Source: Marinobacter sp. (lineage in GTDB: Bacteria; Pseudomonadota; Gammaproteobacteria; Pseudomonadales; Oleiphilaceae). From it: 64,000 nucleotides of DNA. Where the stretch lies: positions 124,001 through 188,000 of the forward strand of contig JAIUMV010000002.1 in the NCBI GenBank assembly GCA_022565395.1. Reading direction: 5' to 3'. The notes beneath the pieces are model-generated. The model did not search any database and was not told the origin of the DNA. It saw only the letters and a list, made by a program, of their open reading frames with translations. Shown here one piece after another: positions 1 to 64,000 of this stretch; the first letter of the stretch is position 1; each line of letters begins with the position of its first letter. The position numbers and the translations under genes are program-made.

Positions 1-546
1 GTTCATCGCCTCCAGAAAGCCCCACATGGAGCGCCTTAGCTCGATATCCACACCGGCCGTGGGCTCGTCGAGAATCAGCAGACGCGGCTTATGTACCAGA
101 GCCCGGGCAATCATCAAACGTCGTTTCATCCCCCCTGACAGCATCCGCGACGGCACGTCACGCTTGTCCCAGAGGCCAAGTTCATGCAACAACGCATCTG
201 CATTAACCAAGGCCTGACCGCGGGGTATGCCGTAGTAACCCGCCTGAGTCACCACAATATCAATAACCTTCTCAAACTGATTGAAGTTGAATTCCTGCGG
301 CACGACACCCAGATGCATTTTGGCGGCAGACAGCTCAGTGTCGATATCATGGCCGAAGATACGTACCCGGCCGGCTGTTTTGTTCACCAGCGAAGAGACA
401 ATACCCAGCGTGGTTGACTTGCCAGCGCCGTTTGGGCCCAGCAGGGCGAAGAAGTCCCCTTGCTCCACCTGCAGATCAATACCGTCCAGCGCCCGAACAC
501 CACCGTAGGTCTTTTCCAGCGCGCTTATTTCCAGTGCATAGGTCAT
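1..546 (-). CDS. yadG: ABC transporter ATP-binding protein, YadG type (partial)
   Basis: This is the N-terminal 182 codons of an ABC-2-type ATPase; the 3' part runs off the left edge. Visible motifs are Walker A GPNGAGKS (residues 37-44), the ABC signature LSGGM (136-140) and Walker B LLILDEPT (156-163). The line-up around these motifs resembles E. coli YadG, a cytoplasmic ATPase that energises a YadH-type permease of unknown substrate; the full protein should be about 300 residues. The ATG at 544-546 gives the normal family N-terminus. The partner permease would be expected just beyond the window edge. The family is certain, the YadG subfamily likely, the substrate unknown. Confidence 0.85.
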   Translation of the reverse strand, partial: MTYALEISALEKTYGGVRALDGIDLQVEQGDFFALLGPNGAGKSTTLGIVSSLVNKTAGRVRIFGHDIDTELSAAKMHLGVVPQEFNFNQFEKVIDIVVTQAGYYGIPRGQALVNADALLHELGLWDKRDVPSRMLSGGMKRRLMIARALVHKPRLLILDEPTAGVDIELRRSMWGFLEAMN

Positions 547-701
547 GATATGGCCAAAGCCCTCCGGGGAATCGGTTTAACACCGCCCCTGATACGAATG
601 AATCAGAGCTATGTGGTCATTCAAGTGGTTTTTTTCAACCCCATGGGGCCGTCGCATAGTAAATTGAAGGGCGCGACCAAATGGTGATTATGCGACCGGG
701 G

Positions 702-733
702 TCGACAAATCCCGACAAATGCCTGCCTATAAT
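702..733 (+). promoter_or_regulatory. Possible promoter with tandem octamer
   Basis: A perfect -10 hexamer TATAAT lies at 728-733, about 70 bases before the lipoprotein start at 802. Just upstream, the octamer CGACAAAT occurs twice in tandem (703-710 and 713-720, 10-base period). The best -35 candidate (TCGACA, 702-707) has an overlong 20-base spacer, so an activator may be needed. The rest of the 547-801 gap between the divergent genes shows nothing else I recognise. Confidence 0.35.
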
Positions 734-801
734 GCAGTTACAACAACTTACAAAATACCTGCACGCACTGCGTTCAGTATTCAGGAAAGACGCTTACGAT
801 C

Positions 802-1920
802 ATGAAAAGGCTCGCCTGCAACCTTCTTGCCCTGACCCTGCTCACTGGGTGTTTTGATAGTGATTCCTCCAAGCCTGACACTACACCCATAGGGCAATTG
901 ACTTCTACGGGTATCGAGGGGCTGGACTACCGGACCGCCAGCCAGTCCGCACGTACCGGTAGCGAAGGCCGTTTCCGGTACTTTACTGGCGAAACCGTTA
1001 GTTTCCGGCTCGGTGAGCTGGTGCTGGCTGAGGACGTACCCACAGGCGCCGTGCTGACACCACTGGATTTCTTGCCGGAGATGCGCAGCATGCTGATGCT
1101 GCCCGTGGCCGACGCCGAGGGCTTGCTCAGCCATCAGCCGGTTGAGGAAGCATTGATTGACGATGCCGCGCTGATCAACAAAACCCGTCTGTTGATGGTA
1201 CTCAACCGGGAACTGGGCACCAACACTGGCCGCGGCGTGATACTCACCGATCGCGTACTCAGCCAGTTTGCGGAGCACTACGCAGAACGAACCGAGGACC
1301 TTGATTTTACGACGCCCGTCAACCAGTTCGCTCAGCGAGAAAATGCGGAACAAGGCCTTGAGGACTCACAGGCAACCCGCATTGTGCGCTCGATCTGCTT
1401 CTTCCCTGCCAGTGACTCCCGGTGCGACACACCACCCACGCAGGAGGAGATTGATCTGGCACCCGTGCCACCGGAAAACAATGCAGACCGTGACCCGGAC
1501 ATCGTGTATCGGGATGACCTTGAGCGCCGGCGCAACCAGATCGTCGGCGCACGGCGCACTATGGAGTCCGTCAGCGTGGATGATGTCAAGCGCCTGCTGC
1601 GTCGAGAGCTGGAGCTGGCCACTGTCGGCCTGGCAAAGCAGTATTACCTCTCCCAAACCACGGCACGCTTAGACCATCGGGACACTGGAATTAAGCGGTT
1701 AACACTCCGTAAAGTCGCGGGCACACCGGTCATCGATGGCATAGAGGCCATGAGCACCAACGAGAATGCGGTGATGATTCACAGCTTTAACGCCGAAACA
1801 GCAAGCGTCGAGTACTTTCTGACGGGAAGTGCTGGCGAGGAAGCGACGCTGGTCATCAGTTTCCGCCCAACAGGCGAATACCGCTGGGTACGCAAGTCCC
1901 TGAGAGTCATTCTAGACTAG
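802..1920 (+). CDS. Lipoprotein of unknown function
   Basis: A 372-residue protein with a lipoprotein signal peptide: basic start, hydrophobic stretch, then lipobox LLTGC with Cys17 as lipidation site. It is therefore anchored in the outer or inner membrane facing the periplasm. Residues 35-75 hold a motif I know from many lipoproteins of marine gammaproteobacteria: GLDYRT, then GRFRYFTGE, then RLGEL, a short beta-rich module of unknown role. The rest is charged and soluble with no enzyme motif. Start ATG 802, with an AGGAAAG stretch upstream. It stands alone, divergent from the YadG-type gene and convergent with the HD-GYP gene. Confidence 0.75.
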   Translation: MKRLACNLLALTLLTGCFDSDSSKPDTTPIGQLTSTGIEGLDYRTASQSARTGSEGRFRYFTGETVSFRLGELVLAEDVPTGAVLTPLDFLPEMRSMLMLPVADAEGLLSHQPVEEALIDDAALINKTRLLMVLNRELGTNTGRGVILTDRVLSQFAEHYAERTEDLDFTTPVNQFAQRENAEQGLEDSQATRIVRSICFFPASDSRCDTPPTQEEIDLAPVPPENNADRDPDIVYRDDLERRRNQIVGARRTMESVSVDDVKRLLRRELELATVGLAKQYYLSQTTARLDHRDTGIKRLTLRKVAGTPVIDGIEAMSTNENAVMIHSFNAETASVEYFLTGSAGEEATLVISFRPTGEYRWVRKSLRVILD

Positions 1921-1950
1921 AAATTACAGGAGAGCCGAGAGCCTGCGCCA

Positions 1951-3282
1951 CTAACCGCCAACAAGGCGACGCAGGCTCCACCTGGAGCTGCTGGCACCCG
2001 TCACATCGTACTGGTCCGGTTCAAGCCCGGCGGTGCCAAAGGGTAAGCAGCCACGAATGGACAGCAGATCATCCTGGGCCCGCTCAGCGTTGTAGGCTGC
2101 CAGATTGATAACCCGCGCAGATTTCAGCGGTTGCTGGTGCTGGTCCGTCATCACCATGACCCTGGGCCAGAGGCGACGGGCCGGCGAATGAGATACAACC
2201 ACCCCCCGACAACCATCAGACAGTTCCACCAGCGTGCCCGTGGGATAAACACCAATAGACTGGATAAAGCGCTCCACCAGGTCGCTCTGGAATTCGATAT
2301 TGCGTAATTCGTAAAGATGCGCCACTGCCTGGGCTGGCGTCATGGGGACTTCGCCCTCGCGGGGCTCAATGAGTGACTGGTAGTAATCCACCAGACCGAC
2401 AATCTTTGCCAGCATGGGGATACGGTCACCTTTAACCCCTTGCGGAAAACCAGAACCATTGTGCCGTTCGCGGTGATACTGCACGATGCTGATCACCGCT
2501 TTTGAGGCCTTGCTCTCTGCGAGCCTCTCCACACCGCGGTTAACGTAGCTCCGGAACATAACCAGCTCATCCGGCTCAAGGCGATGTTCACGACGCAACA
2601 GATCCTGAGGCAGCTCCGCCTTGCCCACATGAGCCAGCATGGCACCCATACCCAGCTGTTTCAGCAAACCATCTTCAAGCCCAAGGTGTCGGCCGCACAG
2701 CAATGCCCAGACTGCAGCAGCCATAGATTGCCGATAAGTGTGACTGTCGTGCTCACGCACGCGAATCAGCCACAACAACGCATCGGGGTTTCTCACCACA
2801 CTCGCTGTCATGGCGGCAACGACCGGGGCAAGTACATCGACCTGCGGGGTCTCGCCTTGCCGAACCTGCTCTGCGACCTTGTGCAATGCGGCCTCTGCCT
2901 CACCCAGCAGCTTGCCGCTGGCCTTGAGCTCTCGCTTCAGGGTGGTTAAGGGCGGGTAGTCCACCGGGTTTTTGATCTGCAAAGGTGGCAACTGCAGCAC
3001 AGCCTGATCTTTACGCTTACGCTGCTGCGAGAAGGGTGACTCAATCACGCTATCCGCTTTGGCCTGCGTCCGGGACTCCGCGATATCAACCTTGACCCAA
3101 CGGCAGTAAGAGCAAAGCGTCCTGATTTCCTGCTCATTGCGGATGTAGAATCCCTGGATGGGAAAGGGCGTTTCATGCCACGGCCTGTCCAGGTCGGAGA
3201 CAAACATCCCGACTTCCAGATCGTGCACATCAACTTTTTTCTGTGTTACGCCCACAGCCCACCTCGCAGACCGACTATACAT
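1951..3282 (-). CDS. DUF3391/HD-GYP protein with degenerate active site
   Basis: A 443-residue cytoplasmic protein. The N-terminus (about residues 15-80) is a DUF3391 domain (VDVHDLEVGMFVSDLDRPW), and the C-terminal half is an HD-GYP fold, normally a c-di-GMP phosphodiesterase. Key residues are altered: the helix usually reading Y-x-H-S reads YRQS (residues 183-186), the HD dyad reads H218-V219 within AHVGK, and the HHE motif reads H270-R271-E272 before NGSGFP. Metal binding is probably lost, so it may sense c-di-GMP rather than cleave it. I chose ATG 3282 because AAGGAAG precedes it; a TTG at 3324 would add 14 residues. It is convergent with the upstream lipoprotein gene. Confidence 0.85.
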   Translation of the reverse strand: MYSRSARWAVGVTQKKVDVHDLEVGMFVSDLDRPWHETPFPIQGFYIRNEQEIRTLCSYCRWVKVDIAESRTQAKADSVIESPFSQQRKRKDQAVLQLPPLQIKNPVDYPPLTTLKRELKASGKLLGEAEAALHKVAEQVRQGETPQVDVLAPVVAAMTASVVRNPDALLWLIRVREHDSHTYRQSMAAAVWALLCGRHLGLEDGLLKQLGMGAMLAHVGKAELPQDLLRREHRLEPDELVMFRSYVNRGVERLAESKASKAVISIVQYHRERHNGSGFPQGVKGDRIPMLAKIVGLVDYYQSLIEPREGEVPMTPAQAVAHLYELRNIEFQSDLVERFIQSIGVYPTGTLVELSDGCRGVVVSHSPARRLWPRVMVMTDQHQQPLKSARVINLAAYNAERAQDDLLSIRGCLPFGTAGLEPDQYDVTGASSSRWSLRRLVGG

Positions 3283-3422
3283 TTTGGCTTCCTTCCATTT
3301 TGCAGCTTCCGGCACAAGACTCAATTACAGAGAGTTGGGTTATGGTTACCACTCAGAACTACTGGGTCACGCGACGTAAAATACGGCAACAATGTGTGAC
3401 CGACATTGCGCCATTTGGCACT

Positions 3423-4025
3423 TTAACTGCCGGCTTCGTCACACTCCGCCGCACTGAGTACCGGCAAGCGCGCATCAAAGCTCCCACTACGAGCACGTCG
3501 GACCTGGAAGTTATAGGGCACAACCGAGGCCCGCAGGTAGTCATGGTTTTCCGTCTCGCCACCCCGAACCATTACAGGCGAAACCGGCAGGCAAGATACC
3601 GTCAGAGACAGCCTTGTACCCAGCTCCGCAATCCGGGCGGTGCCACTGTCATCCGTCAACTTCATACACTGGGTTGCAGTTGTTGCGTCGCCGCCGGCGC
3701 GAGGGCGGTCCAGGCGCGGATCAGCACAGCCTCTCACCCCTGTCCCACAGGCACCTGCCTCGCTGTGGCTGTCGTCGTAAAGCAGCCATACCCGATTACT
3801 ACACTGGGTCTCCACCTTTACCGGCGTCGCTCTGTCTGACTTCGGCCACCACCCGGGGTACTCCGCTGTTTCCCAACTCACTCTTACTTGACGACGCTCA
3901 CCGCTGGCGTTGGTTCCATCAAACACACCAAAATGCGTTTGGTAACTCGCACAACCTGAAAGTGCGACCACAACAAAAACAGGCCATAGAATGGCCCGCA
4001 CGGAAATTCGCTGCTTAACTATCAT
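3423..4025 (-). CDS. Lipoprotein of unknown function
   Basis: A 200-residue protein with a hydrophobic N-terminal segment and lipobox LSGC (about residues 23-26), so a periplasm-facing lipoprotein. The mature part is rich in Arg, Thr and Ser and has five further Cys, which could form disulfides. I recognise no family. Start ATG 4023-4025, preceded by GAGG at good spacing. It lies in the same direction as the HD-GYP gene downstream, about 140 bases away, and is probably a separate transcript. Confidence 0.7.
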   Translation of the reverse strand: MIVKQRISVRAILWPVFVVVALSGCASYQTHFGVFDGTNASGERRQVRVSWETAEYPGWWPKSDRATPVKVETQCSNRVWLLYDDSHSEAGACGTGVRGCADPRLDRPRAGGDATTATQCMKLTDDSGTARIAELGTRLSLTVSCLPVSPVMVRGGETENHDYLRASVVPYNFQVRRARSGSFDARLPVLSAAECDEAGS

Positions 4026-4125
4026 TCACGCCTCAAAGATCCCTGGAAGCCCCTGATCAGTCACGCTCTGACGGCAAGACCATCAACGACCATTATCTAC
4101 TTTTATCCCTTGGGATATCCGCTGA

Positions 4126-4392
4126 TCAGTCCACAAACTTCAAACCGAACCCCTCACCCACTGCCCGAACCACCACCATATCAAGAACAGGTGCGGGAAT
4201 TGGCAAGCCCTGCACCTGAACTTTCACCAAATCACCGATCTGCAGCCCATAACCTTCGTCGACTTCGATAAAGATACCGCCATCAGATATGTCCCGGGTA
4301 GCAAAGACCGCCTCGCCCAGTGACTCGTGAACAACCTTGACCCGCGCATTCAGGCTAGTGCGCAGATGCTCCCGTTTGTCATTCGCTTTCAT
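4126..4392 (-). CDS. PilZ domain protein
   Basis: An 88-residue protein that is essentially one PilZ domain, the c-di-GMP receptor fold. Both ligand motifs are present: RxxxR at the N-terminus (R7-E-H-L-R11) and DxSxxG as DISDGG near residue 35. It should bind c-di-GMP and act as a small cytoplasmic adaptor. It sits about 100 bases upstream of the lipoprotein gene and close to the HD-GYP gene, in line with the many c-di-GMP proteins of this window. Its output partner cannot be told from sequence. Confidence 0.85.
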   Translation of the reverse strand: MKANDKREHLRTSLNARVKVVHESLGEAVFATRDISDGGIFIEVDEGYGLQIGDLVKVQVQGLPIPAPVLDMVVVRAVGEGFGLKFVD

Positions 4393-4513
4393 CTTACTGT
4401 CTCGCTACAGATCTTGTTCGTAACTCTACGGAAATTGGAAAGTTATAAACAAGCAAGCATCAACTATCATTGCCTATTCTGCAACTAAAGGCCTTGACTC
4501 CTACCTGAATATT

Positions 4514-4532
4514 AATGAGAATGCTTTGCGTT
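4514..4532 (+). promoter_or_regulatory. Fur box-like operator
   Basis: AATGAGAATGCTTTGCGTT matches the classical 19-bp Fur consensus (in its AATGATAATNATTATCATT phase) at most positions, with the left half nearly perfect. It ends about 85 bases before the start of the iron-binding protein gene at 4618, a normal place for an iron-responsive operator. Iron repression by Fur is inferred. Confidence 0.6.
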
Positions 4533-4617
4533 ACCTAACGCACCTGACTATCGCTACAGAGATATTCTTTGCAATCGATTGGCGTCGCAAGCAAACCAAG
4601 CACCTAGGAGTCTGTTC

Positions 4618-5613
4618 ATGTTGAAAAAAATACTGGCCTCAGCCACCGTTGCTGTCAGTCTGTTCGCCGGGGCGGCCCAGGCTGCTGACCTCACGCTTTA
4701 TTCCGGTCGCGGCGAATCCTTCGTTCAGCCCATCATCGACCAGTTTGAGCGGGATACCGGCATCAAAGTGAACGTGCGCTATGGCGGCACCGCTCAGCTG
4801 GCGGTACTGATCCAGGAGGAAGGCCGTCGCTCTCCTGCAGACCTGTTCTGGGGTCAGGATGCCGGCGCTATGGGCGCACTGGCGAATGCCAACCTGCTTG
4901 CAACCTTGCCACGAGGCACTTTCAAGGACATTCCTGATATCTACCGCAGTGAAACCAGACAGTGGATTGCCACCAGCGGTCGTGCCCGGGTTATTGCCTA
5001 TTCCACCGAGCGCGCCTCTGCAGAAGAGATTCCCGGCTCTGTATTTGACCTTACCGACGAACGCTTCAAAGGCCGTATCGCCATTCCACCCACCAATGGC
5101 GGTTTCCAGTCCTTCATCACTGCCATGCGGGTTGCCCACGGCGATGAGCGTACCCTCGAGTGGCTGCGGGGCATCAAGGCCAATGAGCCCAAGATCTTCC
5201 GCAATAACACGACAGCCGTTGCAGGCATTGCTGACGGTGAAGCAGACTTCGCCCTGGTCAACAATTACTACCTGCCCCGCTTTGTCGCTGCTGACGCCAA
5301 TTTCCCCGTTGCGCAAACGTTCTTCGACAAAGGCGATATCGGTAACCTCGTCAATGTCGCAGGTATTGCCGTGCTTGAGTCGAGCAAGAACAAGCGCAAT
5401 GCCCAGAAGCTTGTGGAGTATCTGGTGTCACCCGCCGCGCAGCAGTACTTTACCTCCGTGGTTAACGAATACCCCGTCACCGCCAATGTTATCAGCAACC
5501 CGGTATTGACCGACCTGAAGGTGGTCCTGGATGCCGCACCGCGGATGAACCTTGATAAACTGGAAGACCTCGACGGTACCCTGGCTCTGCTGCGTCGCGC
5601 AGGCCTGCTGTAA
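4618..5613 (+). CDS. fbpA: Ferric iron ABC transporter, periplasmic binding protein
   Basis: A 331-residue protein with a cleavable signal peptide (MLKKILASATVAVSLFAG, likely cut after AQAA) followed by a FutA/FbpA-type fold: LTLYSGRGES at the mature start, RYGGTAQL, and SPADLFWGQDAG. Tyr pairs such as NNYYLPRF fit the iron-coordinating tyrosines of this family. It captures Fe3+ in the periplasm and hands it to the permease encoded downstream. ATG 4618 follows AGGAG at 7 bases; an upstream in-frame TTG at 4579 has no such support. A Fur-like box lies upstream and a strong terminator downstream, so it can be made in excess over the permease and ATPase. Confidence 0.92.
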   Translation: MLKKILASATVAVSLFAGAAQAADLTLYSGRGESFVQPIIDQFERDTGIKVNVRYGGTAQLAVLIQEEGRRSPADLFWGQDAGAMGALANANLLATLPRGTFKDIPDIYRSETRQWIATSGRARVIAYSTERASAEEIPGSVFDLTDERFKGRIAIPPTNGGFQSFITAMRVAHGDERTLEWLRGIKANEPKIFRNNTTAVAGIADGEADFALVNNYYLPRFVAADANFPVAQTFFDKGDIGNLVNVAGIAVLESSKNKRNAQKLVEYLVSPAAQQYFTSVVNEYPVTANVISNPVLTDLKVVLDAAPRMNLDKLEDLDGTLALLRRAGLL

Positions 5614-5622
5614 AGTCAGGAT

Positions 5623-5661
5623 TGCCCGGCATCCTCCCCGGATGCCGGGCAGCTTTTCGTT
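5623..5661 (+). terminator. Rho-independent terminator
   Basis: A perfect 12-bp stem (5623-5634 with 5640-5651) and 5-base loop are followed by a T-rich stretch (GCTTTTCGTTT). It follows the binding-protein stop codon by 9 bases and separates that gene from the permease gene. Confidence 0.85.
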
Positions 5662-5760
5662 TAAAAGCACAGACACCTGTAGTCCCCCCATTGGATACCC
5701 CCTTCTAACCTTTAATTTCAGCCCAATTTCCGTTATCGTTGAAGCTGGCTATTGAAGGTT

Positions 5761-5779
5761 AATGACAATCCTTTTCAAT
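5761..5779 (+). promoter_or_regulatory. Second Fur box-like operator
   Basis: AATGACAATCCTTTTCAAT matches the 19-bp Fur consensus in the same phase as the box at 4514, again with a near-perfect left half. It lies 70 bases before the permease start at 5850 and suggests an independent iron-regulated promoter for permease and ATPase. Confidence 0.55.
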
Positions 5780-5849
5780 AGAAAACTCATCCTGATTAAT
5801 GCGGCGTTCGTGCCGTTGAGCTGGGTCAACATTCGGTCACGTAGGGTCC

Positions 5850-7457
5850 ATGGCGTCACAGACACTATCTTCATCCCAGCCCAATAGCGCCTTTCTGGCG
5901 CCGCACCGGCGCGCTCCGCTGATACTGCTTATTCCCGCAGCGCTCGTTGCGCTGTGTATGGTAATTCCACTGGTTTACCTTGTGCTTCGCGCCATGCAGG
6001 CGGACTCTGCTCAGGTCATGGAGCTGGTATTTCGCCCCAAAAACCTTGAACTACTGCTTAACACGCTTTACCTGACCGGCGGGGTACTTGCGGTAGGCAC
6101 CTTCCTGGCACTGCCGCTGGCTTGGCTGGTTACCCGCACAGACATACCCGGGCGGCGGTTGATCACCATACTCGCGGTTGTGCCCCTCGCCATACCCGGC
6201 TATGTGATGGCCTATGCCCTGCTCGGCATCGGCGGGCGCTACGGCGTCGCCGCAAGGCTGTTCGACATTAGCATCCCCAATATTCAGGGCTATTGGGGCG
6301 CGGTGCTTGCCCTCGCACTCTATACCTTCCCCTATCTGTTCCTTAACTTGCGGGCGGCCTTGCAGGGGCTGGATAGCAGCCTGGAAGAAAGCGCCCAAAG
6401 CCTTGGTTATTCCCGTTTTGCCATCTGGCGCAGCATCATCATGCCGCACCTGCTGCCGGCCTTGATGGCTGGCTATCTGGTAGTCGGGCTCTATGTGCTG
6501 GGTGACTTTGGCGCAGTGGCCCTGATGCGCTACGAAGCCTTCAGCTACGCCATCTACACCCAGTATGCCGGTGCCTTTGACCGCATCTACGCGGCCTGGC
6601 TGTCCATCATGCTACTGGCACTGGCGCTGGCATTTGTGGTGATGGAAATCTTTGTCTTGCGCCGCAAACGCCTTGCAAGTGTCGGTAGCGGCACAGCCCG
6701 AACCGCCCCCGCTGTTCGGCTCGGCAGATTGCGTCCGATTGCCTATCTGTATCTGGCATTGGTGTTCGGTTCCTCCATCGCGCTTCCCGGCGCCATGCTC
6801 GCCTACTGGCTGGTGCTGGCTCCACCGGATGTGAGCGTATTCATGCAGGTACCCTGGACATTCCTGCGCTCGGCGTCTGCCGCCCTGCCTGCGGCGCTAC
6901 TGGCGGCGTTGCTGGCATTACCCCTGTGTTACCTGGCGGTGCGCTATCCGTCCCGGTTCAGCACCACCGTTGAGCGTTCAACCTACATTGGCTATGCCTT
7001 GCCGCCCCTCACCCTCGGCCTGGCCCTGGTGTTTTTTGCACTGCAAACCGCCTTTTTCCTCTACCAGACCATGGCGCTACTGATCATTGGCTGGACCATG
7101 GCAACTCTGGTTTTGGCCATGGGGCCGATTCGCAGCGCCATTCTTCAGGCCCGTCCAAATCTTGAAGAGGCCTCACAAGCGCTGGGATACGGTCCGCTGG
7201 CGACTTTTTATCATGTGGTGTTCCCACGCCTGAAGCGGGGCGTTGTGGCGGGCGTGGTACTGGTATTCATGTTTTGTATGAAAGAGCTGCCCATCACCAT
7301 CCTGCTGGCCCCCACCGGTTTTAATACCCTTGCGGTGTCCGTTTTTTCCCGTACTACCGAAGGCTTGATGGCTGAAGCTGCACCCTTTGCAGCCGCCATT
7401 GTTATTTTTTCGGGGATTTCCGTTAGCATGATTCTGCGCCGGGAGAAGTTCTCATGA
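5850..7457 (+). CDS. fbpB: Ferric iron ABC transporter, fused permease
   Basis: A 535-residue integral membrane protein made of two homologous permease halves in tandem, as in SfuB/FbpB. Each half has several long hydrophobic helices and an EAA loop: EESAQSLGYSRFAIWRSIIMP in the first and EEASQALGYGPLATFYHVVFP in the second; these contact the ATPase. It forms the inner-membrane channel for ferric iron delivered by the binding protein encoded at 4618. The gene overlaps the ATPase gene by 4 bases (ATGA), so the two are translationally coupled. Confidence 0.93.
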   Translation: MASQTLSSSQPNSAFLAPHRRAPLILLIPAALVALCMVIPLVYLVLRAMQADSAQVMELVFRPKNLELLLNTLYLTGGVLAVGTFLALPLAWLVTRTDIPGRRLITILAVVPLAIPGYVMAYALLGIGGRYGVAARLFDISIPNIQGYWGAVLALALYTFPYLFLNLRAALQGLDSSLEESAQSLGYSRFAIWRSIIMPHLLPALMAGYLVVGLYVLGDFGAVALMRYEAFSYAIYTQYAGAFDRIYAAWLSIMLLALALAFVVMEIFVLRRKRLASVGSGTARTAPAVRLGRLRPIAYLYLALVFGSSIALPGAMLAYWLVLAPPDVSVFMQVPWTFLRSASAALPAALLAALLALPLCYLAVRYPSRFSTTVERSTYIGYALPPLTLGLALVFFALQTAFFLYQTMALLIIGWTMATLVLAMGPIRSAILQARPNLEEASQALGYGPLATFYHVVFPRLKRGVVAGVVLVFMFCMKELPITILLAPTGFNTLAVSVFSRTTEGLMAEAAPFAAAIVIFSGISVSMILRREKFS

Positions 7458-8554
7458 GTGCCTATATGAACCAGCATCCGATTGCCCAGGTTTCCGCAAC
7501 CGCCACTGCTGACGCCCCGCTTGCCTGCAGCACCGGCAACAAGGAGCAGATTCGCGTCGAAAACCTCTGCAAAACCTTCCGTGGGGCGGCCAAAGCGGTT
7601 GTTAGTGACCTCTCATTCACCCTTCATGCCGGCGAAATCCTTGCTTTGCTGGGCCCCAGTGGCTGTGGCAAAACCACAACCCTGCGCATGATTGCTGGCT
7701 TTGAGACACCAGACAGCGGACGGATTTTTCTCCACGGCCAGGATGTGACCCACCTGCCCCCGCAGAGTCGACGCATCGGTATTGTGTTTCAGGACTACGC
7801 CCTGTTCCCCCACATGTCAGTGCTGGAAAATGTCTGCTTTGGCATGCGCCTGATCGCCAAGCGGGAGCGACCCGGCAAGGCACAAAAATGGCTTAAGCTC
7901 ATGGAACTGGAAGGGCTGGAGTCCCGCCACCCCCATGAACTTTCTGGCGGCCAGCAACAACGGGTTGCCCTCGCCCGTACCCTGGCGGCAGAGCCTGACC
8001 TGGTACTGCTGGACGAGCCTTTCTCCAATCTGGATGCTGCGTTGCGCGAATCAACCCGCAAGGAAATGCGCCGGCTGTTCAAGGAAACCGGCACCACCGT
8101 GATACTCGTCACCCATGATCAGGCAGAGGCGCTGTCCTTCGCGGACAAGGTCGGCGTCATGTCCAGCGGCATGCTGTGCCAGCTCAATACGCCGGAGGGC
8201 ATCTACACGTCACCGGATAGCGCGTTTGTTGCAGAATTCCTGGGCCATACCAATCTGCTTGAGGTTGATATCCGGGATCAGCAGGCAGACTCGCCACTGG
8301 GCACTATCAACATCACCACCAGCGATACCGGCAGGCAATGGGTGTCACTGCGACCGGAGTACCTTGAGCTGACACCAGACCCTCTCGCCGAAGGACGGGT
8401 GACCAGCCGGGAGTTTCGCGGCCATGACTTCTTCTATCATGTCGAGCTTAAGGGACAAGAATACAAAGTACTCGCGCCCTTTGACTGTGCGCTGGAGCTC
8501 GGCACCCCGGTCGCCATTCGTGTGGCACAGCCTGCCGTAGTACTCAAAAACTAA
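7454..8554 (+). CDS. fbpC: Ferric iron ABC transporter, ATP-binding protein
   Basis: A 366-residue cytoplasmic ATPase of the FbpC/PotA type. Motifs: Walker A GPSGCGKTTT (about residues 72-81), Q-loop VFQDYALFPHMSV, signature LSGGQQQRVALARTLA, Walker B LVLLDEPFSNLDA, and the switch His in VTHDQAEAL. The last 100 residues form a TOBE-like domain. It powers the permease encoded just upstream. About 35 residues precede the conserved ABC core, slightly more than usual, but ATG 7454 overlaps the permease stop and is the natural coupled start. Confidence 0.93.
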   Translation: MSAYMNQHPIAQVSATATADAPLACSTGNKEQIRVENLCKTFRGAAKAVVSDLSFTLHAGEILALLGPSGCGKTTTLRMIAGFETPDSGRIFLHGQDVTHLPPQSRRIGIVFQDYALFPHMSVLENVCFGMRLIAKRERPGKAQKWLKLMELEGLESRHPHELSGGQQQRVALARTLAAEPDLVLLDEPFSNLDAALRESTRKEMRRLFKETGTTVILVTHDQAEALSFADKVGVMSSGMLCQLNTPEGIYTSPDSAFVAEFLGHTNLLEVDIRDQQADSPLGTINITTSDTGRQWVSLRPEYLELTPDPLAEGRVTSREFRGHDFFYHVELKGQEYKVLAPFDCALELGTPVAIRVAQPAVVLKN

Positions 8555-8581
8555 AGTGCTTAAACACCAGGAAGGACGTGG

Positions 8582-9046
8582 TTAGCCACCGGCCGCCTGG
8601 TTTGACAACACGACAAACCGGCCCTCGAACAAGGCTACGGGTTCATCGGGGCCTGCGTAAACCCGTGACGTCAGGTTGAGCCTTGCCCGCCCTTTGCGAT
8701 CAAAGGTTTCGACAAAGCGCTCAAAACCGCCGGCCTGCGGTAGCTGAGCACAAGCCAGAAAGTCAGCGGTAGCAGGCTGCCGATAGTCCATCTCGCCGCT
8801 CTGTATCACCACGCTGCCTTGGCGGCCAGTCTCTCGCAACCAAAGCTCCAGCAAACCCCATGCAGCGACCACCGCGACCGAATAAAGGCTGCCACCAAAC
8901 CCAGTGCCCTGGTGATTATGGTTAAGCGCCAGTGGCGCCGAGACATCCAGCCTGTTCCCATCATAGTGATCAAGACTGATTCCGAGCGCTCGCGTGAGGG
9001 GAATAACCCGGTTAAGGTAATCCTGAAACGACTGCAGTTCTGACAT
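8582..9046 (-). CDS. Thioesterase, YiiD C-terminal type
   Basis: A 154-residue single hotdog-fold protein resembling the thioesterase domain at the C-terminus of YiiD. The typical segment NHNHQGTGFGGSLYSVAVVAAWG holds the central hotdog helix with conserved Gly and Asn. It probably hydrolyses an acyl-CoA thioester; the substrate is unknown. ATG 9044-9046 follows AAGGAG at ideal spacing. It lies downstream of the acyl-CoA ligase in the same direction, but a terminator lies between them, so it is probably transcribed separately. Confidence 0.8.
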   Translation of the reverse strand: MSELQSFQDYLNRVIPLTRALGISLDHYDGNRLDVSAPLALNHNHQGTGFGGSLYSVAVVAAWGLLELWLRETGRQGSVVIQSGEMDYRQPATADFLACAQLPQAGGFERFVETFDRKGRARLNLTSRVYAGPDEPVALFEGRFVVLSNQAAGG

Positions 9047-9117
9047 GGCGTTCTCCTTACTAGGCCGCCAGTGTAGAGCCCCGGCACAAAAATCCCTATA
9101 CGACCATCGGCGCCATA

Positions 9118-9142
9118 GAAAAAACCCCGCGCAAGGCGGGGT
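9118..9142 (-). terminator. Rho-independent terminator of the acyl-CoA ligase gene
   Basis: Read on the minus strand, a 7-bp G+C stem (9136-9142 with 9124-9130) and 5-base loop lead into a run of T (the A run at 9118-9124). It lies about 40 bases beyond the ligase stop codon. Confidence 0.85.
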
Positions 9143-9179
9143 CAGACGGGCTGCAACAGGGGTTATCCCTGGCGCACGC

Positions 9180-10847
9180 TTACTGCCAGATCACCGGCTG
9201 GCGCTTGGCGTACCAACTTTCCACCTCAGCCTCGTAGGCGTCTTCCACCACATTACGCTTCAGTTTCAGCGTGGGGGTCAGGAAACTGTTCTCAATGGTC
9301 CACTCTTCCTTAACAATGGTGATGAAGGCCAATTGCTCATGAGGATCAACGGTTTTGTTAACCTCGCTGAGCAGCGTCTTGAAGCTGGCTTCCAGCTCCT
9401 TGCGGAAGCTCTCATCACCCATTCTGGCTTTGGCGTCCTCACCCAACATAACCAGACAATGCGGCTGCGGCTGGTTGGCACCGGATACGCAGACCATCTC
9501 GATATCGTTGTGGGCCATCAGTTTGTTTTCGATAGGCGCCGGTGCGACATACTTACCTTTGCTGGTTTTGAAGATTTCCTTTAAGCGGCCGGTCAGCTTC
9601 AGGCGTCCAAGCTCATCAATCTCGCCCTTGTCGCCAGTCCGCAGGAAGCCGTCCTCGGTAAAGGTCTCACGGGTTTTCTCTTCATCCTTGTAATAGCCCA
9701 TCATGGTGGCGGGACTCTTAACCAGAACTTCTCCCTGTTCACTGATCTTCACTTCAACACCGGGTAGCGCTTCCCCGACATAACCGACCCGGGTACGACC
9801 TGGCTTGGTCATATGGGAGTACGCAAAGTTCTCCGACATGCCGTAGCCTTCCAGCAGCTCCAGGCCCAGATTGCGGTACCAGCTCAACACATCGCTCGAC
9901 AGTGGCGCTGAACCGCTGCCCGCCAGCTTGGCTTTGTGCAGACCCAGACCTTTCAACACCTTCTTCTTGATCAGTTTGTTCAGCAGAGGAATCTTGAGCA
10001 GTCTGTCCAGCTTTTCCTTTGGCACCTTCTGCAGCACACCATGCTGGAACTTCACCCACAAACGGGGCACAGACAGGAACAAGGTCGGCTCGGCTCGCTT
10101 GAGATCCTCCACAAAGGTGTCCAGAGATTCGGCGAAGTAAAGCTGGAAGCCACAGTACAGGGAGCCCAGCTCAACAAAGGTACGCTCAAATACGTGGGCC
10201 AGTGGCAGGTAGGAGAGCATGCGCTCGTCAGAGCCGACATTCAGCGCCTGGGTGCCGCCAGCCGCCGCAAACGCCATATTTCCAAAGCTCAGCATGACGC
10301 CTTTGGGACGCCCGGTACTGCCAGACGTATACACAATAGTCGCCAGTTCATCGGCGTCACGCTTGGTGTTTTCCTGCAGCGGGGGGAATTTGGCCACAAT
10401 ATCATCCCAGCTCTTGTAATCGTTGGGCGGGCTCAGCGGATAGGACACGCAGGGGAGCGAGTCAGGGACACCTGGCTTCATCATATCCCAGTCGTCCAGT
10501 TTCCCCACAAACAGCAATTCACACTGGCTGTGATCCAGAATGTAGGCCACGGTATCTGCATTGAGGGTCGGATACAGAGGGACTGAAATGTGGCCCGCCA
10601 TCCAGATCGCCCAGTCAGACATGACCCAGTGTGCACAGTTCTTCGACAGGATACCGATACGGCTTTTCTCAGGAAGATTCAGGGACTTGAGGTAAGAGGC
10701 CATGCGTCGCGCCTCGCCCACGGCGCGACGCCATGTGTATTGGCTGACCTCGCCATCACCCATGGGTTGTGTCATATACAGGTCTTCTGCCTTGGCAGCT
10801 TCCCAGTGATAAACCATATCGAGGGGTAGTTTGTTTTTGGTATCCAT
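9180..10847 (-). CDS. Long-chain acyl-CoA ligase (AMP-forming)
   Basis: A 555-residue member of the ANL adenylating superfamily. It carries the P-loop YTSGSTGRPKG (173-183), an acyl-pocket motif EGYGMSE, and the C-terminal hinge TGDKGEIDELGRLKLTGR followed by KEIFKTSKGKYVAP, which is the pattern of long-chain fatty acyl-CoA synthetases of the FadD15/AcsL-like group. It should activate fatty acids with ATP and CoA. There is no signal peptide; it is cytoplasmic or peripheral on the inner membrane. ATG 10845-10847 has AAGGAA upstream. The neighbouring thioesterase could work on the same acyl-CoA pool, which is only an inference from proximity. Confidence 0.88.
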   Translation of the reverse strand: MDTKNKLPLDMVYHWEAAKAEDLYMTQPMGDGEVSQYTWRRAVGEARRMASYLKSLNLPEKSRIGILSKNCAHWVMSDWAIWMAGHISVPLYPTLNADTVAYILDHSQCELLFVGKLDDWDMMKPGVPDSLPCVSYPLSPPNDYKSWDDIVAKFPPLQENTKRDADELATIVYTSGSTGRPKGVMLSFGNMAFAAAGGTQALNVGSDERMLSYLPLAHVFERTFVELGSLYCGFQLYFAESLDTFVEDLKRAEPTLFLSVPRLWVKFQHGVLQKVPKEKLDRLLKIPLLNKLIKKKVLKGLGLHKAKLAGSGSAPLSSDVLSWYRNLGLELLEGYGMSENFAYSHMTKPGRTRVGYVGEALPGVEVKISEQGEVLVKSPATMMGYYKDEEKTRETFTEDGFLRTGDKGEIDELGRLKLTGRLKEIFKTSKGKYVAPAPIENKLMAHNDIEMVCVSGANQPQPHCLVMLGEDAKARMGDESFRKELEASFKTLLSEVNKTVDPHEQLAFITIVKEEWTIENSFLTPTLKLKRNVVEDAYEAEVESWYAKRQPVIWQ

Positions 10848-11229
10848 GGATGTTCCTTGCTTGTGCTTGTTCAGGTTATGTAAAGCGGGGTGTTAGAGCA
10901 GCATGACGCCCGCTTCTTTGCGTGGTTTGTCATGGCCCGGCAATCTCAACACGATGAGCTGGGTAGCCCAATGTCTAATTGACCAAGCTACCCTTCATTA
11001 ACGGAGCGTTAAGACTATTCCAACAACAGGGGCTTCGTCAAAATGTGACGCAATGTAAACGATCTGACGCGCCAGGCTAAAATGTACGTGCAATCCGAAA
11101 TAAATTCAAAGCCATTCCGGCCGCAAGGCACCGTACAGTGTCACGCCCCTGTGCTAAAATCGCAGGTTTGTACCGGCGGGTTACAGTCTGGGAAGCCGCC
11201 GATCCCCATTACCCGTCAGGAGATTGGCC
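10848..11229. other. Divergent intergenic region with a palindrome
   Basis: This 382-base gap separates the divergent acyl-CoA ligase and TrpX-like genes and must hold both promoters. The only structure I see is a perfect inverted repeat TTAACG-GAG-CGTTAA at 10998-11012, about 150 bases from the ligase start, which could be an operator. No riboswitch, RNA gene or convincing small ORF is visible. Confidence 0.4.
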
Positions 11230-12195
11230 ATGGCCGCGACATCCTTGCGTCACCTGTTGCTTGCGCTACTCGTATTTTTGCCCTCCACTGTACTCGCCGA
11301 CAAAACCTACGTCATAGGCATCACTCAGATCGTCGAACACCCCGCCCTTGATGCCGTGACGCAAGGGGTCAGAGACGAGCTGGCCGAACGCGGCTACGAG
11401 CCCGGTAAAAACATCCGCATCATGTTTGAAAGCGCCCAAGGCAATACCGGTACGGCGGCACAAATTGCCCGCAAGTTCGTTGGTGAGCGCCCGGACGCCA
11501 TCATTGCCATCGCCACTCCGTCCGCCCAGACCGTTGCGGCCGTGGCACGCCAGATCCCGGTCGTTTTTTCTGCCGTGACCGACCCGGTTGGCGCGCGCCT
11601 GGTACCGAACCTGGAGGCCCCAGGCGGCAACATTACCGGCATCACGGACATGATTCTCCTGGCACAACACATCGACTTCATACTGCGAGTCGCGCCAGAC
11701 ACCAAAACCTTCGGCACCGTATACAACCCTGGCGAAGCCAATGCAGTTGCGCTGGTGGAGCTGCTGGAAAAGGCGCTGGCTGAACGTGGCCTGCGACTGG
11801 AAAAAGCCGCCGCCACCCGCACCTCAGAAGTGCTGGGCGCCGCCCGCTCACTGGTAGGCAAGGTTGATGCCATTTACATCACCACAGACAACACCGTTGT
11901 CAGTGCTGCTGAAGCCGTTATCTCCGTAGGGGAGCGGGCTCGCATTCCCGTATTCGCAGCCGATACCGCTACCGTTGCCCGGGGCGCCATCGCCGCACTG
12001 GGTTTCGACTACTATGACGTCGGTCGCCAGACAGGTGTCGTTGTCAGCCGTATTCTTGAGGGCGAGCGCCCAGGCGACATCCCGGTGCAAGGTATCGATC
12101 GCCTGTCACTCCACGTAAACCTCGGAGCGGCCGGTCGCATGGGGATCAAGCTGAGCGACGACATTATCGCCGAGGCTGAGCGGGTGATTGAGTAA
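11230..12195 (+). CDS. ABC transporter substrate-binding protein, TrpX-like
   Basis: A 321-residue periplasmic binding protein with a signal peptide (hydrophobic LLLALLVFLPSTVLA, cut about residue 24) and the ABC_sub_bind fold: IGITQIVEHPALDAVTQGV, a central ARKFVGERPDAIIAIATPSAQ and PVVFSAVTDPVGA. TrpX homologues in Gram-positive bacteria bind tryptophan or tyrosine; in proteobacteria the ligand is mostly unknown. ATG 11230 follows AGGAG by 7 bases; the TTG at 11224 is too close to it. It heads a three-gene transporter set with the permease at 12317 and ATPase at 13226. Confidence 0.88.
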   Translation: MAATSLRHLLLALLVFLPSTVLADKTYVIGITQIVEHPALDAVTQGVRDELAERGYEPGKNIRIMFESAQGNTGTAAQIARKFVGERPDAIIAIATPSAQTVAAVARQIPVVFSAVTDPVGARLVPNLEAPGGNITGITDMILLAQHIDFILRVAPDTKTFGTVYNPGEANAVALVELLEKALAERGLRLEKAAATRTSEVLGAARSLVGKVDAIYITTDNTVVSAAEAVISVGERARIPVFAADTATVARGAIAALGFDYYDVGRQTGVVVSRILEGERPGDIPVQGIDRLSLHVNLGAAGRMGIKLSDDIIAEAERVIE

Positions 12196-12217
12196 CCCTG
12201 CCCCCGGCCAGACACAT

Positions 12218-12240
12218 GGGCGGCGGCCGTAGCGCCGCCC
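12218..12240 (+). other. Intergenic hairpin between binding protein and permease
   Basis: An 8-bp perfect G+C stem GGGCGGCG/CGCCGCCC with a 7-base loop and no T-run. Such hairpins in ABC operons often protect the upstream mRNA and leave the binding protein in excess over the membrane parts; that role is inferred here. Confidence 0.5.
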
Positions 12241-12316
12241 TGCCCTTACAGCCAAGTTCCGGAGCCGTCGGGCGCATTACCCGGACGGCATCCGTCAATC
12301 GGAAATACCACAACTT

Positions 12317-13222
12317 ATGCTAAGCGAAATTGCATTTTGGGGCGCCGTTGAAACAGGCCTTGTCTATGGCCTGGTGGCATTCGGTATTTACCTGTCATTC
12401 CGGATACTACACTTTCCTGACCTGACGGTGGACGGCAGTTTCCCCCTTGGTGCGGCCGTTGCCGCCATTCTGATCCTCAACGGTTTCAACCCCTGGATTG
12501 CCACCGGCGCCGCCGTTGTCGCTGGCATGGCCGCAGGTGCAGTGACTGCCATACTCAACGTCAAGCTGAATATCCTGCATCTACTGGCGTCTATTCTGAC
12601 CATGATCGCACTCTACTCCATTAATCTACGCATCATGGGGCAGCCCAATGTGGCCCTGTTAAGAGAAGATACAGTCCTTACCTTCTGGTATGAGCGAACT
12701 GCCGACCTGCTGCCTTACTACCTTGTTCCCGTTGTGCTCTTTTTCGTGGTCACACTCGTTGTACTGATCTTCCTTTGGCGGTTCATGCAGTCCGAGGCAG
12801 GACTTGCCATGCGCGCCACAGGCACCAACCCTCGCATGGCCAGAGCACAGGGGATCGCCACCGGCGGCATGGTTATTCTCGGCATTGCGCTGTCCAATGG
12901 ACTAGTCGGCCTTGCCGGCGCCTTGTTCGCCCAAAGCCAGGGTGCGGCAGACGTCACCATGGGCGTTGGCGTTATCGTTATTGGTCTGGCGTCACTAATC
13001 GGCGGTGAGGCTGTGCTCAGCCCACGTACCGTCCTGCGCGCGCTCATTGCCTGTCTGGTCGGCTCCATCCTCTACCGACTGGCGATTGCGCTGGCCCTGA
13101 ATGCCGACTTCATTGGCCTCAAGGCTCAGGATCTGAATCTGGTCACCGCCGTTCTGGTCACCCTCGCCATCGTGCTGCCGGGTGCGCGCAACTCCATCAA
13201 ATCCTACTTTTCCCGAGGGTAA
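12317..13222 (+). CDS. ABC transporter permease, TrpY-like
   Basis: A 301-residue inner-membrane protein with about eight hydrophobic helices, of the branched-chain amino acid/TrpY permease family. Typical pieces are the N-terminal ETGLVYGLVAFGIYLSFRIL, FPDLTVDGSFPLGAA, and the cytoplasmic loop RATGTNPRMARAQGI that corresponds to the ATPase-contact region. It works with the binding protein at 11230 and the ATPase at 13226, which starts only 3 bases after this stop codon. Confidence 0.88.
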   Translation: MLSEIAFWGAVETGLVYGLVAFGIYLSFRILHFPDLTVDGSFPLGAAVAAILILNGFNPWIATGAAVVAGMAAGAVTAILNVKLNILHLLASILTMIALYSINLRIMGQPNVALLREDTVLTFWYERTADLLPYYLVPVVLFFVVTLVVLIFLWRFMQSEAGLAMRATGTNPRMARAQGIATGGMVILGIALSNGLVGLAGALFAQSQGAADVTMGVGVIVIGLASLIGGEAVLSPRTVLRALIACLVGSILYRLAIALALNADFIGLKAQDLNLVTAVLVTLAIVLPGARNSIKSYFSRG

Positions 13223-13225
13223 GCC

Positions 13226-14020
13226 ATGATTAGCGCAACCGATCTCAAGCTCACCTTCAACAAGGGCACCCCCCTTGAAAACCCCGCTTTGCGGGGCATG
13301 AGCCTCACAGTCAACCAGGGCGAGTTTGTTGCCGTCATTGGCAGTAATGGCGCAGGCAAGTCCACTTTTCTGAATGCGCTATCGGGTGAAGTTATCGTGG
13401 ATAGCGGCAGAATCGAAATTGATGGCCAGGACGTCACTCGCCTGCCGCCCCACAAGCGTGCGCGCGGCGTAGCCCGGGTGTTTCAGGACCCGCTCGCCGG
13501 CACCTGCGAAGACCTCACCATTGAGGAAAATCTGTCGCTTGCCGTCAAGCGAGGCCAGAGGAGAGGCCTCGGCAGTGCCGTCAAAACCCGTTACAAGGAT
13601 CAGTTCCGGGCCCAACTGGCCAAGCTTAATCTGGGCCTTGAAAACCGCCTTGGGGACAAGATGGGTCTGCTCTCCGGCGGCCAGCGCCAGGCCGTGAGCC
13701 TGCTGATGTCCAGCCTGACGCCCTCCAGCATCCTGCTGCTGGACGAGCATACCGCTGCCCTGGACCCCCGCACTGCCGACTTTGTGCTGGACCTGACCCG
13801 CCAAATTGTGTCCGAGAACCGTCTGACCACACTGATGGTCACTCACAGCATGAAACAGGCCCTTGAAGTGGGTGACCGCACCGTCATGCTGCATCAGGGA
13901 CAGGTGGTGTTTGATATCGCGGGCGATGAGCGCAAAGGACTGGAAGTGAAAGACCTGCTAGCGCTATTTGAGAAACAGCGGGGACTTGAGATCACCGACG
14001 ACAGCTTGCTGCTGGACTGA
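13226..14020 (+). CDS. ABC transporter ATP-binding protein, TrpZ-like
   Basis: A 264-residue cytoplasmic ATPase of the LivG/TrpZ type. Walker A is GSNGAGKST (about residues 38-46), the Q-loop is RVFQDPLAG, Walker B is ILLLDEHTAALDP with His in place of the usual Pro after Glu, as is common in this subfamily, and the switch His lies in VTHSMKQAL. The signature reads LSGGQRQAVSLLMSSL. It is the last gene of the TrpXYZ-like set and is followed by a strong hairpin. Confidence 0.88.
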   Translation: MISATDLKLTFNKGTPLENPALRGMSLTVNQGEFVAVIGSNGAGKSTFLNALSGEVIVDSGRIEIDGQDVTRLPPHKRARGVARVFQDPLAGTCEDLTIEENLSLAVKRGQRRGLGSAVKTRYKDQFRAQLAKLNLGLENRLGDKMGLLSGGQRQAVSLLMSSLTPSSILLLDEHTAALDPRTADFVLDLTRQIVSENRLTTLMVTHSMKQALEVGDRTVMLHQGQVVFDIAGDERKGLEVKDLLALFEKQRGLEITDDSLLLD

Positions 14021-14045
14021 AGGTAACCCCCAATGCTGCCGGCAC

Positions 14046-14071
14046 GGGTCCGGGCGTAAAACGCCGGACCC
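14046..14071 (+). terminator. Strong hairpin after the TrpZ-like gene
   Basis: An 11-bp G+C-rich stem (14046-14057 with 14061-14071, one bulged G) closes a 3-base AAA loop 25 bases after the stop codon. There is no T-run, so it may be a 3' mRNA stabiliser or a weak terminator. Confidence 0.5.
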
Positions 14072-14267
14072 TGATGCGGAGGCCCACGCTTCCGCACAGC
14101 AAGATTAAAGGCACTTTTCCGCCAGCCACTCGCCACAAACTCACTAGAACACGCAGCGACGGCATCGGCCCCAGGCAGTCACCTGCCAGCCATTGATTTT
14201 CGTCTTTTCAACCCTCTGATCATTGATTTTTTCCAAGCGATAGGCCGGTCTGATAGTTTGAGGAAAC

Positions 14268-14295
14268 TTCACAGACCACTATATCCTGTTATACT
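14268..14295 (+). promoter_or_regulatory. nrdJ promoter with NrdR-like box
   Basis: TTCACA (14268-14273) and TATACT (14290-14295) with a 16-base spacer make a good sigma70 promoter. The spacer overlaps CCACTATATCCTGTTA (14276-14291), whose left half CACTATAT matches the NrdR repressor box; the right half is weaker. NrdR control of ribonucleotide reductase genes is general knowledge; its action here is inferred. The remaining leader to the gene at 14524 is about 220 bases and holds the MITE-like element. Confidence 0.5.
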
Positions 14296-14350
14296 TTCCG
14301 AAATTACCCCGACATATTGGGGTTCAGGGACCTAAAACAGAAAAACCTTA

Positions 14351-14488
14351 GGAACCTCTGAAAAGCGTTACCGAGGCAGTCGCAGCAAGGCAAAAACAGG
14401 CGAAAAAGCACAGTTTACATTCTGTAAATGAGCATTTGAGGCTGTTTTTAGTACCGCTGCGATAACGCAGGTGGTGTTACAGAGGTTA
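14351..14488. mobile_element. MITE-like palindromic element, 138 bp
   Basis: The ends are imperfect inverted repeats sharing AACCTCTG (left 14353-14360; right 14480-14487 inverted), and similarity between the two arms continues inward (for example CGCAGC and AAAACAG), meeting in a central TTTACATTCTGTAAA. The element is flanked by CTTA on both sides (14347-14350 and 14489-14492), consistent with a 4-base target duplication. It has no ORF. It sits in the nrdJa leader, downstream of the likely promoter, and the transcript would fold it into a long hairpin. Confidence 0.6.
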
Positions 14489-14523
14489 CTTATCAATCGT
14501 CAGACAAATTCTCGAGGGTGGCA

Positions 14524-16665
14524 ATGAACGCAAAGGTGCAGGCACTTAAAACCACAATAATTCCCATGCAGGACACCTCTGTTGACATCTGGAGCAGCAA
14601 GTACCAGCTCAAAACCAAGACCGGCGAACCCGTTGATCAAACCATTGAAGATACCTACGGGCGGGTCGCCAAAGCCCTGGCTGAGGTTGAAGATAAAAAC
14701 AAGCGCAGTAAGGTACTGAAAGACTTTATCTGGGCCTTGCAGAATGGCGCTATTCCAGCCGGTCGGATCACCTCCAATGCGGGTGCAGAGCTGCACAAAC
14801 CTGCCACGTCCACCATCAACTGCACCGTGTCTGGCAGCATCCGGGATTCCATGAACGATATCCTGGAGAAAAACCATGAGGCTGGCCTGACCCTGAAGGC
14901 GGGTTGTGGTATCGGTTATGAGTTCTCCACTCTGCGCCCCAAAGGTGCCTATGTTGCGGGTGCCGGCGCCACCACGTCTGGCCCCCTGTCCTTTATGGAC
15001 ATCTTTGACCGCATGTGTTTCACGGTTTCCTCAGCCGGTGGTCGTCGCGGCGCCCAGATGGCAACGTTTGATGTTCATCACCCGGATGTGCTTGATTTCA
15101 TTCGCGCCAAACGCGAAGACGGCCGCCTGCGTCAGTTCAACCTGTCCCTGCTGATCACTGAAGATTTTATTGAAGCCGTCAAGGCGGATGCAGACTGGCA
15201 CCTATCCTTCCCGGTCACACAGAAAGAAGCGGAAGACGAGCAGCTCGACCTCGCTGACACCAGCAAGTTTGTGTACCGTGACTTCCCGGTTATTGAAGAG
15301 TACGTGGTCAACAACGAGGGCAAGGTTGCCTGCCGTATCTACTCCACGGTGAAGGCCCGGTTCATCTGGGACAGCATCATGACCTCCACCTATGACTACG
15401 CCGAGCCAGGTTTCATCCTGATCGACAAGGTCAACCAGATGAACAACAACTGGTTCTGCGAGGACATCCGTGCCACCAACCCCTGTGGCGAGCAGCCGCT
15501 GCCGCCCTACGGCAGCTGCCTGTTGGGTTCGGTGAACCTCACCAAGTTCGTGGACAACCCCTTTACCGAGAACGCCAGCTTCAACTACGAGAAGTACCGC
15601 AAGGTCGTTGCCATCTTCACCCGCATGCTGGATAACGTGGTGGAAATCAACGGTCTGCCCCTGGCTGAACAGCGTCACGAGATCACTTACAAGCGCCGTC
15701 ACGGTATGGGCATCCTGGGGCTGGGTTCTACTCTGGCCATGCTGCGCATGCCCTACGGTTCTCCGGAGTCTGTAGAGTTCACAGAAGAGGTGGTGCGTGA
15801 AATGGCTGTCGAGGGCTGGCGCCAGTCTTTGGCCCTCGCGGAAGAGAAAGGTCCTGCGCCCATCATGGAAGATGACTTTGAAGTCACCCCACGCATGCTG
15901 GCCAAGTGCCCGCAACTGCGCGCCGATGGTTTCAAGGAAGGCGACAAGATCAAAGGCCGCGTGCTGCATGCCAAATACAGCCGCTATATGCAGCGTATTG
16001 CCGAAGTGGAGCCGGAACTGGTGGCGGAGCTGGCAAGCAAAGGCGGACGCTTCACACACCACACATCTATTGCCCCCACTGGCACCATCAGCCTCTCCCT
16101 GGCCAACAATGCCAGCAACGGTATTGAGCCCAGCTTCTCGCACCACTATGCCCGTAACGTGATTCGGGAAGGCCGTAAGACCAAAGAAAAGGTCGACGTA
16201 TTCTCCTTCGAACTGCTGGCCTACCGCCACCTGGTCAACCCGGATGCGATGCCGTTCAGCGATGAACCCGAGAGCAGTCTGCCCAGCTACTTCACTACCT
16301 CGGACGACGTAACGCCACAACAGCACGTGGATATCCAGGCTGCCGCGCAGAAATGGGTTGACTCATCCATTTCCAAGACAGCCAACGTGCCGACGGACTT
16401 CGCTTACCCGGAGTTCAAGAATATCTACATGTACGCCTATGAGAAGGGTCTCAAAGGCTGCACCACGTTCCGCTTTAACCCTGAAGCCTTCCAGGGCGTA
16501 CTGGTGAAAGAAAAAGATCTGGAAAACACCCTGTACGAATTCACGCTGGAAGACGGCAACAAAGTGACGCTGAAAGGCAACGAGCAGGTGGAGTACGACG
16601 GCGAGATTCACACTGCCGCCAACCTCTTTGACGCCCTCAAAGAAGGTACTTACGGTAAATATTAA
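14524..16665 (+). CDS. nrdJa: Adenosylcobalamin-dependent ribonucleotide reductase, catalytic subunit
   Basis: A 713-residue class II ribonucleotide reductase, the larger part of a split enzyme as in Pseudomonas. It reduces ribonucleotides to deoxyribonucleotides with coenzyme B12 and does not need oxygen. The active-site motif NPCGEQ lies at residues 319-324 (Asn319, Cys321, Glu323), with the redox Cys in KPATSTINCTVSGSI and the phosphate-binding APTGTIS further on. The C-terminal Cys pair that regenerates the enzyme is missing here and is encoded in the next gene. ATG 14524 has GAGGG just upstream; a GTG 6 bases earlier overlaps that site and is less likely. Confidence 0.93.
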   Translation: MNAKVQALKTTIIPMQDTSVDIWSSKYQLKTKTGEPVDQTIEDTYGRVAKALAEVEDKNKRSKVLKDFIWALQNGAIPAGRITSNAGAELHKPATSTINCTVSGSIRDSMNDILEKNHEAGLTLKAGCGIGYEFSTLRPKGAYVAGAGATTSGPLSFMDIFDRMCFTVSSAGGRRGAQMATFDVHHPDVLDFIRAKREDGRLRQFNLSLLITEDFIEAVKADADWHLSFPVTQKEAEDEQLDLADTSKFVYRDFPVIEEYVVNNEGKVACRIYSTVKARFIWDSIMTSTYDYAEPGFILIDKVNQMNNNWFCEDIRATNPCGEQPLPPYGSCLLGSVNLTKFVDNPFTENASFNYEKYRKVVAIFTRMLDNVVEINGLPLAEQRHEITYKRRHGMGILGLGSTLAMLRMPYGSPESVEFTEEVVREMAVEGWRQSLALAEEKGPAPIMEDDFEVTPRMLAKCPQLRADGFKEGDKIKGRVLHAKYSRYMQRIAEVEPELVAELASKGGRFTHHTSIAPTGTISLSLANNASNGIEPSFSHHYARNVIREGRKTKEKVDVFSFELLAYRHLVNPDAMPFSDEPESSLPSYFTTSDDVTPQQHVDIQAAAQKWVDSSISKTANVPTDFAYPEFKNIYMYAYEKGLKGCTTFRFNPEAFQGVLVKEKDLENTLYEFTLEDGNKVTLKGNEQVEYDGEIHTAANLFDALKEGTYGKY

Positions 16666-16703
16666 TGGCCCAGCCGGCAACCCAAGTAACACAGGACACC
16701 AAC

Positions 16704-17387
16704 ATGACAGTCAAAATTGATAAGAAAATCGTCGGCTACCGAGTCACCAAGGCCGATGCCGCCAACACGGTAGAGGCGCCCGTTGTACCTGAGGCGCCCA
16801 AACCCATTGAAATGAACGAAAACATCGAACGGCCGGATTTTCTGCTGGGTACCACCTACAAGATCAAGCCGCCGGTGGCTGAGCATGCGATGTACATTAC
16901 CATCAATGACATCCTGCTCAATGAAGACACTCACCACGAAAAGCGTCAGCCTTACGAGATCTTTATCAACTCCAAATCCATGGAGCACTTTCAGTGGGTT
17001 ATCGCCCTTACACGGGTTATCTCCGCGGTGTTCCGCAAAGGTGGGGACGTCACCTTTCTGGTTGAGGAGCTGCGCTCTGTCTACGATCCCAATGGCGGTT
17101 ACTTTAAGAAAGGGGGCGTATTCATGCCCTCCCTGGTGGCCGAAATTGGCGCTGTCATCGAGAAGCACATGAAGGCCATCGGCCTGATTGAGAGCGATGA
17201 GATGAGCGAGGTGACCAAACGCATACTGGCCGAAAAGCGGGCAGAATTTGACTCCCGCAGCGCAGACAACGACAACGGCGAGTACCCGGCCAACGCCACC
17301 CTGTGCAGCAAGTGCAACACCAAAGCAGTGATTGTGATGGATGGCTGCGCCACCTGCCTGAGCTGCGGCGACAGCAAATGCGGTTAG
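16704..17387 (+). CDS. nrdJb: Ribonucleotide reductase class II, C-terminal subunit
   Basis: A 227-residue partner of NrdJa, corresponding to the C-terminal part of unsplit NrdJ. It begins VKIDKKIVGYRV, has a DUF-like middle (YITINDILLNEDT, EIFINSKSMEHFQW) and ends in a Cys-rich tail CSKCNTK ... CATCLSCGDSKCG that supplies the redox-active cysteines to the catalytic subunit. ATG 16704 has AGGA 7 bases upstream. An in-frame ATG at 16665 overlaps the nrdJa stop (TAATG) and could give a coupled, 13-residue longer form. Confidence 0.9.
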   Translation: MTVKIDKKIVGYRVTKADAANTVEAPVVPEAPKPIEMNENIERPDFLLGTTYKIKPPVAEHAMYITINDILLNEDTHHEKRQPYEIFINSKSMEHFQWVIALTRVISAVFRKGGDVTFLVEELRSVYDPNGGYFKKGGVFMPSLVAEIGAVIEKHMKAIGLIESDEMSEVTKRILAEKRAEFDSRSADNDNGEYPANATLCSKCNTKAVIVMDGCATCLSCGDSKCG

Positions 17388-17412
17388 TCCTCCCAGCACA
17401 ATGAGTTGCCCC

Positions 17413-17445
17413 AAAAGCCCCGGCCTTGACCCCCGGGGCTTTTTT
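17413..17445 (+). terminator. Rho-independent terminator of nrdJab
   Basis: An 11-bp stem AAAAGCCCCGG/CCGGGGCTTTT with a 9-base loop and a T-run, 25 bases after the nrdJb stop codon. It could also act on the minus strand because of its A-run. Confidence 0.9.
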
Positions 17446-17485
17446 GTGGATCTTTCCCCCATAAAGACAGCCAAAGGACACGGAC

Positions 17486-18232
17486 ATGGCCATACAGCTC
17501 TACCAGTTTGCAGTTTCCCATTACTGCGAGAAAGTGCGCTGGGCACTGGATTACAAGGGTATTCGTTATCAGCCTGTATATCTGCTGCCGGGTAACCATG
17601 TCTCCACGATACGGCGATTCACCCGCAAAACGGCCGTCCCTGTGCTGGTGGATGACCAGCAGGTGATTCAGGGCTCCAGTGAAATCATCAGCTATCTGGA
17701 CGACACCTATGAGGACCAGCCACTGACACCGGCGGCACCGGATCAAAGGGAGCAAGTGCTGGCCTGGGAGCAGCAACTGGACAATGAAGCTGGCGTAGCC
17801 ATCCGCTGTTTCTGTTACCACCACCTGTTGCAGCGCCCCAAGGCTGCGATTCCGGTACTGGCAGCCCAAACCCCCTTCTACAACCGCTGGATACTGGCCC
17901 TGACCTTCAGTCGCGTTGATGAAATCATGCGGGAGTGGATGAAGATCAACGAACGCACGGCCGCCAAAGCTGAACAGGTAACCACCCAGACACTGGATCA
18001 GCTAGCTGAGGTTTACCAGAAACAGCAATGGCTGGTTGGAGACACCTTCACCCGTGCCGACCTGACGGCTGCAGCATTGTATGCCCCCATGTTCGAACCC
18101 GCACAGTACCCGGTGCCCTGGCCCAAGGGGCGCCATGTACCCAAAGGGCTGTTGAGCTGGCGTGACCAAAACCAGGATAAACTTGAGTTGCTGGCACAGC
18201 GCTACGCCATCATGCGTGACGCCCGCCCCTGA
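17486..18232 (+). CDS. Glutathione S-transferase family protein
   Basis: A 248-residue cytoplasmic GST: thioredoxin-like N-terminal domain (residues 1-80) with SHYCEKVRWALDYKGI, where Cys14 holds the catalytic position, and the glutathione-binding VPVLVDDQQVIQGSSEIISYL; then an all-helical C-terminal domain ending with VGDTFTRADLTAAALYAP. A Cys-type active site suggests thiol transfer or reduction rather than classical conjugation. ATG 17486 follows AAAGGA. It is its own transcript between two terminators. Confidence 0.87.
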   Translation: MAIQLYQFAVSHYCEKVRWALDYKGIRYQPVYLLPGNHVSTIRRFTRKTAVPVLVDDQQVIQGSSEIISYLDDTYEDQPLTPAAPDQREQVLAWEQQLDNEAGVAIRCFCYHHLLQRPKAAIPVLAAQTPFYNRWILALTFSRVDEIMREWMKINERTAAKAEQVTTQTLDQLAEVYQKQQWLVGDTFTRADLTAAALYAPMFEPAQYPVPWPKGRHVPKGLLSWRDQNQDKLELLAQRYAIMRDARP

Positions 18233-18300
18233 GGGGCTGTTAGTTGCCAGGGATAACAGAAGAACTCGCCGTCCTCGTTACACTGAAGACAACAGGTTTT

Positions 18301-18319
18301 AATGACCTCGGTCATTTTT
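18301..18319 (+). terminator. Short terminator-like hairpin after the GST gene
   Basis: A 6-bp stem AATGAC/GTCATT with CTCG tetraloop is preceded by TTTT and followed by TTT. It lies 70 bases after the stop codon and could terminate transcription weakly. Confidence 0.45.
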
Positions 18320-18386
18320 CTGTTCACACAGGTTTGTCATGCTAGTGACTCTCCGCTGCCCCCGCTAAAAGGACACGAGGGACACC

Positions 18387-19682
18387 ATGCTGAATACCCT
18401 GCGTTACCCCGGCGAACGCCTGCTTCTCGCCATTGGCCTTGTCATCCTGATTGTCACAGTGCCGCAACTCTGGCAAGTTTCGAGCAGTGGGCTGCAAGGT
18501 TTGATGACATTCTTTGGCCGGCTGACCGGTGTCGCCGGACTGGTAGCACTGCTGGGCGCAGCCTCGCTCGCTGTTCGCCTGCCAGGCCTGGATCGCTGGT
18601 TCGGTGGTTTGCCGCGTATCTGGGAATTGCACCGCGCCCTGGGTTTCTGGGGCTTTATACTAACCCTCCTGCATGTGGCCCTGCTGGCATTAGCCGCTTA
18701 TGCGCACCACCCTCAGGTGATGCTGACGACCCTCTATCCGCCCGTGACAGAATGGCCGGTGTGGGCAGGCTGGGGGGCACTGCTGTTACTGACTCTGGTC
18801 CTTGCCCCTACACTCCAGTTTTTCGGCCCACCGCAAGATTACCAGCGCTGGAAGACCCTGCACCGCCTCTCTGCGCCGATGCTCGTACTGGCACTGGGCC
18901 ACGGTATGGCGTTGAGCCCCTTTTTCGGACTATGGGTGGTCCTTGGCTTGGTAGCGACGGGGGCACTATTTTGGCGCTTTCTGTTTTCCAGGCGTTGGGC
19001 GCGAAAACCGTGGGAGGTGACAACAGTCACTCGGCTGGCAGATGACGTCGTTGAACTGGAATTACGCCCCCTCGCCAGCCCGCTCAGGTTCGAGCCAGGA
19101 CAGTTTGTATACATGACGCCTCAATCCCCCCTGTTGTCTGCAGGCAATAATGAAGAACATCCCTTCACTCTCTCCTCTGCACCTGATGAGAAAAACCTCA
19201 GACTTGGCATCAAGTCGTTGGGCGATGCCAGCGAAGCGCTGCAATCCATTCCCCCCGGAGCCCGGGTCGCTATAGAAGGGCCTTATGGCACCCTGTTCGA
19301 ACGCCGGACGCCGACAGCAAAGCAGCTCTGGTTAGGCGGCGGGATTGGGATAACGCCATTCGTCAGTGCGGCACGTCAGGGTGGGGCCGCCACCGCGGAC
19401 AGCCACCTGTTTTACCTGGCCGATCGCCCGGAGAGGGCCTACTATCAATCTATCCTTGAGTCCCTGAGTGCCGGTGACGGCGGGTTGACGCTGACCTGCC
19501 ACTACTTTCAGCAACAAGGCCCACTGACAACAGAGTACCTGGAGGCCCATTGTCCTGACTTCCGGGCGCGTGAGATCTACATTTGTGGCCCTCCTGCCAT
19601 GAACAGCCACATCGTCAACCTGCTTAAAGACAATGGTGTGCCAACTACCCATATTCACACGGAGGCATTTGATTTCCTATGA
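18387..19682 (+). CDS. Ferric reductase-like membrane flavocytochrome
   Basis: A 431-residue protein. The N-terminal 210 residues hold about six membrane helices of the ferric-reductase-like domain with His pairs that can bind heme b (LHRALGFWGFILTLLHVA and TLHRLSAPMLVLALGH). The C-terminal half is a ferredoxin-NADP reductase module: FAD site EHPFTLSSAP, NAD(P) site LGGGIGITPF, and terminal CGPPAMN. It should move electrons from cytoplasmic NAD(P)H through FAD and heme across the inner membrane. It overlaps the next gene by 4 bases (ATGA), which strongly suggests the b5-FMN protein is its electron acceptor. Confidence 0.85.
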   Translation: MLNTLRYPGERLLLAIGLVILIVTVPQLWQVSSSGLQGLMTFFGRLTGVAGLVALLGAASLAVRLPGLDRWFGGLPRIWELHRALGFWGFILTLLHVALLALAAYAHHPQVMLTTLYPPVTEWPVWAGWGALLLLTLVLAPTLQFFGPPQDYQRWKTLHRLSAPMLVLALGHGMALSPFFGLWVVLGLVATGALFWRFLFSRRWARKPWEVTTVTRLADDVVELELRPLASPLRFEPGQFVYMTPQSPLLSAGNNEEHPFTLSSAPDEKNLRLGIKSLGDASEALQSIPPGARVAIEGPYGTLFERRTPTAKQLWLGGGIGITPFVSAARQGGAATADSHLFYLADRPERAYYQSILESLSAGDGGLTLTCHYFQQQGPLTTEYLEAHCPDFRAREIYICGPPAMNSHIVNLLKDNGVPTTHIHTEAFDFL

Positions 19683-20494
19683 TGACGAACCGTATTGCCT
19701 ACACAGCTCTGGTGGCCTTTGTCACGCTGATCCTGACCCTCAGTATCTCTGCCTGGCTATCCTCAAAAGCTGAGGTGCAAACAGCCGCCAACGACACCAC
19801 TATCACACTGCAGGAGCTGGCCCAACATAACAGCGCAGAAAGTTGCTGGAAGGCCATCGACGGCAAGGTGTATGACATCACCCGCTATATTCCCGATCAT
19901 CCGACGGAACCCGCCGTGGTGCTGGCCTGGTGTGGCAAGGAGTCCAGCCAGCCCTGGCACAACAAAACACCCGGCCGCCCTCACTCCCCCCGCGCCCTTG
20001 CCATGCTCGACACCATGCTGATTGGCACGCTGGCAGAGCAGACCGCAGTCAGCCAGCAGCCGCAGCAACAAGCCCCCGTGGCTGCCGACGCCAGACTGAA
20101 GCGGCCAGACGGCGAGATTCTCCTCGGTCTGGCACCCGGCACCTATCTGGACGGCCGCTATCGCGGTACCTTTGCGGACCGGGGTTATATCCAGGTGGGC
20201 ATTCAATTTGAGCTCCGGCAACAGAGAATCCGGAACCTCACCTACCGGTCACTGGACTATGCCGGTGTCAACTACCTCCGGCTGAGCGAGGAAGACGACC
20301 TGTATCCTGTGCTTCTTCAGCACCAGCGCATTGCTGAAGATATTGAAGGGCAGCCCCTCAGCGCCATCTTCAGACTCTATGAGCCCGCCGATAGCGTACC
20401 GGATATCGATGGCTACACGGGAGCAACCCTGAGAGGCGCCAAAATCATTTCGGCTTTCCGGGATGGTCTGAATCGCGGTGTTTATCAGTGGTAA
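19679..20494 (+). CDS. Cytochrome b5/FMN-binding periplasmic electron carrier
   Basis: A 271-residue protein with an N-terminal membrane anchor (residues 8-26), a cytochrome b5-like domain (about 42-118, with YDITRYIPDHP and candidate heme ligands His74 and His102) and an FMN-binding domain (about 160-268) of the RnfG/NqrC type. The motif DGYTGAT (244-250) matches the signal for covalent FMN attachment to the last Thr (T250) by ApbE, so the flavin would face the periplasm. No apbE is in the window. It is encoded between the membrane flavocytochrome and a UbiA-type prenyltransferase, with overlaps on both sides, forming a compact redox operon. Confidence 0.82.
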   Translation: MMTNRIAYTALVAFVTLILTLSISAWLSSKAEVQTAANDTTITLQELAQHNSAESCWKAIDGKVYDITRYIPDHPTEPAVVLAWCGKESSQPWHNKTPGRPHSPRALAMLDTMLIGTLAEQTAVSQQPQQQAPVAADARLKRPDGEILLGLAPGTYLDGRYRGTFADRGYIQVGIQFELRQQRIRNLTYRSLDYAGVNYLRLSEEDDLYPVLLQHQRIAEDIEGQPLSAIFRLYEPADSVPDIDGYTGATLRGAKIISAFRDGLNRGVYQW

Positions 20495-21384
20495 GCAGCC
20501 AAGTCAAAGCAGTGTACCGGGCCAGCAGGGCACCATTTCTTCTATTGACCTTACTGTCAGTGGGTCTTGGTGCCGTGCTGGCATGGCAACAGATCACAGC
20601 CCAAAGCTGGACCATAACGGGCCTGATAGCCTTTGCCGCGGTGGCTGGCCATATGGCCGTGAACCTGCTCAACGAGTATCAGGACTTCCAAAGCGGGCTG
20701 GACGCCATCACCACTCGTACCCCTTTCTCCGGTGGCAGTGGCGCACTGCCTGAGCACCCTGAAGCGGCAGCAACAGTAGCCACACTCGCTGCTTTATGCC
20801 TGGCGGTCAGCATGACCATTGGCGGCTATCTGGTGTGGCTCAAAGGCTGGCCTCTGGCCGCCCTGGGTGCGCTCGGCATCGTTCTGATACTCACTTACAC
20901 CCGCTGGCTCACCCGTTCACCCTGGCTGTGCCTGCTAGCCCCGGGCATTGGTTTTGGCATCGTCATCATATGGGGCACGGTCATTGCCCTGGGAGGCCAA
21001 CTGACCGGCGCGACCCTTGCACTGTCGGTGATAACAACGCTGCTGGTCAGCGAACTGTTACTGGTCAATCAATTACCCGATGCTGACGCGGACCGGCAGG
21101 TCGGTCGCAACCACTGGGTTATCCATTACGGCAAGGCTTCCGCTGTGGCGGTCATACGGGGGCTGCTGGGCTTGGCCTATTTGATACTTGTCGCAGCTCT
21201 GGCGTCCGGCCTGCTGAGCACGGCCTACGCCCTCGTATTACCCACCCTGCCACTGGCACTTTGGGTAGGCACGAGGGCAAGCAATGCCGGAATGGCGGGA
21301 CAGACTCGCATTCGGCTACTGCGAGCCAATACCGCGTTGGTGCTCATCACGCTGTTCCTGCTTGTGCTGGCAACCCTGCTCTGA
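20488..21384 (+). CDS. UbiA-family prenyltransferase
   Basis: A 298-residue membrane protein with about eight helices and both Asp-rich motifs of UbiA/MenA enzymes: N62-EYQDFQSG (N-x3-D-x3-G) followed by TRTPFSGGSG, and a second NQLPDADADRQVG near residue 200. It transfers an isoprenoid chain to an aromatic or quinone precursor; the SGGSG segment is closest to MenA-like members, but the substrate is unknown. The proposed start is a GTG at 20488, 7 bases before the end of the preceding gene, fitting translational coupling; no separate ATG fits better. Confidence 0.82.
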   Translation: MVSSQVKAVYRASRAPFLLLTLLSVGLGAVLAWQQITAQSWTITGLIAFAAVAGHMAVNLLNEYQDFQSGLDAITTRTPFSGGSGALPEHPEAAATVATLAALCLAVSMTIGGYLVWLKGWPLAALGALGIVLILTYTRWLTRSPWLCLLAPGIGFGIVIIWGTVIALGGQLTGATLALSVITTLLVSELLLVNQLPDADADRQVGRNHWVIHYGKASAVAVIRGLLGLAYLILVAALASGLLSTAYALVLPTLPLALWVGTRASNAGMAGQTRIRLLRANTALVLITLFLLVLATLL

Positions 21385-21417
21385 CGTTGTCGCTAAGCGT
21401 CGCCTCACGGGCGGGCA

Positions 21418-21747
21418 TCAGGCAACCGGCACCCCGTCGTTAAGCGCCAGAGCTCCTTTGGCAATGCGGTAAATTATCCAAACCACAGTAGCCAGCAGAA
21501 TCAGCCACCCCACCAGCAACACCGTTGTAACAAGGCCAATCACCATCCACACCAAACCCCACCAGAAGGTCGCTAGCTGCCAGCGAAAGTGAGACTCCAG
21601 CCAGGTACCACGGGCATCATCCAGTTTGATGTAGTTGATGACCACGCCAATAACAGCGGTGAAACCACCTATCAAAAAAGCCACGCCTTGCAATACATAA
21701 ACGGCAATTGCCAGATTTTTTACTGCATCGGGATTACGCTCGGCCAT
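21418..21747 (-). CDS. DUF4870/Tic20-like small membrane protein
   Basis: A 109-residue protein with three hydrophobic helices and a motif YRIAKGALALNDG near the C-terminus that is typical of DUF4870 proteins. It lies in the inner membrane; function unknown. It is convergent with the prenyltransferase gene, and its start ATG 21745-21747 is 145 bases from the end of the CAP-domain lipoprotein gene. Confidence 0.75.
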   Translation of the reverse strand: MAERNPDAVKNLAIAVYVLQGVAFLIGGFTAVIGVVINYIKLDDARGTWLESHFRWQLATFWWGLVWMVIGLVTTVLLVGWLILLATVVWIIYRIAKGALALNDGVPVA

Positions 21748-21892
21748 GTATACACCCTATGTGATGGTGAATCCGTTGCTTTTTATACCACGGTTAACAT
21801 GACAGCGCGCAAGGAAAGAACGGGCTAAAGCGCCAGACTCGCGGGGAGGAAGCAGGGATAAGCCACCGGAGAGATCAAGGAAGTTGCTGAAA

Positions 21893-23140
21893 TCAGAAGC
21901 TACGACTGGACAGCACTCCCTGGCGGAATACCAGATCACGCTTAAGGTTACGACCGGCAATGGAGACATCGAAGCTGGTGGTTACGCCATTGTCAGCAAT
22001 CACTTCAACACGGTGCGTGCCGGTGCCCAACGGGATGGCATAGGCGCCAGACTGGTAGGGGCGCCAGTAGTAGCCATTCACTTTGATCATGACGTCATTG
22101 CGGGCAAGCTGCGGCTGGAAGCGGCCATTACCGGTGCGGTCTTCATACACCACACCGGTCAGGAACACACGGCCACTGGATGCAGCGAACTTTTGGGTCA
22201 TCATGGACGTCAGGTAGTTGGTGCCCTGATGACGGAAGTACCCCCGCAGCTGACTGGCACCGAGCTCGCGGAAACGGTCGTTCATGGTGTTCTCACGGTG
22301 CCCGGGCGACCGGAACAAACGCTCGTGATGCTCAGCGACCCAACCTGCCATATCGATGCTGTTACCGGTTGTTCCGCCCCAGGACAGGTTTTCCCCTACA
22401 ATCCAGGGTGCCCAGAGCTGGTAACCTGCCGCTTCGATGCGCTGACGCACGGTGCTGCCTCCTTCGCCGGTATGGGAGAACGTATTGCTCTCAAGCATCC
22501 ACTCACCGTGGGCTCGGGCTGCCAGCAGCAGGTCTGCGTTGTAGGCCAGCGGTTGCTTGGGCTGCGTGGAGATGGTGCCGGCAGGAAGACCATCATTCAG
22601 GTTGATACCGTAACGGGCGGCTTCTGCAGCCGGGTCCAGTCGGGCACGGTTCACCAACTCAAGCGCGTGCACTTCGTTGACGCTGGGCTCCAGACCACGG
22701 GCAGCAATGGCCATTTCGTTGCCCACAAGCACTTCCTGACCATCCACCATAGCCGTCAGACGGAAAAAGCCTACCTGATTATTGATCAGACCCGTTTTTC
22801 GAAATGGGCTACGAACATTCTGATAGACCTTACCGTCTTGATAGATAGAGATGTTCTGAGGCTGGATGCCGGGTTCGCTGGCGTAGTAGATGCGATAGGA
22901 GGTGGCGCCGGCCACGGCATTCCAAACGATATCAACGCTACCGGTGCGGGAGCTTGCCACAAGACCTGGCGCCCCCCCTGCTACCGTTAATCCGGCGCTG
23001 GAGCCGCTGCTGCCCGCAAGTACTGCACTCTGGCTGTTATCAGGCGTTGCGGAGGATGAGCCGCCACTATCCATACAACCGGTAAGCGCCAGCAGCGACA
23101 GGCAAGTGGTAGCGAACATCAAGCGCACGGACAGGTTCAT
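21893..23140 (-). CDS. CAP/SCP-domain lipoprotein
   Basis: A 415-residue lipoprotein: lipobox ALTGC at residues 18-22, then a Gly/Ser-rich linker, a fibronectin III-like stretch (about 60-150) and a CAP domain from about residue 155 (VHALELVNRARLDPAAEA, HGEWMLESNTFSHTGEGG, GENLSWGG). The CAP domain keeps the paired His/Glu pattern (SHTGEGG, HRENTMND). The final 90 residues form a beta-rich tail of unknown type. Likely displayed on the outer membrane. CAP proteins bind lipids or act as peptidases in different organisms; which applies here is unknown. Confidence 0.82.
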   Translation of the reverse strand: MNLSVRLMFATTCLSLLALTGCMDSGGSSSATPDNSQSAVLAGSSGSSAGLTVAGGAPGLVASSRTGSVDIVWNAVAGATSYRIYYASEPGIQPQNISIYQDGKVYQNVRSPFRKTGLINNQVGFFRLTAMVDGQEVLVGNEMAIAARGLEPSVNEVHALELVNRARLDPAAEAARYGINLNDGLPAGTISTQPKQPLAYNADLLLAARAHGEWMLESNTFSHTGEGGSTVRQRIEAAGYQLWAPWIVGENLSWGGTTGNSIDMAGWVAEHHERLFRSPGHRENTMNDRFRELGASQLRGYFRHQGTNYLTSMMTQKFAASSGRVFLTGVVYEDRTGNGRFQPQLARNDVMIKVNGYYWRPYQSGAYAIPLGTGTHRVEVIADNGVTTSFDVSIAGRNLKRDLVFRQGVLSSRSF

Positions 23141-23384
23141 TATTCTCAGGCCTTGCGTTGTGAATGATTGACGATGGGGACTCAGGCAAATCCCTCAGTA
23201 CATTCACTATGAATCAGGCCCGGCAACGACTCAGTTGAAGCTTGGTAGGAAAACGCAACAATTGCGGTCAATCAGGTAACAAACTGTATGTGAGGCAGCC
23301 CTGCTAAGGCCTTTGGTGAGCGAAGGTTTGAATGCCAGCTATACTTTTTCCAGTGTCATTTCAGTACCCAAGGACGTGAAATCA

Positions 23385-24131
23385 ATGCCGTTTGCCAGAA
23401 CACTCTTTGTCGCAGTAATGCTGCTGTGCGTCTCCTTGCCAATCAGAGCAGACGCTTTACACGTGGTTGTCGGCATTAACCACGCACCACCCTACCGAAT
23501 TATCAGCGAGACTGGCGTAAGTGGCTTTTATGTGGAAATTTTCAATGAGATAGCCACCAGAGCAGGATGGCGTGTCAGCTACCGCGAGGCACCTTTTCGT
23601 CGCATATTGATGATGGCTGAACAGGATGAGATTGATGTCATGCTGGGCCCTCTGCCCACCACCGAGCGACGCGACTATATGGACTTCAGTATCGCGGCGT
23701 TTCCGCCAGAGCGTCGTATTTTTCTCTACCTGAATGAAACCAGCCGGGTACGGCAGTATGAAGACCTGGCCAGCAAGCGTATTGGCGTACTAAGGGGCAG
23801 TACCTACTTCCCCACCTTTGATGAAGATCCGGCGCTTAACAAGGTGGAGGCCACCAGCTATGACAATCTTTTGACTATGCTGGAGTATGGGCGTATTGAT
23901 CTGGTCATTGCGCCCGAAATGGTCGGGATCTACACCGCGCAACGTAACAAGATACCGGTGAGGGTAGCGCCTTTTTTTGTCCCGGGGGAAACTTCCTATA
24001 TTGGCATAGCCTTGGGCTCACCGTTGATGGAGGAGCGTGCGGTGATTCAACAGTACCTGAACGAAATCAAGGAAGAAAACCTCTATGAGCGCCTGCTACT
24101 CAAGTATCAGGGCACACATGCGGGTCCTTGA
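23385..24131 (+). CDS. Periplasmic solute-binding protein, SBP_bac_3 type
   Basis: A 248-residue protein with a signal peptide (FVAVMLLCVSLPIRADA) and a type-3 bacterial solute-binding fold: VVGINHAPPYRI at the start, GFYVEIFNEIATRAGW, DVMLGPLPTTERRDYMDFS and RIGVLRGSTY. No permease or ATPase is next to it, so it may be an orphan sensor-type binding protein. I chose ATG 23385, which has AAGGA upstream and puts the signal peptide at the very N-terminus; an in-frame TTG at 23313 would add 24 residues. Its 3' end overlaps the convergent cmoM gene by 25 bases. Confidence 0.82.
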   Translation: MPFARTLFVAVMLLCVSLPIRADALHVVVGINHAPPYRIISETGVSGFYVEIFNEIATRAGWRVSYREAPFRRILMMAEQDEIDVMLGPLPTTERRDYMDFSIAAFPPERRIFLYLNETSRVRQYEDLASKRIGVLRGSTYFPTFDEDPALNKVEATSYDNLLTMLEYGRIDLVIAPEMVGIYTAQRNKIPVRVAPFFVPGETSYIGIALGSPLMEERAVIQQYLNEIKEENLYERLLLKYQGTHAGP

Positions 24132-24913
24132 GGCTGACGGCAATGTAGCAGCAGGTATCGGCCCAAGCGCCAGAAAGGTTCTTGCTGGCAGTAGCGCTTC
24201 TCAAGCTGCAACAGACGCTCGGGTGTCGCCTCCGGTGGCAGTTTCAGCCGCAGGTAATCATTGAAAACCCGCACACCGCTGCGCCCCACTGTTTCCAACC
24301 CCGCTTGCTGTAACCAGCCCTCGACATCATTAAGCGCAAGTGGGGAAATTGGGGTTAGACGCCGCCCCCTGCCCTTGCCTGCCAACTGCCCACCCAGGGC
24401 TCGCTGCCAGTTACCACGCACTATATTGGTAAACATCAGAGCATCAGCATTAAAAAACATCACCGATAGCCACCCACCCGGCTTCACCAGACTGGCCAGA
24501 TCGGCGACCGCCTGCTGCGGCGCCTGCAACCACTCCAGTACCGCGTGGCAGACCACCAGGTCATATTGCCCTTGCTCGTTTGCCGTGAGCTGGGCCAAGG
24601 CCTGGAGGCTACTTTTTACCCTGGTCACCCCCGCCCGGTCACAGCGGGCAGCCGCTGCAGCCAACATATCCTCAGCAGGCTCGGCCAGCGTCACCTGATG
24701 GCCTTTGCGGGCCAACCAACAGGCGATCTGCCCCAGGCCACCACCCACATCCAGCACAGTCAAAGGGCCGCCATTATCCAATGGTAACTCCGCCAACATG
24801 CGATCCCGAATGATCTTGAGGCGCAACCGGCCCTTTGGCGTACCGTAAATATTACGTGCGAAGGACTCGGCCAGGCCTTCAAAGGTCCGGTCATGGTCAA
24901 TCCGTGACTTCAT
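24107..24913 (-). CDS. cmoM: tRNA 5-carboxymethoxyuridine methyltransferase
   Basis: A 268-residue SAM-dependent methyltransferase closely resembling E. coli CmoM (SmtA). It has FARNIYGTPKGRLR, the SAM motif VLDVGGGLGQ (53-62), HAVLEWL, MFFNADALMFTNIVRGN, and the C-terminal GVRVFNDYLR and LEKRYCQQEPFWRLGRY. It methylates cmo5U34 in wobble tRNAs to mcmo5U. It overlaps the upstream thioesterase gene by 4 bases (ATGA), so the two form an operon. Confidence 0.9.
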   Translation of the reverse strand: MKSRIDHDRTFEGLAESFARNIYGTPKGRLRLKIIRDRMLAELPLDNGGPLTVLDVGGGLGQIACWLARKGHQVTLAEPAEDMLAAAAARCDRAGVTRVKSSLQALAQLTANEQGQYDLVVCHAVLEWLQAPQQAVADLASLVKPGGWLSVMFFNADALMFTNIVRGNWQRALGGQLAGKGRGRRLTPISPLALNDVEGWLQQAGLETVGRSGVRVFNDYLRLKLPPEATPERLLQLEKRYCQQEPFWRLGRYLLLHCRQPQGPACVP

Positions 24914-25368
24914 GCCTGCGGCCCTGTCAGTGCACCAGACTGATCAACCACCCAGCCGCGGGCACCGGCCTGTAATTGTTCACGCAGGCCATCTGGCATC
25001 GGCGTTTTGCGGTAGGTTTGCGGATCCACCAGCACATAGACCACCTCAGCCCGCGCCACGGGCCTGCCGCTGCCTCTTTCGGTTATGGTCATAGTCAGCG
25101 TAAAAGAAGTGTTGCCAAGGTGGGTTGCTTCCACCGTGATACAGAGCACCTCATCAAAACGGGCGGGCGATGCCCATTCGGTGAGCATACGCACCACCTG
25201 ACAATCATAGCCGTCAGCGAGCAATGCCTCATAACTACCAAACAGCGCCCTGAAAAACTCCGTGCTGGCCAGATCCAAGTAGTCGCCATAACGGGCATTG
25301 AAAACCACCTGTTGCGCATCGCATTCCCCATACCGGACGCGAATAAGCACTTTGAAGGGGTCAGACAT
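24910..25368 (-). CDS. Acyl-CoA thioesterase, 4HBT/YbgC type
   Basis: A 152-residue hotdog-fold protein with IRVRYGECDAQQVVFNARYGDYLDLASTEFF; the Asp in the ECDAQQVVFNARY loop is the catalytic residue of 4-hydroxybenzoyl-CoA-type thioesterases. Cytoplasmic; substrate unknown. I take ATG 25366-25368, preceded by GGGAG at 7 bases. The frame stays open much further upstream, but that part lies antisense to truC and is not coding. The gene overlaps cmoM by 4 bases. Confidence 0.85.
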   Translation of the reverse strand: MSDPFKVLIRVRYGECDAQQVVFNARYGDYLDLASTEFFRALFGSYEALLADGYDCQVVRMLTEWASPARFDEVLCITVEATHLGNTSFTLTMTITERGSGRPVARAEVVYVLVDPQTYRKTPMPDGLREQLQAGARGWVVDQSGALTGPQA

Positions 25369-25416
25369 GGTAAAACTCCCGGCAAATGTTAAGCTGCTGG
25401 CCCGGAGTGTAAGTGA

Positions 25417-26172
25417 GTGAGCCACACCAGCACAATGAACAATCCTATGCCTCTGCTTTACCAGGATGAGCACCTGGTGGTGGTGGACAAACCGGCCAAT
25501 ATGCTGGTTCACCGCAGCGAGCTGGACCCTGCCGATACCCTTACCGTCATGACCCAACTGCGGGATCAACTCGGTGTCTGGGTCTACCCGGTGCACCGGC
25601 TTGACCGGCCCACCTCCGGCACCCTCCTGTTTGCCTTGAGCCCGGAGGTCGCCCGGGCGCTTGCCCTGCAGTTTGAGCAACACCATGTACGCAAACACTA
25701 TATCGCCATTGTCCGTGGGCATCCGTCCCTGGGCGGCGTTGTGCGTCACCCGCTGAGCATCAGGGATGACCAGCGTTCCAGGCAGCGCATGGACACCGAA
25801 CCCCAGGAGGCGCTGACCTTGTACCACCGGCTCGCGACAGCTACGGTAGACATACAGGTGGACAAACGCTATCCCACTAGCCGCTATGGGCTGGTATCCT
25901 GCTGGCCACGCACCGGGCGGCGCCACCAACTGAGGCGCCATCTGAAACACCTGAGTCACCCTATCATTGGCGACAGCAGCTATGGCAAAGGTCCTCATAA
26001 CCGCCTGTTCGAGAACCTATTCGGTGAATCCCGACTGTATCTGCACAGCCATGCACTGACGATCCGGCATCCGATTAACGGGCAACAGCTGACCTTCAAT
26101 GCACCGGCGCCCTCAGGATTCAGAAAAGTTGCGGATTATTTTGATTGGTCAATAATTTACGAATACACCTAA
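25417..26172 (+). CDS. truC: tRNA pseudouridine(65) synthase
   Basis: A 251-residue RluA-type pseudouridine synthase that matches E. coli TruC, which modifies U65 of some tRNAs. The catalytic motif HRLDRPTSGTL (60-70) has the essential Asp63; KPANMLVHRSELD, RYPTSRYGLV and GRRHQLRRHLKHLSHPIIGD are all typical of TruC. The GTG at 25417 has GGAG 9 bases upstream; ATG at 25435 or 25447 would give almost the same protein. It is divergent from the thioesterase-cmoM operon, another tRNA-modification gene. Confidence 0.9.
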   Translation: MSHTSTMNNPMPLLYQDEHLVVVDKPANMLVHRSELDPADTLTVMTQLRDQLGVWVYPVHRLDRPTSGTLLFALSPEVARALALQFEQHHVRKHYIAIVRGHPSLGGVVRHPLSIRDDQRSRQRMDTEPQEALTLYHRLATATVDIQVDKRYPTSRYGLVSCWPRTGRRHQLRRHLKHLSHPIIGDSSYGKGPHNRLFENLFGESRLYLHSHALTIRHPINGQQLTFNAPAPSGFRKVADYFDWSIIYEYT

Positions 26173-26240
26173 AAGAACTGGCTGACCTTTTGCCTTAACG
26201 TGCTGAGCAAACAGGCCATCAACAAAGGATAGAACCCCCA

Positions 26241-27377
26241 TTGATCACACTATCGAGCCTGTTAGGTTGGCTGCGCCTCGATCACAAGATCCCCGCTCGC
26301 TGGCAACCGGCCTTTAGCCGTTATGAGCAGGAAGTGGCATGGCGAACCTTGATAGCCGGCTCTGCCATCGCATTTATCCTGGTATTGGCTTACCACAGCC
26401 TGCTGTTCAGCCAAGGTGAGCTGTCGCGAGAGGGGCGCATGCTTGAGCTCGCTTTTCGTGCCCCTATTCTTTTGCTGTCTGCCGCCGTGCTGATATCAAG
26501 CCGTTGGCTGGACCTGCGCAAAGCCGCACCCATTCTGGTTCGTCTGCTTGGTCTAAGCGGCATGTTGATGATTTTAGGCCTGTTCAGCCTGCAACTGGAG
26601 GTTGGAAACCAACCCTTGGTACGCATGAGCAATGGACTGCTGATTACCTTTTTCGGCGTAACCATGGCTGCACTACGGGGTGTTCGGGACTGGCCTTTGC
26701 TGTTCGGCCTGCCCATTCTGGCGTTTGCGCTTTACCACCTGTTCGCAGATACCAGCCTGACTACGGTGCCGGCCTATTTCTTTGATGCCGCAGTCACCAT
26801 GGTACTGGGTACCGCCATTGCTGAAGTGCTATACCAACTGCGGCGTTCAGACTTCCTCCATCGCCAGCACCTGACGGAAAGCGCCACCCTGGACCCCTTG
26901 ACCAGCTTGCTCAACCGCCGCGCCATGCTGCCACGATTGGAAGGCGAATGTGAGCGCTCGCAGCGTAAGGCCGCGCCCTTCACCGTCATTATTGGCGACC
27001 TGGATCATTTCAAACGGATCAATGACACCTACGGACACAATGCGGGCGACGATATGCTCCGTCAGGTGGCGCGACGGATGGAAGCGTCTGTGCGTAAACA
27101 GGACTCGGTATCCCGCTGGGGCGGTGAAGAATTTCTGATTCTCTGCCCGGACACAGACCTGGCCGGTGGCCAGCAGGTTGCAGAAAAGATACGGCAGGCC
27201 ATCGCTATCCCCCCCATTGTGCTGGGTGCTGAGTCACTCACACAAACCATCAGTCTTGGTGTGGCGTTTTATCGCAATGGCGATAAGCCCGAGTCCTTAC
27301 TTAGCCGCGCTGACGAGGCCCTCTACGCCGCCAAGGCCAGCGGCAGAAACCAGGTAATCACTGAAGACCATGAGTAA
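26241..27377 (+). CDS. Membrane diguanylate cyclase
   Basis: A 378-residue protein with five or six membrane helices (residues 38-195) forming a MASE-like sensor, then a GGDEF domain (about 205-375). The active site is RWGGEEF with GGEEF at 294-298, and the inhibitory I-site RKQD is at 285-288, so product inhibition is expected. It makes c-di-GMP from GTP. The start is a TTG at 26241 with AAGGA upstream; no ATG occurs before residue 67, so an upstream start cannot be excluded. Convergent with a second diguanylate cyclase gene. Confidence 0.85.
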   Translation: MITLSSLLGWLRLDHKIPARWQPAFSRYEQEVAWRTLIAGSAIAFILVLAYHSLLFSQGELSREGRMLELAFRAPILLLSAAVLISSRWLDLRKAAPILVRLLGLSGMLMILGLFSLQLEVGNQPLVRMSNGLLITFFGVTMAALRGVRDWPLLFGLPILAFALYHLFADTSLTTVPAYFFDAAVTMVLGTAIAEVLYQLRRSDFLHRQHLTESATLDPLTSLLNRRAMLPRLEGECERSQRKAAPFTVIIGDLDHFKRINDTYGHNAGDDMLRQVARRMEASVRKQDSVSRWGGEEFLILCPDTDLAGGQQVAEKIRQAIAIPPIVLGAESLTQTISLGVAFYRNGDKPESLLSRADEALYAAKASGRNQVITEDHE

Positions 27378-27399
27378 ATCGGAGGTCATCGGGGGCGTT

Positions 27400-28656
27400 T
27401 TAGCTGACGAGCGCGTCCGGTGGGGCCATACAGTGACCATGGCGACCGTTTTCCTTGGCCTTGTAGAGCGCCTGATCCGCCAGGCGAAGAAGGCTTTCCG
27501 GGCTGCTGTCCCTCGACGGAATGCGGGTTGCTGACCCAATACTGAGGGTCACAAAACCGCTGGGTTCGGCCCCCTCATTCTCAATCATCAGGGCATCCAC
27601 CGCAGCGATCATCCGCGTTGCTACATCAATGGCGCCCTCGGTGTCTACGCCCGGCAGCAATACCACAAACTCCTCGCCGCCGTAGCGCGCCACCAGATCT
27701 TCGGGGCGTCGCAAGCATTGGCTGATGGCACCCGCTACCAGAATAAGACACTGGTCACCGTGATCATGACCGTAGGTATCGTTAAAAGGCTTGAAATGAT
27801 CCACGTCCAGGTACAACAGTGATAAAGGCGCTTCCCGCCGTATCAACCGCTGCCACTCAGCCTCAAGGCGCTCATTGAACACGCGCCGGTTAGCCAGCCC
27901 AGTCAAAGTATCGGTATTGGCGAGCTCTGCCAGCTCTCGGGCCATGGCGCGTTCCTGCTCACTATGATGATCAATAAGCAGGGCCTGCAGGAAGCTGACC
28001 TTCTCATTCTCCTCCAGCTGCCACCGGATAAACAGGCACAAGGCTGACGCTGAGATAAAGTAAAAGAACACCTCCCCGAACCTGGGAACAACCCCCAGTA
28101 TCGCAAAGACGACCGTGCTGGCAAGGGCTGTCAGACCTATCATCAGGACGCAGGTGAAGAGATTGAGGCGCAGTGCAAGCACCACCACAATGACCGCAAG
28201 CATACAGAAATACGACTCGCTGATGGCCATCTCGATGGGGGTGAAAACCTGGGGTGCCACCACCAGTTTGGTGAGAATCAACAATGCAGGGAGAAAGACC
28301 CGCTGTGCATAGGTGGCCTGCGCTTTGCGCGGTAGCACCAACAACACGCCAATGATCAGCAGGATGCCCACGAAGGTACAACCCAGGTACCATCGGCGCA
28401 TTTCTTCGGGGCTGGCAACAGCGAAAAAGAAATAGGTTCCGAAAACACAGATCAATGCATAGAGCGCCAGCAAGGGGCCCGCACCAATGAGAATGTACTC
28501 ATGCAGGCCACGCTGGCGGAACAGACGAAAAGCCGCATTCAGGCTCGGAGGCAACATGATAAAAAGTGGCCCCCCAGCAATGATCTGTTCGGCCTCTCGC
28601 GCCTCTGCTTCCCTGACAGGCCTGCCCAGGAGCACCTCAATCGATCGCTCTAGCAT
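27400..28656 (-). CDS. Membrane diguanylate cyclase
   Basis: A 418-residue protein with about six membrane helices (55-215) of unknown sensor type, a linker, and a GGDEF domain (about 240-410). The active site YGGEEF is at 325-330 and the I-site RPED at 317-320. It synthesises c-di-GMP. ATG 28654-28656 follows AGGAAG. Its sensor half is not recognisably similar to that of the convergent cyclase at 26241, so the two probably answer different signals. Confidence 0.87.
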   Translation of the reverse strand: MLERSIEVLLGRPVREAEAREAEQIIAGGPLFIMLPPSLNAAFRLFRQRGLHEYILIGAGPLLALYALICVFGTYFFFAVASPEEMRRWYLGCTFVGILLIIGVLLVLPRKAQATYAQRVFLPALLILTKLVVAPQVFTPIEMAISESYFCMLAVIVVVLALRLNLFTCVLMIGLTALASTVVFAILGVVPRFGEVFFYFISASALCLFIRWQLEENEKVSFLQALLIDHHSEQERAMARELAELANTDTLTGLANRRVFNERLEAEWQRLIRREAPLSLLYLDVDHFKPFNDTYGHDHGDQCLILVAGAISQCLRRPEDLVARYGGEEFVVLLPGVDTEGAIDVATRMIAAVDALMIENEGAEPSGFVTLSIGSATRIPSRDSSPESLLRLADQALYKAKENGRHGHCMAPPDALVS

Positions 28657-28774
28657 CCGCTATCTTCCTCGTTCCACTCTTTCAACAAGAGCACCATTTG
28701 ATCCCGGGACCAATGTACACTAACCGAACAGGACGATCATTTGCGAAATAAGCCACTGCCGCTGGCGGAACACA

Positions 28775-29206
28775 TCAGGCTTGTTCAAGCAACCGAATAC
28801 TCAGTTTCACAAAGTCAGAGGAGGTCAGTATCCCCACCAGCTTACCGTCATCTACCACCGGTAAGCAGCCATGCTTGCAGACATCAAAAAACCGCCCTGC
28901 CTCCAACAACGGTAAATGGGGCTGAATGGTTTCAACATCCTGATCGACAATTTCGGTAATCAGGCGTTTGCGACCCTGACGTTCAACATCCTGAATACCA
29001 AAACGATCCACAATTCTGACCACATCTGCGATCATGGCTTTTTGCGTAACCACGCCCAGAAACTGCCCCTCAACAGACACTACGGGCAAATGACGAATGC
29101 GTTTCTGGGTCATAATGTCCCTGGCATCGGCAATGGTGGCCTCTGCAGAAATCGTGATAACGTCCTTCGTCATGATGTCGGCGGCAGTTTTGAGGGTGGC
29201 GCTCAT
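28775..29206 (-). CDS. CBS-domain pair protein
   Basis: A 143-residue protein made of two CBS motifs (residues 8-63 and 85-140), each with the MTQKRIRHLPVV- or CKHGCLPVVDDGKLVGIL-type ending. CBS pairs bind adenine nucleotides and regulate partner proteins. No partner is fused or overlapping; the DUF389 gene is divergent from it, so a shared promoter region is possible. Function beyond nucleotide sensing is unknown. Confidence 0.82.
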   Translation of the reverse strand: MSATLKTAADIMTKDVITISAEATIADARDIMTQKRIRHLPVVSVEGQFLGVVTQKAMIADVVRIVDRFGIQDVERQGRKRLITEIVDQDVETIQPHLPLLEAGRFFDVCKHGCLPVVDDGKLVGILTSSDFVKLSIRLLEQA

Positions 29207-29345
29207 CGTGTACTCTCACAATGTTGATAATCTGGTTTAAGGAGTGCGTTCATCTCTTTCTTTGAAAATAGCACTCGTAAGCCCAGGCGCCAACTGAAAG
29301 CGCTGTTACGCCATGTTTTCAAGCACGTTCACAAGGATTCAATCA

Positions 29346-31286
29346 ATGCAGGCATACAAGGATAAAGCAATCCTCGTTAGCGCCCCTGAACAAGCAGAGT
29401 TACTGAAGGCCGCCAGAGAAGCAGCGGCGGCGCTGGGCATTGAGACCCAGGCCTATTCCCGGGAAGCCTTTCTGGACCAGGCAGGGCATTGCATGGACTT
29501 TGCGGATCATGTGGTGGTGATCTGCGGCGATAATGAAGTAGGCGAATATGTAAACCAGGCCAAGACCCTCAACTTTTCTCTGGGCGTCATTCCGGTACCT
29601 GGCAGCAAGAGCCTTTATGACTGGTTCAAACTACCACGCAAACGGGCGGAAGCGATTGATCTGGCGTTCTCTGCAGACACGCAGGCCATCGACATACTGC
29701 GCTGCAACAACGAAGTGGCCCTCGGTATGGTTATGCTGGGGGAGACGCCATTTCTTGACCAGCGCAGCAAAACCTATCGCAACCGTCAGGGCACCCTGTG
29801 GCAGCATCTGGTTTACTGGGTGGCACTGCTGTGGGCCAGCATCCGCAACCTGTCCCTGATCAAACCCTTTGCCGTCACCCTGACCACCCGCAAGGGGAAA
29901 ACTATCAATACCGCCATCACCGGTCTGGTGGCCATTGAAAATGATGTCAATTGCGCGCCGGGCAGGCTGATCAATACCACCCTGTCGGTTCAGGACAGCA
30001 AAGTCTCCATCATCGTCATTTCTCCCAAATCCATTGTTGAGTACCTGTCATTTCTGTTCAGCGCACTTTTTCGGGGCGAAAAGCCGCTATCCAAGCTCCC
30101 CTCTGCCGTCAGCTACATCAAGACCCAAGGCCTGTCCATCAAAGCCGCCAAGCCGTTAACCTTTTACGTTGATGGTCAGCGCCGGGAGGCCGACACTATT
30201 GAACTTGAACTCTATCCCCAGGCGGTACAGATCAACCTCAGCGATGCCTATCATGATCGCAACATCGTGGCACAACCCGCCAAAGACACCATGAAGGTGG
30301 ACAACCTGCCCACCAACGAAACCCGGCTGGAGATGATCCAGTCTCACCTGCCGCTGTTTACACGGGCACTGGAAGATGATTTTCGGGATCTGTTCCTGAT
30401 CCTGCGTGAAAATGCCCAGACTCACCCCCACTACATATCCCTGATGGTATTGAGTGTGGTGGTGGCCAGCCTTGGTCTTTACCTGTCCAGCGCAGCCGTC
30501 ATTATCGGGGCCATGGTACTGGCCCCACTGATGTCACCCATTGTATCCCTAGCCATGGGACTGTTGCGGCGAGAGCGCACCCTGCTGTCCACCTCCCTGT
30601 ACAGCATTGGGCTGGGTGTTGGCCTGGCGCTGCTCACGGCGGCCATCATTGCCATCATCATCCCTATTCAAAAAATAACCCCGGAAATGGCCGGTCGCCT
30701 GCACCCCAACCTGCTGGATCTCGGGGTAGCCATTGCGTCCGGTATAGCTGGCGGCTACGCCCATGCCCGCGAATCGGTGATGAAAAGCCTGCCCGGTGTC
30801 GCCATCGCGGTGGCCCTGGTCCCGCCCCTGTCTGTTGCCGGTATAGGTATCGGCTGGTGGCAGTGGGAGGTATTCAGTGGTGCCATGCTGCTGTTTATCA
30901 CCAACCTTGTCGGCATTACCCTGGCTGCCGCCCTGACCTTCCTCGTGCTGGGTTACGCGCCGCTGATGAAAGCCAAGAAAGGGTTGGCACTGACCACTGC
31001 CATGCTGCTGGTGATCTCGGTGCCATTGACTATCGCCTTTCACAACATTCATCAACGGTGGGGGATTGAAGTCGGCCTCACCAGCGAACCCCACCAGCTC
31101 TCACGCATGGCGGTCACCATTGCTGACCCTCGCATCACCCTGTCCCGGGACAGTATCCACATTCGTGCCGATGCCATTGCGCCGCGACTGATCACCGCCG
31201 AAGATCTGGAAGAACTGAAATCTCAGTTTGAACAGCGCTGGCAACGCCGTATTGAACTGGAAGTCACGCCCAGGCTCAGTCTCTGA
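29346..31286 (+). CDS. DUF389 (TIGR00341) membrane protein with lipid-kinase-like N-terminus
   Basis: A 646-residue two-part protein. Residues 330-560 are a DUF389 hydrophobic domain with about six helices (APLMSPIVSLAMGLLRRE, ASGIAGGYAHARES, ALVPPLSVAGIGIG). Residues 1-300 look like a diacylglycerol-kinase fold: VVVICGDNEVGEYVNQA at 56-71 sits where kinases have GGDGT, followed by LGVIPVPGSKSLYDWFKLP where they have GxIPxGTGNDFARxLxIP, and a C-terminal FYVDGQRREADTIELELYP. The catalytic GGDGT is lost, so no kinase activity is expected. ATG 29346 has AAGGA at 8 bases; an ATG at 29313 lacks this. Confidence 0.82.
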   Translation: MQAYKDKAILVSAPEQAELLKAAREAAAALGIETQAYSREAFLDQAGHCMDFADHVVVICGDNEVGEYVNQAKTLNFSLGVIPVPGSKSLYDWFKLPRKRAEAIDLAFSADTQAIDILRCNNEVALGMVMLGETPFLDQRSKTYRNRQGTLWQHLVYWVALLWASIRNLSLIKPFAVTLTTRKGKTINTAITGLVAIENDVNCAPGRLINTTLSVQDSKVSIIVISPKSIVEYLSFLFSALFRGEKPLSKLPSAVSYIKTQGLSIKAAKPLTFYVDGQRREADTIELELYPQAVQINLSDAYHDRNIVAQPAKDTMKVDNLPTNETRLEMIQSHLPLFTRALEDDFRDLFLILRENAQTHPHYISLMVLSVVVASLGLYLSSAAVIIGAMVLAPLMSPIVSLAMGLLRRERTLLSTSLYSIGLGVGLALLTAAIIAIIIPIQKITPEMAGRLHPNLLDLGVAIASGIAGGYAHARESVMKSLPGVAIAVALVPPLSVAGIGIGWWQWEVFSGAMLLFITNLVGITLAAALTFLVLGYAPLMKAKKGLALTTAMLLVISVPLTIAFHNIHQRWGIEVGLTSEPHQLSRMAVTIADPRITLSRDSIHIRADAIAPRLITAEDLEELKSQFEQRWQRRIELEVTPRLSL

Positions 31287-31419
31287 AACTGATCAGGGTT
31301 GGCTCTGCTGACGGCATTTTCCGCTGCAGGGCCAACTACCTGATTCATGACCCCGGCATATACTTGTTACCGACCAGTAACATAAAGCGGTAACAACAAT
31401 CACAATGCCGAGGCGCAAC

Positions 31420-32979
31420 ATGGACCGCATCTCCCGATTGATTAATCTGACGGCCTGCCTGCTGTTTTTAAGTGCAGGGGCTGTATTTGCCGAAACACCA
31501 CGACCCGAAGTTGCACCAGAGATCATAGAGCGTGGCTGGCGCCCACCCGTTGAGCTCGCCGGGCAAGGTGACGCTCAGCTCGCCATTGCCCGATTGCGTG
31601 ACTACCACAGTCTGCAAAAACTGGTAATGGAGAACACCGAGTTTCATCAGGAGACGCAGAAATTTGTCGATGACCTCTGGGCGTCACTGGAACGCTTTGA
31701 CCTGCGCCGTTTCTATCGCATGCTGCCCGAGCAACAGGACGAATGGCGCAGCCTGCGGGTTTACGGGCGCACGGGTTTGGACAGCTACCAACTGGGGCCT
31801 GAACCTGACGATCGTTTCCGCGACAACAGCGCCCCGCAGATGGGCGACATGGAAGCCGTCATTCGCGCCCGTCAGATCGAGAAACGGCGCGCCACCCATT
31901 ATTTGCTGGACGGTCAGGTAGACCTGGCCATCGGTGAAATCCGCTGGCCATCGGTGGTTCAGGCAGCCCATGAAAGCCTGCGACTGCTGACGCCCACGGG
32001 CTGGGGCAAGCCAACTGAGGAGCTGCCTGTACCAGCCCATTATCACCAGCTCGCCAGCACCATGAACCCTCGGCTGCGAGATGAAGAACTGGCCATACTG
32101 GCCCCCCTGTGGGCGGCTTTCCCGGATGTCTGGGCGTTGATGGCCGGCCTGGGAGAGATTGAGCAGTTGCTGCTGGAACCGATCGCTGACACGGATTACC
32201 AGCGGGTGGCGGCCATCTTTGTCATTGATACCCAGCGGCTGCGTTACGCCTACCCCGCCCTGTCCCGCCACCTGCATTTCATGAGTTCGCTGCTGCAAAT
32301 GAAGGTGGAGCTGCATGATGAACAGGGCAAACTGCTGACAGGCTACATCGACAGTGAAAAACTGCGGGCTGAGCTGCATATGATCGTGCGTGATGGGGAT
32401 ATTCTGCCGGTTCAGGGTGACCAGCCCATCCCGGCGGCCACACCCTTCGACCCCAACGCGCCGCGCAAAGTCACCGCCCATATCGACACGCGCATGGACA
32501 TCCTTGGGGTTATCGCACACGTACAAGGCATGACGGCTAACATTCACTATCAGCCAACCGCACAGGGCGCGCGGATCGACACCCAGGTTACCGAGGTGCC
32601 TGCCGTCAGCGTGGGCGGCCGTGCACTGGGACTTATTCCTACCGGCATGATCAATTTCTTTCTGCCTCGACGGATTGACCAGTTGATGATTGATTTCCTG
32701 ACCATCGCCTGCGAAGGAAACGACGGTCATGGCATCACCGGAAGCCTGGAATTCCGACAGGCGTCGGCGCACGGCGAGTCCTCACAGGTATCCCTGCAGG
32801 GCGCCTTCGAAGGGCTGGACAACTTCTTTGTCCGAATTGGCATGGGCATCGTCAATACCCGCATCATTCCAGACCCGGCGGTTTCCGAAGATCTGCGCAA
32901 GCTGTTTTTTGATGCCCATGACGCCTTTGCGCGGGATCTGGACCAGTTCGAGCGACTGGCCCAGACCAGGCCCCGTTAG
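31420..32979 (+). CDS. Exported protein of unknown function
   Basis: A 519-residue protein with a clear signal peptide (LINLTACLLFLSAGAVFA, cut before ETPRPEV) and a long soluble, charged mature part with no Cys clusters and no motif I recognise. It includes an Arg-rich stretch around ERFDLRRFYRMLPEQQDEWRS and a C-terminal segment LPRRIDQLMIDF. ATG 31420 has GAGG 6 bases upstream; ATG 31405 would put charged residues before the signal. Its stop codon overlaps the end of the convergent MliC/META gene by 4 bases. Confidence 0.7.
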   Translation: MDRISRLINLTACLLFLSAGAVFAETPRPEVAPEIIERGWRPPVELAGQGDAQLAIARLRDYHSLQKLVMENTEFHQETQKFVDDLWASLERFDLRRFYRMLPEQQDEWRSLRVYGRTGLDSYQLGPEPDDRFRDNSAPQMGDMEAVIRARQIEKRRATHYLLDGQVDLAIGEIRWPSVVQAAHESLRLLTPTGWGKPTEELPVPAHYHQLASTMNPRLRDEELAILAPLWAAFPDVWALMAGLGEIEQLLLEPIADTDYQRVAAIFVIDTQRLRYAYPALSRHLHFMSSLLQMKVELHDEQGKLLTGYIDSEKLRAELHMIVRDGDILPVQGDQPIPAATPFDPNAPRKVTAHIDTRMDILGVIAHVQGMTANIHYQPTAQGARIDTQVTEVPAVSVGGRALGLIPTGMINFFLPRRIDQLMIDFLTIACEGNDGHGITGSLEFRQASAHGESSQVSLQGAFEGLDNFFVRIGMGIVNTRIIPDPAVSEDLRKLFFDAHDAFARDLDQFERLAQTRPR

Positions 32980-33926
32980 GGAGCCTCTGCCTCCAGTACC
33001 ACGCCGTCAGAGCCATGCAGCCGCAGCCGCATAGGCTCTGACAGCACGTCGAAGCGCGTCACCGTCGGCAGCAGCGACATCAGTGTCTGCTCCTGAGCCA
33101 GAATACCCGGTTCGCAAGCCATCAGAGTGGAACCCAGCTGACTGAAGGACAACCCCTCACCCGCTAGCTGGTAGCCGCCAAAGTAACGGTTACACGGGCC
33201 TTGGCCGTAAACACGCTGTTCGGCACCGAAGGTGAGCGTCACCTGACGCGGCCCGAGCAACTCATCCCCTGCAATAGCCGTAACCTGCCACTCGATACCC
33301 CGAAACAGGCGCTCGGGTGACCCGGCGCAACCACTATAGCTGCCAGCGGGGGTAGTCAGCTCCGCAGTGAGCGGAAACACCATATCCGCCATGCTGTCGT
33401 TACAGATGCCTGCTGTCAGCAACAGGTCAAGCCCAGCCCCTTCGGCGGCAACACGCCAACGCCCCTCCCCCAGTATCGTTACGGTGGCGGCATAGCTTGC
33501 CTCCTCATCAGGGGTTCGCCAAACCACCTGGCCATTGTCCAGCATCAAGGACCAGAAAGGCTCATTACCCCGTGCCGTCAATGACGTTTCCAGTGTATCT
33601 TCCGTCAGACACTCGGGCATCAACTCTCCCGCCAGGGTAAGCGTACCCCTGTTGCCCTTGTTCCAGAACTCGATCTGGTCATTCCCCTCGCCACGATAGC
33701 GTGCACCGGACGCAGACGGCACCGCCACAAGGGTGTAAGCGACACCCTGGCTAAGCAGGTCCAGCATTTCACCCGCTGCCGTTACCTCAATCATCCGCTG
33801 ACCGCAATGGAACACCTCAGGCACCGCCAGGCTGGCATCTCCCGGCGTGGGAGTCTGCATGCTGCAACCAGCCAGCAGTACGCTGCCCGCAGCCAGGGAA
33901 ACTGCTACAGATAATAAGCTTTTCAA
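32976..33926 (-). CDS. Lipoprotein with MliC-like and META domains
   Basis: A 316-residue lipoprotein with lipobox LLAGC about residue 20. Three parts follow: a MliC-like domain (FHCGQRMIEV ... YRGEGNDQIEFWNKG), as in lysozyme inhibitors; a middle domain beginning ARGNEPFWSLML, as in COG3650-type proteins; and a C-terminal META/HslJ-like domain (YGQGPCNRYFGGYQL). I prefer the TTG at 33926 because GAGGA precedes it by 7 bases and it gives a classical lipoprotein signal; an ATG at 33965 would add 13 polar residues. Probably an envelope-protection protein; lysozyme inhibition is inferred only. Confidence 0.78.
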   Translation of the reverse strand: MKSLLSVAVSLAAGSVLLAGCSMQTPTPGDASLAVPEVFHCGQRMIEVTAAGEMLDLLSQGVAYTLVAVPSASGARYRGEGNDQIEFWNKGNRGTLTLAGELMPECLTEDTLETSLTARGNEPFWSLMLDNGQVVWRTPDEEASYAATVTILGEGRWRVAAEGAGLDLLLTAGICNDSMADMVFPLTAELTTPAGSYSGCAGSPERLFRGIEWQVTAIAGDELLGPRQVTLTFGAEQRVYGQGPCNRYFGGYQLAGEGLSFSQLGSTLMACEPGILAQEQTLMSLLPTVTRFDVLSEPMRLRLHGSDGVVLEAEAP

Positions 33927-34015
33927 ACTGTTATCCTCGTTCTGTTGGGATACACTCTTAACCATAACTCAAGGAGCCAAACGGCCTCCATAATAACGAC
34001 CTACAGAGACACCTC

Positions 34016-34567
34016 ATGGCAATAGTAGACAGAATTATCGAAGCCACCGGGCAACTGGCGCGTAATGCAGACCCCGAGGCAAGATTGACATCACCCCTGA
34101 GCTGGTTGCGCAAAGCCACCAGTTATACAGCCATTAACCGCGTTGTCGGGCTGGCGATCCCCTTCACCACCCGTAACGGCTTCCGTGTCGAGGAACTGCG
34201 CCCGGGGTATGTAAAAGCCCGCGTAAGCCTTAAAGGCAACAAGAACCACTTTGGCTCTCTTTATGCTGGGGCTTTCTTTCTGGTGGCTGAAGTGCCCGGC
34301 GGCGTGCTCAGCCTGTTTGATCTGGGGCCAGCCTACACGCCTATCCTCAGAGATATGAAGTTAACCTTTTTACAGCCTGCCAATACAGACGTCACCGTCG
34401 CCTTTAGCCTGACCCAGCAGGAGCTGGATCAGATACGCGCTGATGCTGACGCCAATGGCAAAGCCTATTTCAATCTCCATGGTGAGCTGTTCGACGATAA
34501 CGGGCAGCGGGTTGCAACAAGCGAGGCGAGCTATACCGTCCGCAAGAAAGGCTTCAAACCCCGCTGA
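34016..34567 (+). CDS. DUF4442 hotdog-fold protein
   Basis: A 183-residue protein of the DUF4442 family, with the hotdog helix region NKNHFGSLYAGAFFLVAEVPGG (Asn and Gly at the substrate site) and strand LRDMKLTFLQPANTDV. Such proteins are probable acyl-CoA thioesterases of unknown substrate. ATG 34016; divergent from the lipoprotein gene and convergent with the GST gene. Confidence 0.8.
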   Translation: MAIVDRIIEATGQLARNADPEARLTSPLSWLRKATSYTAINRVVGLAIPFTTRNGFRVEELRPGYVKARVSLKGNKNHFGSLYAGAFFLVAEVPGGVLSLFDLGPAYTPILRDMKLTFLQPANTDVTVAFSLTQQELDQIRADADANGKAYFNLHGELFDDNGQRVATSEASYTVRKKGFKPR

Positions 34568-34576
34568 GCATGCTGC

Positions 34577-35503
34577 CTAGCGGGCTCTGACCCGGAAACC
34601 GTGACGGGGAAAATGCAGATGCACGGTACCGACTTGTGCATCCTGACGGGCGACGATCCAGCGGTCAGCGGTTTCCGCCACCAGGACGCCGTAGACCGGA
34701 TCGCGCCCATAGTCCACCGGCGCCAGGCTAACCTCCTGGCCCAGAAGCAGGTTGTCATTTGCGTTGGCGGGCAAGGGCCGCGGCTGAGCCTCGCTGGCGT
34801 TGGCCAAAGCCTGGCTGGCACTGAGTGGCGTCACGTCAGCTTGGCTGAAAGAATGCATACGCTGGTACCACGCCCGCACCCCGGGAAAGTCAACCAGTAA
34901 GGGCTTTTCCGCAAGATCCACCACGAACCAGAGACTGTGATAGGCTGAAAAGTCACCGTGACAGGGCTCGGTGCCAAACAGAAAGGGCTGACCCACCAAC
35001 CGCGCTTCCAGCCCTTGCAAGTGCTTGGTCAGCGATGCTCTCGCACTACGCGGTGAAGGTGCCTTAACCCGGGCCTTACGCCCCATGGCAATCCGGTCTG
35101 CAAGAAACTTCAGCGTATCAAGCACGGATGTGCTCTTAACCAACTTCATCAACAGCCCGCCACCACTGCCGGCCATCAGACACGTCAGAAAGACCGCCAT
35201 ATCCGTGTCCCGGATAAACGCCTGCACCTCCGGGGAACACTGCTCAACCGCCAGCAACGGCTTGCCCGACAGGGCTGCCACTTCACTGGCAATCAAATGC
35301 GTGTCACAGAAAACATCAGCGCCAAGCTGGGCGACCGGGACCTTGCGATACCCTCCGGCGAGCGCAGCCAGCACCGGTCTTGGCGGCATCTCCCTGACCG
35401 CCACCGACTGCCAGGGCAGCTCGGCGTAGCCCAGCATGGCACGCATCTTTTCTGAAAAGGGCGATAACGGGTAATGAAACAGGGTAAATGTCGCTGGTGG
35501 CAT
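34577..35503 (-). CDS. Glutathione S-transferase-like protein
   Basis: A 308-residue GST-fold protein: thioredoxin-like domain with HYPLSPFSEKMRAMLGY, where Ser stands in the usual catalytic Cys/Ser place, and KVPVAQLGADVFCDTHLIASEVA; then a helical domain with HGDFSAYHSLWFV. It has about 90 more residues at the C-terminus than a normal GST (from QALANASEAQPRPLP on), a beta-rich extension of unknown role. ATG 35503 is chosen over a TTG 6 bases upstream. Confidence 0.78.
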   Translation of the reverse strand: MPPATFTLFHYPLSPFSEKMRAMLGYAELPWQSVAVREMPPRPVLAALAGGYRKVPVAQLGADVFCDTHLIASEVAALSGKPLLAVEQCSPEVQAFIRDTDMAVFLTCLMAGSGGGLLMKLVKSTSVLDTLKFLADRIAMGRKARVKAPSPRSARASLTKHLQGLEARLVGQPFLFGTEPCHGDFSAYHSLWFVVDLAEKPLLVDFPGVRAWYQRMHSFSQADVTPLSASQALANASEAQPRPLPANANDNLLLGQEVSLAPVDYGRDPVYGVLVAETADRWIVARQDAQVGTVHLHFPRHGFRVRAR

Positions 35504-35627
35504 GAGCAAGGCGCCTACACGAATGGTTGTGGAGTAGCCCCATGTTACTTATCACAATTAGGGCTGTCGCCCCTTTTTATTTGCCGGTAAAATTCAGGCC
35601 TTTGTGATTGAGCGATGGAAGACCGTT

Positions 35628-36350
35628 ATGGGCAGAGCCTATCAGAACCGAAAAGAGTCCATGGCCAAAACTGCGGCCACCAAGACCAAGATCTACAGCA
35701 AGTTCGGGCGGGAGATCTATGTGTGCGCCAAAGGCGGTGGCACCGACCCGGACAGCAACCTGGCGCTGCGCGGCATCATTGAACGGGCCAAGAAAAGTCA
35801 GGTGCCTGCGCACGTTATCGAGAAGGCGCTGGAGAAAGCAAAAGGGGCTGGTGGCGAGGATTTTTCCCCGGCACGTTATGAAGGCTTCGGGCCTGGCAAC
35901 TGCATGGTTATTGTGGACTGCCTGACAGACAACCCCAACCGCACCTTCGGTGACGTACGCCTCTGCTTCACCAAAACCAAGTGCAAGATCGGTGCGCCCG
36001 GTGCGGTCAGCCATATGTTTGATCACTGTGCGATCCTGGCATTCGCCGGCGACGACGAAGATGCCGTGCTGGAAGCGCTGATGATGGCTGACGTGGACGT
36101 CACGGATATTGAGAGTGAGGATGGCCGTATCACCGTATTTGCCCCTCATACCGAGTCCTTCAAGGCCAAGCAGGCGCTGTCTGAGGCCTTCCCGGGCATC
36201 GACTTTGAAGTGGACGAAATCCAGTTCCTGCCCCAGACAACCACAGAAGTGGCTGGTGATGACATCCCCATGTTCGATAAGTTTCTCGATATGCTTAACG
36301 AGCTGGATGACGTCCAGAACGTGTACCACAACGCCGTAATCGCGGACTGA
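35628..36350 (+). CDS. yeeN: YebC/PmpR/TACO1 family protein, YeeN type
   Basis: A 240-residue protein of the YebC family, which acts as translation or transcription regulators; TACO1/YebC members help ribosomes through difficult sequences. Here [25 protein letters not shown] and [23 protein letters not shown] place it nearer to YeeN than to the ruvC-linked YebC, and no ruv genes are nearby. ATG 35628 with GGAAG upstream gives the usual MGRAY start; a GTG at 35604 would add 8 residues. A strong hairpin follows the stop codon. Confidence 0.85.
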
Positions 36351-36360
36351 CATCTCAGCC

Positions 36361-36386
36361 GCCGGGCGACCTCAGTGTCGCCCGGC
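36361..36386 (+). terminator. Strong hairpin after the YeeN-type gene
   Basis: A perfect 10-bp stem GCCGGGCGAC/GTCGCCCGGC with a 6-base loop starts 11 bases after the stop codon. There is no T-run, so termination is not certain. Confidence 0.55.
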
Positions 36387-36558
36387 GTCCCATCCGAACA
36401 CCCTGTCCCGCCAGAGCGTCTACACTTAACGGTGTGTATCCGTTGCGGTTGGCCTGCCCCACATGCCCCCTACTCCGTTGCCCGGGGCTAAATGTACTAC
36501 CAGCAAAGCCTACACCGCGTCAGATTCCCATCGCCATGAACGACTTTGGAGATAAGTA

Positions 36559-38172
36559 ATGCTCAGATCCCTTTCCGTGACCCTGCGCACTATTCTCGGG
36601 TTCGCTTTGCTGGTCCTGTTGTTGCTCATTACGGGCATTACCGGCCTGACCCAGGTAAACAGCGTCCGTGACAATCTAATAGAAGTCCGCGATATCTGGA
36701 TGACCAGCGTTGACCATCTCGGGCGTATCCAGGGCCGCTACCTGCAAAGTGTGCTGATTGTTGATGACATTCAGGAAGACCCGGCCCGCGTTGGCGAGTT
36801 TCGCCAACAGCTTGATCGGCATGCCAGCCAGATCAACCAGAGCGTCCCCTTTGTGGAGCGCAGTTTACTCACCGACAACGGGCAGCGACTGTACCAGCGG
36901 TATCAGCGGGCCAGTTCCGAGCTTTCCCAGGCCATCAATGCTGCTGTTGAAGTCACCCTGCGTACTGGCGAGATGCCCGATCAGTACGAGGACGCCGCCC
37001 GCACCCAGGCTGAAGAGTTGCTGGCAGCACTTGAAGGGCTCGCCAGTTACAGCCGCGAGAGTGCCCAAGCGGCAGGTGACGCCGCTGTGGCCAGGGCCCG
37101 TAACGCTGGCCGAATGGTGGTTACGCTGATTATTGCCTCAGTGATCCTGTCCATACTCACCGCCATCGCCATGAGCCGCAGTATCATAACTCCGCTGAAT
37201 GAACTCATGGAGTCCGCATCCACCATCGCGAGCGGTAACCTGACCCAGCCGGTCAACGTGCAGGGCCGGGACGAGCTCACCAAGGTGCAGCGTTCCGTGG
37301 AGAAAATGCGCACGATGCTGGGCCAGACCCTGGCGCAGATTCAGGACTCGGCGACGCAACTGGCCTCTGCTGCGGCTCAACTCAATGCCGTCACTGAAGA
37401 TACCACCAGGGGTATCTCCCGCCAGAACGATGAGATACAACAATCCGCCACCGCCGTTACTGAGATGACTGCAGCGGTTGAAGAAGTGGCCCAGAACGCC
37501 AACATGACCTCTGAAACCTCAGCCAGCGCCAAACAACTCGCGGAACACGGCCAACAAAGCGTCTCCGATACCAAGGACACCATTGAACACCTGTCCACAC
37601 AGCTCAATGAAACCGAATCCGAAGTGAGCCAGTTGGCCGAGCGGGCTCAGGACATCGGCAAGGTGCTGGATGTTATCCGGGAAATTGCAGAACAAACCAA
37701 TTTGCTGGCCCTGAATGCAGCCATCGAAGCCGCGCGCGCCGGAGATGCCGGCCGCGGCTTTGCCGTGGTGGCAGATGAAGTACGAGGACTGGCCCAGCGC
37801 ACCCAACACAGCACGGGTGAAATCGAAACCATGATCTCGGCTATTCAACAGGCCAGTGAGCGCTCGGTGAAGACCATGACCCAGAGCAATCAGGCAGCCC
37901 GAAGCGCCGTTGAGCGCGCCCAGCAAGCGGATACCGCACTGGCGAAAATTCTTGAGAATGTTATTCGCATCAATGACATGAATCTGGTCATTGCCAGTGC
38001 GGCTGAACAGCAGGCTCAGGTCGCGCGGGAAGTGGACCAGAGCCTGGTTGCCATTGGCGATATCGCCAACCAGAGCGCAACCGGCTCAGAGGAAACGGCA
38101 GCGGCAAGCAACCAACTGTCACAACTGGCCTCTGACCTCAACGAGATGCTCAAGAAATTCAAGATAGCCTGA
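36559..38172 (+). CDS. Methyl-accepting chemotaxis protein
   Basis: A 537-residue transmembrane chemoreceptor. TM1 is at about 12-33, a periplasmic four-helix-bundle-type sensor at 34-188, TM2 at about 190-212, then a HAMP domain (about 212-265) and the signalling coiled coil to the end. The hairpin tip [18 protein letters not shown] is intact and can bind CheW/CheA. It lacks a C-terminal CheR-docking pentapeptide (ends LKKFKIA). ATG 36559 has GGAG at 7 bases. The ligand is unknown; no che genes are nearby. Confidence 0.92.
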
Positions 38173-38186
38173 AGCGCCTCTGGGTG

Positions 38187-38206
38187 TGCCCCGTTCATGC
38201 GGGGCA
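38187..38206 (+). terminator. Hairpin after the chemoreceptor gene
   Basis: A 7-bp stem TGCCCCG/CGGGGCA with a 6-base loop, 15 bases after the stop codon, without a T-run. A weak terminator or mRNA end protector. Confidence 0.4.
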
Positions 38207-38281
38207 TACCCCACGTCCCTTGTTTGCAATTTTCCAAAAGTGGATTATCTTATCCGCCCTCAACCTCACCAGTGACGTGAC

Positions 38282-39127
38282 ATGGCACGATGCCACCACC
38301 TTTATTTGAGTTGTCTGCTCGCCATAACCCTGAGCGGTTGCACCGCCTCGCCTGAAATCCGGCATAGTGCGACCCTGTCCGAGGTGATGACGGCCGCACA
38401 GGACGGGCGTCCGGTGCAGACGTCCCGTAACAGTGTGCCCCCGCCTCAAACCAGCAGCGTCAGCACCGCACGGCCATCCGTTCAGGAGGACACCAGCCAC
38501 CGAAAGGATGACCTCTTGCCGGATGAACCGAGTACCGAGCAACCTGAAGAGAGCTCCTGGCTAGGCGCTGACTGGGAAACGCTTGACGTGTTGCACTGGT
38601 CGATTGTACGCGGCCAGCCGTTCAAACACCGTAGCGGGCGCTTTGAAACCAGTGAAAGCTGGGGATTGAGGGTCGCCTGGGAGCAGCAGGACAAATATAG
38701 CAGTACGCCCGCTGTCGAATTTGCCGTCCATCTGTCCGCCGGCAGCACAGGGATGGATCGCTACAAAAATGCCATTGACCGCGCATCACATATTGAACTG
38801 GCTTTTGAGCTATTAGGCATCGGCAGCATGGGCCACGGCCTGCGCTATAAGGTAGGCGGGGGCTTCAATCTTGGCCGCATCTGGTGGCGTTACCGGCAAC
38901 CCCCTCTGGACGGAAAACATCCTGTTCGTCGTCAAGATGAGCTCAGCTACATTGGATTTTCCGTGCCGCTCGGGCTGGAGTGGCAATGGCGCTATATAAG
39001 AGCCGAATGGTTCGTCATCCCAGCCATTCTTCTGCTTGATGACGCCACGGACGAGGGCTATGAGAACGATATGCGGCAGGTGCAGTTCCGCACCAAATCT
39101 AATCTGAGCCTGGGGGTGGTTTTCTAA
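38282..39127 (+). CDS. Lipoprotein of unknown function with barrel-like C-terminus
   Basis: A 281-residue protein with lipobox TLSGC (residues 16-20) and a long low-complexity, Pro/Ser/Glu-rich linker (20-95). The rest is rich in alternating aromatic strands (LRVAWEQQ, IGFSVPLGLEWQWRYIRAEW) and ends in LSLGVVF with terminal Phe, as outer-membrane strands often do. I recognise no family; a lipidated outer-membrane protein is the best guess. Confidence 0.6.
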   Translation: MARCHHLYLSCLLAITLSGCTASPEIRHSATLSEVMTAAQDGRPVQTSRNSVPPPQTSSVSTARPSVQEDTSHRKDDLLPDEPSTEQPEESSWLGADWETLDVLHWSIVRGQPFKHRSGRFETSESWGLRVAWEQQDKYSSTPAVEFAVHLSAGSTGMDRYKNAIDRASHIELAFELLGIGSMGHGLRYKVGGGFNLGRIWWRYRQPPLDGKHPVRRQDELSYIGFSVPLGLEWQWRYIRAEWFVIPAILLLDDATDEGYENDMRQVQFRTKSNLSLGVVF

Positions 39128-39201
39128 CCGCGCCCCAAACAGACAGCTCTCATCCAATCCCACGCAGAAGTTAAGTCATCTAACATCTGATTCAGCGCTT
39201 G

Positions 39202-41550
39202 TTATTCAGCGGCCTGGCGGCGGGACTGATGACGACGTATGGCAACTCGTACCATGGCCGCCAGAATATCCAGTTTACGTTTCAGCGATGGCAGCTCTGA
39301 CTCAACATGGCCAACATCAGCCGTGGCCAACTGCTCGACATGCTCCAGCAATCCCTGATATTGCAAGCTCAGGCGCTGCCGGTCCATCGGCCGGTCAAAC
39401 AGCTGGTCAGCGGCGGGACTCTCCAGCCATCGTTTGAAGCGAGAGGAGCCCGTGGCTCTCTGGGGCAGGTGATTCAGCTCGCCACTGGCCACCGTTTCGA
39501 GATTCTTGACCCAGGCTCGCAGTTCCACCAGGGCAATTAAAGCTGGCAGGTCATCACGGCGCAACGGACTGGCTGAACGCCAGCTCTCTGGCATACGCCA
39601 GGCCCGGCACCACGCCAGTACCTGATCCGCCGGCATGGGGCGGGCAATGGCAAACCCCTGAGCCCTGGCACAACCCAGCTCCACCAGCAGTTCCCCCTGG
39701 GCAAATTCTTCAACTCCTTCAGCAATCACGTTCAGCTCAAAGGCATCCGACAAACCCACAATACCATCCAGAATCGACAGGTCGTTGGGATCATCCAGCA
39801 TGTCACGGATGAATGTCCGGTCAATTTTGAGGGTTTGTACCGGCAAGCGTTTGAGGTAAGACAGGGACGAATAGCCCTTGCCGAAATCGTCCAGCGAAAA
39901 GGTCACACCGAGGGTACGGCAACGACCAATGCTCTCAATGGCCACTTCAACCTGATTCAATGCAACGGTTTCCAGTATTTCCAGATCGAGCCTGTTCGCC
40001 GCCACACCGGGATAACGGGCGAGAATAGCCTTCAAGCGGTCCGGAAAAGCCGGACTCTGGATCTGCAAAGCGCCAATATTGACGCTGACAGCCAACTGAA
40101 GTCCCTGCGCATCCCATGCTGTCATGGTGCGAAGGGCCTCATCAATGACCCATTCGCCAAGTTCAATACTCAGAGGATGGTCATCAATCACCGGCAGAAA
40201 CTCACCCGGCGGCAGCAAACCGCGCTCCGGGTGCTGCCAGCGAATGAGCGCTTCCAGGCCATCTACGGCACCCGAGCCAAGATCAATCTTCGGTTGGAAA
40301 AAAAGAACAAATTCCCCTTCCTGTAGCGCCCGTTGGATATCCTCCAGCCGCTCGCGCCGCACCTTGAGGCGCTGCTCTTCACCGTTATCAAAATAGAAGG
40401 GAAACCCTTTGTGTTCCTGCTTGGCACGGTAGAGCGCAAAATCCGCCTGGCGGATCAATGTGTCAGCATCGATCTCCTGATCCTGAGGATACACACTGAT
40501 GCCGGCACTGAATGAGGTGGTCACCTCCACGCCATCCACCTGAAAAGGCTGGTCCGCCACCAGATACAGGGCGTCCAGCAGGGTATCCATCATTTCGCGG
40601 TTACGCACCAGCACCACAAACTCGTCACCACTGGTGTGAGCCAACACGCCGGCGTTGCCCAAGGCATCGGTCCAGCGGCGGGCCAGCACGCCGAGAAAAC
40701 GGTCCGCTCCCTCCTGCCCAACCTGTGCATTGATCTGACCAAAATTATCCAGATCGAGGGACACCAGCGCGAGGCTCTGAGCCGCCCGCTGGCAGGCAGT
40801 CATTGCCCGTTTCAGCTCTCGCATCAGGCCGTTTCGATTCAATGTGCCGGTCAGGGGGTCGTGGTAGGCAAGAAACTCCAGCTGCTGTTGGTAGTCAGAG
40901 GCTTGTGCCTCAAGTGCCGCTTCCAGCCGCTCATGCTGCAATGCATGCAGCTCCTGCTCCAGCTTTTGCCGCACGGCGCGCTCACGGATCAGATGCACAG
41001 CGCTGCTCGACAGGCGCCCATAGATTTCAAGAGTGGTATTCACCAGCACAGACACGGAACCACTGAGCTGATCGTCTGCGACCTGTGTTGCCTGCGCCAG
41101 ATCATTTCCTTGCGAGGGCAGCGCCTGAGCAATCAGTGCCAGGCGGCGGTCGGACTCCAGAATGTGGAACGCCAGCCAGCGCGTCAGAAACTCAAACAGC
41201 TCACTCAGCAGCTCCGGGCTTTGCGCGTCCTGCTGCTCAAAATGCTCCAGACGAGACAGAAAACTGGCATGGGATTCGCGGTGGTTGTCCACCAGTACCT
41301 GTTTACCAAAACAGCGCTGCCATACCTGTTCTTCGGTGGCAAAGTGGTGATGTGCATAATCCTTTAACTCAATCAGGATATCTGCGAGAGGAACACCCTC
41401 AAGTGGCTGGGTCGCGAACTGCCAGGCGAGTTTGTTGAGGATACCGACCAGCACCTGGTGCTGCTCATCAATAATCTCGATCCCGGTCTCGAAATTACGA
41501 TTCCAGGGAAAGATTTCAAAATGTTCTTTATCGTTATTATGTGCTGCCAT
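39202..41550 (-). CDS. Hemerythrin-GGDEF-EAL c-di-GMP protein
   Basis: A 782-residue cytoplasmic protein in three parts. Residues 10-140 form a bacteriohemerythrin with a di-iron His/Glu set (DEQHQ, DYAHHHFATEE, HRESH), able to bind oxygen. A linker leads to a GGDEF domain whose active site reads SGDEF, so synthesis is doubtful. An EAL domain follows with intact EALIRW, DDFGKGYSS and AEGVE, predicting c-di-GMP hydrolysis. The last 120 residues are a helical, Arg-rich tail that resembles nothing I know. Oxygen or redox state probably controls c-di-GMP turnover. ATG 41550 is used; a TTG at 41598 would extend it by 16 residues. Confidence 0.85.
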   Translation of the reverse strand: MAAHNNDKEHFEIFPWNRNFETGIEIIDEQHQVLVGILNKLAWQFATQPLEGVPLADILIELKDYAHHHFATEEQVWQRCFGKQVLVDNHRESHASFLSRLEHFEQQDAQSPELLSELFEFLTRWLAFHILESDRRLALIAQALPSQGNDLAQATQVADDQLSGSVSVLVNTTLEIYGRLSSSAVHLIRERAVRQKLEQELHALQHERLEAALEAQASDYQQQLEFLAYHDPLTGTLNRNGLMRELKRAMTACQRAAQSLALVSLDLDNFGQINAQVGQEGADRFLGVLARRWTDALGNAGVLAHTSGDEFVVLVRNREMMDTLLDALYLVADQPFQVDGVEVTTSFSAGISVYPQDQEIDADTLIRQADFALYRAKQEHKGFPFYFDNGEEQRLKVRRERLEDIQRALQEGEFVLFFQPKIDLGSGAVDGLEALIRWQHPERGLLPPGEFLPVIDDHPLSIELGEWVIDEALRTMTAWDAQGLQLAVSVNIGALQIQSPAFPDRLKAILARYPGVAANRLDLEILETVALNQVEVAIESIGRCRTLGVTFSLDDFGKGYSSLSYLKRLPVQTLKIDRTFIRDMLDDPNDLSILDGIVGLSDAFELNVIAEGVEEFAQGELLVELGCARAQGFAIARPMPADQVLAWCRAWRMPESWRSASPLRRDDLPALIALVELRAWVKNLETVASGELNHLPQRATGSSRFKRWLESPAADQLFDRPMDRQRLSLQYQGLLEHVEQLATADVGHVESELPSLKRKLDILAAMVRVAIRRHQSRRQAAE

Positions 41551-41823
41551 GATCGGTGGATAACCCCGAAATACTGATGACGCATTTTTATAGGACAATC
41601 AGAATAAACCATCTGCAGCTCCAAGACCATCAGCCCCACCGGGAATCTACCGAAGGTCTTCAAACAGCCTGCACCGAGGCGCCGGCCACATTGCAGCCGT
41701 AGATTCATTCAACAAGCGTCTTTAGGCAGCCCCGGCGCTTTGAGTACAGGCCAACGAGCGCCCAGGCCAGCAGAACTCACACAGACCAAAATGGCCCGCA
41801 AAGACATCTTCAGGCCGACACCC

Positions 41824-42813
41824 TCAGCCGCAACCACCCGCAAATGCCGCATGCCCGCGACTCTGCGCGGCAGAAGCCTCCAGCGTCTCGCACAAAGCTC
41901 GCCCCTCGCGAATACGCTTGCAGGCTTCCCACGCAGCTTCTGCCTCATCGAATCCCTGACGCATATAGTTGAGCCACTGCTTGATACGCCCCGTGGCGTA
42001 ACGGGTCTCGATAAATGCTTCCAGCGACTGACAGTACTCCACCAATAACGCCACCGCCTCAGCCCAGCTCATGGGAACCAGGGGCTCGCCAAGCTGACTG
42101 GCTTTGATGCGCCGCGCCAGATCAGGCCGCGCCATCAGGCCTCGGCCAATCATAATATCGTCACAGCCAGACTGCTCACGACAACGCCAGTATTGATCCA
42201 CCGTCCAGATTTCACCGTTAGCGATCACTCGCGCCTTGACCCGCTCCCGAACCCTAGCCACCTCATCCCAATAGGCCGGCGGTTTATAGCCATCCACCTT
42301 GCTACGGGCGTGAACGGCAATCTCGCTGACACCTGCCGCGTCCAATGCTTCGCCGCAAGCGATGGCCATACTGCGATCCTCATAGCCCAGACGCATCTTG
42401 GCCGTCACGGGAATATGAGGGGGCACGGCCTGCCGAACGGCAGCCGTCAGGCGGTACATCAGGTCGGGCTCCCGCAACAGAACGGCGCCGCCTTTATGCC
42501 GATTGACGGTTTTTGCCGGGCAACCAAAATTGATATCCACTTGCGGCGCCCCCAAACTGGCTGCCATAGCGCCATGGTGAGCCATGGAGGCAACGTCTGA
42601 CCCAAGCAACTGCACGGCAACGGGTACGCCAGACGGCGTGTTGCCCTCAGCCAGCAGCTCCGGCGCAAATTTATGAAACACCCGCGCCGGCAGTTCACCC
42701 TGGGTCACCCGGATAAACTCAGTCACGCAACGATCCACCCCACCCGCCCGGGTCAGGTAGTCGCGCACATAGGCATCAACAAGCCCTTCCATGGGCGCGA
42801 GAAAAATCTGCAT
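41824..42813 (-). CDS. dusC: tRNA-dihydrouridine(16) synthase
   Basis: A 329-residue FMN enzyme matching DusC, which reduces U16 of tRNA. Features: MQIFLAPMEGLVD at the start, ITEFIRV-like TEFIRVTQGELPARVFHK, the catalytic Cys98 in INFGCPAKTVNRHKGG, HARSKVDGYKPPAYWD, and ANGEIW with MIGRGLMARPDL for the FMN phosphate. ATG 42813 gives the family start; an in-frame TTG at 42831 adds six residues. It stands alone between the two c-di-GMP/chemotaxis genes. Confidence 0.9.
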   Translation of the reverse strand: MQIFLAPMEGLVDAYVRDYLTRAGGVDRCVTEFIRVTQGELPARVFHKFAPELLAEGNTPSGVPVAVQLLGSDVASMAHHGAMAASLGAPQVDINFGCPAKTVNRHKGGAVLLREPDLMYRLTAAVRQAVPPHIPVTAKMRLGYEDRSMAIACGEALDAAGVSEIAVHARSKVDGYKPPAYWDEVARVRERVKARVIANGEIWTVDQYWRCREQSGCDDIMIGRGLMARPDLARRIKASQLGEPLVPMSWAEAVALLVEYCQSLEAFIETRYATGRIKQWLNYMRQGFDEAEAAWEACKRIREGRALCETLEASAAQSRGHAAFAGGCG

Positions 42814-42941
42814 AGCCAGGATACCGATCAAGAATTGCGCGGATTCTATCAGACTTACAAGGCTATGCAGCTATCTCATATGCCTTCCGGCGAGCCCATC
42901 GAGGAGGAGGCTTGCGCTTGTTGAGACACTGATGGGTTATA

Positions 42942-44735
42942 TCAAGCGGTGTTGTCCTGGTTTACATCATTCAATCGTCGTAGCGCAGCTGCCAGTCCTT
43001 CAACACGTGTGGTGGTTTCACCAACCAGGCGGTTAATCTCACCCGCAGATTCGGAAGAACGATGCGCCAGGGAGCGGACTTCGTCTGCTACTACAGCAAA
43101 GCCTCTTCCCGCTTCTCCGGCTCGTGCCGCCTCAATCGCAGCGTTTAACGCGAGCAGGTTTGTTTGATCCGCCAGGCCGTTAATCACGCTGACAATGCTG
43201 CTGATCTGTTGACTAGACGCAATTACCAAGCCCATCTCACGATCAGTAACACGCACGGCCTCCAATCTCGCGCCTATGTCTGAGGCATAAGTGACAATAC
43301 TCTTTAAACGGCCTTCAAAATCATTCACTGGGCAGACGGTAATTTCAAAGGCTTTCTCCTCGCCGCGCAGATTCGAAAGCGTAAAGGGCTTCTTGATCTG
43401 CTCGCCCGCCACGACACGCGCGAGGTTATCACCCCCTATGTAGTCGCCAAGCCGTTTGCAACGATCCAGTAGTTCGGCCTCACTGTTTGCGCCAAGACCC
43501 GAAACCCAAAGCGGATTAGCGGTTTGCAGGCGCCCTTCAGGAGACCACTCTGCAATACCTGTGCTTAGTCCAATGGCTTCAAATTGTCTGGCGAACTCCA
43601 GCGACTTTTCCTTGGTCTCTGTGACATTAGCCTGGATTGATATGAAATGAGTCAAATGACCGGCCTTATCAAACACCGGATTGATAGCAAGAGACACCCA
43701 ATAGGGACGACCTGATTTGTCGTAGTTGAGGATCTCGTCGTAGAAAGGTTCATGCCGGTCGAGCCGGTTTTTTATCGCCTGTATCGTATCCGGGTTAGTT
43801 TGCGGGCCCTGTAGGAAACTACCAGGTTTCTTTCCTTTTACTTCGTTAAGCTCGTACCCTGTCAGCGAAGAAAAGCCCCTGTTTACGTAGCGGATACAGC
43901 CTTTATGGTCGGTGATTATAACGGCGTTGTCCGTCTCATTCGCAACCATAGACAACATCTGGAACTCCTCGCGACGGGATACCTCCTCCGTCACATCCTT
44001 GAGGAACGCGGTGTAGAGGATTCTGCCGGGCAAGGCCACTTTGGATAAAGAGAGACTTGCCCAACGTTTAGAGCCGTCTTTTCGGATAACGGGTACTTCT
44101 CTGTTGGTACCAACAATTCTGTCCTGGCCCGTTTTCCTGTGTCGGTTAACCAGCTCATCATGACGCGGCTTAATATCATCCGGCACCAGCATTTTGACAT
44201 TACGACCGAGCATTTCTGCTCGCGCGTAGCCCCACAGGCGCTCGGCAGCGGCGTTCGCAAACGTGATATTGTTGTTCTCATCAATGGTTACAACAGCATC
44301 CAGCGCCTGTTCCAGGGTTTGGTTCACCGTCTCTCGGGCACTTCGTTCAGCAGATATATCTTTTACAAAGGCCGTGTAAATAGTGCCGCTGGCAGTCCTG
44401 ACCTTACTAAGGGAGAGGTTAACCCATATCTCAGAACCATCCTTACGCTCCATCAATACATCACGGCTGGTACCGACAATCTTATCTTGTCCGCTGGTCC
44501 GGTTGGCGGCGATAAAGCTATCGTGCCTGTCTTGAATCGCTTTAGGCACGAGCACTTTCACGTTCTTACCCAGCACTTCAGCCCGCGTGAAACCCCAAAG
44601 CTTTTCAGCACTCCTATTGAAAAAAACAATGTTATTCTTCTCATCAATCGAAATAACGGCATCCAGCGCTTGCTCAAGCACTTTGTGGTAGTTACTTGCA
44701 AATAGACTACGAAATATCGTGCTGATGAGCGACAT
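42942..44735 (-). CDS. Soluble PAS chemoreceptor (methyl-accepting type)
   Basis: A 597-residue chemoreceptor with four PAS-like domains and a short signalling domain. PAS1 and PAS2 (about residues 18-130 and 140-250) are clear tandem duplicates (LEQALDAV(I/V)(S/T)IDE). PAS3 has the PAS_9 pattern [11 protein letters not shown], without the Cys of a LOV domain. The MCP part has the intact tip [18 protein letters not shown] but is short. ATG 44735 has AGG 6 bases upstream; ATG 44849 without a ribosome site would add 38 residues including a hydrophobic stretch. An IS element is inserted upstream at 44898-46003, so the natural promoter may be displaced. Confidence 0.85.
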
Positions 44736-44897
44736 AAGATACCTGTAGAGATTGGTTGAAGCAGCGACAAGAAAACCAAATAGCGTTGCTAACCATATAG
44801 TCCACGGAGCATTCAACGTCAATAGAAAATTACTCTTTTTTTCAAGCATATAGATGCAAAAAATCCACTTATTTAGCTAAAAGATGGCCATACATAA

Positions 44898-46003
44898 GGA
44901 ACACCTGGTTAACTCCCAAAATCAGCGATAATTGGCCCCTCGTCAACCGCTCAGGACTCAAGCCACCATGGATCAGCTGACCTTCTCCGAAGCCGAGTAC
45001 CAGATCAAGAAGCGCAAAACCCGCCGCGAGGTCTTTCTGGAACGGATGGATAAACTGATTCCCTGGAAACAGTTGGAGAAGAAGGTAGCCCGTCATTACC
45101 CCAAAGGCCAGAATAGCCGGCCTCCGTACCCGTTGTCTGCCATGCTGCGCGTTCACTGCATGCAGCTGTTCTATAACCTTAGCGACCCCGCCATGGAAGA
45201 CGCCTTGTACGAGATCGAATCCATGCGACAGTTTGCGGGTCTAAAGCTGGACCGCTTGCCGGACGAAACCACGATTCTCAAGTTCCGCCACCGGCTGGAA
45301 CAAAAGGGCCTCGGCAAGGTGCTGTTCAAAGAGGTGAACAAGCATCTGGAGAAAAACGGCCTTATGTTTCGGGAAGGGAGCATTGTGGATGCCACCATTA
45401 TCGCTGCACCCAGCTCTACGAAAAACGAACAAGGCGAACGCGATCCGGAGATGCATCAGACCCGCAAAGGCAAGCAGTGGCACTTCGGCATAAAAATGCA
45501 CATAGCGGTCGATAATACGCTGGGCCTGATTCACAGCATCGATACCACCGCGGCTAACGTGCATGACATCGTGCCGTCCGGCAACCTGCTGCACGGTGAA
45601 GAGCAGCGGGTCTTCGGTGATGCAGGCTACCTGGGCATTCACAAGCGGGCCGAGCACAAACACCGCAAAACGCATCTTGGTTCATAGCCAAGCGCCCGGG
45701 TGCACGGAAAAAACTGGATGCAAACAAGCCCAAAGCCGAGAAAATCAAAGCCAGCATCCGCGCAAAAGTGGAGCACCCGTTCCGATATATCAAGCAGGTG
45801 TTTGGTTACAGCAAAGTGCGCTATCGCGGCCTGGCCAAGAATAGCAAACGACTGCACTTGCTGGCGTAGGGCCAGTGCGCCTGTTTTCCGCCAAAAGGGT
45901 GGAAGATGGGCAAAAAAACAATTTGACGGAGGTTCGTGAAGCTCACTGATTTTGCCAGTTTCAAACCGATTCTAGCGTAAACCGGGGGTTATTCAGACCG
46001 TCC
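44898..46003 (+). mobile_element. IS5-family insertion sequence, degraded
   Basis: A 1106-bp element bounded by imperfect inverted ends: the left end GGAACACCTGGTTAACTCCC matches the inverted right end GGACGGTCTGAATAACCCCC at about 12 of 20 positions. It carries one transposase frame, broken by a frameshift. Flanking bases TAA and TTA could be remains of the target site, but no clean direct duplication is visible. An exact boundary cannot be fixed without a relative. Confidence 0.65.
44968..45869 (+). pseudogene. IS5-family transposase, frameshifted
   Basis: ATG 44968 opens MDQLTFSEAEYQIKKRKTRR, an IS5-type DDE transposase, with the catalytic regions IVDATIIAAPSS, DTTAANVHD and GDAGYLG. After HRKTHLGS the frame stops at 45685-45687; the rest (WFIAKRPGARKKLD ... 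HPFRYIKQVFGYSK) continues in the frame one base earlier, from about 45678 to TAG 45869. The usual C-terminal end of the family also looks lost. A single-base change has inactivated it, and programmed frameshifting is not suggested by any slippery run. Confidence 0.8.
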
Positions 46004-46117
46004 TTAGAGATAACTGATCTGGCAGCCCTCTGCGCAGGGACAACGACAGCAACCGTAGCGTCAAAATGGACACCTCACCCAGATGGCTCAGAGCTGGAGC
46101 AAAACGCCCTCCGGTGA

Positions 46118-46151
46118 CTTTACGCCAGACTATATTTGGCCCGGCGTAAAG
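46118..46151. other. Inverted repeat beyond the IS
   Basis: CTTTACGCC (46118-46126) and GGCGTAAAG (46143-46151) form a perfect 9-bp inverted repeat with a 16-base loop, about 20 bases past the stop of the minus-strand lipoprotein gene. It may be that gene's terminator. The rest of 46004-46172 shows nothing I recognise. Confidence 0.45.
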
Positions 46152-46172
46152 GGTTTAAATCAGAGCAGGAAG

Positions 46173-48794
46173 TCAGGGCGACTCGGGCGCTGTCACACTG
46201 CCCAGTGCCTCAGCCAGTGCACTTAACATCGTCCATAGTGCCTGCAGGGGGGAAGGTTCACCGGGCTCTCGCTCACGGATGTAGTCGCGCTGGCTGTCAT
46301 TCGCCAGATTCAACACCAGGCCACCCTCACCTTTCAGGCTGACGATACCCACAAGCTCATCGGCAATGTAAAGGTAGGCCGCCAATCCACGGGTCGCAAT
46401 AATCAAGGGCGTGTCATCATGCTCAGCCTCACTGACCATCAGCAACCCGGGCTCAGATGCAAGCCGGTAATGACGATGGCCCCTGGCAGCATCAAAAATA
46501 CGCAACTCTGTAGCCCCATCCAGCTGCAGCAGGCTGAAATCCAGGGCCGACATCAGCCCTTCCAGATCCACATCATCAACACCGCCCTCACCATCCAGCA
46601 AGGCCGTCAGGTAGTCACCGAGCACCGCTAACAAGGGTGTAAAGCCAGCGAGGGTTCCGCCGCTGACGAACTCCATCGGGGGTAAGCCGAGGTTGGTGTA
46701 ACGATACCCAACACTGAGTTCGGCGGGGTCTGCCAGTGCAAGACGAAAGGCCGGCCGCCCCGGCAGATGACTCAAGGTTTCACCAGCCGGATTAGTGCGC
46801 TGAATCGATGTCAGTGCCACCTCCAGCAAAGGCTGATCACCACCGCTGAGTGACCGGCGATCAATCCTCAACGCCGTATCCAGGCCGCTGAAGCTGTAGC
46901 TGCCGATGTCTGTGTCAGCGCTCTGGAATGCGCCGCTACCCGTCAGGCCCATGCCGAGATTCAGGTTTTCCAGTAACAGCGCCAGCCCGGCGTCAATGTT
47001 GTTGCTGTTTGTCCACCACAACAATGAACGATTGCGAAAGTAGCTGTTAGCCTCAGGGTTCTGTGACAGGTCCAGACTCATCATCAGATCCACCGGCACA
47101 ATGACCGTGCCGTTCTGGATACTGCCGCGCACGTAAAAGCGCTGCGCACCACCCTGGCCTTGCAACAGGTCACGAATATCGAAGGTTTCAAAGGTAAGGT
47201 TTACGGCACTCCCAAAGCGCTCGCCAGACAGACGCAACTCGCCTTCCTGCCAGAAACCAAAACTGCTCCGGGTTGCCACCATGGCAGCATAGCCCTCGCT
47301 GGCATCAATAGAGTATCGGGCGTCCGCATCGGAGCAACTGGTGGCGCCGTTCTTACGCTGTGGCACGCAGACAGAAGATTGAATCAGATAGCCGAAGGCC
47401 TCAGACATCACACGTGTGATACTGGCGAAGTCATCCTGCGCCACATCATCACTCATCAGCCAGCCAAGGTTGCGATGGGCTGCCTCCATACCCTGCCGAG
47501 CTTGGCGGGCTGATGCACGGTAGTGGTCATAATCATCGATGGGTATAAGTGCCGCATCCAACGCTTCATTGCTGTGGCGCCGCAACCCGCCAAGATAGGT
47601 CACGGGAACCGCCTGCCAGGGTTCGGCAAGGGCCAACAGGGAGGCATTGACGGCTTCGCCCCGTGCAGTTGGCAGCAGGGACACCGCCCCATGGGCAGCC
47701 GCAGCCAGCAAGCTATCAAGCCCAGGCACCGAGAGATCCGTCAGCACATAGTCACCCAGCAGGGCATCCGGATCGAGACCCAGTTCGCGCACCCAGGATT
47801 CCACCTGCTCTGCCGTTACATCCCCGGAACGGACCAGCCACTGACCTCCGAGTGCAGCAAACATCCGTGCGAGACCATGCGTTAATCCCGCAGGGTCAAT
47901 GCCGAGGTCATCGGCCAGTTTGAAATAGCTCAGGGATACCAAGGCATGATGCATATCTGCGTTACTGGCTTGGGCCAAACTGCTCTGATCGCCCAGGCTC
48001 CCCAGTGGCCGAGCCCACCAATCCGCATCCAGCCCAAAAAGCGCAGCCAGCTGGTTTAGTGCCATCTCCGCCCCCGCATTGGATGGCCTCAACGGCAGCT
48101 GTTCAACCCACTGCGCGGCGGCATGGGTGAGCGGGCTGAGCACTAAAGAGGTGTCCGCGTGCAATCGGTCGCCGGGAACGATGGTGGATAGCGTGAACCC
48201 CTCAGGCATTGCTAGAGGCTCGCCATATGCAGCGCTCCCGCAGCCGGCGCTGAGCGGACAGGGCATACGGGTATTGCTATTGGTTTCCAATTGCAGCCGT
48301 ATCGGTTGGCTAACCTCAGGTCTGGGCAGCGTAAAACGTCCCTGCGCATCAGTCATGGCGACAAGACCCTGCGGTACCCAGGCGCCATTCTGCCAATGGC
48401 TCGCGGTTACAACCGCCTGCTCTATCTCACCCAGCACCTGGCCGATGGCTCCATCCGCTGGATGGTCTTCAACCATAAAAGCGGCCAATACAGTGCAATC
48501 TGCAGTAATGGCAGCCGTGGTGTAGGTAGTGCCACTCAGACTGCCGCCGCAGCCAGTAACACCGTACAAGGTATAACCCTCATTGACCGTCAACGACAGC
48601 TGCAGCGTCTGCCCCTCGGGCACAAGCACGTCCCCAGCCGGTACAAAGCTGCCGCCCTGACCAGCCACAGTGGCTACGGTGTAGGACTTTGTGTCATTGC
48701 TACCGTCACCACCACCGCCACCACTACTGCCTCCGCCACACGCTACCAGTACGGGTAGCAAGGGCAGCAAATAAAGCCAGCTGCACGACTGCAT
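46173..48794 (-). CDS. Large Gly-linker lipoprotein with a GC-DCTV repeat
   Basis: An 873-residue lipoprotein with lipobox VLVAC (residues 15-19) followed by a Gly/Ser linker. Residues 36-105 hold a beta module ending GCGGSLSGT ... ITADCTVLAAF, the same Cys-containing pattern seen repeatedly in the lipoprotein encoded at 56485. The rest is a long soluble region without known domains, with a few Cys (PCPLSAGCGS). It is likely exposed on the cell surface or in the periplasm. ATG 48792-48794. Function unknown. Confidence 0.72.
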   Translation of the reverse strand: MQSCSWLYLLPLLPVLVACGGGSSGGGGGDGSNDTKSYTVATVAGQGGSFVPAGDVLVPEGQTLQLSLTVNEGYTLYGVTGCGGSLSGTTYTTAAITADCTVLAAFMVEDHPADGAIGQVLGEIEQAVVTASHWQNGAWVPQGLVAMTDAQGRFTLPRPEVSQPIRLQLETNSNTRMPCPLSAGCGSAAYGEPLAMPEGFTLSTIVPGDRLHADTSLVLSPLTHAAAQWVEQLPLRPSNAGAEMALNQLAALFGLDADWWARPLGSLGDQSSLAQASNADMHHALVSLSYFKLADDLGIDPAGLTHGLARMFAALGGQWLVRSGDVTAEQVESWVRELGLDPDALLGDYVLTDLSVPGLDSLLAAAAHGAVSLLPTARGEAVNASLLALAEPWQAVPVTYLGGLRRHSNEALDAALIPIDDYDHYRASARQARQGMEAAHRNLGWLMSDDVAQDDFASITRVMSEAFGYLIQSSVCVPQRKNGATSCSDADARYSIDASEGYAAMVATRSSFGFWQEGELRLSGERFGSAVNLTFETFDIRDLLQGQGGAQRFYVRGSIQNGTVIVPVDLMMSLDLSQNPEANSYFRNRSLLWWTNSNNIDAGLALLLENLNLGMGLTGSGAFQSADTDIGSYSFSGLDTALRIDRRSLSGGDQPLLEVALTSIQRTNPAGETLSHLPGRPAFRLALADPAELSVGYRYTNLGLPPMEFVSGGTLAGFTPLLAVLGDYLTALLDGEGGVDDVDLEGLMSALDFSLLQLDGATELRIFDAARGHRHYRLASEPGLLMVSEAEHDDTPLIIATRGLAAYLYIADELVGIVSLKGEGGLVLNLANDSQRDYIREREPGEPSPLQALWTMLSALAEALGSVTAPESP

Positions 48795-48965
48795 TCAACC
48801 TCTCCTGTTTCATTATTGTCATGACAGGCGGCCGCATGATACGCCGCCCTAACAGGAGAAATGGTAAGAGGATGACAGGTGAGAAAGTGTTAACCAGCAA
48901 GGGTTACAGAAATCCACGCTGGTGAAATCAGGCCTATATCAAGAGGTTGCGATCTGGTTCCGCGC

Positions 48966-49199
48966 TTACGGCTTTGGGCTGACCAGCCTCGCCGTCAACC
49001 TCTGCAGCCTGGGAGCGCCAATAAGAATCAGCACAAAGGCCACCGGCCACGCGATATAAAAGGCGCGCCACCAACGAGCGCCAAAGCCATCCCCCAAGCC
49101 TGTGTTAACCCAGGTGATGACAAAAGTCATCAGCACCACCATGTAAACGGACATCAACAACGGAAACACGAAGCGAGCAAAGGGTTTAGGTACCAGCAT
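48966..49199 (-). CDS. DUF2798 small membrane protein
   Basis: A 77-residue protein with two hydrophobic helices and the DUF2798 pattern FPLLMSVYMVVLMTFVITWVN ... WRAFYIAWPVAF. Inner-membrane, function unknown. Start ATG 49197-49199; divergent from the FtsH gene. Confidence 0.8.
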   Translation of the reverse strand: MLVPKPFARFVFPLLMSVYMVVLMTFVITWVNTGLGDGFGARWWRAFYIAWPVAFVLILIGAPRLQRLTARLVSPKP

Positions 49200-49366
49200 C
49201 TCAAAACCTTATACATTTTAGTAAATTGTTTTGAATTATAGACCTTATCCCGATGCTATGACTATGCCTGTGAGCGCGCTGGATTGCCTTGAGTCAGTTT
49301 TTGACGGACGCCAGCCTGCTATGATGAGTGCTGAATCGCCATAACCTGCCTGGAACGGAGTGAACC

Positions 49367-51277
49367 ATGGCCAGCCAAGAAACGCCGCCCAACGACCCCC
49401 AGCCGGGTGGCTCACCGCAAAACACCAGCCCTAAGACCACTTATGCCTTTATCTGGTTCAGCACGCTGATCTTCCTGTTGGTGCTTTGGGTGCAGGAGGG
49501 TGGACAGCCGCCGGAGCAACCCCTGGCCTACTCAGAGTTCAAAACCGCCGTGCAACGGGGGCAAGTCGCGGAAGTAACGCTGCGGAATGACGAGATCCGC
49601 GGCACATTCAGCGATGGGGGTATTGCTGAATTTGCCCATCAGGAAGGACCAACCCGCACCCATTTTAATACCCTGCGTCCGCCCGTTGACGACCCGGAGC
49701 TGCTCGGCCTTCTGGAGCAACACACGGTAACCATCCGTGCGGCACCTTCCGGCAATCCCTGGTGGCAGGACTTTATCATCAGTTTCCTGCCCTGGATTCT
49801 GTTCCTCGCCTTGATGTTCTGGTTCTGGGGCGCGGCCCAGAAACGTATGACATCAGGAGCCGGCGGGGCGATGGAATACGCCAAGTCCCGAGCCCGCCGG
49901 GCGCGGAAAGAAACCTCCACCACTACCCTGGAGGATGTGGCGGGCATTGAGTCGGCGAAGCGGGAGATTGGTGAAATCATCGACTTTCTCCGAAATCCCG
50001 AGAAGTACCGTCGCCTGGGCGCGGTCATGCCCAAAGGCGTGCTGTTGGTAGGCCCGCCCGGTACTGGCAAAACCCTGCTGGCCCGCGCCATCGCTGGCGA
50101 AGCCAACGTGGCTTTTTTCAGCATCAGTGCATCAGAGTTCATCGAGATGTTTGTAGGTGTAGGGGCGGCCCGGGTGCGGGATATGTTTCAGAACGCCCGC
50201 AAAGAGGCTCCTGCCCTGATCTTCATCGACGAGCTGGACGCCATCGGCCGCTCAAGGGGCGCCGGCCTGGGCGGCGGGCATGATGAGCGCGAACAGACCC
50301 TTAACCAGATTCTTACGGAAATGGACGGTTTTGAGTCTCACGAAAATGTGCTGGTACTGGCCGCCACCAACCGGCCGGATGTGTTGGACAGCGCCCTGCT
50401 GCGGCCCGGGCGTTTCGACCGTACTATCACTCTGGACCGCCCGCATCGACATGCACGGGAAGCCATACTGCAAGTGCATATCAGAAAGGTACCCCTGGCT
50501 AAGGACGTTGACCTCGCCGAACTGGCTGCCCGCACCACGGGTTTCTCTGGTGCCGACCTGAAAAACCTGGTTAATGAAGCAGCGCTGACTGCAGCCCGGG
50601 AAAACCGTGATGACGTCAACGCCCATTGCTTTGAAATTGCACGGGACCGAATCGTACTGGGGGAAGAGCGGGACACCCGGCTATCCGCCGAAGAACGGGA
50701 AGTGGTCGCCTATCACGAGTGCGGTCATGCGCTGATGGCCTACTACATGCCAAAGGCCGACCCGCTTACCAAGGTCACCATTATTCCTCACGGCATGGCC
50801 ATGGGCGTTACGGAGCAAACCCCTCAGGAAGACCGCTACAACTACACCGAAAGCTATCTACGCGATCGCATCAAGGTCATGCTTGGCGGCCGGTCAGCGG
50901 AGAAAATCGTGTATGGTGAAGTCAGTACCGGGGCCCAGAACGACCTTAAAGAGGCCACCAAGCTGCTGCGCCGGATGATCGGTCAGTGGGGCATGAGCGA
51001 CGCAATCGGCCCGGTGGGGCTGGCCATTGGCGAGGAGCACGTTTTTCTAGGCCGGGAGATGGGCGCACCAAGGGAACACAGCGAGAAGCTTGCGGAACTC
51101 ATCGATACAGAGATCCAGACCCAGCTACTGGCACTGGAAAGACTCACCCTCGACTTTCTGACGGAACATCGCAAGGAGCTGGACCTGCTGGCCAAAACCC
51201 TGATGCAGCGGGAAACCCTATCTGCCGAAGAAGTAGATAAAGCCATTAAAAGCGCTCAAGCCCGCAAGATTGCCTGA
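49367..51277 (+). CDS. ftsH: FtsH-type ATP-dependent zinc metalloprotease
   Basis: A 636-residue membrane AAA+ protease. Two helices (about 27-44 and 136-155) flank a short periplasmic domain. Walker A GPPGTGKT is at 229-236, Walker B IFIDE at 286-290, the second region of homology [20 protein letters not shown] at 332-351, and the zinc site HECGH at 450-454 (usually HEAGH), with Asp526 as likely third ligand. It pulls membrane and regulatory proteins into its proteolytic chamber. It is not linked to rrmJ, folP or glmM, so it may be a second copy. Confidence 0.9.
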
Positions 51278-51310
51278 CGCGGGCTGAGTGCAGCCAGGGC
51301 CGAACCCTTT

Positions 51311-52174
51311 TCAGGTCGGCCCGGCTTTGGTCAGTCGATCAAAATCACTGGCATCATGGCGCTCCGGCAACTGAGATTCCGGCTCACCCCAAACGCGGTT
51401 AACCATATACCCCCGTTTAACGGCCGGGCGCTCGGCAATCTCTGCATTCCAACGCTGCACATGGGTGTACCGACCCGCATCCAGAAACTCGGCCGCGTCA
51501 TACACCTTGTTGGCTACCAGCGCACCGTACCAGGGCCAGATGGCCATGTCGGCAATGGTGTACTGATCTCCTACCATGTAGCGCTGGGTCGCCAGATGAC
51601 GATCCAGCACGTCAAGCTGGCGCTTCACTTCCATAGTGAAGCGGTTAATGGGGTACTCATATTTTTCCGGCGCATAAGCATAAAAATGCCCAAACCCACC
51701 CCCAAGGAAGGGTGCACTGCCCATCTGCCAGAACAGCCAGTTGAGGGTCTGGGTGCGGCCGTGAATAGTCTGCGGCAGAAAATGACCAAATTTTTCGGCC
51801 AGATACAAAAGAATGGAACCGGACTCAAACACCGGTAGTGCCGGGTCCACACTGTGGTCCACCAGAGCGGGAATCTTCGAGTTGGGGTTAATCTCGACAA
51901 AACCACTACCAAACTGATCCCCCTCCATGATATTGATCAGCCAGGCATCATACTCGGCCCCCTCAATACCCAGTGCCAGCAACTCCTCCAGCAGCAGGGT
52001 CACCTTCACGCCATTGGGGGTCGCCAGAGAGTATAGCTGCAGCGGATGTTTGCCTACCGGTAACGGTTTATCATGGGTTGCACCTGCTTCCGGCCGGTTG
52101 ATACTGGCAAAGCGGCCACCGTTGTCGGGGTTCCAGGTCCACACTTTAGGTGGCACATAGGTCGGGTCACTCAT
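51311..52174 (-). CDS. yghU: Glutathione-dependent disulfide-bond oxidoreductase
   Basis: A 287-residue protein that matches E. coli YghU along its length: TYVPPKVWTWNPDNGGRFA, GKHPLQLYSLATPNGVKVT, EYDAWLINIMEGDQFGSGF, NPNSKIPALVD, WLFWQMGSAPFLGGGFGHF and ADMAIWPWYGAL. YghU is a GST-like enzyme with disulfide reductase activity using glutathione. ATG 52172-52174. Convergent with ftsH; alone in its direction. Confidence 0.93.
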   Translation of the reverse strand: MSDPTYVPPKVWTWNPDNGGRFASINRPEAGATHDKPLPVGKHPLQLYSLATPNGVKVTLLLEELLALGIEGAEYDAWLINIMEGDQFGSGFVEINPNSKIPALVDHSVDPALPVFESGSILLYLAEKFGHFLPQTIHGRTQTLNWLFWQMGSAPFLGGGFGHFYAYAPEKYEYPINRFTMEVKRQLDVLDRHLATQRYMVGDQYTIADMAIWPWYGALVANKVYDAAEFLDAGRYTHVQRWNAEIAERPAVKRGYMVNRVWGEPESQLPERHDASDFDRLTKAGPT

Positions 52175-52312
52175 CCGTCATACTCCGGTTACAAGAGAAA
52201 CAAACAATGATCGAAACAGGTTCAGGCGCCAAGCGCAAGCCCGGCCGGGACAGCGCAGCTCAATTACGGTAAATTACGCCCATACCACTCCATCAAGCTT
52301 CAATAGCATCTC

Positions 52313-53092
52313 ATGGCCAGTGAAACTTTCAGTACGCCAGACGTCATCGCTGGCGATATCGTCCATGTTACCCGGGACCATTACGGTAATATCCTGGTTA
52401 TCGATGACCGCAAACACCGCATCCTCAGCTTCGACTCCATCTTCGAGCAAAGCAAGATCGCCCGCGCCGCACCGAACCTGCCGGTTCATGAATACAACCG
52501 CGCCATGCTACTGCCGCTGCTATTTCACACACCCACACACATCACCCTGCTGGGATTGGGCGGCGGCGCCCTCGCCCATGGGCTGTTCACCCTGTTACCT
52601 GAAGCCAGCATCCAGGTGTTTGAACTGCGTGCCAGCGTGGTGGACATCGCCCATGAGTGGTTCAGCCTACCCCGGGATGAGCGCCTGGGCATTACCGTAG
52701 GTGACGCAAAACAGGCCATCAGTGACCTGCCAGCGGCGAGCACGGACCTGATTCTGACAGATCTCTACAGCGCTGACCGTATGCACCCCAGCCAGGCCCA
52801 GCGCCAGTTTATCAAGGCCTGTAGCCGCGCCTTGACTGACCAGGGCTGGCTGGCACTGAACTATCACCGGATGCCTGAAGACGACGGCAATCTGTTACGG
52901 GAACTACGACGCCAGTTTCCCTGCCTAATGACGTACACCAGCAAAAGCAAAAATGTGGTTATCTTCGGTTGCAAATCAGCCCTTGAACCCTGGCCACTGA
53001 ACAGTCAGCGCATTAACATGCTGGAAAAGCACCTGCCCATTGCCTGGCGCAAACTGGCCAAAAAACTGCAACCACTGGCACCGTCACCCTGA
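52313..53092 (+). CDS. Spermidine synthase-like methyltransferase-fold protein
   Basis: A 259-residue protein of the polyamine aminopropyltransferase (SpeE) fold. The glycine loop LLGLGGGALAHGL, the acidic EVFELRASVVDIA-like strand, GDAKQAISDLPAASTDLILTDLYSA and the downstream ALNYHRMPE fit the family. The active-site DxYD-type Asp pattern is changed (TDLYSAD), so true spermidine synthesis is uncertain; many such orphan proteins have unknown substrates. ATG 52313. Confidence 0.75.
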   Translation: MASETFSTPDVIAGDIVHVTRDHYGNILVIDDRKHRILSFDSIFEQSKIARAAPNLPVHEYNRAMLLPLLFHTPTHITLLGLGGGALAHGLFTLLPEASIQVFELRASVVDIAHEWFSLPRDERLGITVGDAKQAISDLPAASTDLILTDLYSADRMHPSQAQRQFIKACSRALTDQGWLALNYHRMPEDDGNLLRELRRQFPCLMTYTSKSKNVVIFGCKSALEPWPLNSQRINMLEKHLPIAWRKLAKKLQPLAPSP

Positions 53093-53160
53093 CCCTACAG
53101 ACACTGTACGACACGGCCTGTCCGCCCTACACTGGCCCAAACCCCAGTTGAGGAACCTTC

Positions 53161-53748
53161 ATGCACCGCTGCTCTACCGCAGACGAGTCACCTATCAGTG
53201 AGACCCTGGCCAGCGCCTTTGCCGATGACCCGGTCATGAACTGGTTTCAGCCAGACCCGACACTGGTTCCAGTCTACTTCGCCGATGTGTTCAAAAAACA
53301 ATATCTGCGTAAAGGTTATGCCTGGTCAGCGGCGGAAGGCCAGGCGGCCGCCTTGTGGCTGCCCCCCGGCATCGAAGCTCATGATCCTTCCCTACCCTAC
53401 ACGGCCCGCTGGGCCGTTCAGGCGCTGAAGCGCAAAGGGCCAACATTCATCTGGCAGGCCTGGCATCAGAAGCAAGCCTTTTCCGACAAGCGCCCCCTGG
53501 ATGACTGGTACCTGCATGCCATTGGCGTCCATGCACGGGCGCAAGGCCAGGGCTACGGTGCAAAGCTGCTGGGAGAGACATTGGCGTGGATAGACGACCA
53601 TCAGCCAGCGGGCGCATGGCTGGAGAATTCAAACCCGCAGAACCTCGGGCTTTATCAGCGGTTTGGCTTCAAGGTCCTGGATACCCATGACCTGAGCCCC
53701 GAAGGGCCCAGGCTATGGCTGATGCGGCGGGAACCCGGGCGGCGGTGA
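53161..53748 (+). CDS. GNAT family N-acetyltransferase
   Basis: A 195-residue GNAT enzyme with the acetyl-CoA motif RAQGQGYGAKLLGETL (motif A, Q/RxxGxG/A type), preceded by LHAIGVH and followed by ENSNPQNLGLYQRFGFKV and WLMRRE. It acetylates an unknown amine. Start ATG 53161. It follows the SpeE-like gene by 68 bases, perhaps in one transcript, which would make a polyamine or similar small molecule a possible substrate. Confidence 0.82.
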   Translation: MHRCSTADESPISETLASAFADDPVMNWFQPDPTLVPVYFADVFKKQYLRKGYAWSAAEGQAAALWLPPGIEAHDPSLPYTARWAVQALKRKGPTFIWQAWHQKQAFSDKRPLDDWYLHAIGVHARAQGQGYGAKLLGETLAWIDDHQPAGAWLENSNPQNLGLYQRFGFKVLDTHDLSPEGPRLWLMRREPGRR

Positions 53749-53787
53749 ACTCACCGCACCGGGCCAGACAGGACCCCGCCGCTGGTA

Positions 53788-54438
53788 TCAGAAGCGGTAG
53801 GCAACGCCCAGATCGAAGGTGAGCTCAGTTAACTCCAGGTTGACACCAAGAGCGCTCGGACCAAATGTCTCTTTGGAATAAGAGGTGCGCAACACTTCTG
53901 CAGTCAACATCACCCGTTCAGTGAGGTACTGGCGCGCACCAAAGCCAATGGCAAAGCCGGCAGCGGTTTCATCTGCTTTTTCTGTACCTGACGGCCCCTT
54001 GGCCACAAACTCAAACTCTCGCTGCTGGTACCCCAGCGTTGTGTACAGCATGGTAGAAGGTGAAGGCACATAACCCACGATAGCTTTCAGTGAGAAACCC
54101 GGGCCTGCTTCAAGCGCTGTAGACTCACCTGGCGCACTGATAAACTTTTCATCAAAGGTATTAACCGCGACATAGCTTAGCTGGCCGCCCAGATACAGAC
54201 CCGGCATGACTTCCATGCCGTAGCCACCGAACAGTTCGATGCGGTCGAGGCCCATGCTGTCAAAACCTACAGTACTAGAACCCGGCTGCCCATCTACCGT
54301 TAGTTCGGCTGTCAGGTTGGTAAACAGACCCAACTGGGCGCCGGCATAGGCGCCGTCAAAACTACCCGCCATTGCACCATGAGACATGGCCATACCCAGC
54401 GCCGCAGCGCCAACAAAGCGTGAAAACTTGTTCGTCAT
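53788..54438 (-). CDS. Small outer-membrane beta-barrel protein
   Basis: A 216-residue protein with a signal peptide (FVGAAALGMAMSHGAMA) and about eight alternating beta strands (GAYAGAQLGLF, IELFGGYGMEV, LYLGGQLSYVA, MLYTTLGYQQREFEF, MLTAEVLRTSYS), ending YRF with terminal Phe, the signature for outer-membrane insertion. It belongs to the OmpX/OmpW/opacity-like eight-stranded barrels. ATG 54436-54438 has GGAG upstream; a TTG at 54489 would precede the signal. Its promoter carries the 19-bp lux-box-like site at 54539-54557. Confidence 0.85.
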   Translation of the reverse strand: MTNKFSRFVGAAALGMAMSHGAMAGSFDGAYAGAQLGLFTNLTAELTVDGQPGSSTVGFDSMGLDRIELFGGYGMEVMPGLYLGGQLSYVAVNTFDEKFISAPGESTALEAGPGFSLKAIVGYVPSPSTMLYTTLGYQQREFEFVAKGPSGTEKADETAAGFAIGFGARQYLTERVMLTAEVLRTSYSKETFGPSALGVNLELTELTFDLGVAYRF

Positions 54439-54513
54439 GCAAAACACTCCGTTTGATTGTTTTCGGGCTACCCCAAGCCTCTTTTGCAAGACTTGCCAAC
54501 AGCCAACGCGCGG

Positions 54514-54557
54514 AGTTTATGACGCAGTGCACACGGGCGAATCTACCATATGGTATA
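54514..54557 (-). promoter_or_regulatory. Lux-box-like promoter of the barrel gene
   Basis: On the minus strand TATACCATATGGTAGATTC (54557-54539) contains the perfect palindrome TACCATATGGTA (54544-54555). Exactly 24 bases further lies TAAACT (54519-54514), a -10 hexamer with four matches to consensus. If -10 begins at -12, the palindrome is centred at -42.5. The same site and spacing occur upstream of two other genes (54645 and 59356). Confidence 0.7.
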
Positions 54558-54644
54558 TAAATACGTTTTTTTACGTTTCTTTACATTGAGCAGCGACTGC
54601 AAAAACAACGGGTTAACAAAAATAGTCACAGCCATTGCCATGTT

Positions 54645-54688
54645 TATACCAGATGGTAGATGCGCCTATCCGCCAGCTTCCCTAGCCT
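54645..54688 (+). promoter_or_regulatory. Lux-box-like promoter of the lipoprotein gene at 54729
   Basis: TATACCAGATGGTAGATGC (54645-54663) contains TACCAGATGGTA (54647-54658), then 24 bases, then TAGCCT (54683-54688) as -10. The spacing and orientation equal those of the divergent barrel promoter, whose own box is 103 bases away. Two separate boxes in one intergenic region, one for each gene. Confidence 0.7.
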
Positions 54689-54728
54689 GCAGAGGTTCCT
54701 TTTAACTCCATCAGGATGGAAGCTGACT

Positions 54729-56159
54729 ATGCATACAAAAAAACATCTTCTCGGGCTGGCGGTACTTGGCGCATCACTCACCTTGGCGGGCTGTGGCGGC
54801 TCAAGCGGAGGTGGTGGAGGTGGCATTACGACTCAGCCAGAAGCCTTACCGACTCCGTTTGCGTTCAATCAAACCGCCGAAGACGCACTGGCCGAGATGA
54901 AAGGCATCCCCGCTAAGGCATTCCCGCCCGAGTTGTATGATTTTTTACGCACACACCTGATCGAGGGTAACAACACATCCGGTGTATCGCGCTTCGAAAA
55001 CTGGGTAACGCAAGGCGTTAGCGCCCCTGTCAACACGGCTCCTCCCCGAAATTGTGGTGGGTCATCCACCACCTTCGGAACCGTTAAAACAGGGGATGGT
55101 TTTCTTGCCCCGTCTACTGACAACACCTATCTACTGACTGACGTCACCAATGACGAAATAGGGCAGACTCTTGGAGGTAACGCGTCACTGTACCGCAGTG
55201 CAGTGACCGTGATCTTTACCGATTGCCAAATCGTCTCAACCGCTGACAATACAACGGTGGTAGCCACCGTGAATGGACCAGTGCTCTTAGAGCGCACCTG
55301 GGTCGGTGAGTCTGGATCACCTAGCGCAGATAATCGCATGGACAACTTTTCTTTCCGGTTCGGCTTTAACGGCCCTGTTAGCATCACCGACCTCAACGAT
55401 GTCGATTATGAGCTGCAAGGTACCTTTATCGATACTCACGTGTTTGATGAAATCACCGCAAGTGAGCAACAAGCCATCGGTAACTTAACGACCGTTTCAA
55501 GTCACTTTGTTCGCAGCCGGTTAGCAGCAAACGACTATAAAGGCATGTATGCCTTCGATGCGCCGAATCTGAGAATCATTACCACACCCAATGGCGGCAC
55601 AGCCTCACAGGTGCAGTTCAACAACTTTGCGTCTGTTTTTTTGGCCCCCACCGTGTTGGGTAACAACACGCCCGATGTCTACAGTCTGTATGTCGAGTCA
55701 CCCTACCGGGATGATGTAAATGCCGAAGCAAGCGCCATCGTATTCGGTAGTGGTGAGGATGCCGAAACGCTCTTTATCGAAACCCTGTCAAACGGTGGCA
55801 ATGATCAATTCATTACGGCCATTTTCGATTTTGTTGGGGATGAAACGGCCTTCTTGCGTGGCAGATCCGTAGTAGATACCGCACGTCTCGATTGTCCAAC
55901 CAATGCGAGCATTGGCTATTCCACTACACCCAGTGCACCACTGGTGGCCGGTTTGAGCTTTCTGGATGTAAATAGTGTTGAAACCGTTCGTGTCTTCGTG
56001 GATGAGAACAACACACAAACCGACCGCGACCCTGCGGCGGCGATATCAACCGCCAGTCACGATGCGGCCTGTCGCGATGATGAAAATGGGCCAACCAAGT
56101 TTATTCCACTTCCCGGATTGGGCTCAATTTCTTATAAGCCTTTAGCCCTAAATTTTTAA
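54729..56159 (+). CDS. Gly-linker lipoprotein of unknown function
   Basis: A 476-residue lipoprotein with lipobox TLAGC and a GGSSGGGGGG linker. The mature part is beta-rich with scattered Cys and no recognised domain; notable segments are YLLTDVTNDEIGQTLGGNASLY and FGFNGPVSITDLNDVDYELQGTFID. ATG 54729 has GGAAG 6 bases upstream; an in-frame ATG at 54660 lies inside the promoter site and is not used. Expected on the outer membrane. It is divergent from the barrel gene and shares its regulatory motif. Confidence 0.75.
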   Translation: MHTKKHLLGLAVLGASLTLAGCGGSSGGGGGGITTQPEALPTPFAFNQTAEDALAEMKGIPAKAFPPELYDFLRTHLIEGNNTSGVSRFENWVTQGVSAPVNTAPPRNCGGSSTTFGTVKTGDGFLAPSTDNTYLLTDVTNDEIGQTLGGNASLYRSAVTVIFTDCQIVSTADNTTVVATVNGPVLLERTWVGESGSPSADNRMDNFSFRFGFNGPVSITDLNDVDYELQGTFIDTHVFDEITASEQQAIGNLTTVSSHFVRSRLAANDYKGMYAFDAPNLRIITTPNGGTASQVQFNNFASVFLAPTVLGNNTPDVYSLYVESPYRDDVNAEASAIVFGSGEDAETLFIETLSNGGNDQFITAIFDFVGDETAFLRGRSVVDTARLDCPTNASIGYSTTPSAPLVAGLSFLDVNSVETVRVFVDENNTQTDRDPAAAISTASHDAACRDDENGPTKFIPLPGLGSISYKPLALNF

Positions 56160-56172
56160 CTAGCGATTTAGC

Positions 56173-56206
56173 AGCCGTCACTGGATCGTAAGATCCGTGA
56201 CGGCTT
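56173..56206 (+). terminator. Long hairpin after the lipoprotein gene
   Basis: A 14-bp stem with one bulged T (56173-56187 with 56192-56205) and a GTAA loop, 13 bases after the stop codon; the T-run is weak. A likely terminator. Confidence 0.6.
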
Positions 56207-56436
56207 GCCTGAACCATTCCCAACTTGCCTCATCCAGCCAGATTGCCGTACACGCCCTATCCAGCAAACACTGACGCGCCCAAGCTACTCTCTGGCCGTG
56301 ATTATCCGGATAACCCATCCAATCGTAACCGTTCCATATCCGCACGTTTTCGTATACTCGATCGTTTGATATAAAACAGCACCTTATGGTTGCAGTATGG
56401 GTATTCCGTCATACCGAGATTAAAACACGATGCCAT

Positions 56437-56461
56437 AAAAAAGGCCTTGCAGAGCAAGGCC
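56437..56461 (-). terminator. Rho-independent terminator of the FG-GAP lipoprotein gene
   Basis: On the minus strand GGCCTTGC and GCAAGGCC form an 8-bp stem with a 3-base loop, followed by six T. It lies 23 bases past the stop codon. Confidence 0.88.
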
Positions 56462-56484
56462 AAAGATAGGTAACCGTATGAAGG

Positions 56485-59271
56485 TTAGTACAAGTAGGCG
56501 CGGCCTTCTTCACCTTCCGAACTGCCATTGCTGGGCTCGCCAATCAAAATGGTAGATGCATTGCCAGACATGGCGGCTGCATGACCAAAGCGGCCTGATT
56601 CCACCGGCGTTGGCGCCTTGATCAGCACATCTTCACTAAGCGTCATTGCAGTGGCATCAAAGCTGAACAAGAAGGCGGCGCCGGCTTGATCGTGCAAGTT
56701 ACTTGCACCCGGAGAGGCAAAACTGGAAAGTCCTTCCACATTCGACCCCTCAGTTTGAGCACCCACCAACAGTTTGCTGCCATCGCTCGTTAATGCCAGC
56801 GAATAGCCGAAGTTCATACCTGAATTTGCTAGGCCTTGAGGCACAACGGACCTTTTTTCAAACCAAGCATCTCCCCAGGCTGCCATAGGTTCTTTATGCA
56901 TAATATAAGCCGCGCCATCAAAACCACCTGCTGCATAAGCGCCCACGGCGATGGTATTGCCATCCTTTGACATGGCAACGGCCGAGCCAAACAGATCCTG
57001 ATTGCGGTTACCATTCAAGTTGAAGTTACCACGCTCTCCCCAATTGAAATTAGGGTTAGAGACTGTTGGGGTATCAAATACATACAATTTTTCAGGGTTG
57101 TCATAGAAGCCGCTTACACCGAAATGGGGTGCACCGACGGCGATGCTTGTCGCAGTATCGTTGGCAGCCACCGACCAGCCAAAACCACTGAAGCGCCGCG
57201 TATCGGAAGGCTTGATGTAAAGCATTTGCTGCCAGACTGGATTGCTGCTCACCGTCAAAGCATAGACGAACACTGCCCCCGAATTACTGCCTCCATTGAT
57301 ACTAGTTGGCGGATTCGTATTGGTGGTACCAGCAGTGTAAATACCTATGTATTCGTTACTCTCTCCAGGTGCGCCAACTACAACGCGATTGCCTGTATCA
57401 CTAATCGCCACCGAGTGACCAAAACGCGCAGAGGCTAACTCTGCTGCACCGCCTAATTCTTGTGAGCCCGTGCGCGGATCGGCTTTAAAATAGGCTCTGA
57501 AATCGTAGCGGTTCTGCCCTTGATTGTAGGTGAACACATAGGCTGCGCCGCTTTCAAAATCCAGGGAGCCACCAGGAGCGCTGGCTGAGGTGAATACACC
57601 TCTGGCACGGTTACGATCACCAGGTGCGCCCACAACCAGGGTGTTGCCATTGCCAGAAAGAGCAAGGGCATAGCCAAATTCAAACACGTTCGTGGTACTG
57701 GGCGGTAGAATGTCGTCCAAGCGCGTCCAGCTGCCGTTGTTATTGCGCCAGATGCTCACGCGACCGGTTTCTTTGGTGCCAGTCATGGGGCCCGGCGCGC
57801 CGATGGCAATGGTCGAACCGTCACGAGAAACGGCAACCGCTTGGCCAAAGGCTTGTTGCAAGCTGGTGGCAGCAACATCGGGGTCCAGCTGAGCAATACC
57901 GGCGATGAGATCGTTCGCTGTCAAATCAACACGGTTAGCATTGGTCGAGGCAGCACAGCTACCATTCTGTTGGCAGGCTTCCAGAAAGTAATGCTGACCA
58001 ATGTTCAAGGGCAGTGAAACGCCAGTTAATACGTACTCTGTCGTCGAAGCGTTAAGGGTCTCGATAAGATTTGAGCCAGAATCCTCTAAACGGTATTCCC
58101 CAGCACCCGTAACCGGCTGCCAGCTAAAACGCAACGTTTTTGGCGATTCAACCGCTACCGACAGGGTTGTGCCCGGAATGAAGTTAACATCCACAGTGCA
58201 GTCCTCAACAATGGCGGCAGTAATGACTTCATTGTTTTCAAAGTTAGCCTCACAGCCAGTGACGCTACCCAAGCTGTTGCCCGGTGGCGGTGTTGCGGTA
58301 AATGTAAACGTCTCGCCTGGCATGACCGGCCAATTGCTTGTGTCGCCGCCTACCCTAACGGTGACGACCGGGTTTTTTGCAAAGGTAACATTCAGGGTGC
58401 AGGGTGCCGTGGCTGAGGGTAGCTGGTAGTTATACGACTGATTTGCAACGGCTGTAATTCCGCAGCCACTGACTTCCTCCAAATACCAGCCAGTATCGGG
58501 CAGGATATTCAAGGGTGAATTTGCAGCCTGGCTAACTCTGGTCGGTTCAGCATTGCCCTCAAAAAGTGAGACAACCGCACCGTTACCTGTTTTATTCAGC
58601 GTCAGCGCGTGCGTGATGTCTTGTACTTGGAAATTCACTGTGCAATCGGCGTTAATGGGGTCAGTTGTGAAGACATTGTTCGCCCCCATGGCGCCATCAC
58701 AGCCCTCAGCACGCACTTCACTGTTCTGATCTTGCAATACGTTTGAAAAGTCAATGGTTGCAGTTTCCCCCTGGAATATAAATTGGGGTGGACGAGAAGC
58801 CACCGGATTAAATATGTTCGTTGAGAAGGAACCCCGAGCCTGTGAAACGGTAAAACCTTGAGCAAACTCTACTTCGACGGTACAGTCTGCGTTAATGGTC
58901 CCTGTCCGGTAGGCGCCACCTGATGTACCACTGGTTGATACAGGCGAAATGCCGCAGCCAGAGAAGTTCTTGACACCGGCACCAGCATTCGGGGTAAGGA
59001 TGAACTCTGCAGAAGTGCCGTCATCGGGCACGGTAAAACTGAGCTGCTGAGGAGATATAGCGCCAGGGCCTGTTACATTCGTTGAGATGGTGTAGGTCGT
59101 ACCACCAGGCCCAGGGTCGACAGGATCAACGGGATCCACCGGGTTGGTTGGATTAACTGGATTGTTAGGCCCACTGGCAGAATCTGAAGAGCCCCCACCG
59201 CTTGAACCACCACACCCTGAAAGTGTTAGCACTGCGCCCAATAAAAGCGGGCCCATTATTGCCTTATTCAT
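56485..59271 (-). CDS. FG-GAP repeat lipoprotein with GC-DCTV modules
   Basis: A 928-residue lipoprotein: lipobox TLSGC (about 16-20), a Gly/Ser and Pro-Asx-rich linker with repeated NPVDPVDP units, about four Cys-paired beta modules of the form GC ... DCTVxVxF (residues 50-370), a fibronectin III-like stretch, and from about 460 on a run of FG-GAP-type repeats (FGYALALSGNGNTLVVGAPG, ARFGHSVAISDTGNRVVVGAPG, FGSAVAMSKDGNTIAVGA) that should fold into a beta-propeller. Such propellers bind ligands or matrix at the cell surface. ATG 59269-59271 has AAGGA at 7 bases. Its promoter carries the 19-bp lux-box-like site. Confidence 0.82.
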   Translation of the reverse strand: MNKAIMGPLLLGAVLTLSGCGGSSGGGSSDSASGPNNPVNPTNPVDPVDPVDPGPGGTTYTISTNVTGPGAISPQQLSFTVPDDGTSAEFILTPNAGAGVKNFSGCGISPVSTSGTSGGAYRTGTINADCTVEVEFAQGFTVSQARGSFSTNIFNPVASRPPQFIFQGETATIDFSNVLQDQNSEVRAEGCDGAMGANNVFTTDPINADCTVNFQVQDITHALTLNKTGNGAVVSLFEGNAEPTRVSQAANSPLNILPDTGWYLEEVSGCGITAVANQSYNYQLPSATAPCTLNVTFAKNPVVTVRVGGDTSNWPVMPGETFTFTATPPPGNSLGSVTGCEANFENNEVITAAIVEDCTVDVNFIPGTTLSVAVESPKTLRFSWQPVTGAGEYRLEDSGSNLIETLNASTTEYVLTGVSLPLNIGQHYFLEACQQNGSCAASTNANRVDLTANDLIAGIAQLDPDVAATSLQQAFGQAVAVSRDGSTIAIGAPGPMTGTKETGRVSIWRNNNGSWTRLDDILPPSTTNVFEFGYALALSGNGNTLVVGAPGDRNRARGVFTSASAPGGSLDFESGAAYVFTYNQGQNRYDFRAYFKADPRTGSQELGGAAELASARFGHSVAISDTGNRVVVGAPGESNEYIGIYTAGTTNTNPPTSINGGSNSGAVFVYALTVSSNPVWQQMLYIKPSDTRRFSGFGWSVAANDTATSIAVGAPHFGVSGFYDNPEKLYVFDTPTVSNPNFNWGERGNFNLNGNRNQDLFGSAVAMSKDGNTIAVGAYAAGGFDGAAYIMHKEPMAAWGDAWFEKRSVVPQGLANSGMNFGYSLALTSDGSKLLVGAQTEGSNVEGLSSFASPGASNLHDQAGAAFLFSFDATAMTLSEDVLIKAPTPVESGRFGHAAAMSGNASTILIGEPSNGSSEGEEGRAYLY

Positions 59272-59355
59272 ACAGCCATCCTTCTACGAAGTTATTGAAC
59301 ACCCAGCACACAGCGGCATCCTGTACTCATTCGGTGGAGTACCAGCCAGCGGCTA

Positions 59356-59399
59356 AGTCTAAATACCTCCAAAGATCACGGCATCTCCCATCTGGTATA
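59356..59399 (-). promoter_or_regulatory. Lux-box-like promoter of the FG-GAP lipoprotein gene
   Basis: On the minus strand TATACCAGATGGGAGATGC (59399-59381) contains TACCAGATGGGA, one mismatch from the palindrome, then 24 bases, then TAGACT (59361-59356) as -10. The arrangement is identical to the two promoters at 54514 and 54645. Read toward the regulator gene at 59522 there is no -10 at the matching distance, so the box seems to serve the lipoprotein gene. Confidence 0.68.
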
Positions 59400-59521
59400 T
59401 ACTTGCGGGCTGAACGACCGGCGCAGGCGCTTCAATACCCACATCTAAGAGAACCAAGCGGTGATTTACCACGTAAAAGGGTCCGCTAAGTCTGAAATCG
59501 TCTTGCTGTTTAGGACACGCA

Positions 59522-61192
59522 ATGCCTGATAACAAAAAACTGACGACACTGATCACTGATGTTGCTGAAAAGCGGGCAGAGTTTACTGAACTGGTAGAAA
59601 CCCTCGCGCCTGAACTCAGTACTGATAACGACCTGCCAACAGAGCTCGCCCTGGAGTTGTCTACCGCACTGCATGAGGTGGAACAAAGCGTAGGCAAAGA
59701 CGATCCGCTTTACAGACTGGTTAATGAACAATCCGCACCGGCGTTAGCGCTGAATGAAGCCGGCCAGGTGATTGCGCTGAACATAGGCGCCGTGCAATTG
59801 TTTCGCTTGCAGTCGGGGGAAGGTACCACCTCCCTCGGCATCGCGGCTGAGGAGTTTCATGCCTTTAAAGAGCGCCTGGCCACGGTTCCTGGGCCAACGC
59901 TGATTAAAGTATTCCGCAGCGGCGCTCCCGGCGAATCACTGCCGCTGATTTTGGTGGGGACTTACCATGCGCGCCTGCGGGCCTTCGTCCTGACGGCGCT
60001 GCAGCAACACTGGCCAGAATCCATTGACCGGGCTTTTGCCGACCTTTTTCGGCTTTCAGTGAGTGAGCGGAGAATTCTGGCACTACTCTCCCGTGGCATG
60101 GGCACGGATGAGATCGCCGCAGAGCGCGGGAGCACGGTGGCTACCGTACGACAGCAGATTAAGGCCGTGCTACAGAAGCTAGGGGCGACCAGTCAGGTGC
60201 AGGCTGCAACCCTGGCCGCAGCAGCTTCCACAGCAGTAGATGCCGCCAATAGCAGAGGCGAGCTACTGAATCCCAACTTTGACGACCACCCCTTGAGTAT
60301 CCATGAATTTCAACGGGAAGGGCGCCGCATTGGCTGGCGGCGTTTTGGCAAACCAGGCGGTATTCCCGTGCTGCTTTTACACGGCCCTTCCTTCGGTGCA
60401 GGTGACTTTCCGAAAGAACGTAGCCTGGCGGAGACGTTTAATCTTGATATTATCGCTATTGAACGCCCCGGATACGGGCGCACCGACTCACCTGACGGTA
60501 ATGATGATCCGCTGACCTGCCAGTGTCAGGATGTAATGGCACTTCTCGCCCAGCAGGCGGTCGGCCACGTTTACATCATTGCCCATGAGGTGGCCCTTAT
60601 TACCGCACTGGCCCTGGCGCGACGCCCGCACCTCAAGGTTAAAGGCATCGTTTCTGTCTCAGCGGCGCCACCGTTCAGGGAGCTTCAGCAGATCAACGCT
60701 ATGCCCGCACATCAGGCTATTTTCATTCAGTCTGCCCGTCATGCGCCCTGGCTTGCGCGATTGATGATCCGGTTATTGATGGTGAGAATGCGCAAACTGG
60801 GCCCGGAAAAGTGGACAGATGTGGTGTTTGAGAGCGTGAAGGTGGACGAGACAGTCATACGCAGCCCGGAACTCAAGCAAGGTGTCATTGCGGCCTACGG
60901 TTTTTACGTCAACCAGATGGGTGCCGGCTACCTGAACGACCTGAAAGTGATGATCAAGGACTGGGGTGACCTGCTGCGCAGGATTCCAGTTCCGATCGTC
61001 ATGCTGCATGGAGATAGCAACGCATCAACGCCGGTGGAGCACCTTGAGGTGTTTCGTCAGATAGCGCCTGAGCTGCCTATCGACGTTATCCCCAACGAGG
61101 GCCTGACTTTGGCTGTATCGAGGCCGCATCTTATTTATGAGGCGGTTCTGAAGATGGACGCCCCCCTTGCAGAGATACCGGCAACCGCCTGA
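59522..61192 (+). CDS. PAS-LuxR HTH-alpha/beta-hydrolase regulator, hydrolase likely inactive
   Basis: A 556-residue protein with a PAS-like domain (65-150), a LuxR/GerE-type HTH in the middle (about 178-232: LSVSERRILALLSRGMGTDEIA, TVATVRQQIKAVLQKLG) and an alpha/beta-hydrolase domain (255-545). The oxyanion loop LLHGPSFGAGDF is recognisable, but the nucleophile elbow reads AHEVA (354-358, Glu356 for Ser), the acid position GDSN (Asn500) and the His position Leu528. It should therefore bind a small ligand without cleaving it, as D14/KAI2-like receptors are related to hydrolases. ATG 59522 has AGGA at 6 bases. It is divergent from the FG-GAP lipoprotein gene. Confidence 0.85.
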   Translation: MPDNKKLTTLITDVAEKRAEFTELVETLAPELSTDNDLPTELALELSTALHEVEQSVGKDDPLYRLVNEQSAPALALNEAGQVIALNIGAVQLFRLQSGEGTTSLGIAAEEFHAFKERLATVPGPTLIKVFRSGAPGESLPLILVGTYHARLRAFVLTALQQHWPESIDRAFADLFRLSVSERRILALLSRGMGTDEIAAERGSTVATVRQQIKAVLQKLGATSQVQAATLAAAASTAVDAANSRGELLNPNFDDHPLSIHEFQREGRRIGWRRFGKPGGIPVLLLHGPSFGAGDFPKERSLAETFNLDIIAIERPGYGRTDSPDGNDDPLTCQCQDVMALLAQQAVGHVYIIAHEVALITALALARRPHLKVKGIVSVSAAPPFRELQQINAMPAHQAIFIQSARHAPWLARLMIRLLMVRMRKLGPEKWTDVVFESVKVDETVIRSPELKQGVIAAYGFYVNQMGAGYLNDLKVMIKDWGDLLRRIPVPIVMLHGDSNASTPVEHLEVFRQIAPELPIDVIPNEGLTLAVSRPHLIYEAVLKMDAPLAEIPATA

Positions 61193-61216
61193 GCGATTCA
61201 GCTGCAGCGACGTCTA

Positions 61217-61570
61217 TCATTCGATGTCGCAGTGACGAGTCACTATATGACGCCAGCAGCGCTCGATCTCTGTGACAGAGGCCTTACTCCCTTTTTTAAC
61301 AAGAGGGACGTCTGAAGGTGCGGGGGCGAGATGCTCCAGCAACCAGTCATCTGACCAGCCATCCCAAACACCAAACAGGCTACGCAGATTGCTTTCCAAC
61401 ACCGGGAAAACCTCCAGCCACAGTATGCTTTCTGCCTCATCCAGCGAATAGCCTGATTCTCGGATCGTGCGCACAATATAGGTGTAGGTTACATCCGTGG
61501 GCTCTGAATCCAGGAACAGCTCTGACAAGGCCCGCCAGAGCGGCAGGCGGGCATCAATCTCTTCGTTCAA
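61217..61570 (-). CDS. Small hypothetical protein, DUF7079-like
   Basis: A 117-residue cytoplasmic protein with RLPLWRALSELFLDSEPTDV and a C-terminal IERCWRHIV; the first segment recalls DUF7079-type proteins often found near toxin-immunity loci. No partner is visible. The TTG at 61570 has AAAGGA at 7 bases; a TTG at 61600 would add 10 residues. Convergent with the LuxR-type regulator. Function unknown. Confidence 0.6.
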   Translation of the reverse strand: MNEEIDARLPLWRALSELFLDSEPTDVTYTYIVRTIRESGYSLDEAESILWLEVFPVLESNLRSLFGVWDGWSDDWLLEHLAPAPSDVPLVKKGSKASVTEIERCWRHIVTRHCDIE

Positions 61571-61748
61571 CGGGTGGTCCTTTATCTGTCCAGTCGTCAA
61601 AAAGTCAAAGGCAACTGTCGATTTTCTTTACAAAGGTAAAGATTGCATTCAGACAGCCTGTTGATTTTATGATCATTTTATTTATGGCACGTAAGATGCT
61701 TAGAGGCATAGCAGATTCTTCCGATAATGAAGTACGGAGACTACAACC

Positions 61749-62426
61749 ATGCTACGCCTGCTTACCCTGTTGTTCTGCGCTGTGATAGCGACGTCCTTTG
61801 CTCAAGCCGCACCGATCACTTGGAGCAGCACCCAGTCAAGCCCTCAGTCCCTGCTTTCGGCAGGCCAGAGTGTTGATCTGACCTTCGACATTACCTCTGC
61901 CTTCAACCTCGAAACAGATCTGATCACCGGCTTCACATTTTCCTGGGCACTGCGGGATAATGACGCTGACTACGTGACAAGGTACCTGTCGGTTTATGCA
62001 GGGCAAAGTTGTAATCGCAGGCGCACAAACTGCGTAGACCATTTTAACTACGTACCAGTACTCACACTGGGCCTTCTGGAATCCGCACGTATCACTGCAG
62101 CAGGCTATGACTCAGGCAGCTTCTCTGTCGGCAGCACCTGTTCTGGTGCGGCCTGTAACCTGAATAACAATATCTGGGACGTGACCCATACCTTTGCTGA
62201 TACCGCAGAAGGCCTGGCCTTGCTGCAGAGCAGCGGTGTGTTTGAGGTGTCGTTGGCAGCCATGACTGGCGATTTCTTTGTCCGCCACGCCAACCTGACT
62301 GTCACCGGTATCAAAGGTGGCTTGAAAACACTGGCGGTCAGCGAGCCTGGCACAGCCGGTATGTTGCTGATGGGGCTTTCAGCGCTGGTTATCATGCGCA
62401 GAAAAGCCGCGAAAGCAACCAGCTAA
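61749..62426 (+). CDS. PEP-CTERM sorting-domain protein
   Basis: A 225-residue exported protein: signal peptide (LLTLLFCAVIATSFAQA), a beta-rich body with one Cys pair region (CNRRRTNC) and another (CSGAAC), and a C-terminal tripartite tail (SEPGTAGMLL, hydrophobic helix, MRRKAAK) of PEP-CTERM type, which an exosortase system recognises in exopolysaccharide producers. ATG 61749 has GGAG upstream. No exosortase gene is in the window. The body has no known domain. Confidence 0.8.
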   Translation: MLRLLTLLFCAVIATSFAQAAPITWSSTQSSPQSLLSAGQSVDLTFDITSAFNLETDLITGFTFSWALRDNDADYVTRYLSVYAGQSCNRRRTNCVDHFNYVPVLTLGLLESARITAAGYDSGSFSVGSTCSGAACNLNNNIWDVTHTFADTAEGLALLQSSGVFEVSLAAMTGDFFVRHANLTVTGIKGGLKTLAVSEPGTAGMLLMGLSALVIMRRKAAKATS

Positions 62427-62438
62427 CGGATGTAGAGG

Positions 62439-62477
62439 AAAAGCCCCCGCACGAAAGTCCGGGGGCTTTTCTTTTTA
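62439..62477. terminator. Bidirectional Rho-independent terminator
   Basis: An 11-bp stem AAAAGCCCCCG/CGGGGGCTTTT with a 10-base loop, followed by CTTTTT on the plus strand and preceded by A on the other, between convergent genes. It can end both the PEP-CTERM and the GST transcripts. Confidence 0.88.
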
Positions 62478-62496
62478 GCCTGGCTGTCAGTTTCTT

Positions 62497-63177
62497 TTAC
62501 AACCCCAGCCAACGAACGATCGCTGGTCGAGCGCGAATAACGGCCCCCATTGGCCTGCTTGTTCTGACAATTTCCGATAATTGCGCAGCAACAGCGATAT
62601 CCGCAATACACTTGTGCTCACCTACCAGCCAGCCCGACGGCTCGAGTGCATGCTCGATACGATCAAGGTGCCGATGAAACTCAGCTTCTACATCCGCTGC
62701 CGCCATGCGTCCGAGCCCCTGGAAATAGAGCTGGCTTTTCAATGCGGCCTTGAGCAAAGGTTTGGCAATATACCTCTCATGTGCAGGTCGCCCCTGGACG
62801 CTGATGGCCACGGCTTCATCCAGTGCCGCGGCATCATTCACCCGAAAGTACACTTCGTACCAGTACAAAAGCTCGTCTGCCCAATCCTCCCAGAGCTCAG
62901 CCAACACACGTTGTGATAGGTCCTTTGGATACAGCGCCGGCCGATCCGGGTAGGCGTCATCCAGGTAGCGTGCTATCCGTGTGCTGTCCTGTATGCACAT
63001 GCCGTCAATGTCCAGCACCGGCAGCTTGCCAGCCTTCGACAGTTTTTGCGCCTTGGCCGCCTGTAAGCCGTTGTAGTCCACAGTGCTGTACTCAATGCCT
63101 TTGAACTTCAGTGCCATGGCAACTTTCTGGCAGAACGGCGAAATCTCAAATTGATGCAGGACAACGGCTGAACTCAT
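62497..63177 (-). CDS. Glutathione S-transferase family protein
   Basis: A 226-residue GST with HQFEISPFCQKVAMALKFKGI at the N-terminus, Cys16 in the catalytic place, KLPVLDIDGMCIQDSTRIARYLDD for glutathione and a helical C-terminal domain with WLVGEHKCIADIAVAAQL. Cys-type active site as in the GST encoded at 17486, but a different subfamily. ATG 63175-63177. It lies downstream of a PaaI thioesterase gene in the same direction, 19 bases apart, so the two are probably co-transcribed. Confidence 0.87.
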   Translation of the reverse strand: MSSAVVLHQFEISPFCQKVAMALKFKGIEYSTVDYNGLQAAKAQKLSKAGKLPVLDIDGMCIQDSTRIARYLDDAYPDRPALYPKDLSQRVLAELWEDWADELLYWYEVYFRVNDAAALDEAVAISVQGRPAHERYIAKPLLKAALKSQLYFQGLGRMAAADVEAEFHRHLDRIEHALEPSGWLVGEHKCIADIAVAAQLSEIVRTSRPMGAVIRARPAIVRWLGL

Positions 63178-63196
63178 AAGGGGCTCCGCAAAGGGC

Positions 63197-63631
63197 TTAA
63201 CGAATGATCATATTGGTTGCTGTTGCGTGGGCGTATAGTTTACCGGCTTCGTCACGAATAGTACCTTCGGAAATCACCAGTGACCGGCCTACGTTAATCA
63301 CTTTACCTTCGGCAATCATCCGGGTTTCAAAGGGAATGGGCCTGCACATCTTGACGTTCAGATCTGTTGTGCCGTAGCCCTCACCAGCCTGCAATACGGT
63401 GTGGGTGGCACAACCCGTGACTGAATCCAGCACCGTGGCAGCGAAGCCTCCGTGGACACCCCCTAACGGATTGGTGTGGCTTGCATCTGCAGTGGCCATA
63501 AAGACCACCCTGCCCTCGTCCACTTCGGCGGGTTCCATGGGTATTGTCTTGGCGATGCCCGGCGTCGGGAAAAGTCCTTTGGCGAAGGCCTGCATGATTT
63601 CAAGACCTGTCATTTTTTTGGGATCAATCAT
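63197..63631 (-). CDS. PaaI-family thioesterase
   Basis: A 144-residue hotdog-fold protein with NPLGGVHGGFAATVLDSVTGCA, where HGG and the following Asp are the typical PaaI active site, and TTDLNVKMCRPIP. It hydrolyses acyl- or aryl-CoA esters. ATG 63629-63631 has GGAA upstream. It lies between a metal-dependent hydrolase gene and a GST gene in the same direction, probably one operon. Confidence 0.85.
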   Translation of the reverse strand: MIDPKKMTGLEIMQAFAKGLFPTPGIAKTIPMEPAEVDEGRVVFMATADASHTNPLGGVHGGFAATVLDSVTGCATHTVLQAGEGYGTTDLNVKMCRPIPFETRMIAEGKVINVGRSLVISEGTIRDEAGKLYAHATATNMIIR

Positions 63632-63655
63632 TTCCAGTTCCTCTCAAGTGGGCGC

Positions 63656-64000
63656 TCAGTGCGCTTTGGTATCTTCAGGCGCTAACCCGATCAGCTGCTT
63701 GGCTTGCGCAACAACCTCTGAGATGTCCACATCATCAGGATGAAAGTTATATCGGTAGTACGCCATAAATTGCGGAATAAAGGTTTTGTAGTGCTGCCCG
63801 GCAAAACTGGCAAACCTTTTCCAGGTGGCGAAGTTAAACAGCTGCTTGTCCCGTTTCATAAGCACGACATGATAAACCGTGCTCATCATGGTAATCAGCG
63901 CCAGGCTGAAGGTAAAAATGGTAACCCTTGGCAAGTACGCCCCCAGGCCCTGGCCGTAAAGATGTTGGTACAGGTCAAAGGCAACCGCCTTATGCTCGGT
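63656..64000 (-). CDS. Metal-dependent hydrolase (partial)
   Basis: The C-terminal 114 residues of a larger protein that enters from the right edge in an open frame; the visible part begins TEHKAVAFDLYQHLYGQGLG. It matches the C-terminus of the COG3687/PF10118 metal-dependent hydrolase family: EHKAVAFDLYQ with a metal-type His, a hydrophobic helix, and YYRYNFHPDD near the end. The TTG at 63932-63934 is not the true start, since the frame and the homology extend beyond it to the window edge. Substrate unknown. Confidence 0.78.
   Translation of the reverse strand, partial: TEHKAVAFDLYQHLYGQGLGAYLPRVTIFTFSLALITMMSTVYHVVLMKRDKQLFNFATWKRFASFAGQHYKTFIPQFMAYYRYNFHPDDVDISEVVAQAKQLIGLAPEDTKAH

Follow-up and report, generated by a model that had tools for sequence, protein, structure and literature searches.

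Three sites in a 64,000-nucleotide stretch of a Marinobacter sp. genome (the window, meaning the whole stretch of DNA that was analysed) are quite probably the operators of a regulator encoded at 59522-61192, which would act as an activator of the class II type, use a pseudo-hydrolase as its sensor and govern a small regulon of surface proteins.

Sites, target genes and regulator

The original prediction of three 19-bp sites proved exact in position and strand:

Site 1, TATACCATATGGTAGATTC, 54557-54539, minus strand: core 54555-54544, upstream of the barrel gene
Site 2, TATACCAGATGGTAGATGC, 54645-54663, plus strand: core 54647-54658, upstream of the lipoprotein gene at 54729
Site 3, TATACCAGATGGGAGATGC, 59399-59381, minus strand: core 59397-59386, in the intergenic space that the FG-GAP gene shares with the divergently oriented regulator gene

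Gene calls agree with the original assignment of the sites to a barrel, a lipoprotein and an FG-GAP lipoprotein gene, and of a regulator with a LuxR-type helix-turn-helix (HTH) to a place next to the third site:

53788-54438, minus strand: OMP_b-brl outer-membrane beta-barrel protein of 216 aa (target 1; PF13505, E 7.2e-13)
54729-56159, plus strand: lipoprotein of 476 aa, without a Pfam family in the Pfam search (target 2)
56485-59271, minus strand: FG-GAP_2 repeat lipoprotein of 928 aa (target 3; PF14312, E 7.6e-29)
59522-61192, plus strand: regulator of 556 aa with a weak PAS-like N-terminus, a central GerE/LuxR HTH and a C-terminal alpha/beta-hydrolase domain

With up to 3 mismatches allowed, TATACCAKATGGKAGATKC has three matches in the window, all of them perfect (mean 0.07, maximum 1 in 100 shuffles), and sites 1, 2 and 3 also rank as the window's three best when the matrix leaves out their own genome. 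Chance is excluded as the source of the three sites, in the window and in the genome. A genome-wide search found only three exact matches to TATACCANNTGGNAGATNC and none at 1 mismatch, so that the genome offers no extra regulon members at that level; six matches were found at 2 mismatches (the surroundings of three of these were inspected), and the pattern read backwards, as a control, has 1 match within 2 mismatches. The shorter TACCANNTGGTAGATGC has one extra match at 1 mismatch (C9:137331) and six extra matches at 2 mismatches in the same genome. C9:137331 was rejected as a regulon member, falling within a RecA-like reading frame (named by eye).

Promoter geometry

The claim that the core is followed after 24 bases by TAAACT, TAGCCT or TAGACT was exact at all three sites, which places a putative -10 element before each target gene:

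54519-54514, minus strand: TAAACT, the barrel gene's putative -10, 24 nt downstream of core 1
54683-54688, plus strand: TAGCCT, the lipoprotein gene's putative -10, 24 nt downstream of core 2
59361-59356, minus strand: TAGACT, the FG-GAP gene's putative -10, 24 nt downstream of core 3

The putative operator conserved over 18 sites from this and related genomes is a dyad of 12 bp, TACCA-2-TGGTA, with its halves 2 bp apart and GATGC added on one side. TA...T stands at N24 in 11 of these sites, against one match in total when the 49 remaining spacings between 10 and 59 are taken together. Conservation in relatives, on which the original prediction had been staked, was observed; in a later tally 12 of 20 sites had TAnnnT at N24 and 8 lacked it there, and in G215 and Alcanivorax GCATGA occupies this position.

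No promoter with sigma70 -35/-10 consensus was found upstream of the three target genes, and the five promoter-like matches in the region do not exceed the number that shuffles give. At the level of sequence, the sites show the arrangement of class II (-42.5) promoters, in which the operator adjoins the -35 region and keeps a constant distance to the -10. Because no -35 is recognisable at the three target promoters, activation is favoured over repression, and the fixed distance of 24 nt between core and -10 corresponds to the requirement of class II contact and therefore also speaks against repression. That the regulator binds the sites as a repressor beside the -35 region, until a ligand releases it, is accordingly quite unlikely, even though the dyad, covering positions from about -48 to -37, would adjoin the -35 region, and TTATACTAAATGGTATAA lies over a -10-like TATACT upstream of a regulator gene in two relatives (G065 and G238, by eye). 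A second alternative, that the conserved block and the -10 together form the promoter of an alternative sigma factor with no activator involved, would account for two conserved blocks at fixed spacing; however, the upstream block is a dyad, as is typical of a dimeric binder, its centre is too far upstream for a -35 element, and it co-occurs with an HTH regulator, all of which make this alternative extremely improbable.

Co-occurrence of regulator and motif

The sample consisted of 390 genomes of the host's order, of which 7, including the Marinobacter genome itself, encode regulator homologues (E<=1e-30). The motif TACCANNTGGTAGATGC, which was fixed from the window (G000) and one relative (G065), occurs exactly in 6 of the 390 genomes, five of them regulator-bearing (Fisher p 1.7e-9, or 4e-6 once the motif-defining G000 and G065 are left out). 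Of 11 other regulator-bearing genomes 6 have it, against 1 of 383 without the regulator (p 6e-10); these p values overstate independence because the genomes are related. Read backwards, TACCANNTGGTAGATGC has a match in 1 of the 390 genomes. The sole regulator-less genome with the motif, G304, has it inside a long reading frame, and in the six regulator genomes with an exact TACCANNTGGTAGATGC the motif precedes lipoproteins or outer-membrane barrels, in some of them beside the regulator. In the wider class the regulator was found at E<=1e-60 in 1 of 369 genomes, the Marinobacter genome itself, and on plasmids (E<=1e-20) there is only a homologue of 27% identity from Tistrella mobilis. A first search of contigs with a single protein as query gave no match, and therefore an alignment served as query in the second.

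Besides the Marinobacter genome under study, 10 genomes (G065, G238, G271, G215, G361, G444, G459, G488, Marinobacter zhejiangensis and Alcanivorax sp.) have a site that lies no more than about 5 kb from the regulator and precedes a gene for a lipoprotein, a barrel or another secreted protein. The predicted targets in relatives are Lcl_C, FG-GAP, Ig-like or barrel proteins, and named records among the site-bearing relatives belong to Marinobacter, Alcanivorax, Saccharospirillum and Natronospirillum. The site is conserved across several families of the order, beside regulator homologues and upstream of the same kinds of genes.

When matrices were built without the genome under test, 18 sites took the top rank, or the top two or three, in 15 loci, with scores of 18.7 to 42.7, whereas the highest null score, from one strand of 3 Mb of random sequence scanned with the full matrix, is 18.6; the sites entering the matrix had been picked by resemblance, and the weakest, in G488, is barely above the null maximum at 18.7. 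Mismatches to the 17-mer number 2 in G238 and G488, 3 in G459 and Marinobacter zhejiangensis, and 4 in G461 (counted by hand), and 3-mismatch matches also arise by chance in such loci. Beside the G461 regulator no site was found within 3 mismatches; the 4-mismatch site upstream of that regulator scores 24.3, and the gene that it would serve lies off the contig. No site was found on the regulator contig of Natronospirillum (G493), where copy b of the regulator runs off the end of the contig; an exact site precedes a lipoprotein gene on its contig C13. One site, on contig C41 of G361, has no clear target. The TTATACTAAATGGTATAA that overlaps TATACT in G065 and G238 is symmetric and stands upstream of regulator copy a.

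In four relatives (G361, G271, G493 and G431) some sites are on contigs other than that of the regulator, and thus the description of the regulon as local stands for the Marinobacter genome and fails for these four. This scattering would suit a reading in which the sites belong to another transcription factor encoded elsewhere, the LuxR-type gene being a mere neighbour or another member of the locus. Such a factor would need the same patchy distribution as the regulator, which the exact sites track (6 of 11 genomes against 1 of 383) and near which a site lies in the 10 genomes listed above, and it is considered unlikely. The lipoprotein gene at 54729 failed as a control for sites without a regulator, because it is present in only 2 of the 390 genomes, both regulator-bearing: its sole homologue in the order sample (E<=1e-8), 76% identical, is in G271, which also has the site.

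The regulator and its hydrolase domain

The HTH of the regulator (residues 178-232 of 556) matches the GerE family (PF00196) with E 1.3e-7 and 31.6 bits against a cut-off of 23.5, as do 12 of 12 aligned family members at E<=0.5; its helix TVRQQ is found in 15 of 16 members and TIRQQ in one. The N-terminus is less distinct: five of the 12 members give a weak PAS match (PF00989), the best with E 0.005, and the window protein gives none, MLTR_LBD matches in 3 of 12 (best E 2.4e-5), and the order of strands and helices is compatible with a PAS fold in a low-confidence model, of which the mean pLDDT (64.5) is too poor for placing a ligand pocket. No autoinducer-binding domain was matched in the window protein with Pfam or NCBIfam, nor was a receiver domain.

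A fold search with the regulator returned ordinary alpha/beta hydrolases. Its hydrolase domain (residues 283-537) and those of its family lack the Ser/Asp/His that defines catalytic members of the fold. The catalytic Ser is replaced in all 16 members, by Glu in 12 and by Asp in 4; in the 15 members with a full C-terminus the catalytic Asp is Asn and the His is lost (Leu, Gln or Met), so that the whole triad is replaced in 15 of 15, whereas all 4 distant relatives retain it. Every one of the 16 members still has the HG motif of the oxyanion side. To judge from the lost triad, the domain probably serves ligand binding or interaction, as a sensor, and not catalysis.

Haloalkane dehalogenases and epoxide hydrolases use an Asp or Glu nucleophile. 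The Glu or Asp at the Ser position and the universal HG motif would accordingly suit an enzyme of that kind, sensing by turnover; against this, all 15 members have Leu, Gln or Met in place of the base His and Asn in place of the acid Asp, and an active enzyme is very unlikely. Reading the dead domain as a receptor for a small molecule, such as an ester or lactone, that switches surface lipoproteins and barrels through a family of one-component regulators is a tentative proposal, more doubtful than not.

Comparison with known systems and proposed mechanism

In the account of LuxR-type activation in PMC3376562, the lux box is 20 bp long and centred at -42.5, and the present system resembles that one in its LuxR/GerE HTH, a dyad predicted to centre near -42.5, and a -10 with no clear -35. 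The originally proposed resemblance of the core to lux and las boxes is nevertheless weak, and that reading was rejected: unlike the 20-bp box of that account, the positions conserved over 18 sites form the 12-bp dyad with its 2-bp gap and one-sided GATGC, and unlike AHL-responsive members of the LuxR family, the regulator matches no AHL-binding domain and carries its HTH in mid-protein instead of at the C-terminus.

The response regulators NarL and DevR are solved relatives of the HTH and share the GerE type with the regulator, which differs in having no receiver domain and in the spacing of its operator; the NarL operator consists of 7-2-7 heptamers. Closer in architecture are four distant regulators (G064, G005, G002 and G035) with the same order of LuxR HTH and then alpha/beta hydrolase, 22-26% identical in the aligned part, in which, by contrast, the Ser/Asp/His triad is intact; TACCANNTGGNA was not found on the contigs that carry them. 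The RsbQ-PAS module, as described in Nadezhdin et al. 2011 (PMC3183031), likewise has an alpha/beta-hydrolase fold and PAS (PAS-like here) driving an output domain. In that description the hydrolase is a separate protein whose gene neighbours that of the PAS-output protein, its triad is required, and the outputs are a phosphatase, histidine kinase or GGDEF domain, whereas the regulator at 59522 fuses hydrolase and PAS-like parts to a LuxR HTH and has lost the triad. The regulon had also been called undescribed, and literature searches found nothing relevant.

In the proposed mechanism, the regulator would recognise TACCA-2-TGGTA together with the GATGC extension, the dyad being centred near -42.5 relative to start sites predicted at about 54507 (minus strand), 54695 (plus strand) and 59349 (minus strand), and would activate in class II fashion sigma70-type promoters that have a -10 of the form TAnnnT (TARMCT here) and no recognisable -35. 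The hydrolase domain, together with the PAS-like N-terminus, would probably act as the sensor that sets the activity of the central HTH. The regulated set would be surface proteins, which in this genome are one outer-membrane barrel and two lipoproteins.

Significance

Surface proteins of unknown function in several families of one gammaproteobacterial order thereby gain a candidate regulator, along with a candidate operator and promoter geometry, and since all three are conserved, the regulon is predictable from sequence in new genomes. The regulator joins a LuxR-type HTH to a hydrolase domain whose inactivation extends to all members seen, and with this pairing one purified protein and three promoters are enough to test whether hydrolase folds are reused as receptors in bacteria. 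If true, the receptor reading would provide a bacterial, DNA-binding parallel to the hydrolase-fold hormone receptors of plants.

A putative promoter site shared by three envelope genes

The original prediction placed one promoter site before three envelope genes beside a LuxR-type regulator. Its three 19-bp positions, each with the core TACCA-2-TGGTA, proved correct to the letter, where 0.07 matches are expected by chance in the window. The features are as follows.

53788-54438: outer-membrane beta-barrel (target 1)
54557-54539, minus strand: site
54645-54663, plus strand: site
54729-56159: lipoprotein, no Pfam family (target 2)
56485-59271: FG-GAP lipoprotein (target 3)
59399-59381, minus strand: site
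59522-61192, plus strand: regulator, 556 aa
61217-61600: DUF7079 gene, downstream of the regulator
61749-62426: gene for a PEP-CTERM protein, downstream of both

The -10-like hexamers TAAACT, TAGCCT and TAGACT each follow the core after exactly 24 bases, as had been proposed, and the neighbouring regulator does carry a GerE/LuxR HTH (residues 178-232), followed by an alpha/beta-hydrolase domain (residues 283-537). No promoter was found 5' of the three target genes in a scan for the sigma70 consensus. The proposed genome-wide search, run with TATACCANNTGGNAGATNC on the 3.89-Mb genome, returned the three window sites as the only perfect matches, none at one mismatch and six at two. The 17-mer TACCANNTGGTAGATGC has one extra match at one mismatch in this genome, within a RecA-like reading frame.

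Distribution of the regulator

Among 97 genomes, including that of this Marinobacter sp. (G000), a close homologue was found only in G065, a genome from a different family of the same order, in two tandem copies (48% identical); the remaining matches had E values of 5e-22 or weaker. An alignment of these three proteins served as the query for order-wide and named-genome searches. A homologue at E<=1e-30 was present in 7 of 390 genomes of the order, G000 included, and the named genomes found to carry one were Natronospirillum sp. (G493), Saccharospirillum sp. (G238), Alcanivorax sp. (G473) and Marinobacter zhejiangensis. At E<=1e-60, denser sampling of three families gave 5 of 44, 3 of 46 and 4 of 22 genomes, and a class-wide search 1 of 369, which was G000 itself. 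In total, the regulator is known from 13 numbered genomes and M. zhejiangensis, and its distribution is patchy. A homologue 27% identical over 97% of the regulator lies on a 1.1-Mb plasmid record of Tistrella mobilis (NC_017958.1:179624-181138).

Co-occurrence of motif and regulator

TACCANNTGGTAGATGC was defined on the window and G065 and used unchanged thereafter. Exact matches occur in 6 of the 390 genomes of the order (G000, G065, G215, G271, with two, G431 and G304), five of which have the regulator; the exception is G304, where the match falls within a long reading frame. The reversed motif, used as a control, matched 1 of 390 genomes. With the two defining genomes set aside, exact sites were found in 6 of the 11 genomes with the regulator (G215, G271, G431, G444, G473, G493), whereas 1 of 383 genomes without the regulator had one (Fisher p = 6e-10, or 2e-8 with two same-genus genomes counted once, kinship being ignored in both). 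The other five have weaker sites, with one mismatch in G361, two in G238 and G488, three in G459 and four in G461 (counted by hand); M. zhejiangensis, outside this count, has one with three mismatches in a locus-level search. Since three-mismatch matches also arise by chance in similar-sized loci, the weak sites depend on position and spacing. A perfect TACCATATGGTA is present at G064:C29:102789, in a genome where the sole relative of the regulator is a distant one that has the triad.

All 18 sites compared share TACC, TGG, the T of GATGC and an A at position 12 of the core. TAnnnT stands 24 bases after the core in 11 of the 18, and only once at all 49 other spacings between 10 and 59 together; with G493 and G461 added, the count is 12 of 20. 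It is missing at this distance from one G271 site (TGGCCT), G215 and Alcanivorax (GCATGA), G444 (CAAAAT), both G361 sites (AGACAA, GATAAT), one G431 site (AAGCAT) and G461 (CAACAA).

When each locus was scanned with a matrix built without its own genome, the 18 sites headed their 15 loci, the window sites ranking as the top three and those of G238 as the top two, a test that is favoured because the sites were preselected by resemblance. Scores ranged from 18.7 to 42.7 against a maximum of 18.6 when 3 Mb of random sequence was scanned on one strand with the full matrix, so that the lowest, in G488, is marginal. Opposite-strand readings of the same dyads were also strong (Alcanivorax 22.8, G215 20.6, window 16.4). 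In five further loci (L041, L060, L061, L118, L052) the scan found no site, with a best score of 6.7. At the tandem regulator pairs of G065 and G238, TACCATTTAGTATAAGC lies 5' of copy a (scores 22.9 and 18.0), its matches reading as the symmetric TTATACTAAATGGTATAA (L040:11441-11458 and L053:7423-7440), which suggests possible autoregulation in both genomes.

Genes behind the sites

Lipoproteins without a family were called by eye from the N-terminal sequence. The G065 locus encodes an FG-GAP lipoprotein and has TACCATATGGTAGATGC-N19-TAACCT 5' of a lipoprotein operon, with spacing identical to that in the window. Sites in G065 and G238 precede Lcl_C lipoprotein operons about 5 kb or less from the tandem regulators; two such operons are adjacent in G238 (L056:13451 and 15562) with nearly identical promoters, which probably reflects recent duplication of one member of the regulon. 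In G361 and G444 a site precedes a large lipoprotein encoded divergently from the regulator, without Pfam hits in G361 and with Ig-like domains in G444; in G459 it precedes a divergent Lcl_C lipoprotein. The site precedes a barrel adjoining the regulator in G215 and Alcanivorax, a lipoprotein in G493, an FG-GAP lipoprotein and another lipoprotein, truncated where the contig ends, in G431, a lipoprotein-like frame of uncertain start codon in M. zhejiangensis, and a 485-aa protein with a signal-peptide-like start but no confident family in G488. The site on contig C41 of G361 has no clear target, since the closest lipoprotein-like frame starts about 600 bases downstream.

In G271, one site precedes an Lcl_C lipoprotein operon and another, on a different contig, the orthologue of the window lipoprotein 54729-56159. 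These lipoproteins are 76% identical, whereas the regulators of the two genomes share 51%; this gap and the patchy distribution suggest horizontal transfer or unequal rates.

A predicted pseudo-hydrolase regulator

The catalytic triad was compared in 16 close homologues and four distant relatives, two G431 fragments being excluded. Of the 16, 12 have Glu and 4 have Asp in place of the nucleophile Ser. All 15 with the other two columns have Asn for the acid Asp and Leu, Gln or Met for the His, Natronospirillum copy b being truncated at the end of its contig. All four distant relatives retain Ser, Asp and His, and in a profile alignment to solved hydrolases, judged by eye, the same columns face the triad. 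TVRQQ is the HTH helix sequence of 15 of the 16 homologues, and TIRQQ that of the remaining one. Distant LuxR-HTH and alpha/beta-hydrolase regulators with intact triads are encoded at L012, L013, L014 and L016; at L013 and L014 a same-strand gene with an HTH-like end (by eye) directly adjoins.

The N-terminus is weakly PAS-like. RsbQ-RsbP provides a precedent for a hydrolase fold and PAS domain as a sensing module, although its hydrolase is described as active and on a separate chain (PMC3183031), and the lux box is reported to be centred at -42.5 (PMC3376562). From the triad loss, the HTH, the PAS-like N-terminus, this precedent and the lux box position, we infer that the regulator would activate transcription in class II fashion and that its dead hydrolase domain would sense a ligand or bind a partner.

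A search of the accessible literature found neither a regulator of this kind nor the site described, in agreement with the prediction of an undescribed system. LuxR-type activation is known; here it would work through a new candidate operator, with a probable pseudo-hydrolase sensor and a predicted regulon of surface proteins.
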